Positions 1 to 64,000 of a stretch of 64,000 bases of DNA are shown one piece after another (within the stretch, counting starts at the first letter, position 1; each line of letters opens with the position of its first letter). This stretch comes from Methylococcus capsulatus. Its GTDB lineage: Bacteria > Pseudomonadota > Gammaproteobacteria > Methylococcales > Methylococcaceae. The position numbers and the translations under genes were made by a program. Below the pieces are notes generated by a model. The model ran no database searches, was not told the origin of the DNA, and saw only the letters and a program-made list of their open reading frames with translations. The stretch is from assembly GCF_036864975.1 (NCBI RefSeq), contig NZ_CP104311.1, forward strand, positions 846,001 through 910,000, in the 5' to 3' direction.

Positions 1-229
1 CATGGTGCTGGGACCGCAAGGGCCGATGGTCTGGAAAGGGCAAAAGCGCGCAATCCTGGATGCCGATGTTACCGAAAACCGGTTCCAGCCCAGGGAATTC
101 GGAGAGGACAGTTCTTCGGCAAACCGACAGGAAATGGAAATGGCATGCGGAACCAGGATGATGAAAGGAGGCAGCCCGCCATAGCCCGGCCCCATTGGAT
201 GGCCAAAACTGAACCATCTTTAATTCCGC
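1..229. other. Left-edge stretch without a supported gene
   Basis: I see no convincing coding signal here. A 60-codon plus-strand frame from base 2 has no ribosome binding site and no recognisable motif. A minus-strand ATG is formed by bases 1-3, so a leftward gene could begin exactly at the window edge, but nothing in the window can confirm it. Confidence 0.4.
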
Positions 230-907
230 TCACGGAGGGTTTCCGGCAGTCGTCCTCACCGGCGTGATCGCGCGCAAGTCGTCTATGGCTGGAAACCCGA
301 CGATAACCGCCGCCGCCCGCTTGCTGTCTGCCTTGCGCACGGCCACGAGATGCTTGGGCCCGGTTTGCCGAGCCGAACGCAGCACCGGCACGCTGTCGTC
401 GACCAACAGGGTGGTTTCCGGATCGTACGGTTCGACCTCGTGCAGACGCCGCCAGAACAGAGGGTCCTCTTTCGGCAGGCCGATGGCATGCGAACTGATG
501 ATGGCGTCGAAAAACACGTTGAGGGCGGTTTTCTCAAGCTTGAGTCCCAGGCTTTTGGGATGGGCATTGGTCACCAAAACCAGCCGCAGCCCCAGCGACC
601 GCACCGCATCGAGAAACTCGGTCACATGGGGCAGAACCGCGATCAATCCGGCGATTTCGGTTTTCATCGCCGCGATGTCCAGTCCCAGCACCTGACTCCA
701 GTAATCCAGGCAATACCACTCCAGCCGGCCCTCCATCGCCCGAAACCGCGGCATCAGTTCCGCCTTGGCGTCCGCCAAACTCAGACCGTGGCGCTCGGCA
801 TAGCGCCGGGGCACGAATTCGAGCCAAAAGTGATTATCGAAATTGAGATCCAGCAGCGTGCCGTCCATGTCGAGAAACACGCTGCGCATGCGTTTCCATG
901 GAATCAT
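230..907 (-). CDS. yrfG: HAD-superfamily nucleotidase, YrfG-like (GMP/IMP 5'-nucleotidase)
   Basis: This 225-aa protein is a haloacid-dehalogenase-fold phosphatase. HAD motif I is seen near the N-terminus as FLDMDGTLLDL (residues ~11-21), with the two catalytic aspartates. Motif II is LVTNA (~110), and the acidic motif IV is LLVDDSVPVL (~167). Length and overall layout match the YrfG family, which in E. coli hydrolyses GMP and IMP. The phrase LDLNFDNHFW after motif I is typical of that family. It is divergent from cysQ, with about 65 bp between the start codons that I prefer. The family is fairly sure; the exact substrate is by analogy. Confidence 0.82.
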   Translation of the reverse strand: MIPWKRMRSVFLDMDGTLLDLNFDNHFWLEFVPRRYAERHGLSLADAKAELMPRFRAMEGRLEWYCLDYWSQVLGLDIAAMKTEIAGLIAVLPHVTEFLDAVRSLGLRLVLVTNAHPKSLGLKLEKTALNVFFDAIISSHAIGLPKEDPLFWRRLHEVEPYDPETTLLVDDSVPVLRSARQTGPKHLVAVRKADSKRAAAVIVGFPAIDDLRAITPVRTTAGNPP

Positions 908-972
908 CGGTTACCATGTCCAGCTTGATTCATCGAAAGCCCAACCCAGTGAGTAGCCAAGGAAATCAGTCC

Positions 973-1791
973 ATGCCCATCATGAAGGAGCCTTCCCGCC
1001 TGCTCGAATCGGTAGTCGCGCTGGCCAAGGAAGCCGGCCGGACCATCCTTGCGATCTACGACTCGGAGTTCAGCGTCGCACAGAAATCCGACCAGTCGCC
1101 CCTGACGATGGCGGATCTGGCATCGCACGAGCTGATTGTGGCTGGACTGGCTCGCCTGAGACCCCAATTCCCGGTGCTTTCGGAAGAGTCTACGGCTTCC
1201 GCTTTCAAGGACAGGAAGAACTGGCCTTCGCTCTGGCTGGTCGACCCGCTGGACGGCACCAAGGAGTTCGTGAAAAGAAACGGTGAGTTTACGGTTAACA
1301 TCGCCCTGATCCATGAACACGCGCCCGTGCTGGGCGTCGTTCACGCCCCGGCGCTGGGACTGACTTATTTCGCCGCCGAAGGTTGCGGTGCTTTTCGCCA
1401 GCGCGGCGACCAAATACCGCAGAGCATCCGTGCGCGCGCCCGGGCACCGGCGCACCCCGTCGTCGTCGGCAGCCGGTCGCACGTGAATGCTGCGATGGAG
1501 ACTTATCTGAACCGGCTGGGAGAATGTGAATTGCGGCCGATGGGCAGTTCGCTCAAGCTCTGTCTGGTTGCGGAAGGAACCGCCGATCTGTATCCCCGGA
1601 TCGGTCCGACTTCCGAATGGGATACGGCAGCGGCACATTGCATCGTCACCGAGGCTGGCGGCGCGGTGACCGACCTCAAAGGCGCACCACTCGTGTACAA
1701 CGCAAGAGACGGTCTGCTGAATCCTTACTTCCTAGTGTTCGGCGACAAGAGCCGTCCCTGGCTCGACTACGCGCAAGGAATCGAAGGCTAG
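973..1791 (+). CDS. cysQ: 3'(2'),5'-bisphosphate nucleotidase CysQ
   Basis: CysQ is an inositol-monophosphatase-fold enzyme that removes the 3'-phosphate of PAP, a by-product of sulfate assimilation. The metal-binding motif VDPLDGTKEF lies near residue 95, the upstream acidic residue is in LSEES, and the C-terminal motif is SEWDTAAAH. I place the start at 973 because AAGGA at 959-963 sits nine bases upstream; the frame stays open to 898 but that start lacks a binding site. The result is 272 aa, close to the usual ~250. Its TAG stop overlaps by 4 bp the stop of the convergent glycosyltransferase gene. Confidence 0.9.
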   Translation: MPIMKEPSRLLESVVALAKEAGRTILAIYDSEFSVAQKSDQSPLTMADLASHELIVAGLARLRPQFPVLSEESTASAFKDRKNWPSLWLVDPLDGTKEFVKRNGEFTVNIALIHEHAPVLGVVHAPALGLTYFAAEGCGAFRQRGDQIPQSIRARARAPAHPVVVGSRSHVNAAMETYLNRLGECELRPMGSSLKLCLVAEGTADLYPRIGPTSEWDTAAAHCIVTEAGGAVTDLKGAPLVYNARDGLLNPYFLVFGDKSRPWLDYAQGIEG

Positions 1792-2852
1792 GCGGCGTTC
1801 GCCCGGCGCTGGGGGTTGGCGCCGTAATCGTAGCGAACCTCGTCCCACACGCTGCGGACCCAGGCATGGTCGATGTGACGGTCGCCGCTTTTCAGCCAAC
1901 GGACAATGTGGGATGCCACATTGGGGTAGATGACCCTAACTGCATGCCCGTTCCTGAGCCAATGTATCACCGATGCCCGCTCCAATTCCGGCATCACCGC
2001 ACCGAGCTGCGTCTGTTCCAGCGCCAAGGCGTTGGAAAGCTGTTCCATTTGCGCTCTCAGCGGCTTCACTAGCAGCTTTTTGCCCATCTGTAAAGCCTCG
2101 CTCGCCAACTCGAATCCGGCATTACAGATCACCGAGCTGCAGTCGCGCAGGTCCTGTTGAAAGCCGGTCCGGGACAACTGCTTGATATGGATATGCTCGG
2201 GCCGGTCCCTGCTGACCGCTGGGCTGTAGACGTGGAATTCGTATTCGCGCAGGGGCGCCAATAGTGCCACAATCTCGCGGATATCCTCGAACGGGAGGTA
2301 GACCAGAACCTTGTGCTCTAGCACTGCCTCCGGTTCCGGCGGCGTTTCGATGATCGGTGGCAGGATCGGCTGGTCGAAATGATGCCAGTGCAAGCCCAAG
2401 CCGACGCTGGCCGGGGCAAAATACTTGAGCACGGTACGCGCGAAAATGTCGTCCCCGGTCTTGGGGATGGGATAGTTGAATGCGTACTGATGGCCGATGC
2501 CGATGATTTCGCGCTTCTGCAACCTGGCCGCCCAAGCGGTGACCGGCTCGAAATCGGTGATGACCAGATCGTAATGAGAGAGATCCAGCGTCCGGACGTC
2601 GCGGATGAAGCGGATGACGTCATTCTGAACCGAGGTCTTCAGATAGGAGACCCGTCCGGCCTTGGTCGAAAACGTCAGTCCTTTGCGCCACAGATAGTCG
2701 CCAAAAACCGCCATTTCGAACAGGTGATCCCAAGGGCGGCCGGTAAACAGATAGGTCACATCGAAGCCGGCCGCCTGGAGCACGGGCGCCATCACCCGCG
2801 CCCGCGTGATATGGCCGTTACCCGTGGCCTGGACGCCGTAAAAGATTCTCAC
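1788..2852 (-). CDS. MJ1255/VC2487-family glycosyltransferase
   Basis: This predicted 354-aa GT-B type glycosyltransferase starts at a GTG (2852). The N-terminus reads VRIFYGVQATGNGHITRA, with the glycine-rich nucleotide-sugar loop typical of the MJ1255/VC2487 family. The C-terminal half has ICNAGFELASEAL, corresponding to the donor-site loop of MurG-like enzymes. The frame stays open far upstream, but that part is a shadow of the PAP2 gene. The GTG overlaps the PAP2 stop as GTGA, so the two genes are probably translationally coupled. A PAP2 partner suggests a role in lipid-linked saccharide or envelope metabolism; the acceptor is unknown. Confidence 0.78.
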   Translation of the reverse strand: MRIFYGVQATGNGHITRARVMAPVLQAAGFDVTYLFTGRPWDHLFEMAVFGDYLWRKGLTFSTKAGRVSYLKTSVQNDVIRFIRDVRTLDLSHYDLVITDFEPVTAWAARLQKREIIGIGHQYAFNYPIPKTGDDIFARTVLKYFAPASVGLGLHWHHFDQPILPPIIETPPEPEAVLEHKVLVYLPFEDIREIVALLAPLREYEFHVYSPAVSRDRPEHIHIKQLSRTGFQQDLRDCSSVICNAGFELASEALQMGKKLLVKPLRAQMEQLSNALALEQTQLGAVMPELERASVIHWLRNGHAVRVIYPNVASHIVRWLKSGDRHIDHAWVRSVWDEVRYDYGANPQRRANAA

Positions 2853-3376
2853 GTCAGAAAGACTCCCACACTGAGGAAAGCGACGCTCGTACCCATGGCC
2901 AGCCCCACGAGCACATCGGTGGGAAAGTGGACACCCAGGAAAATACGCGACAGCCCCACCGCAGCGGCCCAGCCGTATAATGCCGGCAACCAGGCCGGAT
3001 GAGCACTGGCGACCACCGTCGCCATCAGGAACGCGCCGGAGGCGTGGCCGGAAGGGAAGCTGAACCGGTCGGATGGAATGATAAAGCTGTGGTAATCCCG
3101 GATCGCCGCGGCAGGCCGGTCGCGGCGCAGGCCGTTCTTGACCATAAAATACAGCGGCCGCTCGATCGCGAACGCCAGCAGAGCGGCTTTCAGCAAAGCC
3201 AGGTTCAGATCGTCGCCGCTGGCGAACCAGTAAAAGCCGAGCAAAGCATAGAGATAACCGTCGCCGGTGCGCGAAATCCAACGGCTGCACCGAGCGCAGA
3301 GCTCCAGATGCTTGCGGTTCATGAACCAGATGAACATGAATACGTCGCAACGGTGAATCGCCTGGATCAGCTTCAT
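2849..3376 (-). CDS. PAP2-family membrane phosphatase
   Basis: This is a 175-aa integral membrane phosphatase of the PAP2 superfamily. All three signature motifs are visible: KNGLRRDRP (K-x6-R-P), PSGH and SRIFLGVHFPTD (S-R-x5-H-x3-D). Hydrophobic segments lie between and after them. Members dephosphorylate lipid phosphates such as undecaprenyl pyrophosphate or phosphatidate at the membrane surface. It shares a GTGA overlap with the downstream glycosyltransferase and is divergent from the SDR gene. The specific substrate cannot be told from the sequence. Confidence 0.85.
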   Translation of the reverse strand: MKLIQAIHRCDVFMFIWFMNRKHLELCARCSRWISRTGDGYLYALLGFYWFASGDDLNLALLKAALLAFAIERPLYFMVKNGLRRDRPAAAIRDYHSFIIPSDRFSFPSGHASGAFLMATVVASAHPAWLPALYGWAAAVGLSRIFLGVHFPTDVLVGLAMGTSVAFLSVGVFLT

Positions 3377-3423
3377 GACAACGCTCCGGGAAACGAACGC
3401 TCCAGCCAGGATAAGGAATGAGC

Positions 3424-4212
3424 ATGACAGCTAGCGGTCGCTACGGTGACAATTCGATGAACACACAGCCCGGATCGACGGGGAAGAAGGTGGCGCTGAT
3501 CACCGGAGCGGCCCGAAGAGTCGGGGCGGCCATTGCCGCCCACCTCCATGAGCGGGGCTACCGCGTCATCGTGCACTACCACCGCTCGGAAACGGATGCC
3601 TTGATGCTTTGCGAAAGCCTCAATCGCCGCCGAAACGATTCCGCCACCGCCGTCGGAGCCGATCTGCTGGACCTCGAAGCCCTGGCTCCGCTGGTGGAAA
3701 CGGCAGCCGGACACTGGGGCCGACTCGACGCCCTGGTCAACAATGCCTCGACGTTTTACCCCACACCAATGGGATCGGTAACCCACCAACAATGGGACGA
3801 GCTACTCGGCAGCAATCTCCGTGCCCCGTTTTTCCTGGTCCAGCACGCCATGCCCTGGCTGTCGGCCAACTGCGGCTGTGTGGTGAACCTCGTCGATATC
3901 CACGCCGACAGACCGCTAAAAAACCATCCGGCCTACACCATCGCCAAGGCGGGACTGGTGGCGCTGACGAAGTCACTTGCGAGGGAACTGGCACCGGCCA
4001 TTCGCGTGAATGCGGTGGCGCCGGGTGCGATCCTGTGGCCCGAGCGCGGCACCGATGCGGCAATGCAGGCCGAAATCCTGCGTCGCATCCCCTTGGGACG
4101 GCCCGGCACTCCGTTGGACATCGCCAAGACCGTCGCCTGGTTCCTCGACCAGGCCCCCTATGTCACGGGACAGGTACTCGCCGTGGATGGTGGCCGCAGC
4201 CTGGCCGGTTAG
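3424..4212 (+). CDS. folM: Short-chain dehydrogenase, pteridine reductase (FolM-like)
   Basis: This is a Rossmann-fold SDR of about 262 aa. The cofactor loop TGAARRVG has the T-G-x3-R-x-G form with the arginine that marks pteridine reductases, rather than the usual TGxxxGIG. NNAS (NNAG-like) and Y-x3-K (AYTIAKAG) follow at the expected spacing. An AAGGA at 3413-3417 is spaced best for the ATG at 3424; 3418 and 3457 are alternatives. The gene converges on folK with a 4-bp stop overlap, and folB is next, so dihydrofolate/dihydropterin reduction fits both motif and context. The exact substrate is inferred. Confidence 0.82.
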   Translation: MTASGRYGDNSMNTQPGSTGKKVALITGAARRVGAAIAAHLHERGYRVIVHYHRSETDALMLCESLNRRRNDSATAVGADLLDLEALAPLVETAAGHWGRLDALVNNASTFYPTPMGSVTHQQWDELLGSNLRAPFFLVQHAMPWLSANCGCVVNLVDIHADRPLKNHPAYTIAKAGLVALTKSLARELAPAIRVNAVAPGAILWPERGTDAAMQAEILRRIPLGRPGTPLDIAKTVAWFLDQAPYVTGQVLAVDGGRSLAG

Positions 4213-4703
4213 GAATGCCACGGCGGGCGGATGCGCGCCTGTCGCAAGCCGGTCTTGTCATAATGATCCCAAAGCTCCCGAAAACTCACCCCCAGGACCG
4301 GATGCTTCAAATCCGGTGCAATTTCCGCAAGCGGCTCAAGCATGAAGGCGTATTCGGTCAGCTCTTTGCGCGGAAGCTTGAGCTTGCCCTCACTGACGAC
4401 CGCGTCGCCGTAGAGTAGAAGGTCGAGATCCAGCGTCCTTGCGCTAAACTTCCTGGACTCGCGGGTGCGGCCGTGATCCGCCTCGATCCGCGCCAGAGCC
4501 CTTGCGACGTCGGCGAGCGGCAGCTCCGTTGTGAATCCCACCACCAGATTGTAGAAGGGATCGCCCTCGAACCCGACGGCGGCCGTTTCGTAGACGCTGG
4601 ACACGCGCAGTGTCCCGAAAGCATCCCGCAGTGCCGCGAGCGCCGAAGGAATATGCCTATCCCGGTCGATATTGCTGCCGATGCTGACGAAAACCTCAGG
4701 CAT
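4209..4703 (-). CDS. folK: HPPK, 2-amino-4-hydroxy-6-hydroxymethyldihydropteridine diphosphokinase
   Basis: FolK transfers pyrophosphate from ATP to 6-hydroxymethyl-7,8-dihydropterin in folate synthesis. The 164-aa protein has the N-terminal VSIGSNIDRD, the pterin-contacting stretch FYNLVVG, and the signature ARTLDLDLLLYGD, whose paired aspartates bind the two magnesium ions. I prefer the ATG at 4703 over the more upstream 4721. It then overlaps the folB stop by 8 bp, which implies coupling in a folB-folK operon. Length is normal for the family. Confidence 0.93.
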   Translation of the reverse strand: MPEVFVSIGSNIDRDRHIPSALAALRDAFGTLRVSSVYETAAVGFEGDPFYNLVVGFTTELPLADVARALARIEADHGRTRESRKFSARTLDLDLLLYGDAVVSEGKLKLPRKELTEYAFMLEPLAEIAPDLKHPVLGVSFRELWDHYDKTGLRQARIRPPWHS

Positions 4704-5061
4704 CGGCCGGCTTTTCTCCACGCTCGATCAGGACGCCGACATCGCTGGCGCCGCGAATGGCGCCGCGCTTGTTCAGAGTGACGCGCACCCAGGGAATCGA
4801 GAATTCGTTCAGCAGAATGGCCGCGACCTTCTCGGCCAAGGTTTCTACCAGAAAAAACTGGCTGTTCTCGACGAATTCGATGAGGCGCTTCGACACCGCC
4901 TTGTAGTCGAGCGCATGGGCAATGTCATCGGTCTCCGCCGCCCGGCGTATGTCGGTCGCCATTTCGAGATCTAACACCACGGTCTGCCGGATCTCCCGCT
5001 CCCAGTCGTAGATGCCTATGATCGTCTCGATCTGCAGGCCTCGCAGAAATATAATGTCCAT
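4696..5061 (-). CDS. folB: Dihydroneopterin aldolase
   Basis: FolB is a 121-aa aldolase that converts 7,8-dihydroneopterin to 6-hydroxymethyl-dihydropterin, the step before FolK. The N-terminal MDIIFLRGLQIETIIGIYDWER is cut here to its key part: IGIYDWER is the family hallmark. LDYKAVSKRL and the active-site region VETLAEKVA follow, with a C-terminal VRVTLNKRGAI. It leads a two-gene leftward operon with folK and is divergent from plsY, with 79 bp between. Confidence 0.93.
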   Translation of the reverse strand: MDIIFLRGLQIETIIGIYDWEREIRQTVVLDLEMATDIRRAAETDDIAHALDYKAVSKRLIEFVENSQFFLVETLAEKVAAILLNEFSIPWVRVTLNKRGAIRGASDVGVLIERGEKPADA

Positions 5062-5140
5062 TTCCGGCCTCTGTCGGTCGCGCGTTCAAGACGGCCATTC
5101 GTAACATAGAATTCAAATTCATGACAACTGCGGAGCACTC

Positions 5141-5740
5141 ATGTTGGTCGAATGGCTGCTGATTCCCTTGGCCTATCTGCTCGGCTCGGTTTCGAGCGCG
5201 GTCATCATCAGCCGGACCCTGGGATTGCCCGATCCGCGCCAGGAGGGCTCGAAAAATCCAGGCGCCACCAACGTGCTGCGCCTGGGAGGCAGACGGGCCG
5301 CGATCCTGACCTTGCTGGGTGATGCTGCCAAGGGGCTGATTCCCTTGCTCGTCGCCAAAAGCATGGCGGTTTCCCCGCCGTTGCTGGCCGCGATCGGTTT
5401 CGCAGCGTTCGTCGGGCATCTCTACCCGGTGTTTTTCCAGTTCAAAGGCGGGAAAGGCGTGGCAACCGCCCTGGGCGTGCTGCTGGGATTCGCCTGGCCG
5501 GTGGGTATCATGGCGCTCCTCACCTGGATCGGCGTGGCTGCACTGTTCCGGTTCTCGTCCCTCGCCGCGCTGGCGGCAGCGGTGCTCGCCCCGGTCTACG
5601 TGTGGTTCTGGTTGGGCTCCGCCGAACTGGTGGTCGCGACGATGTTCATGTCCACCCTGCTCGTCTACCGCCACAAGGGCAACATCGAACGTCTGCTCAA
5701 GGGCGAAGAAGCTCGGCTCGGCGGCGCTAAACAGCCGTAA
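5141..5740 (+). CDS. plsY: Glycerol-3-phosphate acyltransferase PlsY
   Basis: PlsY is an inner-membrane enzyme that acylates glycerol-3-phosphate with acyl-phosphate, the first step of phospholipid synthesis. The 199-aa protein has about five hydrophobic segments. The three conserved loops are visible: [10 protein letters not shown] with the serine region, [12 protein letters not shown], and [20 protein letters not shown] precedes the last. The end of the gene overlaps the end of the convergent tsaD by 14 bp. Confidence 0.94.
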
Positions 5741-6740
5741 GCGTTTCCATCGCCCAACGCGCCTTCGCTTCAATCACGGACGGTTCGAACTGCCCCGCCA
5801 GAAGGCGCCGGCAACCGGCGAAGGCGATCATCGCCCCATTGTCGGTACAGAATTCCGGCCGCGGAAAATAAACCCGGCAGCGCTCGCTTTCGGCCATCGC
5901 ATGGAGTTCCTTTCTCATGGCCTGATTGGCACTCACCCCCCCCGCGACGACCAGCCGCCCCAACCCGGTTTCCCGCAGCGCCCGACGGCATTTCAGCACC
6001 AGCGTATCGACGACGGCCGCCTGGAACGCGCAGGCGATGTCCGCCTTGTCCTGCGGCGTCCCCGGCAGTGCGGCAAGCACGTTCAACGCGTGAGTTTTGA
6101 GTCCACTGAAACTGAAATCGAGACCCGGCCTGTCCGTCATCGGACGGGGGAAATGGAACCGTTCGGCGCGTCCTTTCTCCGCGAGGCGGGCCAAAGCCGG
6201 CCCACCGGGATAGCCCAGCCCAAGAAGCTTTGCGGTTTTGTCGAAAGCCTCCCCGGCCGCATCGTCCAGCGACTCACCCAGCACATGGTAGGACCCGATG
6301 CCACGCACCTCGACCAGCAGGGTGTGTCCGCCGGACACGAGGAGAGCGACGAAAGGGAATTCGGGAGGCTCCGGTTCCAGCAGCGGCGCAAGCAGGTGGC
6401 CCTCCATGTGATGGACCGCGACGGCTGGGACGCCCCAGGCCCAGGCGAGGCTGCGGGCCACGGCGGCACCGACGAGGAGCGCCCCGATGAGGCCCGGTCC
6501 GGCCGTGTAGGCGATCCCGCCGATTGCGGCACGCTGGACTCCCGCAGTCGCCAGCACTTCGCGGACCAGCGGCAGGAGTTTGCGCAAATGGTCCCGCGAT
6601 GCGATTTCCGGCACCACGCCCCCGTATGCCGCATGCTCGTCGACCTGGCTGTAAAGCTGGTGCGCCAGCAACCCCTTGCTCGAGTCATAAAGCGCAACGG
6701 CGGTTTCGTCACAGGAAGTTTCGATGCCTAAGACCAACAC
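5727..6740 (-). CDS. tsaD: tRNA N6-threonylcarbamoyladenosine synthase subunit TsaD
   Basis: TsaD (formerly Gcp) transfers the threonylcarbamoyl group to A37 of ANN-decoding tRNAs. It is an ASKHA-fold protein with [16 protein letters not shown] at the N-terminus, the metal-binding histidines in [19 protein letters not shown], and a C-terminal ARW. The frame is open to 6821, but a GTG start at 6740 gives 337 aa, the length of the E. coli enzyme, and puts the family N-terminus at the start. It is divergent from rpsU, as in E. coli. The rpsU promoter lies just upstream of this start. Confidence 0.94.
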
Positions 6741-6748
6741 GGCTCTTT

Positions 6749-6776
6749 TTGCGTTACCCTGTGGTCCGGGTATAAT
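6749..6776 (+). promoter_or_regulatory. Predicted sigma-70 promoter for rpsU operon
   Basis: A perfect TATAAT occurs at 6771-6776, with TTGCGT at 6749-6754 as a partial -35 and a 16-bp spacer. It lies about 75 bp before the rpsU start and points away from tsaD. The -10 is strong; the -35 matches only in its TTG. Confidence 0.6.
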
Positions 6777-6850
6777 GCGCCATTTATTCAAGAGGCGGCC
6801 GGACTCCGGCCATTTTTCCAAGAATCCATTTGAACTGTTTAGGATGCTAC

Positions 6851-7084
6851 ATGCCGTCGATTAAGATCCGCGAGAACGAACCTTTTGAAATTGCCATCCG
6901 CCGCTTCAAGCGCGCCTGCGAAAAGGCCGGCGTCCTGTCGGAAGTGCGCCGCCGCGAATATTACGAAAAGCCCACCGAGGAACGCAAACGCAAAGCGGCA
7001 GCAGCCATCAAACGGCATCTGAAAAAGCTCTCGCGCGAACGCTTTGCCCTGCAAAACCTGCGCAAGGGCCGCCCTCAGCAATAA
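6851..7084 (+). CDS. rpsU: 30S ribosomal protein S21
   Basis: S21 is a small basic protein of the 30S platform that helps initiation. The 77-aa product shows the family core [37 protein letters not shown] and a lysine/arginine-rich tail. I choose the ATG at 6851 because MPSIKIREN is the family N-terminus and TTAGGA lies just upstream; the upstream start at 6830 adds seven residues foreign to S21. It is the first gene of the rpsU-yqeY-dnaG-rpoD operon. Confidence 0.96.
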
Positions 7085-7107
7085 ACGGGTCAATCCGCAA
7101 CGCACAC

Positions 7108-7566
7108 ATGGCTGAGCAAGACGCGAGTCTGAAAGAACGCCTGCAGAGTGACATGAAAGCGGCACTCAAGTCAGGTGAAAAAGAACGCCTGGGTACGATC
7201 CGCCTGATCCTCTCCGCCGTCAAGCAAAAGGAGGTCGACGAGCGCATCCTGCTCGACGATGCGCAAATCGTAATGGTGCTCGACAAGATGGCGAAGCAGC
7301 GGCGCGAATCCATCGCCCAGTACGAAGCCGCAGGTCGCAATGATCTTGCGGCCATCGAGCAGGCAGAACTTGCGATCATCCAGGCATACCTTCCTCAGGC
7401 CCTGAGCGAAGCAGAGGTCTCGGCCATACTGCAGGCTGCCATCGAGGAATCCGGCGCAAAAGGCATCGGCGACATGGGAAAGGTCATGGCCCTGGCCAAG
7501 CCGAAGCTGCAGGGACGGACCGACATGGCCGCAGCCAGCGCGCGGGTCAAATCACTGTTGAGCTGA
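7108..7566 (+). CDS. yqeY: GatB/YqeY domain protein
   Basis: This 152-aa protein consists of one YqeY domain, related to the tail domain of the amidotransferase subunit GatB that contacts tRNA. Seen in sequence: LKERLQSDMKAALKSGEKERLGTIR at the start (quoted motif: KSGEKERLGTIR), KQRRESIAQYEAAGR in the middle, and GIGDMGKVMALAKPKLQGR near the end. A position between rpsU and dnaG is common in Gammaproteobacteria. Its precise role is not settled; tRNA binding is inferred from the domain. Confidence 0.9.
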   Translation: MAEQDASLKERLQSDMKAALKSGEKERLGTIRLILSAVKQKEVDERILLDDAQIVMVLDKMAKQRRESIAQYEAAGRNDLAAIEQAELAIIQAYLPQALSEAEVSAILQAAIEESGAKGIGDMGKVMALAKPKLQGRTDMAAASARVKSLLS

Positions 7567-7602
7567 GCTCGCGTTTCCCACCGATCGGGCAAGGACAAGC
7601 CG

Positions 7603-9342
7603 GTGGGAACCCCTCCCCCAATGGCCGGCCGACTCCCTCGCGAATTCATCGACGACCTCATAGCGCGCATCGATATCGTCGATCTCATCGACGCGCGCGT
7701 CCCCTTGAAGAAGTCGGGTTCCAACTTCATGGCCCGATGCCCATTCCATTCGGAAAAGACGCCCAGTTTTTCCGTCAGCCGGGAAAAGCAGTTCTACCAT
7801 TGCTTCGGCTGCGGCGCCCATGGTAATGCCATCAGCTTTCTGATGGATTACGAACGCCAGAGCTTCCCGGAAGCCGTGGAAACTCTGGCCGCGCTGGCGG
7901 GAATCGATCTGCCCAAAGCCACGGCTACCCCTGGAGCGAATCCCTCGGCTTCGCTCCAACTCCAACCGGTCTACGACATCCTGGAGCGGGCGGCAGGCTT
8001 CTATGTCCAGCAACTTCGTGACCATCCCGACGCCGAACAGGCCAAAGTCTACCTGCTCAAACGCGGCCTGACCGGTGAGATCGCTCGCCACTACGGGCTC
8101 GGCTATGCCCCACCGGGCTGGAACAACCTGCCGGCGGACTGGCCCAGAGCGCCCCTGATTCAGAGCGGCCTGATCATCGAGAAGGATCGCTCCTGCTATG
8201 ACCGGTTCCGCCACCGCATCATGTTTCCCATCCGGGACCGGCGCGGCCGCGTCATCGGCTTCGGCGGCCGCACCCTGGGCGAGGAGACGCCTAAGTACCT
8301 GAACTCGCCGGAAACGGAGGTGTTCAAAAAAGGCAAGGAGCTATACGGCCTGCACGAGCTGTTGGAATCGGCCCCCCGGCCGCGGCGCATCCTGGTGGTC
8401 GAAGGCTACCTGGATGTCATCGCCCTGGCTCAGCACGGAGTCCACGACGCCGTCGCGACGCTCGGCACCTCCACGTCCACCGAGCATGTGCGCTTGTTGT
8501 TTCGTTTCACCAGGGAAATCGTTTTCTGTTTCGACGGCGATACCGCCGGCCGTAAGGCAGCCTGGCGCGCACTCGAAGCCAGCCTTCCGCTCTTGCAGGA
8601 AGGTCGTGAAATACGCTTCATGCACCTGCCGACAGGCGAGGACCCGGATTCGCTGATCCGCCAAGAAGGGCGCGAGGCTTTCGAGCGCCGCATCGGCCAG
8701 TCCTCGCCATGCTCGGATTACCTGTTTCGAACCCTACAAAGGGACCTGGATCTGCGCAGTGTCGAAGGACGCGCAACGCTGCAGAAACAGGCCCGTGAAC
8801 TTCTGGACCGCCTCCCGGTCGGAGTATTCAAGACGTTGATGGAGCAGCGGCTGAGCGAACTCACAGGAGTGGTGAACCCAGCGCCCGCCTCTAAACCCGT
8901 CGAAAACCGCCCGCGCCATTCTTCCGGGCAGGTGCGCTCCCCTTCCGCATGGCGAAATCTGGTCACCCTTCTGTTGCATCAACCTCGGCTCGCGGGACTC
9001 ATCTCACCAGAAATCCGAGCGCAGCTCACCAAAAACCCACGTGCCGGCCCGCTCATCGCACGCATCCTGGAATACACCGATCTGCGAAAAACTCCGACGC
9101 CGGGCATGCTGTTCGAATATCTGCGGGAAACACCAGAAGGCGAGCTGGCCCGAAACCTCTTGAAACGGGGACTGCTCACACCGGAAGAAGGGATGGAAAG
9201 GGAATTCGTCGATGCCCTCGACCGGGTAGGCGCACTGCTTCGCGACGAGCGGCTGAGCCAATTGATCGACAAGTCGAAGGTCGCTCAACTCACTGATAGT
9301 GAACGGGAAGAACTGCGGAAATTGACAGGAGGAAAATCTTGA
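7603..9342 (+). CDS. dnaG: DNA primase DnaG
   Basis: DnaG makes RNA primers at the replication fork. The N-terminal CHC2 zinc domain is seen as CPFHSEKTPSF and HCFGCGAHG (residues ~43-75). The TOPRIM catalytic core has VVEGYLDVIAL and FCFDGDTAGRKAAWRA (~265-325). The C-terminal region binds DnaB. Length is 579 aa from a GTG at 7603, which has AAGGA at 7591-7595; the ATG at 7621 is an alternative but lacks a binding site. It is the third gene of the macromolecular-synthesis operon. Confidence 0.95.
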   Translation: MGTPPPMAGRLPREFIDDLIARIDIVDLIDARVPLKKSGSNFMARCPFHSEKTPSFSVSREKQFYHCFGCGAHGNAISFLMDYERQSFPEAVETLAALAGIDLPKATATPGANPSASLQLQPVYDILERAAGFYVQQLRDHPDAEQAKVYLLKRGLTGEIARHYGLGYAPPGWNNLPADWPRAPLIQSGLIIEKDRSCYDRFRHRIMFPIRDRRGRVIGFGGRTLGEETPKYLNSPETEVFKKGKELYGLHELLESAPRPRRILVVEGYLDVIALAQHGVHDAVATLGTSTSTEHVRLLFRFTREIVFCFDGDTAGRKAAWRALEASLPLLQEGREIRFMHLPTGEDPDSLIRQEGREAFERRIGQSSPCSDYLFRTLQRDLDLRSVEGRATLQKQARELLDRLPVGVFKTLMEQRLSELTGVVNPAPASKPVENRPRHSSGQVRSPSAWRNLVTLLLHQPRLAGLISPEIRAQLTKNPRAGPLIARILEYTDLRKTPTPGMLFEYLRETPEGELARNLLKRGLLTPEEGMEREFVDALDRVGALLRDERLSQLIDKSKVAQLTDSEREELRKLTGGKS

Positions 9343-9419
9343 AACTCGACTAACGCCGCCCCATCTTCTAAAATGGAAAGTTCTTCAGTTTCACCCACCC
9401 CTCCAGCGCGAGTTCGTTA

Positions 9420-11219
9420 ATGACGCCAGAACAGCAGCAGCACCAGCTTAAGGAACTTATTGCTAAGGGCAAGATGCAGGGCTACCTCACCTTTTCCGAG
9501 GTCAACGATCATCTCCCCAGCGACATCGTCGATCCCGAGCAGATGGAAGACATCATCTGCATGATCAACGACATGGGAATCGAAGTCCACGAGGACGTCC
9601 CCGACAACGAAGACCTGATTCAGGACACCGCGGTGGTGGCCGAATCCGACGAGGATGAAGCCGCGGAAGTCGCCGCGGCGCTTGCCTCGTCCGTCGATAC
9701 CGAACTTGGACGCACCACCGATCCCGTGCGGATGTACATGCGCGAAATGGGAACCGTGGAGCTGCTGACCCGCGAAGGTGAGCTGAGCATCGCCAAGCGC
9801 ATCGAGGAGGGAATCAACATCGCTGCCAACGAACTGGTGCGGTTCCCAGCGGCCATGGAACGCTTCCTCAAGGCTTTCGAGACCGTCGACAACGGCGAGC
9901 TCAGGCTCTCCGATCTGATCTCCGATTTCTTCGATCCCGCCGCGGCGGATACGGTGGCAACCGAAGCCGACGCCGAAGCCGAAATCATCGATGAAGTCGA
10001 TACCGGCCCCGACCCCGAACTGGTGAAAGAAAAGTTGACGGCTTTCCGCAAGCTGCACAAGGCAGCCGTCACCGCCCACCACAAGCACGGCTACAGCCAC
10101 GAGAAAACGCAGAAGTCTTTCGATGCACTGGCCGTGGCCTTCATGGAATTCAAGAAGACCCCGCAGTTCTTCAAGGAACTGACCGATACGCTGCGCGACA
10201 CGGTAGCGAAAATCCGCGAGCAGGAGCGCGCACTCATGGACATCTGCGTGACCAAGGGGAAGATGCCCAAGGCGGAGTTCATCGCGTCGTTCAGCGGCAG
10301 CGAAACCGATATGGGATGGCTCGACCGGGTGTGCGATCCTACAAAACCCTATGCGGCTGCGATCAAGGCCCATGCGGAGGAAATTCGCCGGATTCAGGCC
10401 AAACTCGCTCAAATCGAGAAGGAAAACAGGCTCGACATCGCACTCATCAAAGATATCCATCGCAGAGTGTCCGCGGGGGAGAACCAGGCACGCCTGGCCA
10501 AACGCGAAATGATCGAAGCAAACCTTCGCCTCGTCATCTCCATCGCCAAGAAATACACCAACCGCGGGCTGCAGTTCCTGGACCTGATCCAGGAAGGCAA
10601 CATTGGTCTGATGAAAGCGGTGGACAAGTTCGAGTATCGACGGGGCTACAAGTTTTCGACTTATGCAACCTGGTGGATCCGCCAGGCGATCACGCGGTCC
10701 ATCGCCGACCAGGCGCGCACTATCCGTATTCCGGTGCACATGATCGAAACGATCAACAAGCTCAACCGCATTTCGCGGCAAATGCTGCAGGAAATGGGGC
10801 GCGAGCCGACACCAGACGAACTCGCAGCACGCATGGACATGCCGGAAGACAAGGTGCGCAAGGTGATGAAAATCGCCAAGGAACCCATTTCCATGGAGAC
10901 CCCGATCGGCGACGACGACGATTCGCATCTGGGGGACTTCATCGAGGACTCCCGCGTCCTATCGCCGGTCGAGCATGCAACCGTGGCCAGCCTGCGCGAA
11001 ACCACCCAGCAGGTACTCGCCGGACTGACCGCGCGGGAAGCGAAGGTGCTCCGGATGCGTTTCGGCATCGATATGAACACCGACCACACGCTGGAAGAGG
11101 TCGGAAAGCAGTTTGACGTGACGCGTGAACGTATCCGCCAGATCGAAGCCAAAGCCCTGCGCAAACTGCGTCATCCGTCGCGGTCCGAGCAGTTGCGCAG
11201 CTTTTTGGACATCGAATAA
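9420..11219 (+). CDS. rpoD: RNA polymerase sigma factor RpoD (sigma-70)
   Basis: This is the primary sigma factor, 599 aa. Region 1.1 is at the N-terminus, region 1.2 around [11 protein letters not shown], and an acidic spacer follows. Regions 2.1-2.4 include [18 protein letters not shown] and [17 protein letters not shown]. Region 3 follows, and region 4.2 is [18 protein letters not shown]. It ends the rpsU-yqeY-dnaG-rpoD operon; the ribosome binding site is weak. tRNA-Ile2 follows 14 bp after the stop, so it may be on the same transcript. Confidence 0.97.
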
Positions 11220-11233
11220 CGGACATCAAGTTC

Positions 11234-11310
11234 GGGCCCTTAGCTCAGTCGGTCAGAGCGAGCGACTCATAATCGCCAGGTCGTAGGTTCAAGTCCTACA
11301 GGGCCCACCA
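11234..11310 (+). tRNA. ileX: tRNA-Ile2 with CAT anticodon
   Basis: This is a 77-nt cloverleaf with encoded CCA. The acceptor GGGCCCT (11234-11240) pairs with AGGGCCC (11300-11306). The anticodon stem-loop is GCGAC-TCATAAT-CGC-like with anticodon CAT, and the T arm is TGTAGGACT-like around GTTCAAGTC. CAT could mean Met, but the body (CCCTTAGCTCAG, GCGACTCATAATCGC) follows E. coli ileX, whose C34 is changed to lysidine by TilS so that it reads AUA. Its last 15 bases are the left copy of the attachment repeat. Confidence 0.88.
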
Positions 11311-11311
11311 T
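11296..11311 (+). repeat. Left attachment site (attL core) in tRNA 3' end
   Basis: The 16-bp sequence CTACAGGGCCCACCAT covers the 3' end of tRNA-Ile2 plus one base and is repeated exactly at 19963-19978. Only this copy completes a tRNA. It is therefore the restored target end beside the integrase. Confidence 0.85.
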
Positions 11312-11344
11312 TTCAGAGTTTCACCCCGTCTCAAGACACCTCAG

Positions 11345-11376
11345 AACCCGCAAGCTACAAGGCTTTGCGGGTTTTT
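11345..11376 (+). terminator. Rho-independent terminator after tRNA-Ile2
   Basis: AACCCGCAA (11345-11353) pairs with TTGCGGGTT (11365-11373), with a short loop and a T-run continuing to 11376. It lies inside the element, just past attL, so the element supplies the terminator for the rpoD/tRNA transcript. Confidence 0.75.
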
Positions 11377-11490
11377 TGTTGTCTCACGGCATATCACCGG
11401 ATAACATCCAGTACCATCATTCCCGCTGGTAGTCCTGCTGGTATCGACCATTTCCCGAGGTTCGATGCCATCAATCCGGAGCAATCGCCC

Positions 11491-12696
11491 ATGCTGCAAG
11501 ACATCGAGGCCCGCAAGGCCAAGCCGAAGGACAAGCCCTATAAGCTGGCCGACGAAAAGGGCTTGTACCTGTTCGTCACCCCACAAGGGGGAAAGCTTTG
11601 GCGGATGAATTACCGCATCGAGGGGAAGCAAAAGACCCTATCCTTCGGGCAGTACCCGGACGTCACCCTAGCCGATGCCCGCACCCGCCGCGACGACGCC
11701 CGCCGGCTGCTGGCACAAGGCATCGACCCCGGCGCCGAGCGCAAGGCGACCAAGACCGCCGAACGGGAGACATTCGAGGCCATCGCCCGCGAATGGCATG
11801 CGAAGTTTTCACCGTCATGGGCACAGACCCACGCCAAGCGCGTGTTGGAGCGGCTGGAGAACCACATCTTTCCCTATCTGGGGAGCAAGCCAGTTTCGGG
11901 GCTGACCGCGCCTATCATCCTGGCCGTGCTGCGGCGCCTGGAGGATGCCGGCAAGGCTGAGAGCGCCCACCGGATCAAGGGTATCGTCGGGCAGGTTATG
12001 AGGTACGCGGTCGCCAGCGGACGCGCTGAATCAGATCCGACGCAATCCCTACGCGGGGCCCTGGCGCCAGTCTCTAAGGTGCATCACCCGGCGCTGCTGG
12101 ACCCCATCGAAATCGGCAAGGTGCTGCGCATCCTGCACGGCTACAGCGGCACACCGGAAGTACGCGCAGCCTTGCGACTGGGCCCGCTGGTATTCGTCCG
12201 GCCGGGTGAGCTGCGTACCATGAAATGGGAAGACCTGGATGTGGAAGCCGGCGAGTGGCGGTTCACCCTGAGCAAGACCCAAACGCCGCATATCGTGCCG
12301 CTGTCTGGCCTGGCGCTGGAGATCATCGAGGAGCTTCGACCGCTGACCGGCCGAGGCGTCTACGTCATGCCTTCGGCGCGGTCACCGTCCGGTATCAGGC
12401 CTATGTCGGAAGGCGCCGTGCTGGGGGCGTACCGCGCACTCGGGATCACCAAGGATGAACTTGTCGGTCACGGCTGGCGGGCGACGGCGCGTACGCTGCT
12501 GGTGGAAAAGCTGAGCTTCCGGGTGGACATCGTGGAGCAACAGCTTGGGCATGTGGTCCGCGATCCGCTCGGCCGCGCCTACAACCGGACCACGTTCCTT
12601 GATGAGCGCAAGGCGATGATGGAGACCTGGAGCAGATACCTTGAAGGGCTGCGCACCGGGGCCGAGATTATCCCGATCCGGCAATTCATGGCCTGA
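11491..12696 (+). CDS. int: P4-type tyrosine integrase
   Basis: This 401-aa tyrosine recombinase catalyses integration at the tRNA 3' end beside it. The N-terminal arm-binding (DUF4102-like) domain is recognisable in AKPKDKPYKLADEKGLYLFV, followed by a SAM-like core-binding domain. The catalytic residues are in FVRPGELR (Arg), HGWRATART (His-x2-Arg), LGHV (His) and RAYNRT (Tyr). I place the start at ATG 11491, matching the family N-terminus; the frame is open to a TTG at 11365 that lies in the terminator hairpin and is unlikely. The tRNA-proximal position and orientation are usual for P4-type islands. Confidence 0.93.
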   Translation: MLQDIEARKAKPKDKPYKLADEKGLYLFVTPQGGKLWRMNYRIEGKQKTLSFGQYPDVTLADARTRRDDARRLLAQGIDPGAERKATKTAERETFEAIAREWHAKFSPSWAQTHAKRVLERLENHIFPYLGSKPVSGLTAPIILAVLRRLEDAGKAESAHRIKGIVGQVMRYAVASGRAESDPTQSLRGALAPVSKVHHPALLDPIEIGKVLRILHGYSGTPEVRAALRLGPLVFVRPGELRTMKWEDLDVEAGEWRFTLSKTQTPHIVPLSGLALEIIEELRPLTGRGVYVMPSARSPSGIRPMSEGAVLGAYRALGITKDELVGHGWRATARTLLVEKLSFRVDIVEQQLGHVVRDPLGRAYNRTTFLDERKAMMETWSRYLEGLRTGAEIIPIRQFMA

Positions 12697-12798
12697 TACA
12701 CTGAGTTCACCACGCCTAGCCCGGCCAGGCGACAAGCGGGACACCTTCACCCGTTGGCGTGGTTCCTATCTTGAAGGACTGCCTTTGAAGGAGGGCGA

Positions 12799-13251
12799 AT
12801 GGACGACCAGCCAGAAGACCATCTGCGCCAGCTCAAATATCTTCCGTTGCATGCCGGCCTGAAGTGCGATGTGTACCACCGTGGAATGACCCACGTCCGG
12901 AGGATGAGCCTTGCCGCTGAAGTTATCTGCCGTGAATTTGAGGCCGGTAACGTCTCGCCAGAAGCCCTGGAGGCATTTAGCGCCTATGCCGGGCAGCTCT
13001 ATGCGGCGCTGAATCCAAGCGCCCACATTTCAGCCAGGGCGAAGCACAGCCGCAACAAGCTGGCCGAACCCGTAAAAGATTTCGTGGCCACCAGATATGA
13101 GTCTGGCAAGCCCTGGAAGAGCAAGCGCCAGGCCGCAAAGAAAATTCATGTGGAGGTTGAACGGCTGATCGAAACAGGCGAGCTTCCCCGAGTGCTATCG
13201 CCGGATCGGGCGTTTCAAACTATCTACGATTGGGTTCGCAAGCCAGGGTAG
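12799..13251 (+). CDS. Hypothetical protein of satellite element
   Basis: This 150-aa soluble protein has no domain that I recognise. A good ribosome binding site (GAAGGAGGG) stands seven or so bases before the ATG. The C-terminal half is basic and ends in HVEVERLIETGELPRVLSPDR-like sequence (key part: KRQAAKKIHVEVERLI), which looks like a helix-turn-helix segment. It lies between the integrase and the AlpA-like regulator, where many islands keep small regulators. A DNA-binding role is a guess from charge and context. Confidence 0.65.
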   Translation: MDDQPEDHLRQLKYLPLHAGLKCDVYHRGMTHVRRMSLAAEVICREFEAGNVSPEALEAFSAYAGQLYAALNPSAHISARAKHSRNKLAEPVKDFVATRYESGKPWKSKRQAAKKIHVEVERLIETGELPRVLSPDRAFQTIYDWVRKPG

Positions 13252-13253
13252 TG

Positions 13254-13267
13254 CGCGACGCGTCGCG
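13254..13267. promoter_or_regulatory. Perfect 14-bp palindrome before alpA-like gene
   Basis: CGCGACGCGTCGCG is a perfect palindrome that starts right after the stop of the 150-aa gene, about 90 bp before the AlpA-like gene. A related half-site (ACGTCGCGC) follows about 13 bp later, at 13279-13287. It is a candidate operator for the AlpA-like protein or another island regulator. Confidence 0.4.
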
Positions 13268-13356
13268 TATACGTTTCACGTCGCGCATCGTAGCGAGGTT
13301 ATAGCCCGCCAAGTCATCCTTTCATCGCACACCAACAGGCAAAAGGAGCCTAAGCG

Positions 13357-13614
13357 ATGAAAGACAACCTACTTCCTCAAACCGGCTTTGTCCGCCAGGC
13401 CGATCTTGTCGGCACCCGCGCCCGGCCGGCGACACGGACCAAGAAGGCCCGGCCGGCGACCAAGGGCATTCTTCCCGTGAGCGCTCCGACATTGTGGCGC
13501 ATGATCCGAGACGGCCGGTTTCCAAGGCCGGTCAAACTCTCGCCCGGCGTGAGCGCCTTCCGCGTCGAGGACGTCCGGAACTGGATGGAATCTCAGGGCA
13601 AGGAGGCCGCATGA
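13357..13614 (+). CDS. alpA: AlpA-family transcriptional regulator / excisionase-like protein
   Basis: This 85-aa protein has a winged helix-turn-helix of the AlpA (MerR-like) type in its C-terminal half: VSAPTLWRMIRDGRFPRPVKL and then FRVEDVRNWMES (quoted here in pieces of 20 or fewer: SAPTLWRMIRDGRFPRPVKL). The N-terminal 40 residues are an Arg/Ala/Pro-rich extension. An AAAAGGAG site precedes the ATG. In P4-like satellites and PICIs, AlpA activates excision and replication genes. Position after int is consistent with that. Confidence 0.8.
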   Translation: MKDNLLPQTGFVRQADLVGTRARPATRTKKARPATKGILPVSAPTLWRMIRDGRFPRPVKLSPGVSAFRVEDVRNWMESQGKEAA

Positions 13615-13894
13615 TCGCCTTCGCCTACTACGACACGCCCATGAAGCCCAGCCGGCGCGATCGAAAGCCAAAGCGAGGGTGGCGAAAACGACGAAGCCCG
13701 CGGGCAGGCGGGCTTCATCTTCGGACGGCGAGCTTGGGGAAGGGCTCACCGGAAAGCATAAGCCCGGCTCCCGCTTTCGGCAAGGCTTCCATCAAGAAGT
13801 CTGATAATAGGCCCGCACGATCCGCTGTAAGCTGTTTCCCGTTCCCCATGCGCACATGGGGGCAGGCTTGGCGGCCTGAGCGGAAGCGGCAATC

Positions 13895-13925
13895 AGCCGC
13901 ACAGCATTCGCAATGCGGCTTTTTT
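13895..13925 (+). terminator. Intrinsic terminator upstream of C4-like RNA
   Basis: AGCCGCA (13895-13901) pairs with TGCGGCT (13914-13920), followed by a run of T to 13925. It directly precedes the C4-like RNA region, as timm-type terminators do in P4-like immunity regions. Another 8-bp hairpin, GAAGCCCG/CGGGCTTC, lies at 13693-13716 but lacks a T-run. Confidence 0.6.
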
Positions 13926-14035
13926 GCGTCTGGCGTCTCCCTCTATGGGCGGGCCGGATGGGAGAGCCGCAAGGCTCTGCCGGTGCTTCCCCGGTCCGCC
14001 AACCTGTCCGGTACCGTCCACCAGCTTGGCGGCTG
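13926..14035 (+). ncRNA. C4-like antisense RNA / Ash-family locus
   Basis: The region resembles the C4 (P4 CI) antisense RNA of phage immunity loci. A 6-bp stem AGAGCC/GGCTCT is closed by a GCAA tetraloop at 13963-13978, flanked by GGGCCGGAT and GCCGGTGCTTCCCCGGTCCGCC-like pairing partners (key bases GGCCGG and CCGGT). One reading frame across it gives YGRAGWESRKALPV, the hallmark peptide of the Ash family (PF10554), which is commonly annotated over such RNAs. In P1/P4 phages this RNA blocks translation of an antirepressor or replication gene. Identification is by memory of the pattern; a covariance search would settle it. Limits are approximate. Confidence 0.5.
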
Positions 14036-14072
14036 GCGGGCGGTTCGTAATCCGAACCGAAGGAAGCACATC

Positions 14073-14345
14073 ATGAACCACCCCACCCTTGGCGAAATCC
14101 GCCCGAAAACCCTCGCCCGCTGCGATGCCGACCAGCTCGACAGCGAGGTTTTCCAACTCGCCGACCGTCTGGAAAACCTCGCCATTCTCTGCCGGCAACT
14201 GACCGAGTATTACCCGAGCGTCCGCGACTTGAAGGCCGTCGAGCGCAACGTCAAATCCGCCCATGCGGCGCTGGAGAAAGCGAAATCTCCGACCCGAGGG
14301 CTTTGGAATCTGAGCACGGAAACCGCCGCCACGGAGGGCCGGTAA
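14073..14345 (+). CDS. Small satellite protein, hypothetical
   Basis: This 90-aa protein starts at ATG 14073, after GAAGGAAG. It is helical and acidic-basic mixed, with SEVFQLADRLENLAILCRQL and an amphipathic second helix around LKAVERNVKSAHAALEKAK. I do not recognise a family. The reading frame extends upstream through the Ash-like region, but the binding site favours this start. It shares its TAA with the next ATG (TAATG), so it is coupled to the downstream gene. Confidence 0.65.
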   Translation: MNHPTLGEIRPKTLARCDADQLDSEVFQLADRLENLAILCRQLTEYYPSVRDLKAVERNVKSAHAALEKAKSPTRGLWNLSTETAATEGR

Positions 14346-14557
14346 TGAGCGCCGATACCTTTCACGAAACCACCAACCAGGTAATCAATCGGGTCACGGC
14401 CTGGACCCTCGCGGCCGTCGAGCTTCTCGAGATCGCCGACCGCCACCCCGAGCAGCCCGGCGCCCGCGATCCCGAGCGCCTTCGCGTCATCGCCGATACG
14501 CTGGCGGACGTTTCCGCAGAGCTGCGCAACCTGGTCGTCGAAGGGGGTGCAGCATGA
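14345..14557 (+). CDS. Small satellite protein, hypothetical
   Basis: This 70-aa helical protein starts at the ATG of a TAATG junction and ends in an ATGA junction with the next gene. It reads NQVINRVTAWTLAAVELLEI and then an arginine-rich helix, DPERLRVIADTLADVSAELR. No domain is recognised. The tight coupling on both sides argues that it is translated as part of the primase operon. Confidence 0.6.
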   Translation: MSADTFHETTNQVINRVTAWTLAAVELLEIADRHPEQPGARDPERLRVIADTLADVSAELRNLVVEGGAA

Positions 14558-14808
14558 GCCGCGAATTCTTCAACGGTACCGCGCACTCGACACAAGCAAT
14601 CCGAGCCCTGCTGAGGGCCCGGTTCGGCGATGGGAACTTCCGCATTGGCAGGTCCGGGGCGATCTACGTGCGTGCCGTCCAGGCGAACGAGAAAAAGCCG
14701 CGTTGGCTGCTTTTCGGAGACATCGGCGCGACCGACACCGAGCGGAGGCTTGACCGGCTGGCGGCCGAGTTCGGCGAGGGCTCAAGTGGCGGGCACGGCC
14801 ATGCGTAG
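14554..14808 (+). CDS. Small satellite protein, hypothetical
   Basis: This 84-aa protein is joined by ATGA to the gene before and overlaps the start of the primase gene by 8 bp. Its core alternates basic and hydrophobic residues (FRIGRSGAIYVRAVQANEKK, then PRWLLFGDIG), suggesting a small beta-rich fold. I do not recognise it. It is likely expressed together with the primase. Confidence 0.6.
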   Translation: MSREFFNGTAHSTQAIRALLRARFGDGNFRIGRSGAIYVRAVQANEKKPRWLLFGDIGATDTERRLDRLAAEFGEGSSGGHGHA

Positions 14809-17056
14809 CGCACAGGTTGAGAGAGCAGACACCCGGCCCGAGGCGCTGCCCGTCGATTTCGACGCGATCCCGCCAGAACTGAAGGAACGCCCCCGCTGGT
14901 GCGTCTGGCGCTACGAATGGGACGCCGGCAAGAACCGATGGATCAAACCACCAAGGTCCGTGATCCCGCCCAACCAGGCTATCAGCGTGAACGATCCGGG
15001 GCCCTGGGGATCGTTTGAGATGGCCCGCCAGGCGTACGAGCGGGGCGGATGGAGCGGCGTTGGCATCCTGCTGGACGGCGACGGCATCACCGCCTTGGAC
15101 CTGGACAAGTGCATGGATCCGGCTACCGGCGAACTGACGGAGGATGCCGGTGCGGTGCTGGCCGAGTTCGACGGCACCTACACCGAGCGTTCACCGTCCG
15201 GCCGCGGTATCCGTGCCCTGTGCCGTGGCAGGCTGGCAAGGGACGGCCACAAGTCGGCGGAGCATGGTTTCGAGGCTTACCAGAAAGGCCGATACGTCAC
15301 GATCACCGGGCAGGCCATGTGCCCGCCTGGCACCGGCATAGACGACGCTCAGGAGGCCCTTGATTGGTTCCTGTCCACGTACTTCCCGACCGACCGCCAG
15401 AACACCGCCGACCCAGCCAGACCGATTGCCCCCACCTGTGCGCCAGAGGATGCAGCCAACCAGGCCGGCCCGAGCGATGAGGACGTCTTGAGCAAGGCCC
15501 GAAGCAAGTCGGAGTTCGTGGCGCTGTTCGATGAGGGGAACCTTGACCAGTTCGGCGGCGACCACTCAAAAGCGGACTACCGGCTGATGTGTTATCTGGC
15601 GTTTTGGACCGGACGGAATACCGACCAAATGGCGCGGCTATTCCAGGCATCGGCGCTGGGCCAGCGAGGCAAGGCCAACCGCCCGGACTATCTCGGGCGG
15701 ACCATCGAGGCGGCGCTGTCCAGAACCAGCGAGGCGTATGCCTGGAACACAGGGGTGGTATCTGATCCGTTCGACTTCGGCGAAGACGGCGACCAGGGCG
15801 GCGGGTCTACCGCCCTGCCCGGAACCGGCAAAGCCCAAGCGCTCAAGATGGTCGAAATCATCCACGCCGAATCGATCCAGCCGAAGCCGATCCGATGGCT
15901 TTGGCGCGGCTGGCTGGCGCGGGGCAAGCTGCACGTGATCGCGGGCGCACCCGGCACCGGGAAAACTTCAATAGCCCTGGCGCTGGCCGCGACCATCACC
16001 ACGGCCGGACGCTGGCCGGATGGATCGGCGGCCGAGCCGGGAAACGTGCTGATCTGGAGCGGCGAGGACGACCCGCACGACACACTCGTTCCCCGCCTAC
16101 TGGCTGCCGGGGCGGATCGGTCACGCTGCTATTTTGTCGGCGACGTGGCGGACATGGGGGAGCGGCGGGTATTCGACCCGGCGAAAGACATGGCGGCGCT
16201 GGCCCAGGTAGCCAGGCGTATCGGCGACATCCGGCTGATGATCGTTGACCCTATCGTATCGGCAGTATCCGGCGACTCCCACAAAAACGCCGAAGTTCGC
16301 CGCGGGCTGGCTCCACTGGTGGAGCTGGCCGGCAAGCTCGATTGCGCCTTGCTGGGCGTCTCGCACTTCAGCAAGGGAACGGCCGGCCGTGATCCGTTGG
16401 AGCGGGTGACCGGCTCGTTAGCGTTCGGGGCGCTGGCCCGGATCGTGTTCGCGGCGTTCAAGGAGTCCGAGGATGATGGCGGGGGCCGGGTGTTCTGCCG
16501 TACCAAGTCAAACATCGGTCCGGATGTTGGCGGCTTCCGCTATGACCTTCGCACCGACGAGCTGCCGGGGTTCCCCGGCGTCGAGGCGTCGTCCGTGCTG
16601 TGGGGCGAAGCCGTGGACGGATCGGCGCGGGACCTGCTGGCGAGGGCTGAAGCGGTCACCGACCCCGACGAGCGGACAGCCGTGGGCGAGGCTTGCGGCT
16701 TTCTTCAGGCATTGCTTGCTGATGGGCCGGTATCGTCAAGGGCGGTTAGAAGTGAGTGCGAAGGAGCGGGGCACGCATGGTCAACGGTGCGCCGTGCCCA
16801 GAAACAACTCGGCGTTATCGTCTCGAAGGGAGGCGGACGTTTTGGCGGCGGCAAGCAACAATGGACATGGGCGCTGCCGGACAGAAGGTGCTCAAAAAAC
16901 CCAGAAGATGCCCGTCAAAAAACGTGGGCAACTTCTGGGAGTGATGAGCACCTTGTGGAAGGTGACCAAGATGCTCAAGGCATGGACACCTTCTGCAATG
17001 ATGAGTCACCGGAGACGGCCAAAATTTACCCCTGGAGCAAGGAGGCAGCCCGATGA
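14801..17056 (+). CDS. Primase-polymerase / RecA-fold helicase fusion (satellite replicase)
   Basis: This 751-aa protein is the element's replication protein. The N-terminus resembles phage NrS-1-type primase-polymerases: PPELKERPRWCVWRYEW, an acidic LDGDGITALDLDKCM, SPSGRGIRALCRG and KGRYVTITG (residues ~15-170). A helix-bundle domain follows (YRLMCYLAFWTGRN, ~250). The C-terminal half is a RepA/AAA_25-type ATPase with Walker A GAPGTGKTS (~385) and LIWSGEDDPHD. I start it at ATG 14801, overlapping the gene before; the frame is open further up but the family N-terminus sits here. It is equivalent to the pri-rep gene of PICIs. The domain calls are by eye. Confidence 0.85.
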   Translation: MRSAQVERADTRPEALPVDFDAIPPELKERPRWCVWRYEWDAGKNRWIKPPRSVIPPNQAISVNDPGPWGSFEMARQAYERGGWSGVGILLDGDGITALDLDKCMDPATGELTEDAGAVLAEFDGTYTERSPSGRGIRALCRGRLARDGHKSAEHGFEAYQKGRYVTITGQAMCPPGTGIDDAQEALDWFLSTYFPTDRQNTADPARPIAPTCAPEDAANQAGPSDEDVLSKARSKSEFVALFDEGNLDQFGGDHSKADYRLMCYLAFWTGRNTDQMARLFQASALGQRGKANRPDYLGRTIEAALSRTSEAYAWNTGVVSDPFDFGEDGDQGGGSTALPGTGKAQALKMVEIIHAESIQPKPIRWLWRGWLARGKLHVIAGAPGTGKTSIALALAATITTAGRWPDGSAAEPGNVLIWSGEDDPHDTLVPRLLAAGADRSRCYFVGDVADMGERRVFDPAKDMAALAQVARRIGDIRLMIVDPIVSAVSGDSHKNAEVRRGLAPLVELAGKLDCALLGVSHFSKGTAGRDPLERVTGSLAFGALARIVFAAFKESEDDGGGRVFCRTKSNIGPDVGGFRYDLRTDELPGFPGVEASSVLWGEAVDGSARDLLARAEAVTDPDERTAVGEACGFLQALLADGPVSSRAVRSECEGAGHAWSTVRRAQKQLGVIVSKGGGRFGGGKQQWTWALPDRRCSKNPEDARQKTWATSGSDEHLVEGDQDAQGMDTFCNDESPETAKIYPWSKEAAR

Positions 17057-17487
17057 CCACCCGAGCGAAACACCGCGCCGATCCGGCGCACAGGAGGCCG
17101 GGTATGCTGACACCAGACCGCTTGCGGCGGCTACAGGGCGAGTTCCCGGAATGGCAGGTACGAATGCTGCCCGGCGGCGCTATCGCGGCCAGACCGCCAC
17201 GGTACGCGGACTGGGGCGCATTCGGACGGCGGCTGGACGAGCTGGCAGCCTTGCCGGTCTGGGCACCCCCTGTGTTCCATGTGATCCAGAGACCGCCTGA
17301 ACCGAAGAAGTGCAAGGACTGCCGATGGTTCGCCTTGAAGCCGGGACGGCGCTGGATGGGGCGTTGCCAGCTCCATGACTTCGACGTGACGGCCGGCCGC
17401 CGGCGATGCTGGCGGGCCGAGCATCCACCCACCCAAGGGCAGGAGGCCGGCCATGCTGAGCGCCAGGCAGCAAAAAGGCCGACCTGA
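17053..17487 (+). CDS. Cysteine-containing satellite protein, hypothetical
   Basis: This 144-aa protein is joined to the primase gene by an ATGA overlap. The C-terminal half has CKDCRWF, GRCQLHDF and a later RRRCW, which could bind a metal ion. The N-terminal half includes LTPDRLRRLQGEFPEWQVR. I do not recognise a family. Its position suggests an accessory role in replication. Confidence 0.6.
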   Translation: MTTRAKHRADPAHRRPGMLTPDRLRRLQGEFPEWQVRMLPGGAIAARPPRYADWGAFGRRLDELAALPVWAPPVFHVIQRPPEPKKCKDCRWFALKPGRRWMGRCQLHDFDVTAGRRRCWRAEHPPTQGQEAGHAERQAAKRPT

Positions 17488-17574
17488 TTGCTCAAGCCGG
17501 CCTTCCCGTCATTCCCATGAATCGCGACACTCGCCAATCAGTCTCGAATCTGATGGGCGGACCTTGAGGATACC

Positions 17575-17967
17575 ATGAATCGAGAATTTGACGACCCCAA
17601 CAACCCGGCCTGTAAACTCTGCCGGGACTGCGAAATCTATTTCAAACCCGTCCGTCCGTGGCACGTGCAGTGCCCGAACTGCTGGCGCATCGAGCTGAAA
17701 ACATCCGCCCATAGCCTGCATCAAGGAGATCGGGACCGCCTTGACCATGCCGTGCTCGAGCTTGATTTCGTCCCGGCGGTAGGAGGCCCGTACTTCAAGG
17801 GCACGCCTATCACCGAACTGAGCGATGCCGCCGCCTGCTACCTGTTCAGGCGATGGCTTAGGCAGGAGCGGGACCGGATCGCCCGAGAACACGACACAGC
17901 GGCCCGCCGGCGCAGTATCCGTGCCGTGCCCGATCCGGACGACGATCCGCCGCCCAAGGCGGCATGA
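17575..17967 (+). CDS. Zinc-ribbon-like satellite protein, hypothetical
   Basis: This 130-aa protein has four cysteines in the pattern CKLCRDC ... QCPNCWR within residues 13-41, typical of a small zinc ribbon. The middle is acidic-hydrophobic (LELDFVPAVGGPYF) and the tail is basic and then proline-rich. It follows the primase operon by about 90 bp. No family is recognised; nucleic-acid contact is a guess from the zinc ribbon. Confidence 0.6.
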   Translation: MNREFDDPNNPACKLCRDCEIYFKPVRPWHVQCPNCWRIELKTSAHSLHQGDRDRLDHAVLELDFVPAVGGPYFKGTPITELSDAAACYLFRRWLRQERDRIAREHDTAARRRSIRAVPDPDDDPPPKAA

Positions 17968-17999
17968 TCCTTCCACCCCGCCCACCATAGGAGTACACC

Positions 18000-18320
18000 A
18001 TGAAACCCCTGCGTCCAACCCACCCGTCCGCCACCGTGAGCGTCGGCTCGACGCCCGCCGTCATGGCCCACCTGGCAGCGAAACAGGGCAGCACCAGCCT
18101 TGCCCCAGTCAAGCCGGTGAAAGCCCCGCCAGCGGTCCCACAGCCGGTACAGAAGCCGGTCGATCTACAAGCCCTGCTGCGAGGATTGCACGAACTGCGG
18201 TGCGAGCTTCGAGAGTTCCAGGGCAGGCCGATGAGCGAGCACGAGAAGGCCATGCACCGCGCCAAGCTGGGCGTCACGCCGCTGCCGGGTGAACCGGTCG
18301 TGATTCACGTCCCACGCTGA
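18000..18320 (+). CDS. Hypothetical protein with low-complexity linker
   Basis: The 106-aa product begins with a Pro/Lys/Val-rich disordered half (APVKPVKAPPAVPQPVQKPV) and ends with a charged helix (LHELRCELREFQGRPMSEHE). It lies 32 bp after the zinc-ribbon gene. A purine-rich stretch ATAGGAG stands before the ATG. I cannot assign a function. Confidence 0.55.
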   Translation: MKPLRPTHPSATVSVGSTPAVMAHLAAKQGSTSLAPVKPVKAPPAVPQPVQKPVDLQALLRGLHELRCELREFQGRPMSEHEKAMHRAKLGVTPLPGEPVVIHVPR

Positions 18321-18332
18321 CCGCGGCGCACG

Positions 18333-18365
18333 AAAAAGCCCCGGAGGCCGAAGCCTGCCGGGGCT
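18333..18365 (-). terminator. Terminator for the leftward coiled-coil gene
   Basis: AGCCCCGG (18337-18344) pairs with CCGGGGCT (18358-18365). On the minus strand the hairpin is followed by TTTTT (18333-18337), so it ends transcription of the coiled-coil gene. It also separates it from the rightward genes. Confidence 0.65.
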
Positions 18366-18398
18366 GATCCCGTATGCGCGGTTATCGTACCGCCGGCA

Positions 18399-19073
18399 TC
18401 ACGCCGATTCCACCTCTGCCTTGAAGACCGCTTCGGCGGCTTTCGCCTTGTCGCGGTACTGGACGTACATGTGGACGGGTGATCCGTACTGGTGCAGTTT
18501 TTCAGAACATGCCAGCACGTCTTGCGGGAACATTTTGCTGTCTATCACCAGACGCGGAGCCATCAGCGGATCCGTGTCCCTGAAAATGAATGCCTTGTCC
18601 GAGAGCCGGCACAGGGCGTAGAGCTTCATTGCGGATTCCTCGACCTGCTTGAGCAGGCTTTCGTAGTTCTCGGCTTCGGCGCGGGCAAGTTCGAGATAGT
18701 GCGTCTTCGTGGCGGCCGCCAGCTCTTTCCCGAGTTCCTTCAAAGCGGCCTTCTCCTGGTCGATAAGGCCCGCCACCGCGGTCGAGTTCTTCGCCGGAGC
18801 CATGTCCACGGCGGCGATGCGGCCTTTCAGTTCTTCGGCCAGGGCAGAAGCCTTGCCCGCCACTTTCTCGTTCACCGCGCGGCCGACAAGCCGGTCCAGC
18901 TCGACTGTCTGAAGCTGTTCGTTGACCTGAGCCAGCTCGGCCTCGAGCGCCCCGCGTTCGGCCGATCTGGCTGCGGCCTGTTCGCTCAAGTCGGCATGGA
19001 TGGCCTGGAGACGTTCGACTTCGGCCTGGCCGGCTTCGATTTTGCGCTTGAGTGCGGAAACCTGTTCGATCAT
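18399..19073 (-). CDS. Coiled-coil protein of satellite, hypothetical
   Basis: This 224-aa protein is the only leftward gene in the element. Residues ~5-70 form a strong heptad coiled coil (LKRKIEAGQAEVERLQAIHA), with a second helical stretch near 105-150. The C-terminal ~75 residues look globular (FIFRDTDPLMAPRLVIDSKM, CSEKLHQYGS). The start at 19073 follows AGGAAAA; an in-frame ATG at 19106 is less likely. It is divergent from terS across a short region with an ATACCA/TGGTAT inverted repeat. I recognise no family; a role in regulating or interfering with a helper phage is only speculation. Confidence 0.65.
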   Translation of the reverse strand: MIEQVSALKRKIEAGQAEVERLQAIHADLSEQAAARSAERGALEAELAQVNEQLQTVELDRLVGRAVNEKVAGKASALAEELKGRIAAVDMAPAKNSTAVAGLIDQEKAALKELGKELAAATKTHYLELARAEAENYESLLKQVEESAMKLYALCRLSDKAFIFRDTDPLMAPRLVIDSKMFPQDVLACSEKLHQYGSPVHMYVQYRDKAKAAEAVFKAEVESA

Positions 19074-19113
19074 GATATTTTCCTTTACAAAGGTTATAAA
19101 AAGCATTCATATG

Positions 19114-19128
19114 ATACCATTTTGGTAT
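19114..19128. promoter_or_regulatory. Inverted repeat between coiled-coil gene and terS
   Basis: ATACCA-TTT-TGGTAT is a perfect 6-bp inverted repeat with a 3-bp spacer, in the 72-bp divergent gap. The same hexamer, TGGTAT, recurs near both element ends (around 11438-11443 and at 19882-19902). It is a candidate operator or accessory protein site. Confidence 0.4.
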
Positions 19129-19148
19129 AACAAACCTAGAGGTTAATG

Positions 19149-19580
19149 ATGACCAGTGATCTGAAATTGAACCGGCGGCAGACTGCCTTTGCGGAGCACT
19201 ACGCGAAGTCTGGTAACGCCACGGAGGCAGCGCGGGCGGCAGGGTATTCGGAGCGGTCGGCAAACCGGATCGGACCGAAATTGTTGTCAGATGTTGGTAT
19301 CGCGGCCTACGTCGAGGAGCTGGCGGAAAAGTTGCGATCGAAACGCATCGCCGATGTGGTGGAGCTGCGGGAGTTCTGGACCGGGATCATGCGCAATCCA
19401 GCCGAGGAGACGCGGGACCGCATCAAGGCGGCCGAGCTGCTGGCAAAGTCGCTGGGGCTGTTCCTGGAGAAGGTCCAACTATCCGGCCCGAACGGCGCAC
19501 CGTTGGGTCCGCCGCCGAACCTGGTCATCAATTTCGTGCCGGCAAAGGACGGCATGCCCGTGATCGAGGCCACACCATGA
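19149..19580 (+). CDS. terS: Terminase small subunit (TerS-like)
   Basis: This 143-aa protein looks like the Terminase_2 family: LNRRQTAFAEHYAKSGNATEAARAAGYS is the typical N-terminal helix-turn-helix (key part: RQTAFAEHY and NATEAARAAGYS). A helical middle (RIKAAELLAKSLGLF) forms the oligomerisation part. Small subunits recognise viral DNA for packaging by a large subunit. No large subunit is present in the element, so packaging would rely on a helper phage, as in PICIs. ATG 19146 directly precedes ATG 19149; either may be used. It overlaps the next gene by 4 bp. Confidence 0.82.
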   Translation: MTSDLKLNRRQTAFAEHYAKSGNATEAARAAGYSERSANRIGPKLLSDVGIAAYVEELAEKLRSKRIADVVELREFWTGIMRNPAEETRDRIKAAELLAKSLGLFLEKVQLSGPNGAPLGPPPNLVINFVPAKDGMPVIEATP

Positions 19581-19789
19581 CTCGGGAGGATCGGCTGGCG
19601 GCGCTGGAGCCGAGGGCATCGCTTGAGATGCTGGTCAAGGCCGCCGAGATGGAGCAGGAGGCCGCCAGATTCCGGCGCACGGCCTTGGAGACCCTGGCCC
19701 GGTATCGGCTGGCGGACTGGGAGCATGGGGCAAGGCTGCTGGGGCTCGACCCGGAGGAGGTCCGGCGGATGATCGAGCAGACGGAGTGA
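19577..19789 (+). CDS. Small protein coupled to terS, hypothetical
   Basis: This 70-aa helical, charged protein is joined to terS by an ATGA overlap. It reads MTREDRLAALEPRASLEML, then a long helix with EMEQEAARFRRTALETLARY, and ends RRMIEQTE. It could assist TerS or be a small regulator. No family is recognised. Confidence 0.55.
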   Translation: MTREDRLAALEPRASLEMLVKAAEMEQEAARFRRTALETLARYRLADWEHGARLLGLDPEEVRRMIEQTE

Positions 19790-19813
19790 TAGACGTCTAC
19801 CCCCACCCGGAAG

Positions 19814-19837
19814 GCCCGCCATCGAGCGGGCTTTTTT
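19814..19837 (+). terminator. Rho-independent terminator after terS operon
   Basis: GCCCGC (19814-19819) pairs with GCGGGC (19826-19831), followed by TTTTTT. It ends the rightward operon of the element. Confidence 0.8.
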
Positions 19838-19879
19838 GTATCATCAAGGATCGCGGAGTTTCACCTAAGCGCCGAAGGA

Positions 19880-19903
19880 ATTATGGTATTTCTGATGGTA
19901 TTT
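19880..19903 (+). repeat. Tandem TGGTAT sites near right element end
   Basis: ATGGTATTT occurs twice (about 19881 and 19895) within 25 bp, roughly 65 bp inside attR. Matching CTGGTA and CTGGTAT sites are found about 125-145 bp inside attL (11429-11443). Such short repeats at both ends are typical of integrase arm-type sites. Confidence 0.4.
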
Positions 19904-19962
19904 GAGGAAACGCGACGAGCCATTGGCCTATGAATCCTTGGCTGTGCCGGATTGTTCAGTAG

Positions 19963-19978
19963 CTACAGGGCCCACCAT
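19963..19978 (+). repeat. Right attachment site (attR core)
   Basis: CTACAGGGCCCACCAT repeats exactly the bases at 11296-11311. Upstream it has no tRNA body, so this is the displaced copy made by integration. Chromosomal DNA resumes after it. Confidence 0.85.
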
Positions 19979-20417
19979 ATTTTTCATAGCGCATTGATAG
20001 ATAAAGGTATTTTCAAGGCTTCGTGTCGCAACCCGCCCGGTGGTCCATCAACCGGGCGCAGCGACGTGAGCCACGATGCCCGAAAATCGCGCACCTACGA
20101 CCCGCTTTCGCGACGACGACCATCACAAAGGCCGCGGTTCTCGATCGGTGCGATCCTGCACTGATGCACTCTTCGACGGACGCATCCCCCTCGCCCTTGT
20201 CCGACAGAGAAGGACGACGGACAGCAGGCCAGAGTTACGGCGGCGAATCAAAAAACCAAAACGGCGGGATACCGGACGAATTCAGGCACGCCCATTGCTG
20301 ACGCTCCTGGGTGTTCCAAGGGGCACTGGATGGACGCCCTGGGTTCAGATCTGGGCTTCACGTTGCCAAAACGGCAATCGAAATCAAGCTGTTGCGCAAT
20401 GATTCGGCTGGGGATTC
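19979..20417. other. Non-coding stretch between attR and tRNA-Pro
   Basis: About 440 bp hold several short open frames on the plus strand but no ribosome binding site, motif or coding bias that I trust. It is probably intergenic DNA that once followed tRNA-Ile2. Confidence 0.5.
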
Positions 20418-20494
20418 TGGTCGGGGTGAGAGGATTCGAACCTCCGGCCACTGCCTCCCGAAAGCAGTGCTCTACCAGGCTGAGCTACACCCCG
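20418..20494 (-). tRNA. proK: tRNA-Pro with CGG anticodon
   Basis: Read on the minus strand, this is a 77-nt cloverleaf starting CGGGGTG and ending with encoded CCA. The acceptor CGGGGTG pairs with CACCCCG. The D arm is AGCTCAGCCTGGTAGAGC, the anticodon loop TTCGGGA has anticodon CGG, and the T arm is GGAGGTTCGAATCCTC. All features match bacterial tRNA-Pro. Confidence 0.93.
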
Positions 20495-20511
20495 AAATCT
20501 GGCTGAACAGG

Positions 20512-21534
20512 TCAATAACCGCGATCGACCGCGAACCGTGCAAGAGCGATCAAGGCGTCCTTGTAATCGCCCTCAGGAAGATGGGTAACATGCTCGATGG
20601 CTTTGTTCGCAGCATCCCTGGCACGCCGCTCAGTATACGAAATTGCATCGGTCGACTCAATCACTGCATACACTTTTTTGAAGTGTTCCCGCTCGCCCTG
20701 TTCTATCGCTTGCCGCAAGAGGTCGGCATCCGCGCCGGCGGACTGAGACAGCGCATAGATCAAAGGCAGTGTCGGCTTACCTTCGGCAAGGTCGTCACCA
20801 AGGTTCTTGCCCCACTCTTCGGGATCAGCCTTATAGTCCAACACGTCGTCCTTGAGCTGGAAGGCGATTCCGAGATATGTCCCATAATTTTTCAGGGATT
20901 CTTCGACTTCGTGCGATGAGCCGGCGAGCACCGCAGCAAGCTGGGCAGCCGCGCTGAACAATATAGCCGTCTTGCGGGAGATGACGTCCAGGTATCGTGC
21001 TTCATCGGTCGCCGGATTGTTGCAATTGAGCAGTTGCAACACCTCACCTTCGGCGATGGCGGTGGTGGTGCGCGACAGAATGTCCATCACGCGCAGGTTC
21101 TGGACCCGCACCATCAGCTCGAATGAACGCGAGTACAGATAATCCCCTACCAGAACACTGGCGGAATTGCCCCAGAGGGCGTTGGCCGAATCCTGCCCCC
21201 TGCGCAGCGCTGACTCGTCGACGACATCATCGTGCAGCAAGGTTGCAGTATGGATGAACTCGATGACCGCTGCCAGGGTGATATGGTGGTCACCCGGATA
21301 ATCCAATGCCTTGGCCGAGAGCAGATGGAGCATGGGGCGCAGGCGCTTGCCCCCGCTGCCGACGATGTACTGCCCGATCTGATTGATGAGTACCACATCG
21401 GAATGCAGCTCCCGCAGGATCAAGCGATCGACCGCGGCCGCCTCGCCGTCGACGAGGCGACGGATACCGGCAAAAACCTCGCGGGAATTGCGAAGATCGG
21501 CGGACCCTGGATCGGAGACGGCTTGATTATTCAT
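20512..21534 (-). CDS. ispB: Polyprenyl diphosphate synthase (octaprenyl type)
   Basis: This 340-aa trans-prenyl synthase extends farnesyl diphosphate to the long side chain used for ubiquinone. The first aspartate-rich motif is LLHDDVVDES and the second is QLKDDVLDYKAD. The diphosphate-binding stretch is SGGKRLRP near residue 60. I start at ATG 21534; the open frame to 21576 adds a Cys/Trp-rich piece not seen in the family. Chain length (C40 or other) cannot be read with confidence, but context and length fit IspB. tRNA-Pro lies 17 bp downstream. Confidence 0.9.
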   Translation of the reverse strand: MNNQAVSDPGSADLRNSREVFAGIRRLVDGEAAAVDRLILRELHSDVVLINQIGQYIVGSGGKRLRPMLHLLSAKALDYPGDHHITLAAVIEFIHTATLLHDDVVDESALRRGQDSANALWGNSASVLVGDYLYSRSFELMVRVQNLRVMDILSRTTTAIAEGEVLQLLNCNNPATDEARYLDVISRKTAILFSAAAQLAAVLAGSSHEVEESLKNYGTYLGIAFQLKDDVLDYKADPEEWGKNLGDDLAEGKPTLPLIYALSQSAGADADLLRQAIEQGEREHFKKVYAVIESTDAISYTERRARDAANKAIEHVTHLPEGDYKDALIALARFAVDRGY

Positions 21535-21660
21535 TGAGTTGTTATAGCGTGCCCGCCAACAAAAAAACCCACCCATGCTAGATAGTCATGGCTTGGGTGT
21601 CAAGGCGATCGCTCATGCGGGCGTTCTGTTGCCAGGACTGTACGAGTCGTCGCCAGCGTA

Positions 21661-22833
21661 TCAACCGGCTGCAGTGACAGCGCATTCACCCAACACTTTC
21701 GACAACAGGGCGATGCCCCGCTCGATCTTTTCCGCCGTCGCATGGCTGAAATTCAGCCGCAAAGCCGGATAGCGCTGCTCCGTGACCGGGAAAAACGGCT
21801 CGCCCGGCATAAATGCCACGTCATGGTCCAATGCCACCTTGAGCGCAGCCAGGGTATCCGTGTTCTCGACCAGTCGCAGCCAGAAGAACAGTCCGCCGGC
21901 CGGCACCGACCAGTCCGCCAGGCCGCTGAAATGTCGCTCCAGGGCAGTCTGCATCGTATCTCGGCGTTCGGCATAGACACCGTTCATGTGCGCCAGATGC
22001 TTCCCGAAGTCGCTGGATGTCAGGAAGTGCGCCAGCCAAGCCTGACCGGTGCGGCCGGTGTGAAGATCACTCGATTGCTTGAGGCGGACGAGCCAGGGGA
22101 ACAAAGCAGGCGATGACGCGAGGTAGCCGACGCGCAGTCCCGGCGCCGTGATCTTGGAAAAGCTGCCCAGATAGACCCAGGGGGCCCTTTCGAGATACGC
22201 GCAGACCGGCGTCCGGTCGCATGAGGTATAGACCAGATCCCGGTAGGGGTCGTCTTCCACCAAGGGGGTACCGGTCTCATCGAGCACCGCCGCGACGGCG
22301 CGACGTGCGGCATCGCTGTAGCAGCATCCTGAGGGGTTCTGAAAGCTGGGGATGAGATAAACGAAAGCGGGGTGGTGGCGGACGATGGCCGCTTTCAGCG
22401 CGTCAGGATCGATACCTTCAGCCTGCACGGGCATGCCGTGAAACTCCGCGCCATAGACCCGGAAGCATTGGAGCGCCGCGAGGTACGTCGGCGATTCCAG
22501 CAACACCGGCGTTCCTTCGTCGATGAAAAGCTTGCCGACCAGGTCAATACCCTGCTGGGAGCCCGTCGTCACCAGCACCTGTTCGGTCTGACACCGAAGC
22601 CCGAGGCCCGAGAGCCCTCGGGCTATCAACTCCCGCAACAAAGGCTCGCCTTCACTGGGACCGTATTGGCGGGAATCTGCGGCACAGGCGCCGAAATCCA
22701 GTTCCGGCATCAGCTCTTCCGCCGGCAAGCCGCCGGCGAATGAGATGACTCCAGGCCGCTGAGTGATTTGCAGAATATCCCGGATGAGGGAACTGGTGAG
22801 GCGTTCGATTCGGCGGGAAAGTCGATGTGTCAT
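21661..22833 (-). CDS. PLP-dependent aminotransferase (2-aminoadipate/MocR-like class I)
   Basis: This 390-aa fold-type I aminotransferase acts on amino acids; it lacks the GntR DNA-binding domain of MocR regulators. Seen are SFAGGLPAEELMP near the start, TTGSQQGIDL (cofactor-phosphate loop), EDDPYRDL, and the cofactor lysine in GSFSKITAPGLRVGY. I place the start at ATG 22833 (MTHRLSRRIERL); the open frame to 23028 has no binding site. Similar enzymes are called 2-aminoadipate transaminase or valine-pyruvate-like transaminase. The substrate is not determined. Confidence 0.85.
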   Translation of the reverse strand: MTHRLSRRIERLTSSLIRDILQITQRPGVISFAGGLPAEELMPELDFGACAADSRQYGPSEGEPLLRELIARGLSGLGLRCQTEQVLVTTGSQQGIDLVGKLFIDEGTPVLLESPTYLAALQCFRVYGAEFHGMPVQAEGIDPDALKAAIVRHHPAFVYLIPSFQNPSGCCYSDAARRAVAAVLDETGTPLVEDDPYRDLVYTSCDRTPVCAYLERAPWVYLGSFSKITAPGLRVGYLASSPALFPWLVRLKQSSDLHTGRTGQAWLAHFLTSSDFGKHLAHMNGVYAERRDTMQTALERHFSGLADWSVPAGGLFFWLRLVENTDTLAALKVALDHDVAFMPGEPFFPVTEQRYPALRLNFSHATAEKIERGIALLSKVLGECAVTAAG

Positions 22834-23268
22834 GAAAATCCGGTGTGGTTGCTCGAGCCAGTTCGGCTGGATGGTTTTGAAACAATTCGAGGCAAGTCCG
22901 CCTACGGCCCGGTCGAAAGACAAAGCCGTCGGCCCGCCAGTGTTCGCAAGCTTTTGACTATACAACATCATGGCTTGCAGCGCGGGAGCAAATGAGCCCG
23001 CGGCGCCCGTCTGCGCCCCACGAAGCAAGGGACAGAGGGCTGGAAATTTTGCGACGATATGAGAACTAAACGTGGTCTTGGCCGCGGAATTTGGTTAGTA
23101 TTACGACCCGATTACGGAAGGCGAGGCCGTCAGGTGCCGCCTTCCGTTAGCGCCGCGTTGTAGCCGGGCTGGTACCGGTGGGTCGACGGGCAGAGGGATA
23201 CGACAGCAGTCACTCGGCTCCAGACTCCACACAACGATAACTACGATACCCGAGGAGACTCAGTCGAT
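22834..23268. other. Intergenic region with no gene
   Basis: This 435-bp gap lies between the divergent aminotransferase gene and the small periplasmic-protein gene. The minus-strand frame of the aminotransferase stays open across part of it, but I see no second gene. A GAGGAG ribosome site for the rightward gene ends the gap. Confidence 0.5.
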
Positions 23269-23637
23269 ATGAAAATTCAGAATGTCCTGTCCAAGTTCGC
23301 CGCTTTAGTGGTCGCCGGCTCGTTGAGCTTCGGCGCTTTCGCCGCGGAAGATGCCGCTGGCGTGAAGAAAGCCACCGAAGAAGCACTCAAGGCGTCCCAG
23401 GAGGCGCTGGAACAGGCCAAGAGTGGCCAGAAGGATGCAGCCATAGCCAGCGCAAAGCTCTACCGTCAGAAGGCGAAGGAAATCACCGGCGCCGGTGCAG
23501 GCATGTCTCTGCAGAAGGCCATGGGAGCTGCCAAGGAAGCCGCGACGGAGCTCGAAGCTGGCAACAATGCCGCCGCCATCGAGAAGCTGACCGACGTCGT
23601 GAACCGCATGACGGCCATCAACAACGAGACGAAGTAA
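23269..23637 (+). CDS. Small periplasmic helical protein (SmbP-like, without histidines)
   Basis: The 122-aa precursor has a signal peptide with a hydrophobic core (AALVVAGSLSFGAFA) and probable cleavage after AFA. The mature part is a set of alanine-rich amphipathic helices: KKATEEALKASQEALEQAK and MGAAKEAATELEAGNNAAAI. That heptad pattern recalls SmbP, the small metal-binding periplasmic protein of nitrifiers, but the histidines that bind metal there are missing. It is a single gene with a good ribosome site (GAGGAG). Function is unknown. Confidence 0.65.
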   Translation: MKIQNVLSKFAALVVAGSLSFGAFAAEDAAGVKKATEEALKASQEALEQAKSGQKDAAIASAKLYRQKAKEITGAGAGMSLQKAMGAAKEAATELEAGNNAAAIEKLTDVVNRMTAINNETK

Positions 23638-23734
23638 TCTCGTTGCATTTCCTCGGCGGCCATGCCCGCCGGAAAGGGAAGGCGGAGCGAAAGCGTTCCG
23701 CCTTTTTAATTCCGTTCACAGCCTGCCCCGACGT

Positions 23735-24094
23735 TTACGGCTCGTGTCGCACACCGGACAGGTATTCTGGCGCACTGGGTTCTGGATGGGCTTCCAGCCA
23801 GGCACGGAAACCGGCGAACACAGGCCAAGTGACCGTCTCCATGCCGCTCGCGGTCAGCAAGCCAATGCCGGCGAAGGCACGCTCCACCCAAGTCGGGCGA
23901 GTCTTCATCTGGAAGTCCCTCTGCAGGGCCTCCTCATCGTCGGCCATCACGGCATAAGTCAGTCGGGTATTGTGAAACGCCAAGGGCTGGGCCGGCCGGT
24001 CCGGCGTCACCGGCTCCATGCCGCAGCCTGCCAGAAAGGACGTCAGCGCCGAAACCGCTAGCATTGAAGGCTTTTCCACGATCATCTTCGGCAT
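23735..24094 (-). CDS. Predicted lipoprotein, hypothetical
   Basis: This protein of about 119 aa has an N-terminal hydrophobic stretch ending in a lipobox, SFLAGC, so the mature protein would begin at that cysteine and be lipid-anchored. The rest is soluble, with ALQRDFQMKTRPTWVERAF and a final helix FRAWLEAHPEP. Several ATGs are possible (24133, 24094, 24085, 24064); I favour one that keeps a lysine before the hydrophobic core. I recognise no family. It is divergent from thiE. Confidence 0.55.
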   Translation of the reverse strand: MPKMIVEKPSMLAVSALTSFLAGCGMEPVTPDRPAQPLAFHNTRLTYAVMADDEEALQRDFQMKTRPTWVERAFAGIGLLTASGMETVTWPVFAGFRAWLEAHPEPSAPEYLSGVRHEP

Positions 24095-24214
24095 GAAGTT
24101 TGGTAATGCCAGGAAGCCTACCATGCATACCATGGTAAGGGGCAGATGTCGTTTGGAATTTCATCGATCGTGAATACGCTGACGCTTCTGACGAACTCTC
24201 GGCCGGAAGGTCCA

Positions 24215-24877
24215 ATGCACACGCCATTTCCCTCGAAGGGACTTTATGCGATCACGCCCGCCCGGCTGCAGGGCGATGCGCTGCTTGCCGCCGCGGAATC
24301 CGCCATTTTCGGAGGCGCTGCCGTGCTGCAATACCGGCCCAAGTCGGGATCGGCGAAAGATCACTTGGCCGACGGGGGCCGGTTACTCAGCGCCTGTCGC
24401 GCCGCGGGCATTCCTTTGATCATCAACGACAGCCCCTGGCTGGCAGCGGAGATCGGCGCGGATGGGGTACATCTGGGCAGGGACGACGGGGCGGTGACTG
24501 CTGCACGTCGTGTCCTCGGCGAGCGGGCGATCGTCGGCGTTTCCTGTTATGACTCGCTGGAGCGGGCGCTCCGGGCGGAAGCCGAAGGTGCGAGTTACGT
24601 AGCCTTCGGCACATTTTTCCAGTCCGCCACCAAACCTTCCGCCCCCCGCGCACGACTGGACACGCTGCGGGAGGGGGAAAGCCGTTTGCACATCCCCATC
24701 GTCGCCATCGGCGGCATCGACGCCGCCAACGCCAGCCAAGTCATTAGGGCCGGCGCCGACCTGGTGGCGGTCATCGAGGCCGTATTCGGGGCCGCGGACA
24801 TTGCGCGTGCGGCTGCCGAGCTCCGCGGCCTTTTTCACGCGCCGGCGAAACGGCGACCGAGTCGCGGCGAGCACTGA
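24215..24877 (+). CDS. thiE: Thiamine-phosphate synthase ThiE
   Basis: ThiE joins the pyrimidine and thiazole halves of thiamine. The 220-aa TIM-barrel protein has GLYAITP at the N-terminus, LQYRPKSG (pyrophosphate/hydroxymethylpyrimidine contact), LIINDSPWLA, DGVHLGRDD, GVSCYDS, FGTFFQSATKP and VAIGGIDAAN, all in family order. The start at 24215 has GGAAGG just upstream. Thiamine pyrophosphate is the cofactor of AceE encoded next, though a 93-bp gap suggests a separate promoter. Confidence 0.92.
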   Translation: MHTPFPSKGLYAITPARLQGDALLAAAESAIFGGAAVLQYRPKSGSAKDHLADGGRLLSACRAAGIPLIINDSPWLAAEIGADGVHLGRDDGAVTAARRVLGERAIVGVSCYDSLERALRAEAEGASYVAFGTFFQSATKPSAPRARLDTLREGESRLHIPIVAIGGIDAANASQVIRAGADLVAVIEAVFGAADIARAAAELRGLFHAPAKRRPSRGEH

Positions 24878-24970
24878 ATGACCGTTTTACACGATCCCAT
24901 TGTCCTCAGGATAGAACGGCGGCATGATATCGGGTTAACGCTTTAATCAACCGAAGGGCCGAGAATCGCC

Positions 24971-27658
<2,688 letters not shown>

Positions 27659-27674
27659 GGAGGATAAGAACAAC

Positions 27675-28997
27675 ATGGCCCAAGAACAGACCGTCGTCGT
27701 CCCCGATATCGGCGACTTCAAGGACGTCGAGATCATCGAAGTACTGGTCAAGCCGGGTGACAAAGTCGCGGCGAACGACTCGCTGATCACCCTGGAGAGC
27801 GACAAGGCGGCGATGGAGATTCCTTCGCCCTATTCCGGGACCGTCACCGAAGTGCACGTGAGCGTCGGCAGCAAAGTCAGTATGGGGACGCCCATTCTGC
27901 AGCTCCGGGCCGATGAGGAGGCGGCGGCGTCCGCGGCGGTCGCACCTGCCGAACCGGCTCCACTCGAACCTGCCGCGGCACTTGCGGCCGCAGCACCGCT
28001 CCCTGCCGCCCCCTCTGCGGGCAACAACACCCAGGCAATCCCTGCGTCGGTGCCCGCTCCTCCGGCTCCGATGCCGGTCGCCGAGGAAGGCGCGGGCCCG
28101 GCCCACGCCAGCCCCGCCGTGCGTCGCTTCGCCCGCGAACTCGGCGTGGACGTAGCAAAAGTCCGCGGCACCGGCCCGAAAGGCCGCATCCTGAAAACGG
28201 ACGTCCAGTCCTTCGTGAAACAAGCTGTCGCGAAAGCAGAACGGGTGGGCGGCAGCGGTTTTGCCGTGCCGGAGATGCCGGAAATCGATTTCGCCCAGTT
28301 CGGCCCAATCGAACGCCAGCCGCTGTCGCGAATCCAGAAGCTCTCTTCCGCCAACCTCCACCGCACTTGGCTCACTATCCCGCACGTCACCCAGCATGAC
28401 GAGGCCGACATCACCGAGTTGGAGTCCTTCCGTACCGCTCTCAAGGCCGAATCGGTCAAACGCGATGTCAAACTGACCCTGCTGCCATTCATCATCAAGG
28501 CCGCGGTCGCCGCGCTGAAGGACTTCCCGCGCTTCAACGCCTCACTCGCTCCCAACGGCGAGGAGCTGATCCTGAAAAGCTACTACCATGTGGGCTTTGC
28601 GGTGGACACGCCGGACGGCCTGGTAGTGCCGGTAATCCGAGACGCCGATACCAAAGGCATCTGGGACATCGCCGCCGAACTCGCCGCCATCGGCGACAAA
28701 GCCCGCAGCAAGAAGCTGCGCACCGCCGATCTGCAGGGCGGCACCTTCACCGTCTCCAGCCTGGGGGGCATCGGCGGTACCGCCTTCACCCCGATCATCA
28801 ACGCCCCCGAGGTCGCCATCCTGGGTGTCTCCAAGGCGCAGTTGCGACCGGTGTTCCAAGACGGCCAGTTCGTCCCGCGGCTGATGCTGCCCTTGTCGCT
28901 GTCCTACGATCACCGTGTGATCGACGGCGCCGACGGCGTCCGCTTCATCACCCATGTCAGCAGCCTGCTCGCCGACATGCGGCGGGTCCTGCTCTAA
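27675..28997 (+). CDS. aceF: Dihydrolipoamide acetyltransferase (PDH E2)
   Basis: AceF is the structural core of the pyruvate dehydrogenase complex and moves acetyl groups to CoA. The 440-aa protein has one lipoyl domain with the modified lysine in ESDKAAME (~residues 1-75), an Ala/Pro-rich linker (~80-140), a peripheral-subunit-binding domain PAVRRFARELGVDV (~145-180), and the catalytic domain ending SYDHRVIDGADG with the active-site His. E. coli has three lipoyl domains; one is seen here. AGGAGGA precedes the ATG at 27675. Confidence 0.95.
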   Translation: MAQEQTVVVPDIGDFKDVEIIEVLVKPGDKVAANDSLITLESDKAAMEIPSPYSGTVTEVHVSVGSKVSMGTPILQLRADEEAAASAAVAPAEPAPLEPAAALAAAAPLPAAPSAGNNTQAIPASVPAPPAPMPVAEEGAGPAHASPAVRRFARELGVDVAKVRGTGPKGRILKTDVQSFVKQAVAKAERVGGSGFAVPEMPEIDFAQFGPIERQPLSRIQKLSSANLHRTWLTIPHVTQHDEADITELESFRTALKAESVKRDVKLTLLPFIIKAAVAALKDFPRFNASLAPNGEELILKSYYHVGFAVDTPDGLVVPVIRDADTKGIWDIAAELAAIGDKARSKKLRTADLQGGTFTVSSLGGIGGTAFTPIINAPEVAILGVSKAQLRPVFQDGQFVPRLMLPLSLSYDHRVIDGADGVRFITHVSSLLADMRRVLL

Positions 28998-29017
28998 CTG
29001 AAGAAGGAATATTCTCG

Positions 29018-30439
29018 ATGGCTGAACCCAAGACGATTCACGCCGATGTCCTGGTGCTGGGCGGTGGGCCTGGCGGTTACACCGCGGCTTTCCGCGCGGC
29101 GGATCTGGGCAGGCAGGTGGTTCTGGTCGAACGCTATCCGACCCTGGGTGGCGTCTGTCTCAATGTGGGCTGCATCCCCTCCAAGGCTTTGCTGCATATC
29201 GCTCAAATCATCCACGAGGCCAAAGAAGCCAACGAGTTCGGCGTCCGCTTCGGCGCCCCGGACCTCGATCTGGACCGGATCCGCAGCTTCAAAGACAAGG
29301 TCGTCAAGACTCTGACCGGCGGGCTCGATGCACTCGCCAAACAGCGCAAGGTGACGGTGGTCCAGGGCACCGGCCGCTTCGCCGGCGACCATAGCCTGCA
29401 GGTGGAAATGGCCGATGGCCCGGTCACAGTCAGCTTCGACCATGCCATCATCGCCGTGGGCTCCCGGGCGGTGAAGATTCCAGGTTTTCCCAACGACGAT
29501 CCGCGCCTGATGGATTCGACCGACGCCCTGGCGCTGCACGAAATCCCCAAGCGCCTGTTGATCGTCGGCGGCGGGATCATCGGCCTGGAAATGGCCACGG
29601 TCTATCACGCCCTGGGAGCCGGAATCACCGTGGTGGAGTTGATGGACCAACTGATCCCGGGCTGCGATGCCGACCTGGTACGTCCGCTGCTTCAACACAT
29701 CAAGAAGCAGTACGAGAACATCCATCTCAAGACCCGCGTCAGCCGGATCGAACCCGAAACCGACGGCCTGAGGGTGTTCTTCGAAGGGGAAGGTGCGCCC
29801 GAGTCCGATTTGTTCGACCGCGTGCTGGTCGCGGTGGGCCGCGCCCCTAACAGCGACCTGATCGGGGCGGAAAATGCCGGTGTCCACGTCGATGCCAAAG
29901 GCTTCATTCCGGTCGACGAGCACCAGCGCACCAACGTCCCGCATATCTATGCCATCGGCGACATCGTCGGCAACCCCATGCTGGCCCACAAGGCCACCCA
30001 CGAAGCCAAGGTGGCCGCCGAAGTCATCGCCGGCAAACCATCCGCCTTCCAGGCACTGACCATCCCATCGGTGGCCTATACCGATCCCGAAGTGGCCTGG
30101 ATGGGTGTCACCGAAGCTCAGGCCAAAGCCCAGGGCATCGAATATGAAAAAGCCGTGTTCCCGTGGGCCGCGAGCGGTCGCGCCTTGGGCATCGGCCGCA
30201 AGGAAGGTGCCACCAAGCTGCTGTGCGACAAGACCACCAAACGGGTGATAGGCGCCGGCATCGTCGGCCCCCATGCCGGCGAACTCATCGCCGAAGCCGT
30301 GCTGGCCTTGGAAATGGGCGCCGACGCAGAAGACATCGGCCTCACCATCCACCCCCATCCGACCTTGTCGGAAACATTCGCCTTCGCGGCGGAAATGATC
30401 GAAGGCACGATCACCGATCTCTACATCCGTAAACGCTGA
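29018..30439 (+). CDS. lpd: Dihydrolipoamide dehydrogenase (PDH E3)
   Basis: Lpd reoxidises the dihydrolipoyl arm of AceF and passes electrons to NAD. The 473-aa flavoprotein has the FAD-binding LGGGPGGYTAAFRAA, the redox disulfide in GGVCLNVGCIPSKAL, the NAD-binding LLIVGGGIIGLEMA, YAIGDIVGNPML, and the C-terminal catalytic His-Glu in IHPHPTLSE. It follows aceF by 20 bp with GAAGAAGGA as the ribosome site and closes the operon. Confidence 0.96.
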   Translation: MAEPKTIHADVLVLGGGPGGYTAAFRAADLGRQVVLVERYPTLGGVCLNVGCIPSKALLHIAQIIHEAKEANEFGVRFGAPDLDLDRIRSFKDKVVKTLTGGLDALAKQRKVTVVQGTGRFAGDHSLQVEMADGPVTVSFDHAIIAVGSRAVKIPGFPNDDPRLMDSTDALALHEIPKRLLIVGGGIIGLEMATVYHALGAGITVVELMDQLIPGCDADLVRPLLQHIKKQYENIHLKTRVSRIEPETDGLRVFFEGEGAPESDLFDRVLVAVGRAPNSDLIGAENAGVHVDAKGFIPVDEHQRTNVPHIYAIGDIVGNPMLAHKATHEAKVAAEVIAGKPSAFQALTIPSVAYTDPEVAWMGVTEAQAKAQGIEYEKAVFPWAASGRALGIGRKEGATKLLCDKTTKRVIGAGIVGPHAGELIAEAVLALEMGADAEDIGLTIHPHPTLSETFAFAAEMIEGTITDLYIRKR

Positions 30440-30835
30440 AAAAGCAATAGGTCGCCTGGGATACGGCGGAAAGCCTCGGCGGCTGCGCGGCACGAGAACC
30501 CGTGGCCTGTAGCTGCATCGCAAGGAGGTCGCATGCTTGTATTCCGCTTGCCCCGCGTGGCGATGGGGAACGATGGCGTGATCTTGCCCTGGGTGGCGGA
30601 TGATCGTTCCGGCCAACGGTGGGCAATGGAACATCCCGCTTTCGCCCAGGCCGAGGTGCTGTATGCCGCGCCGGCGGTGACGGCGAAACCCGCGAGCCGG
30701 ACCTGCAGGAACCAGAACAGCCGCAGGCAGGCTTCGACCACCGCCGCGTCGGTAGGTACGGGGTGAGGCCTTCGCTTCGACCACGTCGGCCACAGCGAAG
30801 ATGCGCGCCGCGGAAGAAGCCATCACCAAACAAGA
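30440..30835. other. Gap with possible decayed oxidoreductase fragment
   Basis: This 396-bp gap between convergent genes has no convincing gene. At 30774-30797, read on the minus strand, the bases encode FAVADVVEAK and match closely the segment AVGDVVEVK inside the neighbouring CoA-disulfide-reductase gene (near 31645-31680); CTTCGACCACGTCG is identical in both. It may be a remnant of a partial duplication. The rest of the gap shows no further match that I can see. Confidence 0.35.
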
Positions 30836-32518
30836 TCAATCACGCGCCCGACGCCGGGCCCGGTAGGTTTGCATGCCGCCGGACAACACCTTCACTCTGA
30901 GACCCTTCTGCTGCAGCAAGCGATAGGCGTAATAGGCGCGTTGTCCGACGCCGCAGACCAGCCAGATTTCGCGATCCCGCGGCAGTTCGTGAAGCCGCTC
31001 GCGCAAGGTTTCGAGCGGCAGGTTCTGGGCATGGGGGATATGGTCGCCGGCAAACTCTGCCTCGCTACGGACATCCAGCAAGAGGGCCGTGGTGGTCGTC
31101 AATTCTTCCCAATCGGCGAGCGGCAGATCCCCCCGCAGATGATTGGCAGCGATCATGCCCGCCAAATTGACCGGATCCTTGGCCGCGCCGAACTGCGGCG
31201 CGTAGCAAAGCTCCAAATTTTCCAGATCGAATACGGTGGCTTCCTGCATCATGGCCGTGGCGATGACGTCGATGCGCCGGGCTACATCGATCTCGCCGAC
31301 GGCTTGGGCGCCCAGGATCCGACCATCCGTTTTGGAGAACAACAGTTTGATGTGAATCGGCTTGGCACCCGGAAAATAACTCGCATGGTGACCGGGATGC
31401 AGGTAGACCTTTTCGTAATCCATGCCGGCCCGCCGCAGCACTTTCTCGCTCGCGCCGGTGCAGGCGATGGTGAGGCCGAACACTTCGCACGCCGCGGTTC
31501 CGAGCACGCCATCGAACTTCAGGGGAGATCGGGTACCGTCGCTGCATGCGAAATGGTGAAGAATGGCGGTGGCCGCGACCCGCCCCTGGCGGTTGGCGGG
31601 GCCTGCCAGGGGGACGAGCTGCCATTCCCCCGTCACCCGATTTTTCACTTCGACCACGTCGCCCACGGCCCAGATGGCTGGATCGCTGGTGCGCATCCAT
31701 TCATCGACGCGAATGCCGCCGAGGGCGCCCAATTCCAGACCGGCGGCAGCGGCCAGTCCCGATTCCGGGCGCACGCCGATCCCCAGGATGACCAGGTCGG
31801 TGGCGAGGGCTTCCCCCTTCGAGGTGCGCACGTTCAAACCATGCTCCGGAGACTTCTCGAAGGACTCGACCCCCTCGCCCAGCCTGAGGTTGACCCCATG
31901 GGCTTTCAGTCTTTCGGCGGCATAGGCGGCCATTTCCGGATCGAGCGGCGGCAATACCTGGTCGGCCAGTTCCAGGAGGGTGACGTGAAGTCCCAGGCCG
32001 ACCAGGTTTTCGGCCATTTCCAGGCCGATGAACCCTCCGCCCACCAGCACCACCCGCTGCGCATGGGCCACCGCCGCCTTGATCTTGCGGCTGTCCGGGA
32101 TGGTGCGCAGCACATGGATGCCAGGCAGATCGATCCCCGGCAGGGGCGGACGCACCGGCTGGGCACCGGTCGCAAGGACGAGCGCGTCATAGGACTCCTG
32201 TCGTATCGCGTCCGTTCTGAGGTCACGCACTGCAATCGTCCGGGTTTGCCGATCAATGCGGATGACCTCGGTTTCGGTATGGACCTCGATGTTGAAGCGA
32301 TGCGCGAACAGAGCGGGACTGGCCACCAGCAGATTGGTCTCCGACTGGATGACGTCGCCGACGAAATAAGGCAATCCGCAATTGGCGAACGAGACATGCG
32401 GTCCCCGTTCGAACACGACGATCTCGCAGGTTTCGCAAAGCCGGCGTGCCCGCGCCGCGCAGGTGGCGCCCCCGGCCACGCCGCCGACGATGAGGATGCG
32501 TTTTTGAGCTGGATTCAT
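30836..32518 (-). CDS. CoA-disulfide reductase-like flavoprotein fused to rhodanese
   Basis: This 560-aa protein joins a pyridine-nucleotide disulfide oxidoreductase to a C-terminal rhodanese domain. The N-terminal FAD site is ILIVGGVAGGATCAARARR. A single redox cysteine in SFANCGLPY (~residue 47) marks the CoA-disulfide/persulfide reductase subfamily. The NAD site is VVLVGGGFIGLEMAE and the second FAD site is WAVGDVVEV. The rhodanese domain (~460-560) has a catalytic-type cysteine in VCGVGQRAYYAY. A role in sulfane-sulfur or CoA persulfide reduction is inferred from the fusion. Its ATG overlaps the stop of the upstream membrane gene (ATGA). Confidence 0.88.
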   Translation of the reverse strand: MNPAQKRILIVGGVAGGATCAARARRLCETCEIVVFERGPHVSFANCGLPYFVGDVIQSETNLLVASPALFAHRFNIEVHTETEVIRIDRQTRTIAVRDLRTDAIRQESYDALVLATGAQPVRPPLPGIDLPGIHVLRTIPDSRKIKAAVAHAQRVVLVGGGFIGLEMAENLVGLGLHVTLLELADQVLPPLDPEMAAYAAERLKAHGVNLRLGEGVESFEKSPEHGLNVRTSKGEALATDLVILGIGVRPESGLAAAAGLELGALGGIRVDEWMRTSDPAIWAVGDVVEVKNRVTGEWQLVPLAGPANRQGRVAATAILHHFACSDGTRSPLKFDGVLGTAACEVFGLTIACTGASEKVLRRAGMDYEKVYLHPGHHASYFPGAKPIHIKLLFSKTDGRILGAQAVGEIDVARRIDVIATAMMQEATVFDLENLELCYAPQFGAAKDPVNLAGMIAANHLRGDLPLADWEELTTTTALLLDVRSEAEFAGDHIPHAQNLPLETLRERLHELPRDREIWLVCGVGQRAYYAYRLLQQKGLRVKVLSGGMQTYRARRRARD

Positions 32519-33627
32519 GGGCTTTGATGTCCTGGGTTGGATTCAGTGGGGACACCGTGCGGCCCTTGGTCATGGCTCGCCGCGGTGGGCGGATAACGCC
32601 GCCAGTAGTCGAGCAGGGATCCGAAGTCGTAGCCCGAGCCGGTCATTTTCAATCCCCGCTCGGCCATCATCAGTCCCATGACGATCACCAGCACACCGGA
32701 TACGTGCGCCAGAGTATGCATGACACGGCGAGACAGCAGGCTGGCAAACACGCCAAAGCCCAACAGGGGCAACAGCGTTCCCAGACCGAAGAATAGCAAA
32801 ATCGCCGCACCTTCCTTGGGGCTGCCGGTGCCGGCAGCCATGATGTACATGGCCTGCAAGGGCCCGCAACCCAGCAGGAGGCCGTTCAACAGTCCTATCG
32901 CCCAAGGATGGCGCCGCCGGCGTGCTTCATTGGCCACGCCCCGTTCCACGGCACGCGGCAGGCGCAGGGTGAAATGACGCAGGAAGGCGAAGACGTTGAG
33001 CATCTTCAGCCCATAAACCAGCAGGAAGATGCTCGACGCCAGGGCCAAGACACCCCGCAGATGAGGCGTAACGGTGATGAGCGATCCCAAGAGGCCGAAA
33101 CCGGCACCGATCACGGTGTACGACGTGGTCTTGCCCAGGGCATATTGCAGATGCGCGGCGGTGACGGTCCAAGGGGTGCGCGGCGACACCTCGGTCGCAT
33201 AACCCACCACGAAGCCGCCGCACATGCCTACGCAGTGAAAGCCGGTGAAAAAGCCGATGGTGAACAGCATCGTGTAACCGAGCGGGGCGCTCATCTGCAT
33301 CATCAGAGCCGGCATCAGGCTCTTGCCCCAGAGTGTCAGGCCGCCTACGGCCAGCAGCAGAATGATGAACGTCAATCCGCTCAACGCCCTACGCCGCGAA
33401 GATGCCTGGGCCGATTCGACGATGCCATAACCCTTGTCCTCGATGGCCTGGCGCAGGCGCTTTTCGCGGATGAGCGTATCGTCGAATTCGATCTCCACCT
33501 GCGCCTTGACGTAACTCGCCTGGACGCATTTGACGCCCGGTAGAGAGTTTACGGCGGCCTCGATGATCTTCTCACAACCGGTGCAATGCATGCCTCGGAT
33601 GAAAAGCTGAAGCCGTTGAGTGGTCAT
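32515..33627 (-). CDS. HMA domain / SafE (cytochrome biogenesis-like) membrane protein
   Basis: The 370-aa protein starts with a heavy-metal-associated domain with GMHCTGC (residues ~13-19). A 6- to 7-helix membrane domain of the sulfite-exporter/DsbD-like (DUF UreH/SafE) type follows, with GFHCVGMCGG and GLLLGCGPLQAMY. Paired cysteines and small residues in the first and fourth membrane segments are typical. Such proteins move copper or reducing power across the membrane. Coupling by ATGA to the CoA-disulfide-reductase/rhodanese gene suggests shared thiol or sulfur chemistry. The transported species is unknown. Confidence 0.8.
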   Translation of the reverse strand: MTTQRLQLFIRGMHCTGCEKIIEAAVNSLPGVKCVQASYVKAQVEIEFDDTLIREKRLRQAIEDKGYGIVESAQASSRRRALSGLTFIILLLAVGGLTLWGKSLMPALMMQMSAPLGYTMLFTIGFFTGFHCVGMCGGFVVGYATEVSPRTPWTVTAAHLQYALGKTTSYTVIGAGFGLLGSLITVTPHLRGVLALASSIFLLVYGLKMLNVFAFLRHFTLRLPRAVERGVANEARRRRHPWAIGLLNGLLLGCGPLQAMYIMAAGTGSPKEGAAILLFFGLGTLLPLLGFGVFASLLSRRVMHTLAHVSGVLVIVMGLMMAERGLKMTGSGYDFGSLLDYWRRYPPTAASHDQGPHGVPTESNPGHQSP

Positions 33628-33869
33628 GGCGCCGCCTAGCGAATACGGTGAATTGAAAGGTTCGGATCAGGCCTATCGGCCCTGATGCCCACGCTCATTG
33701 GGGCCACTCACGGCCTCACCGATAGTGTAACCTCTTGCCCTTTTCTTTGGTTTTCAGAACCCGCGACACAAGCAAAAATCGAGCGAAAAGAGCATCCAAC
33801 GCATTGATTTTACAGCTCCGCAGGGATCCAAAGTTTCGGGCTGGAAGTTACACGAGAAGCCGCTACACG

Positions 33870-34257
33870 GAAACCTCGCCGCCTCGTCCATGCGGGCACC
33901 CGCCTTGAGAAACTTGCTCCGAAAATGATCCGCCACCCGCCGCCAGCGGGTCTTGACGCTCACCCAGCCGGGCTGGCCGAACACCGCCCGCCAAGGCCAC
34001 CACCATGCCCGCGCAGTCCCTGGGCACCCACGCCTGCTGGATCAACGCCACCAAGGCCCGCTCGGACAGGCGCCCCGGTTCCAGAATGGAGGAAAAATCC
34101 CTCCACCGCTAGCCGTTGCGATACGTTGCACCACTTCGAACTCCATCCGCTTCGCCAACGTCGTTTCCCCCTGTTGCCGCGGTAAATCGTCATCGCCGCA
34201 TTGGCGCACCACCTCCAACAAGTTCATACCGCGTTCAGCCATCGTCGTCTTCACCAT
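33870..34257 (-). pseudogene. IS256-family transposase remnant
   Basis: On the minus strand two frames together give a degraded IS256-type transposase. One frame reads MNLLEVVRQCGDDDL and then GGGIFPPFW; the next frame continues SERALVALIQQAWV. Intact IS256 transposases have an N-terminal GDDDL-like helix and then a stretch like G-S-x-F-P-P-F-L-E-P ... EKALVAVIQEAWV. The catalytic region is gone, and an internal part is missing. A further frame (VSVKTRWRRVADHFRSKFL, 33860-33960) may be part of it. The flanks, 33628-33869 and 34258-34373, show no gene. Assignment rests on short motifs. Confidence 0.5.
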
Positions 34258-34373
34258 TTAGGGTATGTCTTCACCCCCCCTGACCGGGATTCGACGATGG
34301 CATCTGCGTCGCTTCGCGATTTACCCCACTTCCGTGGAGCCTGCCTTCGCCCCGCCGGGTTACACTTAATCCG

Positions 34374-36266
34374 ATGCCCATCACCCGGATACGACTCCTA
34401 CTCTTTTGGAGCCCCCTGGCCTCGTTCGCCTTGGCTGCTCTGCTGTTGACGGAACCGGCCGTACACGCCGCGGATCCGCTCGCCTACAGCGTGATGTTCG
34501 TGAGCGCCGGGGACGAGGCGCTGGACAGGGCTTTGAACGACTCCTCCCAGCTGGTGGCACTCCGTGAAACCGCGCCCGTGGGGCCATTCGCCCTGGTGGC
34601 TCGGGCGCGGGACGATGCCGCCCGGCTGGAAACCGTGCTCAACAGCTTCGGCTATTACGACGGTACGGCCGTGGTCACGGTCGGCGGCCGCCAGCTGGAG
34701 GATCCGTATCTGCTTGATCAATTGGAACGGGCGCCCTCCGGCGTGGTGGTTCCGGTGACCGTCTCGGTGGTCCACGGGGCTCTATATCACTTGAGCAAGA
34801 TCGACATACAAGGGACCATCCCGGCCGATGTGCCGGTCCAGCTTGGCATAAAACCTGGAGCCGCGGCGTTGGCGTCGGAGGTGCTGGCGGCGCAGGAGCA
34901 GTTGGCGGAGGCGCTCAGGGGGCAAGGCTATGCGCTGGCGCGGGTTGACAAGCCCATCGCCACACTGGATACCACGGCGAAAACCCTGGCGGTCGAAATC
35001 AAGGTGGACGCCGGCCCCAGCCTCGAACTCGGGCGAATAGACTTCAAGGGCATGGAGCGGACGGAGGAAGATTTTCTGCGTCGCCGCCTGCTGGTGCACT
35101 CGGGAGACCGTTTCGATCCGGAAGCCATCGAAAAGGCAAGGCAGGACTTCATCAACACCGGTGTGTTTTCCTCGGTCAGAGCGCGGACGGGAGAGCGCCC
35201 CGACGAGGACGGACGGCTGCCGCTGAATTTCGAGATGGTGGAACGTCCGCTGCGCGCCGTCGGTTTCAACGGCGCCTGGTCGACCGATGTCGGCGGCAGT
35301 CTTTCCGTATCCTGGCAGCATCGCAATCTATTCGGCGCAGCGGAAACGCTGAACCTGACCGGCGGCGTGGCCCAGCTCGGCGGCAACAGCACCACCGGTA
35401 TCGGCTACAACGCCGGGGCCTCGTTCCTGAAGCCGGATTTTTTCCAGCGTGATCAGTCGCTGCAGGCCGACCTCGGTGCGGTGAAAGCGAGTTTGAACGC
35501 TTACGACCAGAAAGCCGTGCTGGCCTCCGTCCTGTTGAAGCGCAAATTTTCCGCAGCCTGGAGCGGCGCGGTCGGCCTGAGCGGCGAGCAGGAGAACATC
35601 GTCCAGAACGGCTTGGCACGCGACTACACCCTGCTCGGCCTTCCCTTGACCTTGAATTACGACAGCACAAAGAGCCCGCTGGATCCCGTGCAAGGTATCC
35701 GGGCCAGCGTGGTAGTCACCCCGATTCAACCGTTCAGCGGCTCGACGAGCGGGACGTCCGCCCAGCTTGCCGAAAGTTCGGGGACCACCCCTTTCGTCCT
35801 GTTGCAACTGGCCGGTTCGACTTATCTGGATTTCACCGGCTCGGGCCGCAGCGTGCTGGCACTGCGCGGTCTGGTCGGCGGCGCCGTGGGCGTGGGCGTG
35901 ATGGCCCTGCCACCCGACAAGCGCTTTTATGCCGGTGGCAGCGCGACTGTCAGAGGCTACAAGTTCCAGTCGATCGGGCCGCGCTTTCCCAACGACCGTC
36001 CCGTCGGTGGCACTGCGGTCTCCGCCGGAACCTTTGAATTTCGGCAGCGCATTCTGGACGATTACGGCGCCGTCGCCTTCGTCGACATCGGCCAGGTCAG
36101 CCCGCATGGCGGGCCGTTTACCGGAGACTGGTCCGTGGGCGCGGGGATCGGCGGGCGCTATTACACTTCGATCGGGCCGATCCGTGTCGATGTGGCGCTT
36201 CCTTTGAGCCGGCATTCCGGCAGCGGCTCGTTCGAAATGTACGTCGGCATCGGGCAGGCCTTTTGA
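34374..36266 (+). CDS. tamA: Translocation and assembly module outer-membrane protein TamA
   Basis: TamA is an Omp85-family outer-membrane barrel that, with TamB, assists outer-membrane protein insertion and lipid transport. The 630-aa precursor has a signal peptide (LLLTEPAVHAAD). Three POTRA domains span ~35-300 (VLNSFGYYDG, LRGQGYALA, DFINTGVFSSVRAR). The C-terminal barrel includes the Omp85 hallmark FYAGGSATVRGYKFQSIGP (VRGY) and an aromatic-ended last strand (GIGQAF). It overlaps tamB by a few bases. Confidence 0.9.
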   Translation: MPITRIRLLLFWSPLASFALAALLLTEPAVHAADPLAYSVMFVSAGDEALDRALNDSSQLVALRETAPVGPFALVARARDDAARLETVLNSFGYYDGTAVVTVGGRQLEDPYLLDQLERAPSGVVVPVTVSVVHGALYHLSKIDIQGTIPADVPVQLGIKPGAAALASEVLAAQEQLAEALRGQGYALARVDKPIATLDTTAKTLAVEIKVDAGPSLELGRIDFKGMERTEEDFLRRRLLVHSGDRFDPEAIEKARQDFINTGVFSSVRARTGERPDEDGRLPLNFEMVERPLRAVGFNGAWSTDVGGSLSVSWQHRNLFGAAETLNLTGGVAQLGGNSTTGIGYNAGASFLKPDFFQRDQSLQADLGAVKASLNAYDQKAVLASVLLKRKFSAAWSGAVGLSGEQENIVQNGLARDYTLLGLPLTLNYDSTKSPLDPVQGIRASVVVTPIQPFSGSTSGTSAQLAESSGTTPFVLLQLAGSTYLDFTGSGRSVLALRGLVGGAVGVGVMALPPDKRFYAGGSATVRGYKFQSIGPRFPNDRPVGGTAVSAGTFEFRQRILDDYGAVAFVDIGQVSPHGGPFTGDWSVGAGIGGRYYTSIGPIRVDVALPLSRHSGSGSFEMYVGIGQAF

Positions 36267-39200
36267 TGCACGTTTGGCTGAAAAAAATGGCGTGGATCGC
36301 CGGCGGCTTCGTACTGGTGTTGTTATGCGCCGTATTGCTATTGGTGCAGTTCGTCAATGCGCAGCGCGGACGCGAGAATCTGGAGCGGCTCGTCCCGCGC
36401 CTGACCGGCGGCGCCGTGGCGATCCAAGGGCTGCACGGGCGTATTCCGGACGCTTTCGGTTTGGCTCGGCTGGATGTCGGCGATGCCAAAGGGCCGTGGC
36501 TGCGCATCGAGGGTTTGGAGCTGGCATGGTCGCCATCGGCACTGCTGCGCGGCGCGCTGCGGGTCGAGCGTTTGGAGGCCGGCCGAGTCGCGATCGCCCG
36601 GCTTCCAGCGTCCGAATCCAAGCCCGAAAACGCGGATGCCGGGCCGGTGACACTGCCCGTCACGGTGGATCTGCGAACGGTTCGTATCGGCAGCCTCGAT
36701 TTGGCCGAGGCCGTCGCCGGGGTGGCAGCGCGGTTGACGCTGAATGGCATGGTGCACTTGGCCAGTCTGGACCGGGGGGAATTCAGCCTGAGTGCGCGGC
36801 GCCTCGACGCCGAAGGCGATTACGCCGTTGCAGGCCGGATCGGCGGCGACGGCCTCGGCGCCCACGTGCAGTTGCGGGAACTCGGCCACGGTTTGATCGC
36901 CGTGCTGATCGGGCTTCCGGACTTGGGGCCGCTCGCCGCCGAGGCCAGCCTGGAAGGCCCCCGCACGTCGGTGGCCATGCAGATGACCCTGAACGCCGGC
37001 CCGCTTCGTACCGAGACCTCGGGCGCGCTCGATCTGGCCGGCAACGCGGCGGATCTGAAATTCCGCGTGACGGCGCCGGCCATGCGTCCCGCCCCGAATC
37101 TATCCTGGCAAAAGCTGGCGCTGGAGGCTGAACTGAGCGGGCCATTCAGCCGTCCGAGCGCCACCGCCACGCTCAAGGTCGAGCGTCTGGACGCCCACGG
37201 CGCCGCGGTCGACGGCGTGGAAGCGACCCTGGCAGGCGATACCGGCAAGCTGGGGCTGGACGCTACGGTCCGGGGCTTGCAGGTTGCCGGCCTGTCCGGC
37301 GACTTGCTGCGCGGTACTCCGCTGACGCTGCGGGTCGATGCCCGGCTCGACGCGGCTTCCCGGCCGATCGGTTTCCGGCTGGCACATCCTCTGCTGGCCG
37401 CGGACGGTTCGGTCGAAACGGCGGACGCGGGACTGCGCGGGACCGTCAATTTGAGGCTGCCCGACTTCGGGCCGCTGGCGGTTTCGGCTGGCGTCGACGT
37501 CCGCGGTTTGGCCAAGCTGAAACTGGATTTCCGGGGATCGGGGCCACAAACCCGGTTCGACCTGGCGGGCACGCTTGCGCTGACCGGCGGCATGTCGCCT
37601 CTGCCCGAACTCGTGGGCGCCGACGGAAAAGTGCGCGCTTGCGTTCTCGTGGGTGCGGACCGCACCGAACTCCAGCAGTTGGCATTGCACGGCAAGGCAT
37701 TGAAGGTGTCGGCCGATGGCAAGCTGGCCGGCGATACGCTGGATTTCAATTGGACCCTCGGCCTGTCCGATCTCGCGGTGCTGGCGCCCGCTTGGCGCGG
37801 CAGCACTGAGCTGTGGGGACACGCCGCGGGTTCCATCGGGGAACTGAGCTTGGAAGCGAAACTGGCCGGCGAGGCTGCCGCCATGGGCATGGCGCGCACG
37901 CCTTTCCGTGCCGAGGCTCATTTCAAGGGCCTGCCCGCGAACCCGTCCGGCGAGGTGTCTGCCGAGAGCCGGATCGACGGCGCGCCGCTCCGCATCGGCG
38001 CGGCGATCGCTTCGGCGGGAAACGGCGGACTCGTACTCACGATCCAGCAAACCGGCTGGAGAAGCCTCCGTCTGGCAGGCCGGTTTGCCCTGCCGAAAGG
38101 CGAGCGATGGCCGAGCGGAGCGGCGGACCTCAGCATCGCCCGGCTCGACGACCTTGCGCCGCTGGCGGGGCAAGCCCTGGCGGGTTCGCTGACGGCGCGG
38201 CTGGAAACCGCGTACCGAAGCGGGCACGACCATGCGGCATTGACAGCCGAAGCGTCGGCGATGCGTCTGGGCGGAGCCGCGTCCATAGGCCACGCCGTTC
38301 TCAACGCGACAGTCGCGGACCCGTTTGTTCGCCGCTTGCTGGGTGCGCGGCTCTCGCTGAACGGCATCACCGTCGGACGAGTCGCCGGTTCGGCCAAGCT
38401 CGATCTGGCCGGTCGCGCCGACGCCCCGAAGCTCCAATTCGCCGCCGAGCTGCCGGACCTGGGGGGCGCACCGCTGCACCTGTCCACTGCGGGTGAACTG
38501 GACGTGCAGGAGAAACGGCTGGCGCTGTCCGCCTTTGAAGTGGATTGGAACAAAGAAACCCTCAAGCTAAGGGCGCCGCTGCAGGTCGGTTTCGGCGAAG
38601 GCGTTACGCTGGACCGGCTCAAGCTCAGCCTGCGCCAGGGCGTAATCGAGGCTTCGGGGCGCGCCGCGCCGAACCTGGATCTGCAAGTGGCGATCCGCGA
38701 CCTGCCGGCGAACTTGGTAGCCGTCGCGGTACCGGACCTGGCGCTGGCGGGCAGCCTGCGGATGGACGCCAAGCTGAAAGGCCCTCCTGCGCGCCCCGAC
38801 GGCGATATCGACTTGACGCTCAAGGGGCTGCGGGCGGGGGCCGCCATGCCGGCGGTCGACATTGCCGCCCATGCCCGGCTCGGCGGCGGTGCGGCGACAG
38901 TCGACGTCCGGCTCGATGGCGGCTGGGGCGCGGCTTTGCAGCTTCGCGGCGATACCGCGCTGAGCGCCGGCGGCCCCTTAGACTTGCATGCGTCGGGCGC
39001 TTTGGATTTGAGCATCCTAGACGCTATGCTCGGTGCTGGAGGCCGTCGCGTCCGCGGCAAGCTTGCGCTCGACGCTACCGCCACGGGCGTCTTACCGGAC
39101 CCGAAGATAACAGGCGCCCTCAGGCTCGACGGCGGCGAAGTGCAGGATTTCGGCGCTGGAGCGCGGATTTCCGATATTATCGCCCGGGTAGAAATCGACG

Positions 39201-40261
39201 ACGAAACCATCCGGATCGTTCGCGCCGAAGGCCGCGCCGGCGCAGGTAAAATCCAGCTTGGCGGCAGTCTAGGTTTCAAAGCGCCAGGGCTACCGGTCGA
39301 TCTTAAACTGACGGCGCGGCGTGCCAGTCCCTTGGCCAGCGACCAGTTGACTGTCGACTTGGACGCGGACGTGAGTCTGCGCGGACTCGCCGCAAGCACG
39401 ATGAAGCTGGCCGGTACCCTCCGGCTTCACCGCGCCGAAATTCGGGTTCCCGAACATTTGCCCCCGCACGTTGCCGTGCTGGACGTCCGTAGGCCCGGCG
39501 CTACGCCCTTGCCGTCTCCCGCCGCAGGCCCCAACGTCGAGCTCGATCTCGGCGTCGAGGCAGCCGGCGAAATTTTCGTGCGCGGCCGTGGACTCGATAC
39601 CGAACTGGAAGGTTCGGTCCGCGTCCGAGGCAACCTGGCGGCGCCGGACGCCGACGGCAGTTTCCGGATGAAGCGAGGGCAGCTCGCGGTAGCGGGGCGG
39701 ACGATCACCTTTTCCACAGGCCGAGTGACGTTCGACGGTGGCACCTTGACCAATCCGGCCCTGGATTTCAGCGCATCGAGCACCGGCGGCAACGTTACCG
39801 CCACCCTGAACGTGGCGGGCACGGCCAAGACACCCAAGATCAGCTTCTCCAGTTCACCCTCGCTGCCGCAAGATCAGGTGCTCGCCCATTTGCTGTTCGG
39901 TGCCGATACCGCTTCCATGGGGCCGGTGGAAATGGCCCAGATCGCGATGGCCCTGGCCTCGCTGACGGGGGCGGCCCCTTCCGGCGGCGACCCGCTGGAT
40001 CGCGTGCGTAAGGGGTTAGGTCTCGACCGCCTCGCCGTGGTGTCCGGCAAGGGCGGCAAGGCGGCCCTGGAAGCCGGGCGCAACATCGCTCCCGGCGTTT
40101 ACATCGGCGCCCGCCAGAGCGCCGCTGGCACTCCGCAATCCACAGTGCGGATCGATATCGGCCGGGGGTTAAAGGTGGAAGGCGCGGTCGGCTCGGGTTC
40201 GGCGTCCGGCTCCCAATCCAGCACCAACAGCGTCGGGGTGATTTACGAGTTCGAGTATTGA
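36266..40261 (+). CDS. tamB: Translocation and assembly module inner-membrane protein TamB
   Basis: TamB is a periplasm-spanning AsmA-like protein that works with TamA. The 1331-aa protein has one N-terminal membrane anchor (WIAGGFVLVLLCAVLLLVQF), then long beta-rich repeats forming a lipid-conducting groove. The C-terminal DUF490 domain (~950-1331) shows VRGNLAAPDADGSF, TFSTGRVTFDGGTLTNPAL and LLFGADTASM, and the protein ends YEFEY. ATG 36266 shares bases with the tamA stop. Gene pairing and length agree well. Confidence 0.92.
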   Translation: MHVWLKKMAWIAGGFVLVLLCAVLLLVQFVNAQRGRENLERLVPRLTGGAVAIQGLHGRIPDAFGLARLDVGDAKGPWLRIEGLELAWSPSALLRGALRVERLEAGRVAIARLPASESKPENADAGPVTLPVTVDLRTVRIGSLDLAEAVAGVAARLTLNGMVHLASLDRGEFSLSARRLDAEGDYAVAGRIGGDGLGAHVQLRELGHGLIAVLIGLPDLGPLAAEASLEGPRTSVAMQMTLNAGPLRTETSGALDLAGNAADLKFRVTAPAMRPAPNLSWQKLALEAELSGPFSRPSATATLKVERLDAHGAAVDGVEATLAGDTGKLGLDATVRGLQVAGLSGDLLRGTPLTLRVDARLDAASRPIGFRLAHPLLAADGSVETADAGLRGTVNLRLPDFGPLAVSAGVDVRGLAKLKLDFRGSGPQTRFDLAGTLALTGGMSPLPELVGADGKVRACVLVGADRTELQQLALHGKALKVSADGKLAGDTLDFNWTLGLSDLAVLAPAWRGSTELWGHAAGSIGELSLEAKLAGEAAAMGMARTPFRAEAHFKGLPANPSGEVSAESRIDGAPLRIGAAIASAGNGGLVLTIQQTGWRSLRLAGRFALPKGERWPSGAADLSIARLDDLAPLAGQALAGSLTARLETAYRSGHDHAALTAEASAMRLGGAASIGHAVLNATVADPFVRRLLGARLSLNGITVGRVAGSAKLDLAGRADAPKLQFAAELPDLGGAPLHLSTAGELDVQEKRLALSAFEVDWNKETLKLRAPLQVGFGEGVTLDRLKLSLRQGVIEASGRAAPNLDLQVAIRDLPANLVAVAVPDLALAGSLRMDAKLKGPPARPDGDIDLTLKGLRAGAAMPAVDIAAHARLGGGAATVDVRLDGGWGAALQLRGDTALSAGGPLDLHASGALDLSILDAMLGAGGRRVRGKLALDATATGVLPDPKITGALRLDGGEVQDFGAGARISDIIARVEIDDETIRIVRAEGRAGAGKIQLGGSLGFKAPGLPVDLKLTARRASPLASDQLTVDLDADVSLRGLAASTMKLAGTLRLHRAEIRVPEHLPPHVAVLDVRRPGATPLPSPAAGPNVELDLGVEAAGEIFVRGRGLDTELEGSVRVRGNLAAPDADGSFRMKRGQLAVAGRTITFSTGRVTFDGGTLTNPALDFSASSTGGNVTATLNVAGTAKTPKISFSSSPSLPQDQVLAHLLFGADTASMGPVEMAQIAMALASLTGAAPSGGDPLDRVRKGLGLDRLAVVSGKGGKAALEAGRNIAPGVYIGARQSAAGTPQSTVRIDIGRGLKVEGAVGSGSASGSQSSTNSVGVIYEFEY

Positions 40262-40724
40262 CGGAAAGGGCGCGTGACACCGTGATCCCGGTCGCGCGCG
40301 GATGACCCGCCCCACAGCCGTCGTCAACTCTGCTCTCCGCTGCCGGACATGCGGTTGTTAACCTGGACACCAATGGGCTCGGATACTTACATTATATATA
40401 TATATTATAGCCCATGACGGAGTATCCCTTTCCGGTCCCAATGGATACCGTGACAGAGAAAGCCATTGCGGATCAGTTGGATAGACCACGGTCACGGCGG
40501 GCTCGGTGCTACAAAGGGGAAGGGTTTGCGGTCAGCTTTAGCCACCCAGAACCGCCTGATGCTGTCCGTGCCCCGTGGCAAACCCCTCTGGTTCGCCGGC
40601 ATCTGGGCCAATGCTTCCGTGCCACCCGTCATTCCCGGATTGGCAACGCATGGCTACTGGATAATCAGGCTTAAACCAACCAGCCTCCCCGAGCGACTCA
40701 CCCTCCGCATCAGTCCATTGCCGC
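40262..40724. other. Gap with TA microsatellite; no sure gene
   Basis: This 463-bp stretch has an AT-rich run, TTATATATATATATTATA, around 40391-40408, which stands out in GC-rich DNA. Open frames follow (from 40414 and 40466). One reads GKPLWFAGIWA, faintly like the GKPxAFAGLWE motif of SOS-associated SRAP peptidases, but the rest does not match. I treat it as non-coding or a decayed gene. Confidence 0.4.
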
Positions 40725-41207
40725 TCAAGGGGCAGACGGACCCTTCGGTGTTTCGCGGTTCGGCCGAATCGGCGAAGTCACCCGGCCGAGCAAGGCCCGC
40801 AGTGCTGGCGCATCGCCGAATTGCCGTTCGAGCGCCGCATGGGCGTCACACCATAACGGATAAGCCTGCTTCAGCAGGGCATGGCCAGCAGTCGTCAAGC
40901 GGACGCGGCGCTTGCGGCGATCCTGCTCATCGACGATCACCGCCAGCAGCCCTCGTCGTTCCAGCGGCTTGATCAGCGCCGTCAACGTGGTTCGATCCAT
41001 GGCCAGGAAGGAGGCGAGTTCGCCCACGGTGGGCGCCTGCGGGCGATTCAGCGCCATCAGCAGGGAGAACTGCCCGTTGGTCAGGTCCAGCGGACGAAAC
41101 ACCTCGTCGAAGTGACGGGCGAGCACGCGCGCCGCCCGCTGCACGTGCAGGCACAGACACGCTTGGGCCACTTCGACGGTCTTGACATGGGGAAAGGTAT
41201 CGCGCAC
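40725..41207 (-). CDS. MarR-family transcriptional regulator
   Basis: This 160-aa winged-helix regulator has the MarR layout: a dimerising first helix, then TNGQFSLLMALNR, the recognition region TVGELASFLAMDRTTLTALIKPLERRGLL, shown here as DRTTLTALIKPLERRGL, and the wing VDEQDRRKRRVRLTTAGHAL. MarR proteins usually repress divergent genes and respond to small phenolic or oxidising ligands. A perfect palindrome lies 12 bp upstream of its start, in the divergent promoter region. Ligand unknown. Confidence 0.88.
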   Translation of the reverse strand: MRDTFPHVKTVEVAQACLCLHVQRAARVLARHFDEVFRPLDLTNGQFSLLMALNRPQAPTVGELASFLAMDRTTLTALIKPLERRGLLAVIVDEQDRRKRRVRLTTAGHALLKQAYPLWCDAHAALERQFGDAPALRALLGRVTSPIRPNRETPKGPSAP

Positions 41208-41217
41208 ACTTGCAATT

Positions 41218-41775
41218 ATGTTGATATCAACTCAGATTGTCCACAGTTCACACGCCCCGCGTTCGCCCCCAGATCCTTGCCATTCAGGAGACCGCCAGCC
41301 GACCCCGAAGAACACCGTGTGCATCTGGTACGACTGCGAGGCCGAAGAAGCCGCGCGTTTCTATGCATCGGTCTTTCCCGACAGCGCGGTGACTTCGATC
41401 AGCCGGGCTCCGGCCGATTACCCCTCGGGCAAGGCGGGCGATGTGCTGGTGGTGGGCTTCACCGTCTGCGGCATCCCCTGCATCGGCCTCAACGGCGGGC
41501 CGATCTTCCCGCACACCGAAGCCTTCTCGTTCCAGATCGCCACCGACACGCAGGAGGAAACCGACCGCTACTGGAACGCCCTGGTCGGCAACGGCGGCGC
41601 GGAGAGCGAATGCGGCTGGTGCAAGGACCGCTGGGGCGTGAACTGGCAGATCACCCCGCGCACGCTGACCGAGGCGTTGGCCGCGGGTGGTGCCGAGGCC
41701 GAGCGCGCCTTCGCCGCGATGATGACGATGAAGAAAATCGACCACGCTGCCATCGACGCGGCCCGGCGCGGATGA
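41218..41775 (+). CDS. VOC-family protein, PhnB/3-demethylubiquinone methyltransferase-like
   Basis: This is a vicinal-oxygen-chelate (glyoxalase-fold) protein. The core starts CIWYDCEAEEAARFYASVF and goes on with GFTVCGIPCIGLNGG, then CGWCKDRWGVNWQITP, typical of PhnB-like proteins often named 3-demethylubiquinone-9 3-methyltransferase. The core begins about 30 codons after ATG 41218; a CAGGAGA at 41285-41291 precedes it without a normal start codon, so the true start may lie near 41310 (GTG) or have been lost. The gene opens a run of small proteins opposite the MarR gene. Confidence 0.75.
   Translation: MLISTQIVHSSHAPRSPPDPCHSGDRQPTPKNTVCIWYDCEAEEAARFYASVFPDSAVTSISRAPADYPSGKAGDVLVVGFTVCGIPCIGLNGGPIFPHTEAFSFQIATDTQEETDRYWNALVGNGGAESECGWCKDRWGVNWQITPRTLTEALAAGGAEAERAFAAMMTMKKIDHAAIDAARRG
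41220..41231. promoter_or_regulatory. Palindromic operator candidate for MarR regulator
   Basis: GTTGATATCAAC is a perfect 12-bp palindrome located between the MarR gene and the divergent VOC-protein gene, and overlapping the first ATG of the latter. MarR-family operators have this type of TTGA-n-TCAA symmetry. Binding here would block both directions. Confidence 0.5.
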
Positions 41776-41787
41776 AGGAGAGCAGCC

Positions 41788-42138
41788 ATGTACGTGGACG
41801 GATTCCTGCTTGCGGTACCCATCGCCAACCGCGAGGCCTATCGCCAGCATGCCGAGGCCGTGGCGCCAGTGTTCCGCGAACACGGGGCGCTGAGCCTGGT
41901 CGAGACCTGGGGCGACGACGTGCCCGAAGGCAAGCTCAATTCGAGGCGCTCGGCGGTGCTGCTCAAACCCGATGAAACGGTGGTGTTCGCCTGGATCACC
42001 TGGCCCGACAAAGCCACGCGCGATGCCGGCATGGCCAAGGTGGCCGCCGACCTGCGGGCCAGGGGCAACATGGCGGACATGCCCTTCAACGCCCAGCGCA
42101 TGATCTTCGGCGGCTTCGAGGTGATCGTCGATGCCTGA
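41788..42138 (+). CDS. DUF1428 (YbaA-like) protein
   Basis: This 116-aa protein matches the DUF1428 family, a ferredoxin-like fold with dimer-barrel similarity. MYVDGFLLAVPIANREAYR at the start, ALSLVETWGDDVPEGK in the middle and PFNAQRMIFGGFE near the end are characteristic. Function is not known. GGAGAGCAG precedes the ATG, and the gene overlaps the next by 8 bp. Confidence 0.85.
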   Translation: MYVDGFLLAVPIANREAYRQHAEAVAPVFREHGALSLVETWGDDVPEGKLNSRRSAVLLKPDETVVFAWITWPDKATRDAGMAKVAADLRARGNMADMPFNAQRMIFGGFEVIVDA

Positions 42139-42556
42139 GAACGCCACACCCATCACCATCGACGCCTTCGTGCCGGTGTCGCCCGCGGGGGCCTGGGCGG
42201 CCTACACCGCGCCTGAGGCGATCACGCAATGGAACCAGGCCTCGCCCGACTGGCATTGCCCCTGGGTGCGTGTCGATCTGAGGGTCGGCGGCCGCCATGT
42301 CGCCCGTATGGAGGCGCGCGACGGGTCGATGGGCTTTGAGTACGAAGGCACCTATGAAGCGATGGACGCGCCGAGCGCCCTGACCTTGCGGCTCGACGAC
42401 GGGCGCCGCGTACACACGACCTTCATCTCCAAGGGCGCGGGCACCCGCGTGACCACCACCTTCGACCCCGAGGGCACGCATCCCATCGACCTCCAGCGCC
42501 TGGGCTGGCAGGCGATTTTCGATCGCTACGCGGCTTTCGCCGCCACCGCAGGCTGA
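42131..42556 (+). CDS. SRPBCC (AHSA1-like) protein
   Basis: This 141-aa START-like protein has the family start ITIDAFVPVSPAGAWAAYT, followed by ITQWNQASPDWHCPW, DLRVGGRHVARMEARDG, FEYEGTYEAM, and a C-terminal LQRLGWQAIFDRYAAFA. Such AHSA1-type proteins bind hydrophobic ligands; many are of unknown role. It overlaps the DUF1428 gene, so the two are co-translated. Confidence 0.85.
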   Translation: MPENATPITIDAFVPVSPAGAWAAYTAPEAITQWNQASPDWHCPWVRVDLRVGGRHVARMEARDGSMGFEYEGTYEAMDAPSALTLRLDDGRRVHTTFISKGAGTRVTTTFDPEGTHPIDLQRLGWQAIFDRYAAFAATAG

Positions 42557-42561
42557 CCGCC

Positions 42562-42891
42562 ATGCAGGACAAGACGCATTACGCCAATGGCCGGCCCGTT
42601 TCCGGCGGGATGGTGAGACGCTCACCTATTCCTTCAAGACCGGGCTCAAGAAGGCCGAGCGCCGATCGGTCGGTGGCGTCATGCCTAGCGAATGGCGCTT
42701 CTGGCGCCAGACGGGCGAGTCTTGGCCGGGTGGGCCTGATCGACGAATACCGGATCTGTTCGTATCTGGCCGTGATGAGACAGGGGCTGCATCACATCGC
42801 TTACAGCCTACCGCCGCTGTGGCTTTTAGCCCACGAACCGATCCGCGATAGCGACCCGATACGCCGCTACCGATCGGCAGGCGCCCGATGA
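42562..42891 (+). pseudogene. Doubtful 109-codon frame, probably decayed gene
   Basis: An open frame begins MQDKTHYANGRPVSGGM and ends with an ATGA overlap to the DUF1801 gene. Its composition (Arg/Ser/Pro-rich) is unlike a folded protein after residue 17. In another frame, from about 42610, the bases read GETLTYSFKTGLKKAE, which looks more natural. This suggests a gene broken by a frameshift. I recognise no family. Confidence 0.3.
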
Positions 42892-43403
42892 CCGCCCGAA
42901 CGTCGCCTTTGGTCGATGCCTACCTTGCCGCCCTGCCGGATGCGCAGTGCGGGGCGCTCGTACGGCTGCGGGCGTTCCTTGGTGAGGCCATCCCGGACGC
43001 GGTGGAAACTATCCGAACCCGCGTGCCGGCGCTGCAATACCGGGGCAAGACAGTCGCGGGCTTTGGCGCGGCACGGCGCCATGTAGCGCTCTATGTGATG
43101 GTCGGCAATGCTCTGCGCCTCCATGGGCACCGCTTCGCGGGCTTCGAGGTCACCGACGGCGTGCTGCGCTTTGACCCAGCGCGGCCGCTGCCCGACGCGC
43201 TGGTTCTCGAGGTGGTGCGCCACCGCCTCGCCGAGATCGACGCCCAGCTGGCAGATGCCGCCCGGCGCCGACGTGGCGGCGAGGTCAGCCGGGAGGATGG
43301 TGAGATTCGTCATGGCCGCCCCCTCACTGGTACGCCCGGGCGAAGGTCGAGTAGCGCGAGACGCGCCGCTCGAACGCTTCGACTTCGGAGATCAGGTAGG
43401 TGA
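42888..43403 (+). CDS. DUF1801 (YdhG-like) protein
   Basis: The first ~125 residues match DUF1801: VDAYLAALPDAQCGALVRLR, AIPDAVETIRTRVPALQYRGKTVAGF (key part LQYRGKTVAGFGAARRHVALY), and a final helix VVRHRLAEIDAQL. The function of this iron-chaperone-like fold is not established. After about residue 130 the frame becomes arginine-rich and overlaps the convergent HTH gene, so the original end may have been replaced where the accessory island begins. Confidence 0.75.
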   Translation: MTARTSPLVDAYLAALPDAQCGALVRLRAFLGEAIPDAVETIRTRVPALQYRGKTVAGFGAARRHVALYVMVGNALRLHGHRFAGFEVTDGVLRFDPARPLPDALVLEVVRHRLAEIDAQLADAARRRRGGEVSREDGEIRHGRPLTGTPGRRSSSARRAARTLRLRRSGR

Positions 43404-43587
43404 CGCGCGCCCCGAGCTTGCAGAAGACGGGACCGAGCTGTTCCTGCCGCCAGCGGCGCAGGGTTTTGACGGAGAGCCCCCAGCGGGCGGCGAGCTCGTG
43501 CTCGTCAAGAGCGATGCGCGTGGCACCGTCCGGGCGGGGCCGGCTGGGTTTTCGGCCGGATTGAACAGAAGGGACTTGGTTTTGCAT
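43324..43587 (-). CDS. HTH_17 / excisionase-like DNA-binding protein
   Basis: This 87-aa protein has an N-terminal Arg/Pro-rich arm and a MerR-like helix-turn-helix: HELAARWGLSVKTLRRWRQE, followed by GPVFCKLGARVTYLISEVEAFE. This is the HTH_17 type found in excisionases and element regulators. It resembles the gene split by the IS at 58157-59552 (both have LAARW-x-S-x-x-TL-x-RWR). It marks the left side of the accessory island and is divergent from the toxin-antitoxin operon. Confidence 0.75.
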   Translation of the reverse strand: MQNQVPSVQSGRKPSRPRPDGATRIALDEHELAARWGLSVKTLRRWRQEQLGPVFCKLGARVTYLISEVEAFERRVSRYSTFARAYQ

Positions 43588-43749
43588 TGCGGGACTCCTC
43601 TTGTTTGGGAGTCCCTATTGAATTGCTCCACGCTTTGGGCTTGCGCGAGCGCGTTCTGGGCGCCGATAAGCCGGGCTCGTCGGGGCAAGTGCAACCCCTG
43701 AACAGCTAAGTCTTTGACTTGCAATGCTTTCGCCGCGCCGTTTCGGTTA

Positions 43750-43777
43750 TTGCGATTTCGGATATTTCGTTTATAAT
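43750..43777 (+). promoter_or_regulatory. Promoter with direct repeats before toxin-antitoxin genes
   Basis: A perfect TATAAT at 43772-43777 is paired with TTGCGA at 43750-43755 (16-bp spacer). TTTCGGTTAT (43741) and TTTCGGATAT (43756) are near-repeats 15 bp apart across the -35. They could be operator sites for autoregulation by the HTH antitoxin 40 bp downstream. Confidence 0.55.
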
Positions 43778-43815
43778 GGCTTCAGACCAAACTTTGACCC
43801 GACGAGGAGAGCCTC

Positions 43816-44277
43816 ATGAACACTCCCGCCATCCCGAAAACGTTGCCTTCGGCCGAGGACATCGCGCTTGCCCGGGAATCCGGGCGCGTGCTCTCGACCG
43901 TGCTCCAGACCCGTGCCGAAACCCAGCAGATCGACTTCCATGACGAAAAGGGCGCGGTGCGCACCGTATCGATCCCGACTTCGGCGTTGCGCCTGCTGCT
44001 CGACGTCCTGACCGAGATCGGCCAGGGCAACGCCGTGTCGATCATCCCCATCCATGCCGAGCTGACGACGCAGGAGGCTGCCGACGTGCTCAACGTCTCG
44101 CGCCCCTTCCTCGTCCAGTTGCTGGAGAAAGGCGATATCCCGTTCCACAAGATCGGCACGCATCGCCGCGTGCGCTACCAGGACGTGATCGCCTACAAGA
44201 GCCGGATCGACGCCGAGCGCCGCAAGGCGCTCGATGAACTGGCGGCCCAGGCCCAGGAACTCGGCATGGGGTATTGA
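43816..44277 (+). CDS. HTH excisionase-type antitoxin
   Basis: This 153-aa protein has a DNA-binding domain of the excisionase (HTH_17) type in its C-terminal half: ELTTQEAADVLNVSRPFLVQ, LLEKGDIPFHKIGTHRRVRY, then DVIAYKSRID. The N-terminal half probably contacts the toxin. It precedes a PIN-domain gene by 4 bp, the standard order for antitoxins paired with this PIN_3-type toxin. AGGAG lies ahead of the ATG. Autoregulation at the promoter upstream is likely. Confidence 0.82.
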   Translation: MNTPAIPKTLPSAEDIALARESGRVLSTVLQTRAETQQIDFHDEKGAVRTVSIPTSALRLLLDVLTEIGQGNAVSIIPIHAELTTQEAADVLNVSRPFLVQLLEKGDIPFHKIGTHRRVRYQDVIAYKSRIDAERRKALDELAAQAQELGMGY

Positions 44278-44281
44278 CTGG

Positions 44282-44854
44282 ATGAGTTCGCACTTCACCG
44301 TCGTCTATGACGCCTGCGTGCTCTATCCGGCACCCCTGCGCGACCTGTTGATGCATCTGGCGCTGTCGGATCTGTACCGGGCGCGCTGGAGCGACATGAT
44401 TCACGATGAGTGGACGCGCAACGTACTGGCCAGCCGTCCCGATCTCACTCAAGACCAGCTGAACCGGACGCGCCAGCTGATGAACGCCCACGTCCGGGAT
44501 TGCCTGGTCACCGGCTTCGAGTACCTGATTCCCTCGATCGATCTGTCCGATCCGGACGACCGCCATGTGGTGGCGGCCGCCATCCACTCCGGGGCCAGCC
44601 TGATCGTGACCTTCAATCTCAAGGACTTCCCGCCCGAGGCGCTCAGGCCCTACAACCTCGCCGCCCAGCATCCGGACGACTTCATCGTCGATCTGCTGGA
44701 CCTGCATCCGGCAGGAGTGCTGGAGGCTGCAGCCAGCCACCGGCGATCACTGAAGAACCCGCCCAAGACGGCGGACGAATATCTGGACACCCTGCTGGCG
44801 CAGGGGCTGACGCAATCGGTGGCGGTGATGCGCCAATGGAGCGTGGCCATGTGA
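44282..44854 (+). CDS. PIN-domain toxin (ribonuclease)
   Basis: This 190-aa PIN-domain protein is a predicted RNase toxin. The first active-site aspartate is in VVYDACVLYP, an acidic residue lies in IHDEW, and the third group is DPDDRHVVAAAI with the later IVTFNLKDFP. These are the four-acid pattern of PIN nucleases. The antitoxin gene ends 4 bp before. PIN toxins of this type cut tRNA or rRNA; the target here is unknown. It is followed by the 748-aa gene after 18 bp. Confidence 0.85.
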   Translation: MSSHFTVVYDACVLYPAPLRDLLMHLALSDLYRARWSDMIHDEWTRNVLASRPDLTQDQLNRTRQLMNAHVRDCLVTGFEYLIPSIDLSDPDDRHVVAAAIHSGASLIVTFNLKDFPPEALRPYNLAAQHPDDFIVDLLDLHPAGVLEAAASHRRSLKNPPKTADEYLDTLLAQGLTQSVAVMRQWSVAM

Positions 44855-44872
44855 ACGGCCAAGGGAGAAAGC

Positions 44873-47119
44873 ATGGGCAAGAAGACCCTGACCAACTCGC
44901 ACTGCCTGCTGGAACTGATCGAGAAGGCTCCAGCTCAGACTCTCAAGGCTTTTTCCGGGCTCCCCGAATGCCAGGCGCTGACTCGTGGCTTCGACTGGTC
45001 ACAGGATGCCGCTGCGCTACCCGCCGCCCTGATCGAACACGTCAGACATCTGCGCAAAGATCAGCGAGACCCTGCCGAGCGCGAGGCACTGCGCGTACTG
45101 CGTCTGGCATCCCCGCGTGGCGCGCAAATCCTCACGACCGTCGCCGATCAGCTCAACGACAACGACCTGATCGAAGCTTTTATGTCCCAGGACGGCGGTG
45201 AGATCGGTCGCGCGGTCTGGATGCGAACCCATTCCGACGAGGCGGCACGGCTGTTCGACGTCGCCGAGTCGATCCTGAATACCGGCGATCTTCGCGGCAA
45301 CAAGCGGCTGCACGATGCCTTCGACGTGCCTTGCGACGAAGCGCCGCCATTTATCTGGAACGACTCCGTCAAGAAGCAACCGGAAACCCAGCTGACCAGC
45401 GAGATGCGATTGGTCGAGCCCTGCGAGGTCATCCATATCGAGATGGCCGACGATGACACCAAGGGAGAGAACCGCAAGACGCATTACCTCGTCGTCCGCT
45501 TTGCCGGCGAGCAAGTCACGGCGGTGCAGGTGATCAACCGCAATCGCCGCAGCTTCTGCTACTTCCCGGCGCGTGACGCCACGCTCATTTACGCGCCCCA
45601 TCGCAAGATGGTCGAGGTCTACGCGCACACACTCTCCACCCGGGCGCCGTTGGCGAACGTGCTGTCCAAGCACGGTTTCAAGATGCCGTTGTCGAACCGG
45701 CCGCTGGACCGCTCCCGCTATGACCTGTCTCGCTTCGCGCGACCGCTCAAGGACGAGAAGCCTCGCATCGACGGCGCGAAGGTCGAGCGTCTTTATCTGA
45801 TCGAGGCCAAGGCCCTGCTCGGTCACGCCACGGACGCCGTCACGCTGCACATCGACAGCGGTGCAGAGCTGCATGAGCTGATCGACGAGCGCTGGGGCAA
45901 CCATCCCTTCGCGCAGCCCGGCGCCTTGCTCGGCGTGACGCTGGTCGCCGACCTCGTGTTCGAGGGCGAGACGAGTGTCACGCCCCTGTCCATCGTGCTT
46001 GCCGAGCCGGGGCGGTGCAGCCTGTCCGGTGAGAAGGATCAGCGCGTGCGCCGTGTCGGGATGCAACTGCTCGAGGCACTGGGTGTGCGCAAGCCCTTGC
46101 ACCCCGGCTCGGGTGTGGACGATCCGAACCTGATCGCCCAGGTGGCCAGGCTGCTCGAATGCGCGACCAGTCCGCTGGACGGCTTCGCACTGGCCAAGCT
46201 GGGCATCGACATCGACCACCTCGAAGACGAGGGCATCCTCACCGAGGGGGAACGGATCACGGAAACGGTCGTCCAGTTGGACGATGGTGCGCCCTTCACG
46301 GTGAAGCTGGAGCGTTGCGCCGACCAGAATCAGGTGCGCTACCGTGACCCGCTGACGGGGACGGACGTCGTCCTGCCCGCCAAGCTGGCACGTCGCTGGA
46401 AGGTGCAACTGAACTGGCTGCGCGAGGAGATCATCACCGCGCTCGGGTCGGCCTTAAAGGGCGTACGTGGCAGGCACCTCGACGACGAACCCGTGTTCCT
46501 CGGGGAGATGGACATCGATGGACACGCGGTCGCGCTGTACTTCGCTGCGAAGATGTCCAGTGAACGGCAGTACGCCAGGGTCGACGCCGCACTGCGTCTG
46601 CGCCCGCGCGCCGTGCCAGGCATCGTGCTCACCACCGCCTCGATCCCGTTTCCGTTCGCGGGAACCAACGTGGTGATCCCCATCGAGGATGTCCTGTCCG
46701 ATGGCGGTGACGGCTCGGCCATCGACACGACGCGGCTGAAGGTGGCCTACCGGCACGGGCAACTCGCGGCGATGGGCGGCACTACGGTCAGCCTGAAGGT
46801 GTCCGCTGACGGTTACTCGGCCACGCTGTACCTGCCGGGCAAGGCGCCTTGGAAGGTGACGAACAAGGCCAAGATCGCCGTGCTGCAGCGGCTGGTTGAC
46901 GCCTACACGGCGGGCACACCCCACGTGAACACCAAGAAGCTGATGGAGGACACCGGCTGCGCTTCGCCCGCCAACCTGTTCTCCAAAAACTCGCCCTGGC
47001 GCGCCTATCTGGTGAAAGTCAAAGGCGCGCATGCGTGGCAACTGAATCTGCCGACGCTCGACGCCCCGGTCGATGACGACACCGAGGTCGAGACGGAAGA
47101 AGCGGCAATGGCAGGCTGA
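44873..47119 (+). CDS. Large hypothetical protein of recombinase cassette (748 aa)
   Basis: I do not recognise this 748-aa soluble protein. It begins GKKTLTNSHCLLELIEKAPA, a form seen in nucleic-acid-related proteins, and has no Walker motif, no clear nuclease motif and no membrane segment. The middle (LTEGERITETVVQLDDGAPF) alternates beta-like and helical stretches. The last ~130 residues contain a repeated hydrophobic-basic pattern, then KKLMEDTGCASPANLFSKNS, which may be a wing-type DNA-binding part. The C-terminus is acidic. It lies directly upstream of the small gene, DUF2924 and serine-recombinase genes on the same strand, so a shared role in the element is inferred. Confidence 0.75.
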   Translation: MGKKTLTNSHCLLELIEKAPAQTLKAFSGLPECQALTRGFDWSQDAAALPAALIEHVRHLRKDQRDPAEREALRVLRLASPRGAQILTTVADQLNDNDLIEAFMSQDGGEIGRAVWMRTHSDEAARLFDVAESILNTGDLRGNKRLHDAFDVPCDEAPPFIWNDSVKKQPETQLTSEMRLVEPCEVIHIEMADDDTKGENRKTHYLVVRFAGEQVTAVQVINRNRRSFCYFPARDATLIYAPHRKMVEVYAHTLSTRAPLANVLSKHGFKMPLSNRPLDRSRYDLSRFARPLKDEKPRIDGAKVERLYLIEAKALLGHATDAVTLHIDSGAELHELIDERWGNHPFAQPGALLGVTLVADLVFEGETSVTPLSIVLAEPGRCSLSGEKDQRVRRVGMQLLEALGVRKPLHPGSGVDDPNLIAQVARLLECATSPLDGFALAKLGIDIDHLEDEGILTEGERITETVVQLDDGAPFTVKLERCADQNQVRYRDPLTGTDVVLPAKLARRWKVQLNWLREEIITALGSALKGVRGRHLDDEPVFLGEMDIDGHAVALYFAAKMSSERQYARVDAALRLRPRAVPGIVLTTASIPFPFAGTNVVIPIEDVLSDGGDGSAIDTTRLKVAYRHGQLAAMGGTTVSLKVSADGYSATLYLPGKAPWKVTNKAKIAVLQRLVDAYTAGTPHVNTKKLMEDTGCASPANLFSKNSPWRAYLVKVKGAHAWQLNLPTLDAPVDDDTEVETEEAAMAG

Positions 47120-47205
47120 CACCCGGCGGCCATTACCCTGCGTTGCCATCCGCTTCGGAGGATCAGGCCCACTATTTGTGACGGTTGCAATTCCTTGGAG
47201 CCGTC

Positions 47206-47400
47206 ATGAAGAACCTCGAATTCGCATCACCCGCGGAGATGTCATCCAGCGCCCGTGCTGGCGAAATCACCGCCATCCTTGCGGCCGCCATTGTCCGCAC
47301 ACTCATCGCCGACGAGCCAAAACAGAGAGAAGAAGTTGGCCTTGGCTTCCTGCCCGACCAGCGCGTTCATACAACCCCCTATCAACAGGAGAAGTTGTGA
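47206..47400 (+). CDS. Small protein before DUF2924 gene
   Basis: This 64-aa protein starts at ATG 47206 with TTGGAG upstream and stops at a TGATG junction with the DUF2924 gene, so it is coupled. It reads EITAILAAAIVRTLIADEP in the middle and ends in HTTPYQQEKL. No family is recognised. Such short frames just before DUF2924/recombinase pairs appear to be a regular part of this kind of cassette, as far as I recall. Confidence 0.6.
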   Translation: MKNLEFASPAEMSSSARAGEITAILAAAIVRTLIADEPKQREEVGLGFLPDQRVHTTPYQQEKL

Positions 47401-47849
47401 TGAACGAGAAACAAGCATCCGTCGCGGCGCGCATTGCCGATCTGGCCTGCCTGCCGATGTCCGAACTCTGGGCGCTGTGGGATCGGTACTTTCCGCGCCG
47501 CCCGGATTATCCGAATCGCACGCACGTCGAGTCGCGCATCGCCTACAAACTGCAAGAGGAAGCCTTCGGCGGTCTCGCGCCCGAGACGAAGCAGCGGCTG
47601 GAAGCCATCGGCGCGAGGCATTCCAAGATCAAGCTGCGGGCCAAGCCTCGGGAGTTTCACTTTCCACCCGGCACGGTGCTGTTGCGCGAATGGGGCGAGC
47701 GCGAGCACCGGGTGACGGTCAACGCCGAGGGCCGTTTCGAGTACGAGGGCCACACCTTCAAAAGCTTGACGGCGGTGGCCCGGCACATCACCGGCCAGCA
47801 CTGGAGCGGGCCGCTGTTCTTTGGCCTCGGCAAGGGAGGTGCGCGATGA
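47400..47849 (+). CDS. DUF2924 protein
   Basis: This 149-aa protein fits DUF2924: LACLPMSELWALWDRYFPRRPDYPNR at the start (key part: MSELWALWDRYF), RIAYKLQEEAFGGL, then LLREWGEREHRVTVNAEGRFEY and KSLTAVARHITGQHWSGPLFFGL. The last part resembles the DNA-contacting winged fold of RAMA-type domains (SLTAVARHITG..WSG..FFGL). It is coupled to the small gene before (TGATG) and to the recombinase after (ATGA). DUF2924 proteins are commonly encoded with large serine recombinases; a role as recombination directionality factor is possible but not shown. Confidence 0.85.
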   Translation: MNEKQASVAARIADLACLPMSELWALWDRYFPRRPDYPNRTHVESRIAYKLQEEAFGGLAPETKQRLEAIGARHSKIKLRAKPREFHFPPGTVLLREWGEREHRVTVNAEGRFEYEGHTFKSLTAVARHITGQHWSGPLFFGLGKGGAR

Positions 47850-49225
47850 ACGAAATCGCCGCTAGCCGCGCCCGCAAGCGCTGCGCCGTCTACTGCCGGG
47901 TGTCCTCAGATGAACGCCTCGACCAGGAATTCAATTCCATCGACGCCCAGAAGGAGGCTGGCCACGCCTTCATTGCAAGCCAACGCGCCGAGGGCTGGAT
48001 TCCAGTGGCCGACGACTACGACGACCCTGGCTTTTCCGGCGGCAACATGGACCGGCCCGCATTGAAACGCCTGCTGGCGGACATCGAGCGCGGCCTGATC
48101 GACATCGTCGTTGTCTACAAGATCGACCGCCTGACGCGCAGTCTTGCCGACTTCGCCAAGATGGTGGAGTTGTTCGATCAGCGCGGTGTGAGCTTCAGCG
48201 CCGTCACGCAACAGATCAACTCGGCCACCTCGATGGGCAGGTTGATGCTCAACGTCCTGCTGTCCTTCGCCCAGTTCGAGCGTGAGGTCACCGGCGAGCG
48301 CATCCGCGACAAGATCGCCGCCGCCAAGAAGAAGGGGCTGTGGATGGGCGGCGTCCCGCCGCTGGGCTACGACGTCGTCAACCGCCAGTTGGTCATCAAC
48401 AAGGCCGAGGCGGCGGTGGTGCGCCGTATCTTCGAGGAGATGCTAACCATCGGCTCGCCGACACAGATCGCCGCCAACCTGACCGCTGAGGGCATCACCA
48501 CCAAGGCCTGGACGACGCAGGAGGGCCAGACCCGCAGCGGCACGCGCATCGACAAGAAGTACCTGCACAAGCTGCTGCGCAACCGCATCTACCTGGGGGA
48601 GTTGTCGCACAAGGGAAACTGGTATCCCGGCGCGCACCCGCCGATCATCGACCGGGCGCTGTGGGACAAGGTTCACGCGGTGCTGGCTAAGGACGGCCAC
48701 GCCCGGCCGGTGGAAACCAAGATTCGGTCGCGCACCGACGCCTTGTTGCGGGGTCTGCTGTACGCCCCCTCAGGTGAACGGATGTACCCGACCTACTCGC
48801 GCAAGAACGGGCGCAAGTACCGCTACTACGTCTCCAAGTCGGAGAGCCGCTTCGGCGCACCGGGCAAGAGCTACGAACGCCTGCCCGCGCCGGAGATCGA
48901 GGCGGCGGTCGTGGCCCAGATCCGCACGGTACTGACCAGCCCCGAGTCCATCGCATCGGTGGTGCGCCACATCCAGCGCAACGGGGCCCAGATCGATGAG
49001 GCCAGCACGGTGATGGCGATGGGTCGGCTCAACGACGTGTGGGATCACCTGTTCCCGGTCGAGCGCCACCGCATCGCCAACCTGATGATCGAACGCATCG
49101 ACCTCGTCCACATCGGCGAGGTGCAAGGCATCAAGGTGAAGTGGCGGGAGTTGGGCTGGGACAAGCTGATCGGTGAATTCGCGCCAAGGGAGATCGGCGC
49201 GGAACTGATGGAGGTCGAGGCCTGA
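47846..49225 (+). CDS. Large serine recombinase
   Basis: This 459-aa site-specific recombinase has the catalytic N-terminal resolvase domain: CAVYCRVSSDERLDQ with the nucleophilic Ser at ~20, FSGGNMDRPALKRLL, and DIVVVYKIDRLTRSLADF. The Recombinase (PF07508) domain follows: GGVPPLGYDVVNRQLVINK and LLRNRIYLGELSHKG. The usual zinc-ribbon cysteines after that are replaced (LLYAPSGERMYPTYS). ATG 47846 overlaps the DUF2924 stop. It presumably moves the cassette; attachment sites are not obvious. Confidence 0.9.
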   Translation: MNEIAASRARKRCAVYCRVSSDERLDQEFNSIDAQKEAGHAFIASQRAEGWIPVADDYDDPGFSGGNMDRPALKRLLADIERGLIDIVVVYKIDRLTRSLADFAKMVELFDQRGVSFSAVTQQINSATSMGRLMLNVLLSFAQFEREVTGERIRDKIAAAKKKGLWMGGVPPLGYDVVNRQLVINKAEAAVVRRIFEEMLTIGSPTQIAANLTAEGITTKAWTTQEGQTRSGTRIDKKYLHKLLRNRIYLGELSHKGNWYPGAHPPIIDRALWDKVHAVLAKDGHARPVETKIRSRTDALLRGLLYAPSGERMYPTYSRKNGRKYRYYVSKSESRFGAPGKSYERLPAPEIEAAVVAQIRTVLTSPESIASVVRHIQRNGAQIDEASTVMAMGRLNDVWDHLFPVERHRIANLMIERIDLVHIGEVQGIKVKWRELGWDKLIGEFAPREIGAELMEVEA

Positions 49226-49587
49226 TGAACAGCCCGCTGGAAACTTTCGTGCCCCTGCACTTCAAGCGAAAGAAGGGAAAACTGATGGTCGACGGGAGGG
49301 AGGGGGCGCACGACGTCCGCATCATCGAGGCTGTGGCCCGGGCGATGCACTGGCACGCCCTGCTGGACACGGGCGCGTTCAAGAGTGTGGTCGAAATCGC
49401 CAAGGCCGAAGGGTTGATGCCGACAACGGTCGGCCGGCTGCTGAGGTTGGCGCGGCTGGCTCCCGACATCGTCGAGCAGTTGATGATGGGCTGCCAGCCG
49501 CGGCGGCTCACACTGCTGTGGCTGATGCGTAACGACATCCCCGCGCTCTGGGCAGATCAGCGCCAGATGCTTGAACGATTCCGGTAG
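49225..49587 (+). CDS. Small HTH protein, cassette paralog 1
   Basis: This 120-aa protein overlaps the recombinase stop by one base. It has LETFVPLHFKRKKGKLMVDG, then HWHALLDTGAFKSVVEIAKA and TTVGRLLRLARLAPDIVEQLM, the last two resembling a ParB/KorB-like helix-turn-helix. It is clearly related to the next gene. Regulation of the cassette by DNA binding is inferred. Confidence 0.65.
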   Translation: MNSPLETFVPLHFKRKKGKLMVDGREGAHDVRIIEAVARAMHWHALLDTGAFKSVVEIAKAEGLMPTTVGRLLRLARLAPDIVEQLMMGCQPRRLTLLWLMRNDIPALWADQRQMLERFR

Positions 49588-49595
49588 GAGGCGAA

Positions 49596-50156
49596 ATGAG
49601 CAGCAAAAAACACTATGGCAGGCAGACAGGTCGCCCGATTACCCATGAACTCACAACCCCCGCCGGTGGTGTGCGACTGGAGACCTTCGTACCCTGGACG
49701 CTGGTAAGGCGAGGGTTGAAGAAGCGGGTCATCACGCCATTGGACGCGCCGCAGGAATTTCTGGTTGAGGCCATCCGGGAGCGGGAAACACTGGCAACAG
49801 CACAGGACAGCGCGCTGATTCGTGCGCTCGGACTGGCGCACCATTGGCAGCGGCTGCTGGATGAGGAACGGGCGGCGTCCGTTGCCGAAATCGCCAAGGC
49901 CGAAGGCATGAACGTGACGCAGGTGCGCCGTGTCATGCGGCTAACCCTGTTGGCCCCGGAGGTCATCGAACGGTTGGTGGGTGCGCCCGACATCGTGCTG
50001 GAGCAGGTGATGCGCCGTCCCTGGCCCGGCAGCTGGTCTGAGCAGTTTAGATTCATGCGCGCTACCGTAACGTCTGCCTTTCGACCAACACCAGCAAGCA
50101 CAATGATGGCCGCAACCGCTCGTGACACGCACAGCGATGGAAACGGGTCAACCTAA
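49596..50156 (+). CDS. Small HTH protein, cassette paralog 2, altered C-terminus
   Basis: This 186-aa protein shares with its upstream neighbour RLETFVPWTLVRR, HHWQRLLDEERAASVAEIAKAEG (key part SVAEIAKAEG) and MRLTLLAPEVIERLV. After LEQVMRRPWPGSWSEQFRF, around base 50050, the sequence loses this character and becomes Thr/Ala/Ser-rich to the stop. That suggests the gene was cut by insertion of the following DNA and now reads into it. GAGGCG lies before the ATG. Confidence 0.6.
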   Translation: MSSKKHYGRQTGRPITHELTTPAGGVRLETFVPWTLVRRGLKKRVITPLDAPQEFLVEAIRERETLATAQDSALIRALGLAHHWQRLLDEERAASVAEIAKAEGMNVTQVRRVMRLTLLAPEVIERLVGAPDIVLEQVMRRPWPGSWSEQFRFMRATVTSAFRPTPASTMMAATARDTHSDGNGST

Positions 50157-50503
50157 TCCTTCTTGCTGCGCATCCTTTCCAAAATCTCCTGATTCTTACT
50201 AAGTGAATGAGTTGCTGTTGGCTGTGCCTGTCCTATGCCCTGCGGTTCCCGAGAATGATCTATGCTAGGAATCTCTGACTCTTGCCCCTGTGGTGTCGCT
50301 TCTAGTGGGCACCTTTCCTTCCCGATGCGTCTGGTAATGCGAATGCCGAACGGAAGGCCGACGGAAACCCACCACGTTCCATACTGACTACGCCCGACTC
50401 GAAAGCCGGGAACTCCCCAACTCATTCCAAAGTCATGTGGAGGTTGTCGCGTGTTTCTCATGGGCGCTCGCTGGTAGCTTGGTTGACGGTTCCTGTCATC
50501 CAA
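50153..50503 (-). CDS. Hypothetical protein, leftward
   Basis: This 116-aa protein has a central beta-like glycine/tryptophan-rich part, MSWGVPGFRVGRSQYGTWWV then SVGLPFGIRITRRIG, reminiscent of the DUF4236-type motif in envelope or scaffold proteins, and a polar tail. ATG 50503 or 50461 could be the start. Codon composition is less GC-rich than the housekeeping genes, as in the following triad. Function unknown. Confidence 0.5.
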   Translation of the reverse strand: MDDRNRQPSYQRAPMRNTRQPPHDFGMSWGVPGFRVGRSQYGTWWVSVGLPFGIRITRRIGKERCPLEATPQGQESEIPSIDHSREPQGIGQAQPTATHSLSKNQEILERMRSKKD

Positions 50504-50572
50504 ACATTAGGATGGACTAGTTTATCCTGCTTTCCTCGGGTAGTATCCTATTGGCGTAGAAATGTGGAGCGT

Positions 50573-50773
50573 ATGCCTCGTAACCTTGAGCAAGCGATGA
50601 CAGTGCGGAATCTCGCTGAGTATCTCAACGTAACCGAGAAGACTATCTACCGGCTCGTACAACGCGGAGAGATTCCTGGGTTCAAGGTTGCAGGGGCTTG
50701 GAGGTTTCAGCGTGCGGACATTGACGTCTGGATAGACGACCAGAAACGCGCGTCGGTATCGCAGAAGCGGTAG
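50573..50773 (+). CDS. Excisionase/HTH_17-family DNA-binding protein
   Basis: This 66-aa protein is a single MerR-like helix-turn-helix: MTVRNLAEYLNVTEKTIYRL, VQRGEIPGFKVAGAWRFQRA, DIDVWIDDQK. This is the HTH_17/excisionase pattern. ATG 50573 is preceded by GTGGAG; the frame is open further upstream without a site. It sits 79 bp before the VWA gene and may regulate the triad, since no divergent target is apparent. Confidence 0.75.
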   Translation: MPRNLEQAMTVRNLAEYLNVTEKTIYRLVQRGEIPGFKVAGAWRFQRADIDVWIDDQKRASVSQKR

Positions 50774-50851
50774 CTGGAAATCGTTAGGGCGAAATTGCCC
50801 GTTGTCTGCAGATCGCTCAGTTTTGGTGGATATTTTGGAAGGGAGAATGAC

Positions 50852-51685
50852 ATGCCGTACATTGCAGAAATCAGCCGCAGCAATCCAACAGCGTTTCTGT
50901 TTCTGGTCGACCAGTCTGGATCGATGGACGACAAAATGTCGTCGGGCCGATCGAAGGCACAACAAGTTGCGGACGTGTTGAACCGAACCCTGGCCACTCT
51001 CATCACCCGCTGCACCAAGTCGGAAGGAACCCGGAATTACTTCGACATCGGTGTGATCGGCTATGGTGCGAACGGGGCGTATAACGGGTTCCAGGGCGCA
51101 CTAGGATCGTCCGTTCTTCATCCTATCTCTGCCATCGAAGCATCTCCGCTGCGGATCGAAGAACGTCAGAAGAAGATGGATGATGGCGCGGGCGGCGTCG
51201 TCGAACAATCTATCAAATTCCCGGTTTGGTTTGAACCCCATGCGAGTGGCGGTACGCCGATGTGCCAAGCGATTACAAAGGCTGCAGAGGAACTTGTCGC
51301 TTGGTGCGATTCCCATCCGAACAGCTATCCGCCCACCGTTCTTCATATCACAGACGGCGAGTCAACCGATGGCGACCCGGAGGAACTTGCAACACAGATC
51401 CGCCAGATCCAGACTGGCGACGGGCCCGTGCTCATGTTTAATCTGCACGTCAGTACCTCTGGCGCGAACCCCGTTGAATTTCCTGCTGCTGAGACGGGAC
51501 TGCCGGATGCATACGCGAAACTTCTCTTTCGTATGTCGAGTCCCCTGCCAGATCACCTGATTCGGTTCGCCCAAGAAAAGGGATTCAAAGTGAGCATGGA
51601 GTCGCGAGGTTTCATGTTCAACGCTGACGCCGTACAGATTGTGGACTTCTTTGACATTGGCACGCGTGCCTCGCAATTGCGATAG
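50852..51685 (+). CDS. VWA-domain protein of TerY-P-like triad
   Basis: This 277-aa protein is one von Willebrand A domain. The MIDAS metal site is complete: DQSGS (D20, S22, S24), T135 in HASGGTPMCQ and D168 in LHITDGESTDG. Family members (TerY, YegL) bind partner proteins through the metal. It is the first of three overlapping or adjacent genes for VWA, PP2C phosphatase and protein kinase, the set known as the TerY-P phosphorylation triad. AAGGGAGAATGAC precedes the ATG at 50852. Confidence 0.85.
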   Translation: MPYIAEISRSNPTAFLFLVDQSGSMDDKMSSGRSKAQQVADVLNRTLATLITRCTKSEGTRNYFDIGVIGYGANGAYNGFQGALGSSVLHPISAIEASPLRIEERQKKMDDGAGGVVEQSIKFPVWFEPHASGGTPMCQAITKAAEELVAWCDSHPNSYPPTVLHITDGESTDGDPEELATQIRQIQTGDGPVLMFNLHVSTSGANPVEFPAAETGLPDAYAKLLFRMSSPLPDHLIRFAQEKGFKVSMESRGFMFNADAVQIVDFFDIGTRASQLR

Positions 51686-51699
51686 CCTTGCCGTTGCGC

Positions 51700-52452
51700 A
51701 TGAAGGTACTTTTTGCGGGCCAGGTGCCCAAGGACTCGTCGTTTCCAGACGCGAACGAGGATGCTTTTGTGTTGGCGACCGATATTGGCAGAGTCGCTGT
51801 CAGCGATGGGGCATCCGAATCCTTCGACTCAAAGACTTGGGCACACCTACTGACCGCACGCTTCGTTCGCCACCCGGAACTGAGCGCAAGTTGGCTTACT
51901 GACGCTGTTGCTGATTATCTCGTCCAATTTGATCTTGCACAGATGTCGTGGTCGAAGCAAGCTGCGTTTGACCGAGGAAGCTTCGCAACCCTTTTGGGGA
52001 TAGAGGAGTTCCGCGACCACGGCACGGTGGACGTGTTAGGCGTGGGCGATAGTCTTGCTGTGCTGTTGGATGGCGTCGACTTCGTCGACTCATTTCCTTA
52101 TTTGCGCGCCGAGGAATTTCAACAGCGCCCGGAACTGTTCTCCACTAACTCCACGCTAAACACTTTTTTCTCCTCGCCAGATTTCTTTTCCCGGCATCAC
52201 AAGACGTGGTGCATCAAGGACAGTACAGCCCCAATTGTCCTGTGCATGACTGATGCACTCGGAGAGTGGGCGCTTCGTCATGCGCAGGAAGGGCGACCTG
52301 TCTGGCAGATGCTCGCCGGGATCGAGGACGTACCCAGCCTCGAGGCCTTGGTGCTCCAGGAACGACTGACGAAAAGTATGCGCATTGACGACACGACGCT
52401 AGTTAGGTTGTCGTTCGCTACGGCTGACGGGAATGACTTACCCAACTCTTGA
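51700..52452 (+). CDS. PP2C-type protein phosphatase of triad
   Basis: This 250-aa protein is a PPM/PP2C serine-threonine phosphatase. Metal-binding and core motifs are seen: NEDAFVL (~19-25), VSDGASESF (~34-42), VLGVGDSLAVLL, LCMTDALGEWAL and the C-terminal RIDDTTLVRLSF. It corresponds to YegK in the E. coli yegI-K-L set and should reverse phosphorylation by the kinase encoded next. ATG 51700 is preferred to an upstream TTG. The end overlaps the kinase start by 20 bp. Confidence 0.85.
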   Translation: MKVLFAGQVPKDSSFPDANEDAFVLATDIGRVAVSDGASESFDSKTWAHLLTARFVRHPELSASWLTDAVADYLVQFDLAQMSWSKQAAFDRGSFATLLGIEEFRDHGTVDVLGVGDSLAVLLDGVDFVDSFPYLRAEEFQQRPELFSTNSTLNTFFSSPDFFSRHHKTWCIKDSTAPIVLCMTDALGEWALRHAQEGRPVWQMLAGIEDVPSLEALVLQERLTKSMRIDDTTLVRLSFATADGNDLPNS

Positions 52453-54229
52453 ACAGTACAACGAAGCGTTCCAGCATCCGCAACTGGCGCTTGCTGACCC
52501 TGATCTCAAGAAGGGGGCTATTGCGACGACCGGTCTCGGTTTGCCGCTTGCCCTGTGCGGGGGCTTCGCACTCACTTACACAGTCACGACCGGAGGTGCG
52601 AAATATGCGGTTCGCTGCTTCCACAAGCAATCGAATGCTCTTGAGAAGCGCTACAGCGCAATCTCTAACCGCCTCAAGTCCCTGCGTTCCCCGTACTTTC
52701 TGGACTTTGAGTTCCAGCCGCAGGGGGTTCGCGTCAATGGTAAGACTTTCCCCGTCGTCAAGATGGCATGGGCATCGGGTGATACCTTGGGCGAGTTTTT
52801 GGAGGCGCGCTATCGAAGCAAGAGCGACCTCCAGCAGCTAATTTCATCACTTCGCGCCCTAGCCACGTACCTCGAGGGCCAGAACATCGCACATGGCGAT
52901 ATTCAGCCTGGAAACGTAATGGTGTCAAACGGAGGTCGATCCATTCAGCTCATCGACTACGACGGAATGTTCGTCGATGACCTGCGGAGTCTTGGGAGCG
53001 CCGAACTCGGGCACCGAAATTTTCAGCACCCAAGACGAACTGGTAGTTCATGGGGCCCGCGGCTCGACCGCTTCTCCTTCATTGCACTTAATCTCGCGCT
53101 CCGAGTACTGGATGCCCATCCGGACTTGTGGACCAAGACCCAATCCGATGGCGATGCCATCCTGTTCAAGGCGAATGATTTTGCTGACCCAAGTCGGTCG
53201 GCCATTTTCAGCGATCTGTTTGGACGTCCCCAATTTGCCGAGGACGCAAAGAACTTTGCAGCCATCTGCCAAGCATCTTTCGACAAAATTCCAACGCTTG
53301 AGGACTTTCTCGGACGGAAAAACATCCCTCAAGTAGTCATTTCGGTATCACCGACCGCTCCGGTCGCCCCGGCGCAGTACATGTCGGCCTTCCCTGTGCT
53401 GAATGCCACGAACTATGCACTCTGTCTCCGACATGTGGGTGATCGCGTAGAACTGATAGGCCGAATCGTCGAAGTCAAACAGGATAAGACTCGTCATGGC
53501 AAGCCGTATGTCTTCATCAATTTCGGACCGTGGCAAGGCGAAATCGTCAAGATCAGCATCTGGTCCGAGGGCTTGAGAGCGCTTACACAACGCCCGGACC
53601 AAGGCTGGATTGGGAAATGGGTTAGTGTGGTTGGGCTAATGGAGCCTCCATATCGAAGCAGAAAGTACAAATACTCCCACCTGGCGATCAGCATTACGCA
53701 AGCAAATCAGCTTCATCTAATCACCGAATCGGAGGCCAGGTTCCGACTGTCTGGTACATCTACGCGATCAGTTGGCTCCACATCTCGCAGTAGCAACAAG
53801 GAGATCTTGGACGAAATACGCGGGACCACCAGAACCCCGTCTAGAGCCACAGTGCCCGGCCGAGCGCCAACAACTGCCAATCAGGCGGTGCTACAGGCGA
53901 TGAAGGGTAGCCAACCAGCGCCAGCACCACGGACCCATGGGCGTTCGCCTGCATATACTCATTCGAGTGCATCCGGAAAATCAGGGACAGCAAAGGACAA
54001 TTGCTTTATCGCAACGGCTGTTTATGGCCAGGACGCACCCGAAACCAATGCGCTACGCGCTTGGCGTGACAGAGCGCTGACGCCCTCGTTGTTGGGGCGC
54101 GTTTTTGTTAAGTGCTACTACGAATTGTCGCCACGGGTTGTCCCGCTCCTCCAGCGAAGCGCACGGCTTACCGCCGTTGTTCGAGCAACGCTGGATTGGC
54201 TAGTCCACAGGATTGAGCAGCGCAAATAG
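52433..54229 (+). CDS. Protein kinase with OB-fold and CFIATA tail (triad)
   Basis: This 598-aa protein has three parts. Residues ~30-300 are a protein-kinase domain: ATP-binding lysine in YAVRCFHK (K65), catalytic loop AHGDIQPGNVMV (D156, N161) and a DYDG (175-178) in place of DFG. Residues ~320-435 look like an OB-fold (VGDRVELIGRIVEVKQD, then WVSVVGLMEPP), which suggests nucleic-acid binding. A disordered Ser/Thr/Pro linker follows. The last 75 residues begin CFIATAVYG and contain LLGRVFVKCYYELSP, the CFIATA domain thought to associate with membranes. It resembles the YegI kinase of the TerY-P triad, which has another C-terminal domain. Motifs are seen; partner roles are inferred. Confidence 0.85.
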   Translation: MTYPTLEQYNEAFQHPQLALADPDLKKGAIATTGLGLPLALCGGFALTYTVTTGGAKYAVRCFHKQSNALEKRYSAISNRLKSLRSPYFLDFEFQPQGVRVNGKTFPVVKMAWASGDTLGEFLEARYRSKSDLQQLISSLRALATYLEGQNIAHGDIQPGNVMVSNGGRSIQLIDYDGMFVDDLRSLGSAELGHRNFQHPRRTGSSWGPRLDRFSFIALNLALRVLDAHPDLWTKTQSDGDAILFKANDFADPSRSAIFSDLFGRPQFAEDAKNFAAICQASFDKIPTLEDFLGRKNIPQVVISVSPTAPVAPAQYMSAFPVLNATNYALCLRHVGDRVELIGRIVEVKQDKTRHGKPYVFINFGPWQGEIVKISIWSEGLRALTQRPDQGWIGKWVSVVGLMEPPYRSRKYKYSHLAISITQANQLHLITESEARFRLSGTSTRSVGSTSRSSNKEILDEIRGTTRTPSRATVPGRAPTTANQAVLQAMKGSQPAPAPRTHGRSPAYTHSSASGKSGTAKDNCFIATAVYGQDAPETNALRAWRDRALTPSLLGRVFVKCYYELSPRVVPLLQRSARLTAVVRATLDWLVHRIEQRK

Positions 54230-54311
54230 TCAGTTATCAGCGTAGGAACGCTGCCGGAAAAGATCTCCGCCCTGCAGTCGGTGAAACGCAGTCCAGTCGC
54301 CTCACAGCAAT

Positions 54312-55819
54312 CTAAGTTGTCTCAGCCAAGTTGGCAGCAAGCTGATCGAAGGGTTCGGCCTGCCAGTTCCAGTTGTCCCTGGCAACTTCCTGAAGCGCAT
54401 AGCTCATGACTCGATCAATCTCCCGCCCCGGCACGACCTGCTTCCAGTCCTTGAGGATGGCACGCTTGAACGCGCGGCCGAACGAATCGCCAATGCCCGA
54501 CTGGCTAAGGGCATAGACGAAAGCCGCGACCACCTCCGCTTCATCGCGACCCTTCGCGACCAGTTGACGCAGGTTGGCAACGATCACTTCCGGCAACCCG
54601 CACTTCGCCAGTTCGTCGATGCGGTTCGGCAGTTTCGGTTGGCGAACCAAGCCGACAAGCTCCAATTCCAGAGCGGCCACGAAACCAGCCGGGGTATCGA
54701 TAGCAAATTGCGCCGTGGGTTGCTCATTGGGGATACCCGTGGCGTCGTCACCTTTCAGCGCGAAGACGCCATTGAGCGCCTCCTCCATCTCCGTACCGCC
54801 CATGTCCGCATCCATCCCGTCGATCAGGTTCCAGGCCTCGGTGATGTAATGCGCCGAGGCCGGCACCATGGTCCGGAAGAAGTGCTTGTAGTCCGACCCG
54901 AACAGGGTGATGTTGAAGCTGTCGCCGGAACGCAACTGATCGAGGATGGCCAAAGCCGCCTTGCGGGCCTGGGCGATGCTGGTGCCCGCCATAGAACCGG
55001 AGCAATCGATGACCAGTTTCAGTGCCAGGGGCTGGCGCTCCAATTCCGGAATTTGCGGAATCCGCAGAGAGGCCAGGGCGACGTGACCATCGCCATCCGG
55101 AATGACGATGCAGGAGGACTGGACCTTGTTCGATGCAAGCGTCAGGATGAAATCGCGATCAAGGAAAGCTCGCTTGTCGAGACGGACGCGCAGTCCGCTA
55201 TCGGTGCGCTCCATGGCGATATGATGGCTCGGGCTTGCAATGGCTGCCGTGGCGAGGTCGCCCTCGACATCCACGATCAGTTCGAGGGGATACTCGACAT
55301 CGAGGGCCGACTCGGGAACCTGGTGGGCTTGCAGCCCGGCTGCCCCGGCATCACCGTAGCGTGGCGCATGGTGGTCGGCATCAGGAAGCGCAGTCGGTCA
55401 CCCTGCCAGTGGAGCAGCAAACCGTAGCGGTAGCGGATCACCGCCGATTCCCCGGCCATCAGGTTGCCCAGGCTGGCGGTGTAGAGGCCGGGACCGGCTT
55501 CCTCGAGCATCACGGCGCTGTCGCCGTCGGTGACGGCATTCTCGTAGCGCCGTTCGGCCTCTTTCTTCTCGACCACTTGGCCCCTTAGTTTCTTGCCGGC
55601 GATCTCGACCTCAAGGCCAAGCAGCACCGCACCGAAGGGCAGTGGGAAAGTGTAGACCGCCTCGATGTTGGTGTCCCAGGGATTCCGGTACGACTGTTCG
55701 ACCTCGACTTCGGCCAGCAGGCTCTGGAGCCGGGCATAGGCATTGACCCCCTTCAGGGCAACTTTGCGTCCCTGCCTGTCCTTGAGGATGGCCAGTTGTT
55801 CTTCATTCTTCGGCATCAT
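54312..55819 (-). pseudogene. VIT-VWA protein gene, frameshifted
   Basis: Two minus-strand frames together form one VIT plus VWA protein. The upstream part (55819-55277) has the VIT domain: LAEVEVEQSYRNPWDTNIEA, VYTFPLPFGAVLLGLEVEI, EKKEAERRYENAV. The downstream part (55274-54312) has the VWA metal site VIDCSGSM, FNITLFGSDY and MGGTEMEEAL. The break is near 55367: restoring one missing base gives a continuous reading RYGDAGAAGLQAHQVPESAL between the parts. The second half of the VWA domain also looks shortened near 54740, where FALKGDDA runs into unrelated sequence. It follows and overlaps the MerR gene. Confidence 0.7.
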
Positions 55820-56234
55820 CTTGTCCTTCCTGTCTGGTCTGTTCGTAAAGGGCATTCACGCCCCGGAAGAAAGCCCTCACCTGCTCCGGGCTCAGTCCCG
55901 CCCGCGAAGGCTCCAGCGTCACTTCAAGCCCGTCGGCTACCACCAGGTGGCTCCAGACCTCGACCGTGCCCGGCCCACGAGGACGTGGTGGCGGCAGACC
56001 GGCTTCCCCAGATCCGGCCAGAATCTCGCGGATCCGTTCTAGGGATAGTCCGGCGTGCTGCCACTTCCTGATCGTCAGCAGCTGCTCCAAGTGACGGTTC
56101 GTGTAATAGGCCGCGCGCTTTTCGCCGACGGGGCGGTCGAGCAATCCTTGCTGCACGTAGTAACGCACCGTCCGCCGGGGTAGTTCGGCCAGCGCGGCCA
56201 GTTCGTCGATGGAGTAACGGGAGTCGTTGTTCAT
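55803..56234 (-). CDS. MerR-family regulator
   Basis: This 143-aa regulator has an N-terminal MerR helix-turn-helix: YSIDELAALAELPRRTVRYY and QQGLLDRPVGEKRAAYYTNR, then LRIKQHAGLSLERIREIL-like sequence (seen as WQHAGLSLERIREIL). The C-terminal half (VVADGLEVTLEPSRAGLSPE) may contact the VIT-VWA partner; such MerR-VWA pairs are known. It overlaps the VIT-VWA gene start by 17 bp, so the two were co-translated. Confidence 0.82.
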   Translation of the reverse strand: MNNDSRYSIDELAALAELPRRTVRYYVQQGLLDRPVGEKRAAYYTNRHLEQLLTIRKWQHAGLSLERIREILAGSGEAGLPPPRPRGPGTVEVWSHLVVADGLEVTLEPSRAGLSPEQVRAFFRGVNALYEQTRQEGQDDAEE

Positions 56235-56545
56235 GACAGTATTAAATACACCGTTACTGTCTATGTCGACTGTCGCTTAATGCATTGCGGATTTGCGCTT
56301 AGATTGGTGCCTCGTATTGGCGCTTCATATTTCAGGTCCGCGTAGGAGAGCAATTTCCAACCACAACCGACCGCCCAGAAACCCTCACCAATACAGGAAG
56401 TGACCTCGCGCACGCTCGCGAGGCATACAGATAAAAACGGAGAACAGAGAGGCCCGGGAGGGCAAAATACGTGGAAATGGGAGGGGTGTCACTCGCGAGG
56501 CAAATCCGCGAAGTCCCGCCAGGACTGGCGCTACGGGCAGATGTG

Positions 56546-56574
56546 AAAAAGCCCGAAACGAGTTCGGGCTTTTG
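56546..56574. terminator. Bidirectional rho-independent terminator
   Basis: AAAAAGCCCGAA pairs with TTCGGGCTTTT around the loop ACGAG, with T-runs on both strands. It can end transcription in either direction. Confidence 0.75.
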
Positions 56575-56767
56575 AAATTGGTGGTGGGGTGGTACCCCGC
56601 ATCAAACGACTATTGAAAGTACGGAATCGAAGCGCTGCGGGTTGCTGCGAACCAGTGCGAACCGGAGCGAAAAGCCTGCCGGTACGCCCGTCGGCAGTGG
56701 ACGATCAAGCAGGTTTTTCGGACTGATTGGTAGTCGGAATACGGCCTCAACCTCGTCTGCTTTCCGT

Positions 56768-56810
56768 GGCCAGTTCAATTCCCGAAACGGGAACTGAACC
56801 CGCGTCCGTT
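56768..56810. repeat. Diverged palindromic repeat, copy 1
   Basis: GCCAGTTCAATTCCCG is followed after a few bases by CGGGAACTGAACC, making a 12-bp imperfect inverted repeat, and then CGCGTCCG. About 34 of 41 bases match a second copy at 59912-59952 in the same orientation. On the minus strand it reads like a tRNA/tmRNA T-arm (GGACGCGGGTTCAGTTCCCG). Confidence 0.55.
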
Positions 56811-56948
56811 GCCACAGCCAATAACACACCCATTTACACCCATTCCTGAGGCAAGGCGATCCGTCATGCGGCGAATGGTGACCACATTCACCGCACAATG
56901 CGCGGCGATTGACTTGCGCGTGCGGAGATTGCGGTCCATAATCTCCGC

Positions 56949-58073
56949 ATGAATAGCGGCGAATACAAATACATCTGGCAGGCCAGTGACTGGCCGAACT
57001 GGCGCTTCGACCTGGCGGCGTTGGCTGGCCCCATGGCCGAAGTCAGTCGTGCCCAGGGATTATTGATGGGGCGCCTGGCCGACGTCGGCATGGCCTTGCG
57101 TGACCAGGCGAGCCTCGCTGCGCTCACCGAGGACGTGGTCAAGACCAGCGAGATCGAAGGTGAGCAGCTCAACGTCGAGTCCGTGCGCTCGTCCATCGCC
57201 CGCAGGCTGGGTGTGGACATCGGCGCACTCGCTCCGGTCGATCGCCACGTCGAAGGCGTGGTCGAGATGGTGCTCGATGCCACCGCCAACTGCCAGGCAC
57301 TGGTGTCGCGTGAGCGTCTGTTCGGCTGGCATGCCGCACTGTTTCCTACCGGCTATTCTGGGCTCTCCAAGATCAACGTCGGCGGCTGGCGCGACGATGC
57401 CACCGGCCCGATGCAGGTGGTGTCCGGCCCCATTGGCCGGCAGCGTGTGCATTTCGAAGCGCCGCCGGCTGATCGCCTCGAAGACGAAACCAGCCGCTTC
57501 CTCGACTGGTTGAATAGCACATCGAACGAACCGCCGCTGCTCAAGGCCGGGCTTGGCCACCTGTGGTTCGTCACCTTGCACCCGTTCGACGACGGCAATG
57601 GCCGTATCGCCCGAGCCATTGGCGATCTGCTGCTGGCGCGTGCCGATGGCAGCCCGCAACGCTTCTACAGTTTGTCGGCGCAGATCCAGCGCGAACGCAA
57701 GGCTTACTACGACATCCTGAAGCGGACCCAGAAGCGGTCGATGGATGTCACCGAGTGGCTCGCGTGGTTCCTCGACACGCTTCATCGTGCCGTCGACCAG
57801 GCCCAGCACACGCTGGACGCCGTTCTGACGAAAGCGCGATTCTGGCAGCGCTGGGCGACCACGCCCTTGAACGAGCGACAGGTGAAGTTGCTGAACAAGC
57901 TGCTCGACGGGTTCGAGGGCAAGCTCACCAGCAGCAAGTGGGCGTCTATCGCCAAGTGCTCGCCGGACACGGCACTGCGCGACATCAACGATCTGCTGAC
58001 GCGGGGCGTGCTGCGCAAATCGGATGCGGGCGGGCGTAGCACTAGCTACGAGCTGAACGATCTGCCGGAGTAG
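56949..58073 (+). CDS. Fic-domain protein (AMP-transferase)
   Basis: This 374-aa Fic protein probably transfers AMP or a related group to proteins. The Fic motif HPFDDGNGRIAR is complete at residues 211-222. An N-terminal DUF4172-type region (YIWQASDWPNWRFD) leads into an inhibitory helix with TSEIEG (T66-G71), matching the (S/T)xxxE(G/N) rule for self-inhibited class II Fic proteins. A C-terminal winged-helix (LTSSKWASIAKCSPDTALRD) suggests DNA binding. It lies between the two copies of the repeat, with an HTH gene after it. Confidence 0.9.
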   Translation: MNSGEYKYIWQASDWPNWRFDLAALAGPMAEVSRAQGLLMGRLADVGMALRDQASLAALTEDVVKTSEIEGEQLNVESVRSSIARRLGVDIGALAPVDRHVEGVVEMVLDATANCQALVSRERLFGWHAALFPTGYSGLSKINVGGWRDDATGPMQVVSGPIGRQRVHFEAPPADRLEDETSRFLDWLNSTSNEPPLLKAGLGHLWFVTLHPFDDGNGRIARAIGDLLLARADGSPQRFYSLSAQIQRERKAYYDILKRTQKRSMDVTEWLAWFLDTLHRAVDQAQHTLDAVLTKARFWQRWATTPLNERQVKLLNKLLDGFEGKLTSSKWASIAKCSPDTALRDINDLLTRGVLRKSDAGGRSTSYELNDLPE

Positions 58074-58223
58074 CGGCGCATCTTGAAATTGCCTTGGCTC
58101 GCGGGCGGAACAGCGCCTTCATGGACTCCTGCCAACTCGTTCGGACGGAGACCAAGATGGAAGTCGCTCACCTCAATCAAAAACAACTCGCTGCCCGCTG
58201 GAGTATCAGTGAGGCCACCCTAG

Positions 58224-59381
58224 GGAAGGTCTGAACAATCCGCTCTGATGCCCTGATTTCCTGCTCGGACCATGGAATCAGCCTCGTTACAGGTGTTTGG
58301 GCACCACTTCCGGCGCATTGGGACGGGTTTCCCCGTCGAGCGGGCACAATTATCCCACGGGGCACAACAACTGCCGCCGCGCCATCCACAGGTTGGACAG
58401 CGCAAACAGCGTCAACACCTGCGAGGTGTTCTTCGCCAGCCCGCGGTAGCGCACCTTGGTGTAGCCGAACTGGCGCTTCAGCACCCGAAACGGATGCTCG
58501 ACCTTGGCCCGCAGGCTGGCCTTGAAGTGCTCCCAGCGCTCGGCATGGCCACGCGCGCGCTTGGTCTTGATCGCCTTGATCGTCGAAGGCCTGGCCGCGA
58601 TCCAGAAGCCGGCACTCACCCCGTCCAGCTCCTCGCGCTTGTCCGCGCCGGTGTAGCCGCTGTCGCCGCAGATCGTGTCTTCCTTGCCGTGCAGCAGCTT
58701 GTGCACCTGGGTCACGTCGGCCACATTCGCGGCCGTGCATTCGACGTGGTGCACCAGGCCGGAGTCGTCATCCACGCCGATGTGCGCCTTCATCCCGAAG
58801 TACCACTGATTGCCCTTCTTCGTCTGGTGCATCTCCGGATCCCGCGTCCCGCTGCTGTTCTTGGTCGAACTGGGCGCGGCGATGATGGTGGCATCGACGA
58901 TCGTGCCACCGCGCAGGCTCATGCCCTTGTCTGCCAGCTTCGCGTTGACCTTGGTCAGCATCTTCGCCGCCAGTCCGTGCTGCTCCAACAATCGGCGGAA
59001 GTTGAGGATCGTGGTCTCGTCCGGCACCGTATCCAACCCGCCCAGCCGTGCGAAACGGCGCATCACCGGGGTGTCGTACAGCGCCTCTTCCATCGCCGGA
59101 TCGCTCAGCGCGTACCACTGCTGCAGGAAGTGGATCCGCAGCATCGTCGCCAGCGGATAGGGCTGCCGGCCCGGCCGGCCAGGCTTCGGGTAGTGCGGCT
59201 CGATCAGCCCCAGCAGCGCTTTCCACGGCACCACCTGCTCCATCTCGGCCAAGAACAGCTCGCGCCGCGTACGCTTGCGCTGGCCCAGATCCTCCGCATC
59301 ACCGAACGTCAGCTGCATGATCGACATCCCAATCGGGTCGCGCCATTGTCGCGCAGGTTGGATGTGTTGTTCAGACCTTCC
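58224..59381 (-). mobile_element. IS5-family insertion sequence
   Basis: This 1158-bp element is bounded by the 15-bp perfect inverted repeats GGAAGGTCTGAACAA, and by a 4-bp target duplication CTAG (58220-58223 and 59382-59385). Terminal GGAAGGT and a 4-bp C-T-A-R type target are features of the IS5 group. It contains one transposase gene read leftward. The sharp ends and intact gene suggest a recent, perhaps active copy. Confidence 0.92.
58350..59327 (-). CDS. IS5-family transposase
   Basis: This 325-aa DDE transposase has the N-terminal DUF772-like part LGLIEPHYPKPGRPGRQPYP and MLRIHFLQQWYALSDPAMEE, the first catalytic Asp in TIVDATIIAAP, the second in CGDSGYTGADKRE, and the Glu region VEHPFRVLKRQFGYTKVRYR. 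The family order D-D-E with YxxxR-like spacing is present. The frame is uninterrupted. ATG 59318 is an alternative start. Confidence 0.93.
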   Translation of the reverse strand: MSIMQLTFGDAEDLGQRKRTRRELFLAEMEQVVPWKALLGLIEPHYPKPGRPGRQPYPLATMLRIHFLQQWYALSDPAMEEALYDTPVMRRFARLGGLDTVPDETTILNFRRLLEQHGLAAKMLTKVNAKLADKGMSLRGGTIVDATIIAAPSSTKNSSGTRDPEMHQTKKGNQWYFGMKAHIGVDDDSGLVHHVECTAANVADVTQVHKLLHGKEDTICGDSGYTGADKREELDGVSAGFWIAARPSTIKAIKTKRARGHAERWEHFKASLRAKVEHPFRVLKRQFGYTKVRYRGLAKNTSQVLTLFALSNLWMARRQLLCPVG

Positions 59382-59552
59382 CTAGAGCGCTGGCGCAGCG
59401 CGGGGATCGGCCCCAAATTTCTGAAGCTCTGCGGGCGGGTGCTCTACCGGCAGGCCGACATCGAGGCCTACGAGGAGTCATGCTTGGCGACCTCGACCAA
59501 GACGGTCACGACGCAGGTCAGTGCTGGCTGGGATGTTCCTTTTCGTCGGTAG

Positions 59553-59993
59553 ATATCGACAAGTACCGACGATTTGCAACGTGACAGCACCGGCAGCCGT
59601 TTGGACGAGCCAGATTTCCAGCGCGATGAAAGTCCGCAGTCCGCAATCACGGTCCGATCAAGTAGTTTGTTGAAAATCAATGGCCTAGCATCAGGCCGTG
59701 CGGGCTGGTGAGGGTTCCTGCGGGTTCGTGCGGAAAGATTCGAACTCCTGCGGGGTCTCGGTGGGGCGGCAGCCTGCGCCAAACCTATATAACTCAGCGC
59801 CTTAGAACCGCCGCAAACTCCTGCGGAAAGGAGCGGAATCCCAGCCCTTGTTGCCAACAATCCTAACAGTTCCTGCCAGCGTCGGCATCAACCACGTCCA
59901 TCGGATCGGCTGCCAGTTCGATTCCCGAGTCCGGAATTGAACCAGCGTCCGCTTCGGGTACCTGACACCCACAATCTACTCGACGCACCCGGG
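59553..59993. other. Gap with second repeat copy; no sure gene
   Basis: This 441-bp stretch lies between the split HTH gene and the end of the convergent methyltransferase gene. It holds the second copy of the palindromic repeat and several TGCGGGTT/TGCGGAAA-like short runs. I see no gene. Confidence 0.45.
59912..59952. repeat. Diverged palindromic repeat, copy 2
   Basis: GCCAGTTCGATTCCCG is followed by CGGAATTGAACC and GCGTCCG, in the same order and orientation as the copy at 56768-56810, about 83 percent alike by eye. The two copies enclose the Fic gene and the split HTH gene. Confidence 0.55.
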
Positions 59994-61088
59994 CTATTGC
60001 CTGGTCGCCCAAACGTCGTACTCGACCATCGGCTTGGACTTGGTGCGCAGGAAGGCATCCGCCTGGCGCTTGCCCTCTGTGGCAGACCCAGCCTCCCTGA
60101 TGGTGGTGATACGCCAGCCGCTGTTACTGAGGGAGCTCTTGATGAGGTCGAGCGGGTCGGCGCGCCTGTCTGTGATGCCGCCGAACCGGATGACCATCTT
60201 GGCATCTTCCGCGCACACGTTCTCCGCGTTGCGCCATACCTGACGCAGATCGGCTGCAAAGTCCTCAGGGCTCGAATGAACGACCTGATCGCGGTTGGTG
60301 TAGTCGACAGCGTCGGGGCCACCCACGAACCAGTTGCGGAGCCACTGGTCGGGGATGTAGGTCCGCATGCCGTAGTACGGGGGTGAGGTGATCACCCAGT
60401 CGAACCGAGTGTCCGGGGTTTCGGGCTGGAGCGCATCGGCCTCTCGGCTGTCCGCCAATCGCACGGCTCCCGTGATGTCGGAAAACGTTCCGTAGTAGCG
60501 TTTCGCCCGCCGTTCGATCACGGCCAAGACATCAATAGGATCAGGCACAAGCCCTCGCCCCTGCCAGAAGCGTGTCGCATAGGCAGGCTTGGGGGCGTAG
60601 GTGCGGGGGCATTGGTTGGAGAAGTAGCTCGGGAAGGTCTTCTGCTTCGGGCCATGCAGCGCACCCAGGACGATGCCGCGGAGCGCGATGCGGGCATCCG
60701 TAGTGCAGTCCTCCAGGAATGCCTCCCGGAATCGACACAGCGCGTCCAGCACGGTCGGGTGAAACGCCCATTGCCAGAACTCGCTGGTCGGGATGTGGCG
60801 CGCTTCACGTTCGGTCAGAATCCTGCGTGCCTCGGCAAGGATGTCATCAACGGTGGTCGTTGCGAGCTTGGAGGCCGTGATGGCTGCAGCAACCGGACTG
60901 GAGTCCACCCCAAGGGAACGGAGGCCGACAAGTCGTGCAGCGAAATTGGTGGTGCCCCGGCCGCAGAAAGGATCAAGCACTACATCACCTGCCTGTGCTC
61001 TCCGCTTCAGGATGTTGAGCGGAAAGTCGAGCGGGAACATTGTGAAGTAGGGGCAAATTCCGTTCAGAGCCGTTTGTGCGGTGGACAC
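59994..61088 (-). CDS. DNA methyltransferase (amino-methyltransferase)
   Basis: This 364-aa protein has the SAM-binding motif DPFCGRGTT (residues 39-47) and the catalytic TSPPYYG (234-240) of N6-adenine or N4-cytosine DNA methylases, in the order SAM site before catalytic site. Between them are ~190 residues that may form the target-recognition part. It starts at GTG 61088, with AGGAG eight bases upstream inside the end of the HerA gene. It follows HerA and NurA in one leftward operon, so it may mark self DNA. The modified base cannot be read from motifs alone. Confidence 0.85.
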   Translation of the reverse strand: MSTAQTALNGICPYFTMFPLDFPLNILKRRAQAGDVVLDPFCGRGTTNFAARLVGLRSLGVDSSPVAAAITASKLATTTVDDILAEARRILTEREARHIPTSEFWQWAFHPTVLDALCRFREAFLEDCTTDARIALRGIVLGALHGPKQKTFPSYFSNQCPRTYAPKPAYATRFWQGRGLVPDPIDVLAVIERRAKRYYGTFSDITGAVRLADSREADALQPETPDTRFDWVITSPPYYGMRTYIPDQWLRNWFVGGPDAVDYTNRDQVVHSSPEDFAADLRQVWRNAENVCAEDAKMVIRFGGITDRRADPLDLIKSSLSNSGWRITTIREAGSATEGKRQADAFLRTKSKPMVEYDVWATRQ

Positions 61089-61091
61089 TGC

Positions 61092-63206
61092 CTAGCTCCT
61101 CTTTCTGACGTAGGCAGTGTTGCGGGTCGGATGGCGGTATTGCTCCCACCCCTGGTCTTGTGGGCCATAGAAATGGTCAAGCGCCTTCTTCACCAGCCGG
61201 AAGGCCAGGGTATCCCTGTCATCCAAGTGCTCGGGCAGTTGATCGAGGAAGAATGCCTTGATGGAGCCCCATGCGGCTCCATCGGTGGATTCGATTTTTG
61301 CGATCAGCTTGGCATCGGCCCGCAGGGCGTCGATTGCCCGCTGCTCGATGTTTGCCATGACGTCCACCGGCTCGGCTTCTTCGTGTTCGGCCTCTGCAGG
61401 AAACAAAGTGCCTGCGCCCTCGGCTTCGGGAACGCGCGCTGTCGTCGCGATCTGCCTCATCCCGGAGAAGGTGCTGCGCAGCGTTTGGGCGTAGGTGTGA
61501 CCGGCTGGCTGGTTGTAGTCATGGTCCCGCATCGAGAACATCTTCTCGAACGACAGGGCGCGGAGGCTGACTGGATAGGGCTTGCCTCCCACCGAGCTCC
61601 AAAACACACCCTGGCCTGGAATGGGCTCGTTGAGTAGCGAGCTCAACAAATCGTCACTGAAATGGGCGTTGGCTCTTTTCAGGGACGTGAGATCCGCCGC
61701 GGACAACAGGTGGAAGATGAACCAGTTGTCGCCCTGGCTGAGGATCTCGACAGGAATGCTGCCCGGCTGCTGGGTGATCAGCAGCGCGCCCAGATCGTAC
61801 TTCCGACCTTCCTTCACCCAGGCGATGTACGGCTCGGCAGCCGGTGCGCTTTCGTTCAGCACCGATTGGGCCTCTTCGACGACTGCGATCGTTGGGATCG
61901 TCTTTGGATCGGCCGCGGTGAATTCCTGCTGGTTTCGATCGAAAATGCGGCGAAGGATCAGACCCGAGAGCACCAGTGACTGGCCGCCGCGCATCTGGGA
62001 AACGTCAATGACACACAACTTTCCCTCGGAGAGCGCGTGAACCAGCATGTCCATGAGTTGGCTGCTCTTGTCGTGCAGCATCCGGACAATCGATGTCATA
62101 TTGGCCCGGGCGGCCAGAGCCTCGGCGTCCTGCTTTGGGTATTCAAGGTCTAGCAGCTTGGCAACATCCTCCAATGGCGTTGAGTTGCCGGTTTCATCAA
62201 TGAGATTTACGAGCTTCTCCCAGCGCTCCTGGGGCAGGCCTCGAAGTTTCCGGACGTTCTGCTGTTCCTGACGTTCTGGCCCGAGCGCGATCGAAATCAC
62301 GTCTCCTGGGCGTAGGCGGCGAATATCCAGCTTGATGCCCCCAGCCACGAACGACTGGTAGAAAGGACTCGGATTTTTCCTGTCGGTGAAGACGACAACC
62401 TTGTCCTCCAGAGCGGGGACATCGCACAGCCCCGGACGGCCCTTGTCATCAGGCCAGAAATATTCGCCATCTGGATCGAAGATCACCGTGCCCACGGGGA
62501 CCTGCTTGCCGGCGCGCTTGGTGACGAAGGGCGTCGTCTCGTAGAGCTTCGAGAAGAGCAGCTTGTTGAGATTGGATTTACCGAAGCCCGCTCTGGCAAA
62601 GATGAAGCTGCGGCGAGACACCAGTGATTCGATCGGGAAGCGGACCAATACCTCGGGATCGACCACCTGCATCCATTCTTGCGCCTGGAGTGATTTGCTG
62701 CCCGCGGCGTAGATGTACTCGCCGAAGGCCAGATGGCCGATGGGCGCCCCATCGATGTTGTGACCGGCGATCTCGCGCAGCACGTCGTCGTTCGGAAAAG
62801 CCACCTTGCTGCCAACATGGGGGAGCCGGCGATGCGAGGGAACGAAGGTCAGCCCTTTGCCATTTCGCCGCAGCACACCGAGAACACGGATGTTCACCCG
62901 GTATTTCAGGTACTGCTCACGCAGATCTTCGGGAATCGGCCTATCCTCGCGGACCGCGCGGATATTGAATTCCTCGCCGGAGCCGAAGGACAGCTTGCCC
63001 TCCGAGGAGAAGGAGGCGATGCGTCCCAGCACGGCCTCATCGGGCGTCTCCAATTGGACGAGGAGGAACTGCCCATGCATCGGGATGTTTTGGAACTCGT
63101 TCCGGTACGGCAACACCAGGTCGGCGTGGAACTCCATGCCTCCTTGCTGGAAGCCCCGGAAGATGCCGACGACCTGTTCCCTGGGAAAAAGTTGGATTTC
63201 TGCCAT
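61092..63206 (-). CDS. HerA-like FtsK/HerA ATPase
   Basis: This 704-aa protein is a HerA-type DNA translocase. A beta-barrel HAS-like domain occupies the N-terminus (EQVVGIFRGF, HGQFLLVQLETPDEAVLGRI). The RecA-like core has Walker A ARAGFGKSNLNK (~residue 215), IFDPDGEYFW, Walker B TIAVVEEAQS and an arginine-finger region (LLITQQPGSIP). HerA hexamers drive NurA nuclease in end resection or defence. The ATG at 63221 overlaps the NurA stop as ATGA, but GAGGGGG favours ATG 63206. A methyltransferase follows 3 bp after the stop. Confidence 0.88.
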   Translation of the reverse strand: MAEIQLFPREQVVGIFRGFQQGGMEFHADLVLPYRNEFQNIPMHGQFLLVQLETPDEAVLGRIASFSSEGKLSFGSGEEFNIRAVREDRPIPEDLREQYLKYRVNIRVLGVLRRNGKGLTFVPSHRRLPHVGSKVAFPNDDVLREIAGHNIDGAPIGHLAFGEYIYAAGSKSLQAQEWMQVVDPEVLVRFPIESLVSRRSFIFARAGFGKSNLNKLLFSKLYETTPFVTKRAGKQVPVGTVIFDPDGEYFWPDDKGRPGLCDVPALEDKVVVFTDRKNPSPFYQSFVAGGIKLDIRRLRPGDVISIALGPERQEQQNVRKLRGLPQERWEKLVNLIDETGNSTPLEDVAKLLDLEYPKQDAEALAARANMTSIVRMLHDKSSQLMDMLVHALSEGKLCVIDVSQMRGGQSLVLSGLILRRIFDRNQQEFTAADPKTIPTIAVVEEAQSVLNESAPAAEPYIAWVKEGRKYDLGALLITQQPGSIPVEILSQGDNWFIFHLLSAADLTSLKRANAHFSDDLLSSLLNEPIPGQGVFWSSVGGKPYPVSLRALSFEKMFSMRDHDYNQPAGHTYAQTLRSTFSGMRQIATTARVPEAEGAGTLFPAEAEHEEAEPVDVMANIEQRAIDALRADAKLIAKIESTDGAAWGSIKAFFLDQLPEHLDDRDTLAFRLVKKALDHFYGPQDQGWEQYRHPTRNTAYVRKRS

Positions 63207-63217
63207 GTTGTTCCCCC

Positions 63218-64000
63218 TCATCCGTACCGGCGTTGCGCTGGGTCGGCGTCCTGTAGCTGAAACGCGTCCAAGGTCCCCGCGTCACCACCGAGACTCGATC
63301 GCACACCTTCGTAAATGAAGTCCTGCAGGATGTCGAAATCGAAATCGACCAGGGCCGCGTTTTCATGCGCCTTTTGCAGGCAACGGGGGTAGTGCGGCAC
63401 CGGGAAGCCGTTGATCGCGTCAGCGAGCATCGAGCCGAGGATGGTCTGCGACTCTCCGACTTGGGGCACAAAGATGTCCACCGGCCACACTGGGTCGCGG
63501 CGGTGTGAACCGAACTTCACCAGGAACATCTTGCCGCCGACGAACTTGTTGATCTCTCCACCCTCACCGGCGCGGTCATCGCCTCGCGCGAATTCCGACC
63601 AGACGTAGGCCTGTTCCTCAACCTCGCGCGGCACCTCCACGTAGGCCGGATAGTCGGTCTGAAGGACGCCTTCCAGCGCCATGGCGAGGCGATACCGTGA
63701 AAGCACCTTGCTGTGTTTGGCCACGCCAGCCAGGTACACCCGACGGCGGCTCTTGCTCCACTGCGCCTCGATGCGGTCCTTCATGCCCTGGAGCAGTCGC
63801 TGGAACAGCTCCTTGGCGAAGACCTTGCTGCGCAGTAGCCCGTCGCAAATGATCAAGGTGTCGGTACCAAAGTCCTTCTTCAGGATGGCGAACAAGATCG
63901 CCCACTCGACCAGTTCCCTGTAGACCTGCACCCAGCTGGGCGAAACCGGCTTCCCCTTATCGGTTGGCCGAATCATGTGGGAGAGCGCCGGCAGGCTGTC
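63218..64000 (-). CDS. NurA-domain nuclease, 5' end beyond window
   Basis: This is the C-terminal ~260 residues of a NurA-type nuclease. The frame is still open at the right window edge (DSLPALSH precedes the ATG at 63976), so the gene starts outside. Visible are an acidic ICDGLLRSK, LAGVAKHSKVLSRYR, KMFLVKFGSHRRDPVWPVD and YPRCLQKAHENAAL, matching the later NurA motifs; the first catalytic aspartate would be upstream or in TLIICDG. It is coupled by ATGA to the HerA gene. NurA cuts or resects DNA with HerA. Confidence 0.78.
   Translation of the reverse strand, partial: DSLPALSHMIRPTDKGKPVSPSWVQVYRELVEWAILFAILKKDFGTDTLIICDGLLRSKVFAKELFQRLLQGMKDRIEAQWSKSRRRVYLAGVAKHSKVLSRYRLAMALEGVLQTDYPAYVEVPREVEEQAYVWSEFARGDDRAGEGGEINKFVGGKMFLVKFGSHRRDPVWPVDIFVPQVGESQTILGSMLADAINGFPVPHYPRCLQKAHENAALVDFDFDILQDFIYEGVRSSLGGDAGTLDAFQLQDADPAQRRYG

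Follow-up and report, generated by a model that had tools for sequence, protein, structure and literature searches.

Gram-negative phage-inducible chromosomal islands (PICIs; EcCICFT073 and its kin) carry an integrase, AlpA, a primase-rep module and an optional terminase small subunit (TerS) and have nearly all genes directed rightward, a plan that recurs in the Methylococcus island described here (PMC6092414). An iteron-like dyad, which in these PICIs lies where rep ends, may be a further likeness. They are typically about 12-15 kb long, their origin, located 3' of rep, comprises two iteron sets flanking an AT-rich stretch, and an att site never used by prophages is among their criteria (PMC6092414); the average PICI size is given as 9.5 kb in PMC10803314. 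P4 and P4-like satellites share with the island the integrase family, AlpA/Vis and a C4 (cI) RNA before the primase operon (PMC8628076), to which the island adds a TerS. The PICMI of Vibrionaceae have the same order of int, small gene, alpA and primase in a small island, but they are inserted in fis, have a DUF3987/DUF5906 primase and, in the available part of PMC10803314, gave no terS homolog, whereas the island lies in tRNA-Ile2 and encodes TerS. In SaPIs, TerS redirects packaging (PMC6092414). The island resembles them in having TerS and differs in its Gram-negative host and in having AlpA and C4 where no Stl-type repressor was recognised.

The CFT073 region used for comparison, which we take to be EcCICFT073, gave no C4 match at the gathering score, in contrast to the C4 RNA ahead of the replication operon here. 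That region also contains a capsid gene, none being recognised in the island, and EcCICFT073 has no TerS according to the available part of PMC6092414.

Integration site and gene content

The island occupies 11296-19978 (8,683 bp) of the window, the whole 64,000-nucleotide stretch of DNA that was analysed. Its integration target is the tRNA-Ile2(CAT) gene behind rpoD. It is bounded by the exact 16-bp tRNA-derived direct repeat that an earlier note had claimed, and its first copy forms the 3' end of this gene, whose anticodon is CAT. The three places listed as E. coli matches to this tRNA (89.7% over 77/77 bases) are all annotated tRNA-Ile, and we therefore assign it to Ile2 rather than Met.

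11234..11310, + strand: tRNA-Ile2 (CAT) gene, the target, intact copy (ARAGORN; Rfam tRNA 70.9 bits; E. coli tRNA-Ile matches)
11296..11311, + strand: attL core, 16-bp exact repeat (empty sites in congeners)
11421..11444, + strand: left tandem pair of 12-bp repeats, putative arm sites for the integrase (distance to core 109 nt; 10/12 identical)
11491..12696, + strand: P4-type tyrosine integrase, 401 aa (Arm-DNA-bind_3, Phage_int_M and Phage_integrase in Pfam)
19881..19904, + strand: right tandem pair of 12-bp repeats, putative arm sites (distance to core 58 nt; 10/12 identical)
19963..19978, + strand: attR core, 16-bp exact repeat (empty sites in congeners)

The earlier note had proposed looking for empty sites and for the same island in relatives, and the search gave empty sites and a related element. 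In four of five congeners (G002-G005), the tRNA is followed directly by sequence resembling that 3' of attR here, so that the island is not a chance arrangement. The fifth, G001, has a related element at the same tRNA, cut by the contig end, with a 93% identical integrase. A further island at this tRNA, in G217, carries a virion-like ORF and an LPD38 protein.

Beside both cores lie paired tandem 12-bp repeats, newly described here as putative arm sites. The annotated attP arms of P4 (NC_001609) are likewise tandem 12-bp pairs with a similar layout and nearly the same distances, although the arm sequence differs. The register of the right pair was chosen (19883 is equally good), and 10/12 positions are common to the left unit. 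With the rest of the window as basis, the chance expectation of such pairs is 0.036 for the left stretch and 0.034 for the right.

12709..12777, + strand: int-alpA RNA (RF02996; 62.5 bits, gathering 35.8)
12799..13251, + strand: ORF of 150 aa between int and alpA, no family above cut-off
13357..13614, + strand: AlpA-family regulator/excisionase, 85 aa (PF05930, Phage_AlpA, 23.8 bits, cut-off 21; phrog_66)
14345..14557, + strand: small ORF, 70 aa, no family assigned (Pfam, PHROGs)
14554..14808, + strand: small ORF, 84 aa, no family assigned (Pfam, PHROGs)
17053..17487, + strand: ORF of 144 aa, no family assigned (Pfam, PHROGs, PADLOC, NCBIfam)
17575..17967, + strand: ORF of 130 aa, no family assigned (same four)
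18000..18320, + strand: ORF of 106 aa, no family assigned (same four)
18399..19106, - strand: ORF of 235 aa, divergent from terS, weak coiled-coil-like matches only
19577..19789, + strand: ORF of 70 aa overlapping the terS end, no family assigned (Pfam, PHROGs)

Profile searches covered 15 ORFs against Pfam and 14 against PHROGs. The P4-type integrase, AlpA-like regulator, primase-helicase and TerS named in the earlier note were borne out by their Pfam families, and the order int, alpA, primase-helicase is the conserved PICI order of integrase, master regulator and replication module. Twelve of the 13 ORFs taken as genes point rightward, the 235-aa ORF being the exception. No portal, capsid, tail, lysis or large-terminase family scored above the Pfam cut-off in the 15 island ORFs, in line with the earlier claims of a lone TerS and of no structural phage genes. 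Two phage-like matches fall below threshold, one of the 150-aa ORF to Head-tail_con (E 0.06, 12.2 bits against a cut-off of 27) and one of the 235-aa ORF to a tape-measure PHROG (E 0.018). The latter ORF is probably a coiled coil, which would account for its tape-measure match. Each of these two ORFs is present in its own genome only (1/61 genomes). No conjugation or mobilisation family was among the Pfam or PHROGs matches to island ORFs, PADLOC and NCBIfam returned no more than weak matches for the family-less ORFs, and no interference gene was recognised in the island. The fold of the int-alpA RNA alone is no better than that of shuffles (z -1.2), and a simple promoter and terminator scan stayed at or below chance level.

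The C4 RNA and the replication region

Between alpA and the primase gene lies a putative immunity RNA of the C4 family, the Rfam family to which the P4 immunity region also belongs (74.9 bits).

13868..13874, + strand: a1 target of C4 (TTGGCGG), complementary to the C4 a' segment
13882..13887, + strand: b1 target of C4 (GGAAGC), complementary to the C4 b' loop
13895..13925, + strand: hairpin with T run that resembles a terminator, located between b1 and C4 (fold z -2.8)
13941..14025, + strand: C4 antisense RNA, putative immunity RNA (RF01695; 49.8 bits, gathering 45)
14026..14032, + strand: a2 target of C4 (TTGGCGG), complementary to the C4 a' segment
14062..14068, + strand: b2 target of C4 (GGAAGCA), overlapping the likely Shine-Dalgarno of orf90 (ATG at 14073)
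14073..14345, + strand: orf90, first gene behind C4, heading the replication operon (relatives in congener elements L070, L072 and L073)
14801..17056, + strand: primase-polymerase/helicase, 751 aa (AAA_25 and NrS-1 HBD in Pfam; phrog_1829)
16882..16957, no strand: iteron-like dyad and putative origin, within the primase gene at its 3' end (32-nt arms, 81% complementary)

The C4 RNA folds at -45 kcal/mol (z -3.4), and its a' and b' segments each have a complementary target upstream and another downstream. The hairpin at 13895..13925 is absent from the list of the simple terminator scan. Across 10 loci, the b' loop reached mean scores of 17.3 and 18.5 with its own targets versus 10.3 and 10.9 with non-own ones, and 0/20000 permutations reached the observed covariation, a count that is not a strict probability because the loci are related and every b' loop has a Shine-Dalgarno-complementary piece. 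Among 33 C4 loci of relatives, pairings of 6 nt or more join the b' loop to its own downstream target in 29 loci and to its own upstream target in 22, while non-own pairs reach this length in 11% (downstream) and 7% (upstream). This set derives from 35 of 82 C4 places, after skipping L233 (odd loop) and dropping L239 (twin of L216). The looser pattern misparsed four loops (L216, L224, L227 and L232), which are scored as failures in the 33-locus figures; a stricter reading gives pairings of 7-9 nt for L224, L227, L232 and the twin of L216. The upstream target is lost in L074, a decayed element. The C4 antisense RNA and its covarying predicted targets are newly described here.

The N part of the primase matches the solved primases 7ola and 6k9a, the former presumably being SaPI5 Rep, which adds to the likeness to SaPIs. 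The island differs from the Gram-negative PICIs in its primase, in which a SaPI/NrS-1-type part is joined to AAA_25; neither DUF3987 nor DUF5906 is among the Pfam matches of this primase. A pattern scan whose reach is limited to close relatives detected none of this primase in IMG/VR viral contigs, and a search of genome contigs gave no relative either. The dyad, inside the last 180 bases of the primase gene, is the strongest of the island, was reached by 0/40 Markov shuffles and has a GC content of 51% versus 65% for the gene. We describe it here for the first time as a putative origin.

TerS, its relatives and candidate helpers

19114..19128, no strand: palindrome ATACCATTTTGGTAT before terS, with TGGTAT in common with the putative arm sites
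19146..19580, + strand: TerS, 144 aa (PF03592, Terminase_2, 73.2 bits; phrog_51; nearest solved chain 3zqp)

The closest TerS found (48% identical) belongs to G001 and is the sole other one in 38 family genomes (E up to 1e-6); a search of genome contigs likewise returned the G001 contig only. It sits in a different, 6.8-kb island in tRNA-Thr, with an integrase and a primase and with no large terminase among the ORFs scanned. A related TerS thus stands alone in a second, different Methylococcus island, a new observation. There TerS is the last recognised phage gene, as it is, more distantly, in the G217 island. The G217 protein lends weak support, since its 30% identity to the island TerS falls below that of many phage TerS (up to 40%).

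The three TerS islands are not unrelated throughout in their integrases and primases. The primase of TerS island L178 has an N domain related to that of the island primase (31% over 159 residues), their helicase parts being different (D5_N versus AAA_25), and the integrases share short C-terminal matches only (29% over 70 residues, 25% over 225 residues). The G217 DUF3987 protein gave no match to the island primase. A separate satellite lineage of TerS also went unsupported: the TerS tree, entered by 56 of 77 rows (the other 21 being duplicates or short pieces), is poorly resolved and does not unite the island TerS, the island label needing 3 changes, as in shuffles.

A search of the own genome for a helper with a related TerS returned the island TerS only, and the 38 family genomes yielded no helper whose TerS matched. 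PF03354 had no match in the own genome, with 3/14 control genomes positive. Searching six genus genomes with phrog_2 yielded Mu-like and Terminase_3-type large-subunit (TerL) genes, plus weak matches that we took to be other ATPases. The resident prophages are Mu-like and, because their TerS belongs to a different family (PF11985), a Mu-like phage is an unlikely helper. Around the TerL of the G002 Terminase_3 region (L196), the one neighbouring ORF scanned is not PF03592. Viral contigs contained 72 loci with TerS relatives, 31 of them with a downstream ORF of at least 250 aa. In the loci covered, phage relatives of the island TerS are followed by a TerL: Terminase_3 was present in 20 of the 30 ORFs scanned (29 of those 31 viral ORFs, all but L108 and L162, plus the L196 TerL), and in two Stenotrophomonas phages a Terminase_3 TerL lies behind the TerS relative. 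Because Terminase_3 was seen there more often than any other type, the helper is likely to be a tailed phage whose large subunit is a Terminase_3 of PBSX/SPP1 type.

Affiliation, origin and proposed mechanism

With fair confidence, we regard the island as an integrative phage satellite with a P4-like chassis, replication held by C4 and a TerS that diverts a helper terminase as in PICIs. The proposal of a phage satellite in the tRNA-Ile2 gene of an environmental gammaproteobacterium is the best reading, backed by the empty sites, the attachment repeats, C4 and the second lone TerS. Its earlier label, PICI/P4-like, holds in part. The island agrees with Gram-negative PICIs in gene order, lack of recognised structural and lytic genes, rightward transcription and the optional TerS. 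Its 8.7 kb lies below the 12-15 kb range, which we do not count as excluding a PICI, given the word 'typically' in PMC6092414 and the average in PMC10803314. It is likely a PICI. Membership of the P4-like family was rejected, because of seven marker genes (PMC8628076) two are present (integrase, AlpA) and four were not found, sid lying outside the comparison: psu, delta, epsilon and alpha (PF07455, PF04606, PF10554, PF03288) are not among the Pfam matches with E up to 1.

The combination of P4-type control parts with the packaging gene of another satellite kind suggests that the island probably spreads by making a phage package its DNA. In the integrated state, the C4 RNA would be cut from the leader of the same transcript and pair with the upstream and downstream targets, ending transcription early and blocking translation, so that replication would stay off. 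A signal from a helper phage would raise expression or AlpA, AlpA and integrase would excise the island, and the primase-helicase would copy it from the putative origin. TerS may then recruit the large terminase of the helper, and island DNA would be packaged in helper particles.

Alternatively, the island may be the remnant of a larger temperate phage, reduced to int, regulator, primase and TerS after loss of the structural genes. The TerS and integrase families do occur in phages, and many ORFs are family-less, two of them with the weak head-tail or tape-measure matches. Such decay is nevertheless unlikely: the recognised ORFs are intact and tightly packed, both att cores and the arm-like pairs are kept, no structural or lysis family exceeds the cut-off, and the 48% identical TerS is likewise alone at another tRNA. 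Least probable is a self-contained integrative element with a P4-like chassis and plasmid-like replication, its TerS being cargo or a phage-interference protein, as might be suggested by the missing helper and by the lack of a TerS match in congener elements that have C4 together with a related helicase domain, against which stand the recurrence of TerS as the last recognised phage gene in the second Methylococcus island (more distantly in G217) and the lack of conjugation or mobilisation families among the matches.

This PICI-like island carries a candidate antisense RNA with a predicted target, and it also makes the boundary between the P4-like and PICI families less sharp. A broader suggestion, which we hold tentatively and with less than even confidence, is that methanotroph satellites join P4-type control (antisense-RNA immunity, paired-arm integration) to TerS-based, PICI-type packaging, the TerS module moving between islands with different integrases, sites and helicases. 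If so, private C4 loops, each fitted to the ribosome site of its own element, would allow numerous satellites and prophages to coexist in one genome with none silencing another. The available part of PMC12924245 discusses the risk that phage infection poses to industrial Methylococcus cultures, and a satellite in Methylococcus could alter phage behaviour there.

The TerS unit is separate from the replication operon and lies near the right end of the island.

Classification and gene content of the island

Our verdict on the island at 11296-19978 is that it is probably a phage satellite, in which a P4-like chassis would be combined with a PICI-like packaging gene. The PICI/P4-like gene plan suggested in the earlier note was borne out in part: the gene order, the gene direction, the absence of structural genes and the terminase small subunit (TerS) are shared with phage-inducible chromosomal islands (PICIs), but the size is below the range stated for PICIs, and of the six P4 marker genes (of seven) that were looked for, four gave no match. 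In searches of an open-licence library, no prior report of a phage satellite in Methylococcus or in methanotrophs was found. The one paper that came up for phage satellites in methanotrophs concerns an ocean element, and the 20 papers listed, of 59 on satellites, do not contain 'methylococc'. The main text of PMC12924245, which discusses phage as a hazard for industrial Methylococcus cultures, did not contain 'PICI' or 'P4-like' in a word search.

Features of the island, in island order
P4-type integrase (family searches)
int-alpA RNA, RF02996 (RNA family search)
150-aa ORF
AlpA (family searches)
C4 antisense RNA, RF01695, 13941-14025
three small ORFs
primase-polymerase/helicase
three ORFs without assigned function
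235-aa ORF, opposite strand
TerS
70-aa ORF, the last

The integrase, AlpA-like regulator, primase-helicase and TerS expected from the first reading were all recovered by family searches of the island ORFs. The expected lack of structural phage genes also held, as no structural or lysis family scored above its cut-off among these ORFs, two of which gave sub-threshold matches to head-tail and tape-measure families. Solved structures that match the primase in its N-terminal part are 7ola (2e-25) and 6k9a with its kin, labelled only 'DNA primase' and 'Primase'; we take 7ola to be SaPI5 Rep and 6k9a to be NrS-1 polymerase. The nearest solved chain to the island TerS is 3zqp.

Attachment site and occupancy in congeners

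Within the closed 3.43-Mb host genome, the element is enclosed by exact 16-bp repeats, the left of which forms the end of an intact tRNA gene with anticodon CAT, confirming a tRNA-derived direct repeat at tRNA-Ile2. Compared with E. coli, all three places listed for this tRNA carry a tRNA-Ile annotation, and the 599-aa ORF just before it is, in our reading, rpoD. Empty sites, proposed as a check, were found in four of the five Methylococcus congeners (G002-G005), where the tRNA is directly joined to sequence resembling the right flank of the island from the first base of attR. The search for the same island at this site succeeded only partly: in the fifth congener, G001, tRNA-Ile2 is occupied by another element (L085:984-7989, cut by the contig end) with a 93% identical integrase, a 78% identical AlpA and a related C4 region, but a different replication module, which reads like an ATPase and an SSB replacing the primase. 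Modules are thus swapped between the two elements.

In P4 attP, annotated 12-bp arm repeats form tandem pairs flanking the core, with gaps of 112 and 53 nt. Tandem 12-bp pairs also lie near both ends of the island, one at 11421-11444 (109 nt from its core) and one at 19881-19904 (58 nt from its core). The layout resembles that of P4; the sequence of the repeat units differs. Outside the island, pairs of equal quality occur at 11 places in 55 kb of the window, a rate that predicts 0.036 and 0.034 in the two end stretches of the island; one further pair lies within the island's int gene. The retention of arm-like pairs on both sides argues for an element that would still be capable of recombination. 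The palindrome ATACCATTTTGGTAT (19114-19128), in the gap that separates terS from the divergent 235-aa ORF, contains the core of the putative arm sites once more; through it, expression of terS may be tied to the binding of Int or AlpA. Nine of the 15 copies of TGGTAT in the window lie inside the island, against 2.1 expected.

Putative replication origin and C4 RNA

The strongest dyad of the island (16882-16957), a candidate origin, falls inside the primase gene close to its 3' end and has 32-nt arms with 12-nt spacing, its units being repeats like AGAAGRTGCYC that flank an A-rich stretch; its score was reached by none of 40 Markov shuffles. A similar dyad with TTGGTAACCC units (7945-8034) immediately follows the primase of a second G001 island, inserted in tRNA-Thr. 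According to PMC6092414, PICIs have an AT-rich segment downstream (3') of rep, flanked by two iteron sets.

The C4 fold (-45 kcal/mol, z -3.4) agrees with the family prediction. Two parts stay unpaired in it, the b' loop (TGCTTCC) and the a' segment (CCGCCAA), and each has one complement on either side of C4:

a' complements, 13868-13874 and 14026-14032
b' complements, 13882-13887 and 14062-14068

The likely Shine-Dalgarno of orf90, the first gene behind C4 (start ATG at 14073), overlaps with the downstream b' complement. The stretch between the upstream targets and C4 folds into a hairpin with a run of T behind it, which a simple terminator scan did not predict. In P1 and P4, C4 RNA is processed from a transcript and ends transcription early; carried over to the island, its C4 would likewise be cut from the transcript and terminate it early.

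Across 10 loci (the island and related elements), b' loops scored on average 17.3 and 18.5 with their own targets versus 10.3 and 10.9 with non-own ones, a fit reached in 0 of 20,000 permutations. A larger set comprised 33 loci and 31 distinct loops; here, pairing of at least 6 nt was found with the own downstream target in 29 and the own upstream target in 22, versus 11% and 7% of non-own pairs, and most of these parsed loops fit their own ribosome site. The immunity region of phage P4 also matches the C4 family, whereas a CFT073 region, which we take to be EcCICFT073, gave no C4 match at the gathering score. On these grounds, the control layer of the island is P4-like. C4 is abundant in the host's order, with 82 places (80 above the gathering score) in 26 of 61 genomes and a maximum of 13 per genome.

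TerS relatives and search for helpers

In the phage relatives examined, TerS is adjoined by the large subunit, TerL. The 72 viral TerS loci yielded 31 downstream ORFs; 29 of these, together with the G002 TerL, made up the 30 ORFs scanned, of which 20 matched Terminase_3 and 14 Terminase_6N, in overlapping sets; two Stenotrophomonas phages carry TerS, TerL and portal. Phage TerS reach 40% identity to that of the island. Island-type TerS is rare in the host's relatives, being present in 2 of 38 family genomes (E <= 1e-6) and 2 of 369 class genomes (E <= 1e-12), own genome counted in both.

The nearer TerS (48% identical) belongs to the 6.8-kb G001 island in tRNA-Thr(CGT) (contig C119, L178:2442-9290), which ends in 48-bp repeats (2442-2489 and 9243-9290) and contains genes for an integrase, a winged-helix protein, a primase with D5-type helicase and a lone TerS, as well as an iteron dyad. 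Resemblance to the integrase of the window island is confined to 70 residues, and resemblance between the two primases to the N domain (31% across 159 residues). The farther TerS (30%) comes last in a ~14.8-kb island of G217, a relative from another family, in the same tRNA-Ile2 (contig C18, L205:8845 to L203:11752) next to what we read as rpoD and dnaG; it follows an integrase, a DUF3987 protein and two large proteins classed as virion or polyvalent, namely a phrog_8003 virion-like protein and an 1803-aa LPD38 protein. The TerS tree did not resolve whether the three island TerS form one lineage. Congener elements L068, L070, L072 and L073 (G001, G002 and G004) share the C4 RNA and an AAA_25 domain (60-69%) with the island; they contain no TerS match and presumably carry a serine recombinase-like gene.

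No helper phage for the island was found in the own genome or among the family genomes searched. The own genome contains, outside the window, two Mu-like prophages (loci L194, L195, L198, L241 and L242):

G000:C1:928224-965076, Mu-like prophage
G000:C1:1942001-1978986, Mu-like prophage, followed only to 1942001

Their near-identity (99.7-99.8% over 17.7 and 17.9 kb) suggests recent transposition. Each has a C4 RNA, and their TerS is of the Mu Gp27 type. The island C4 loop pairs over 3-4 nt with the Mu-like targets versus 6-7 with its own, and the Mu-like loop over 4 and 6 nt with the island targets versus 7-8 with its own. Since G002 carries a Terminase_3 TerL, a TerL type fitting the island TerS is present in the genus.
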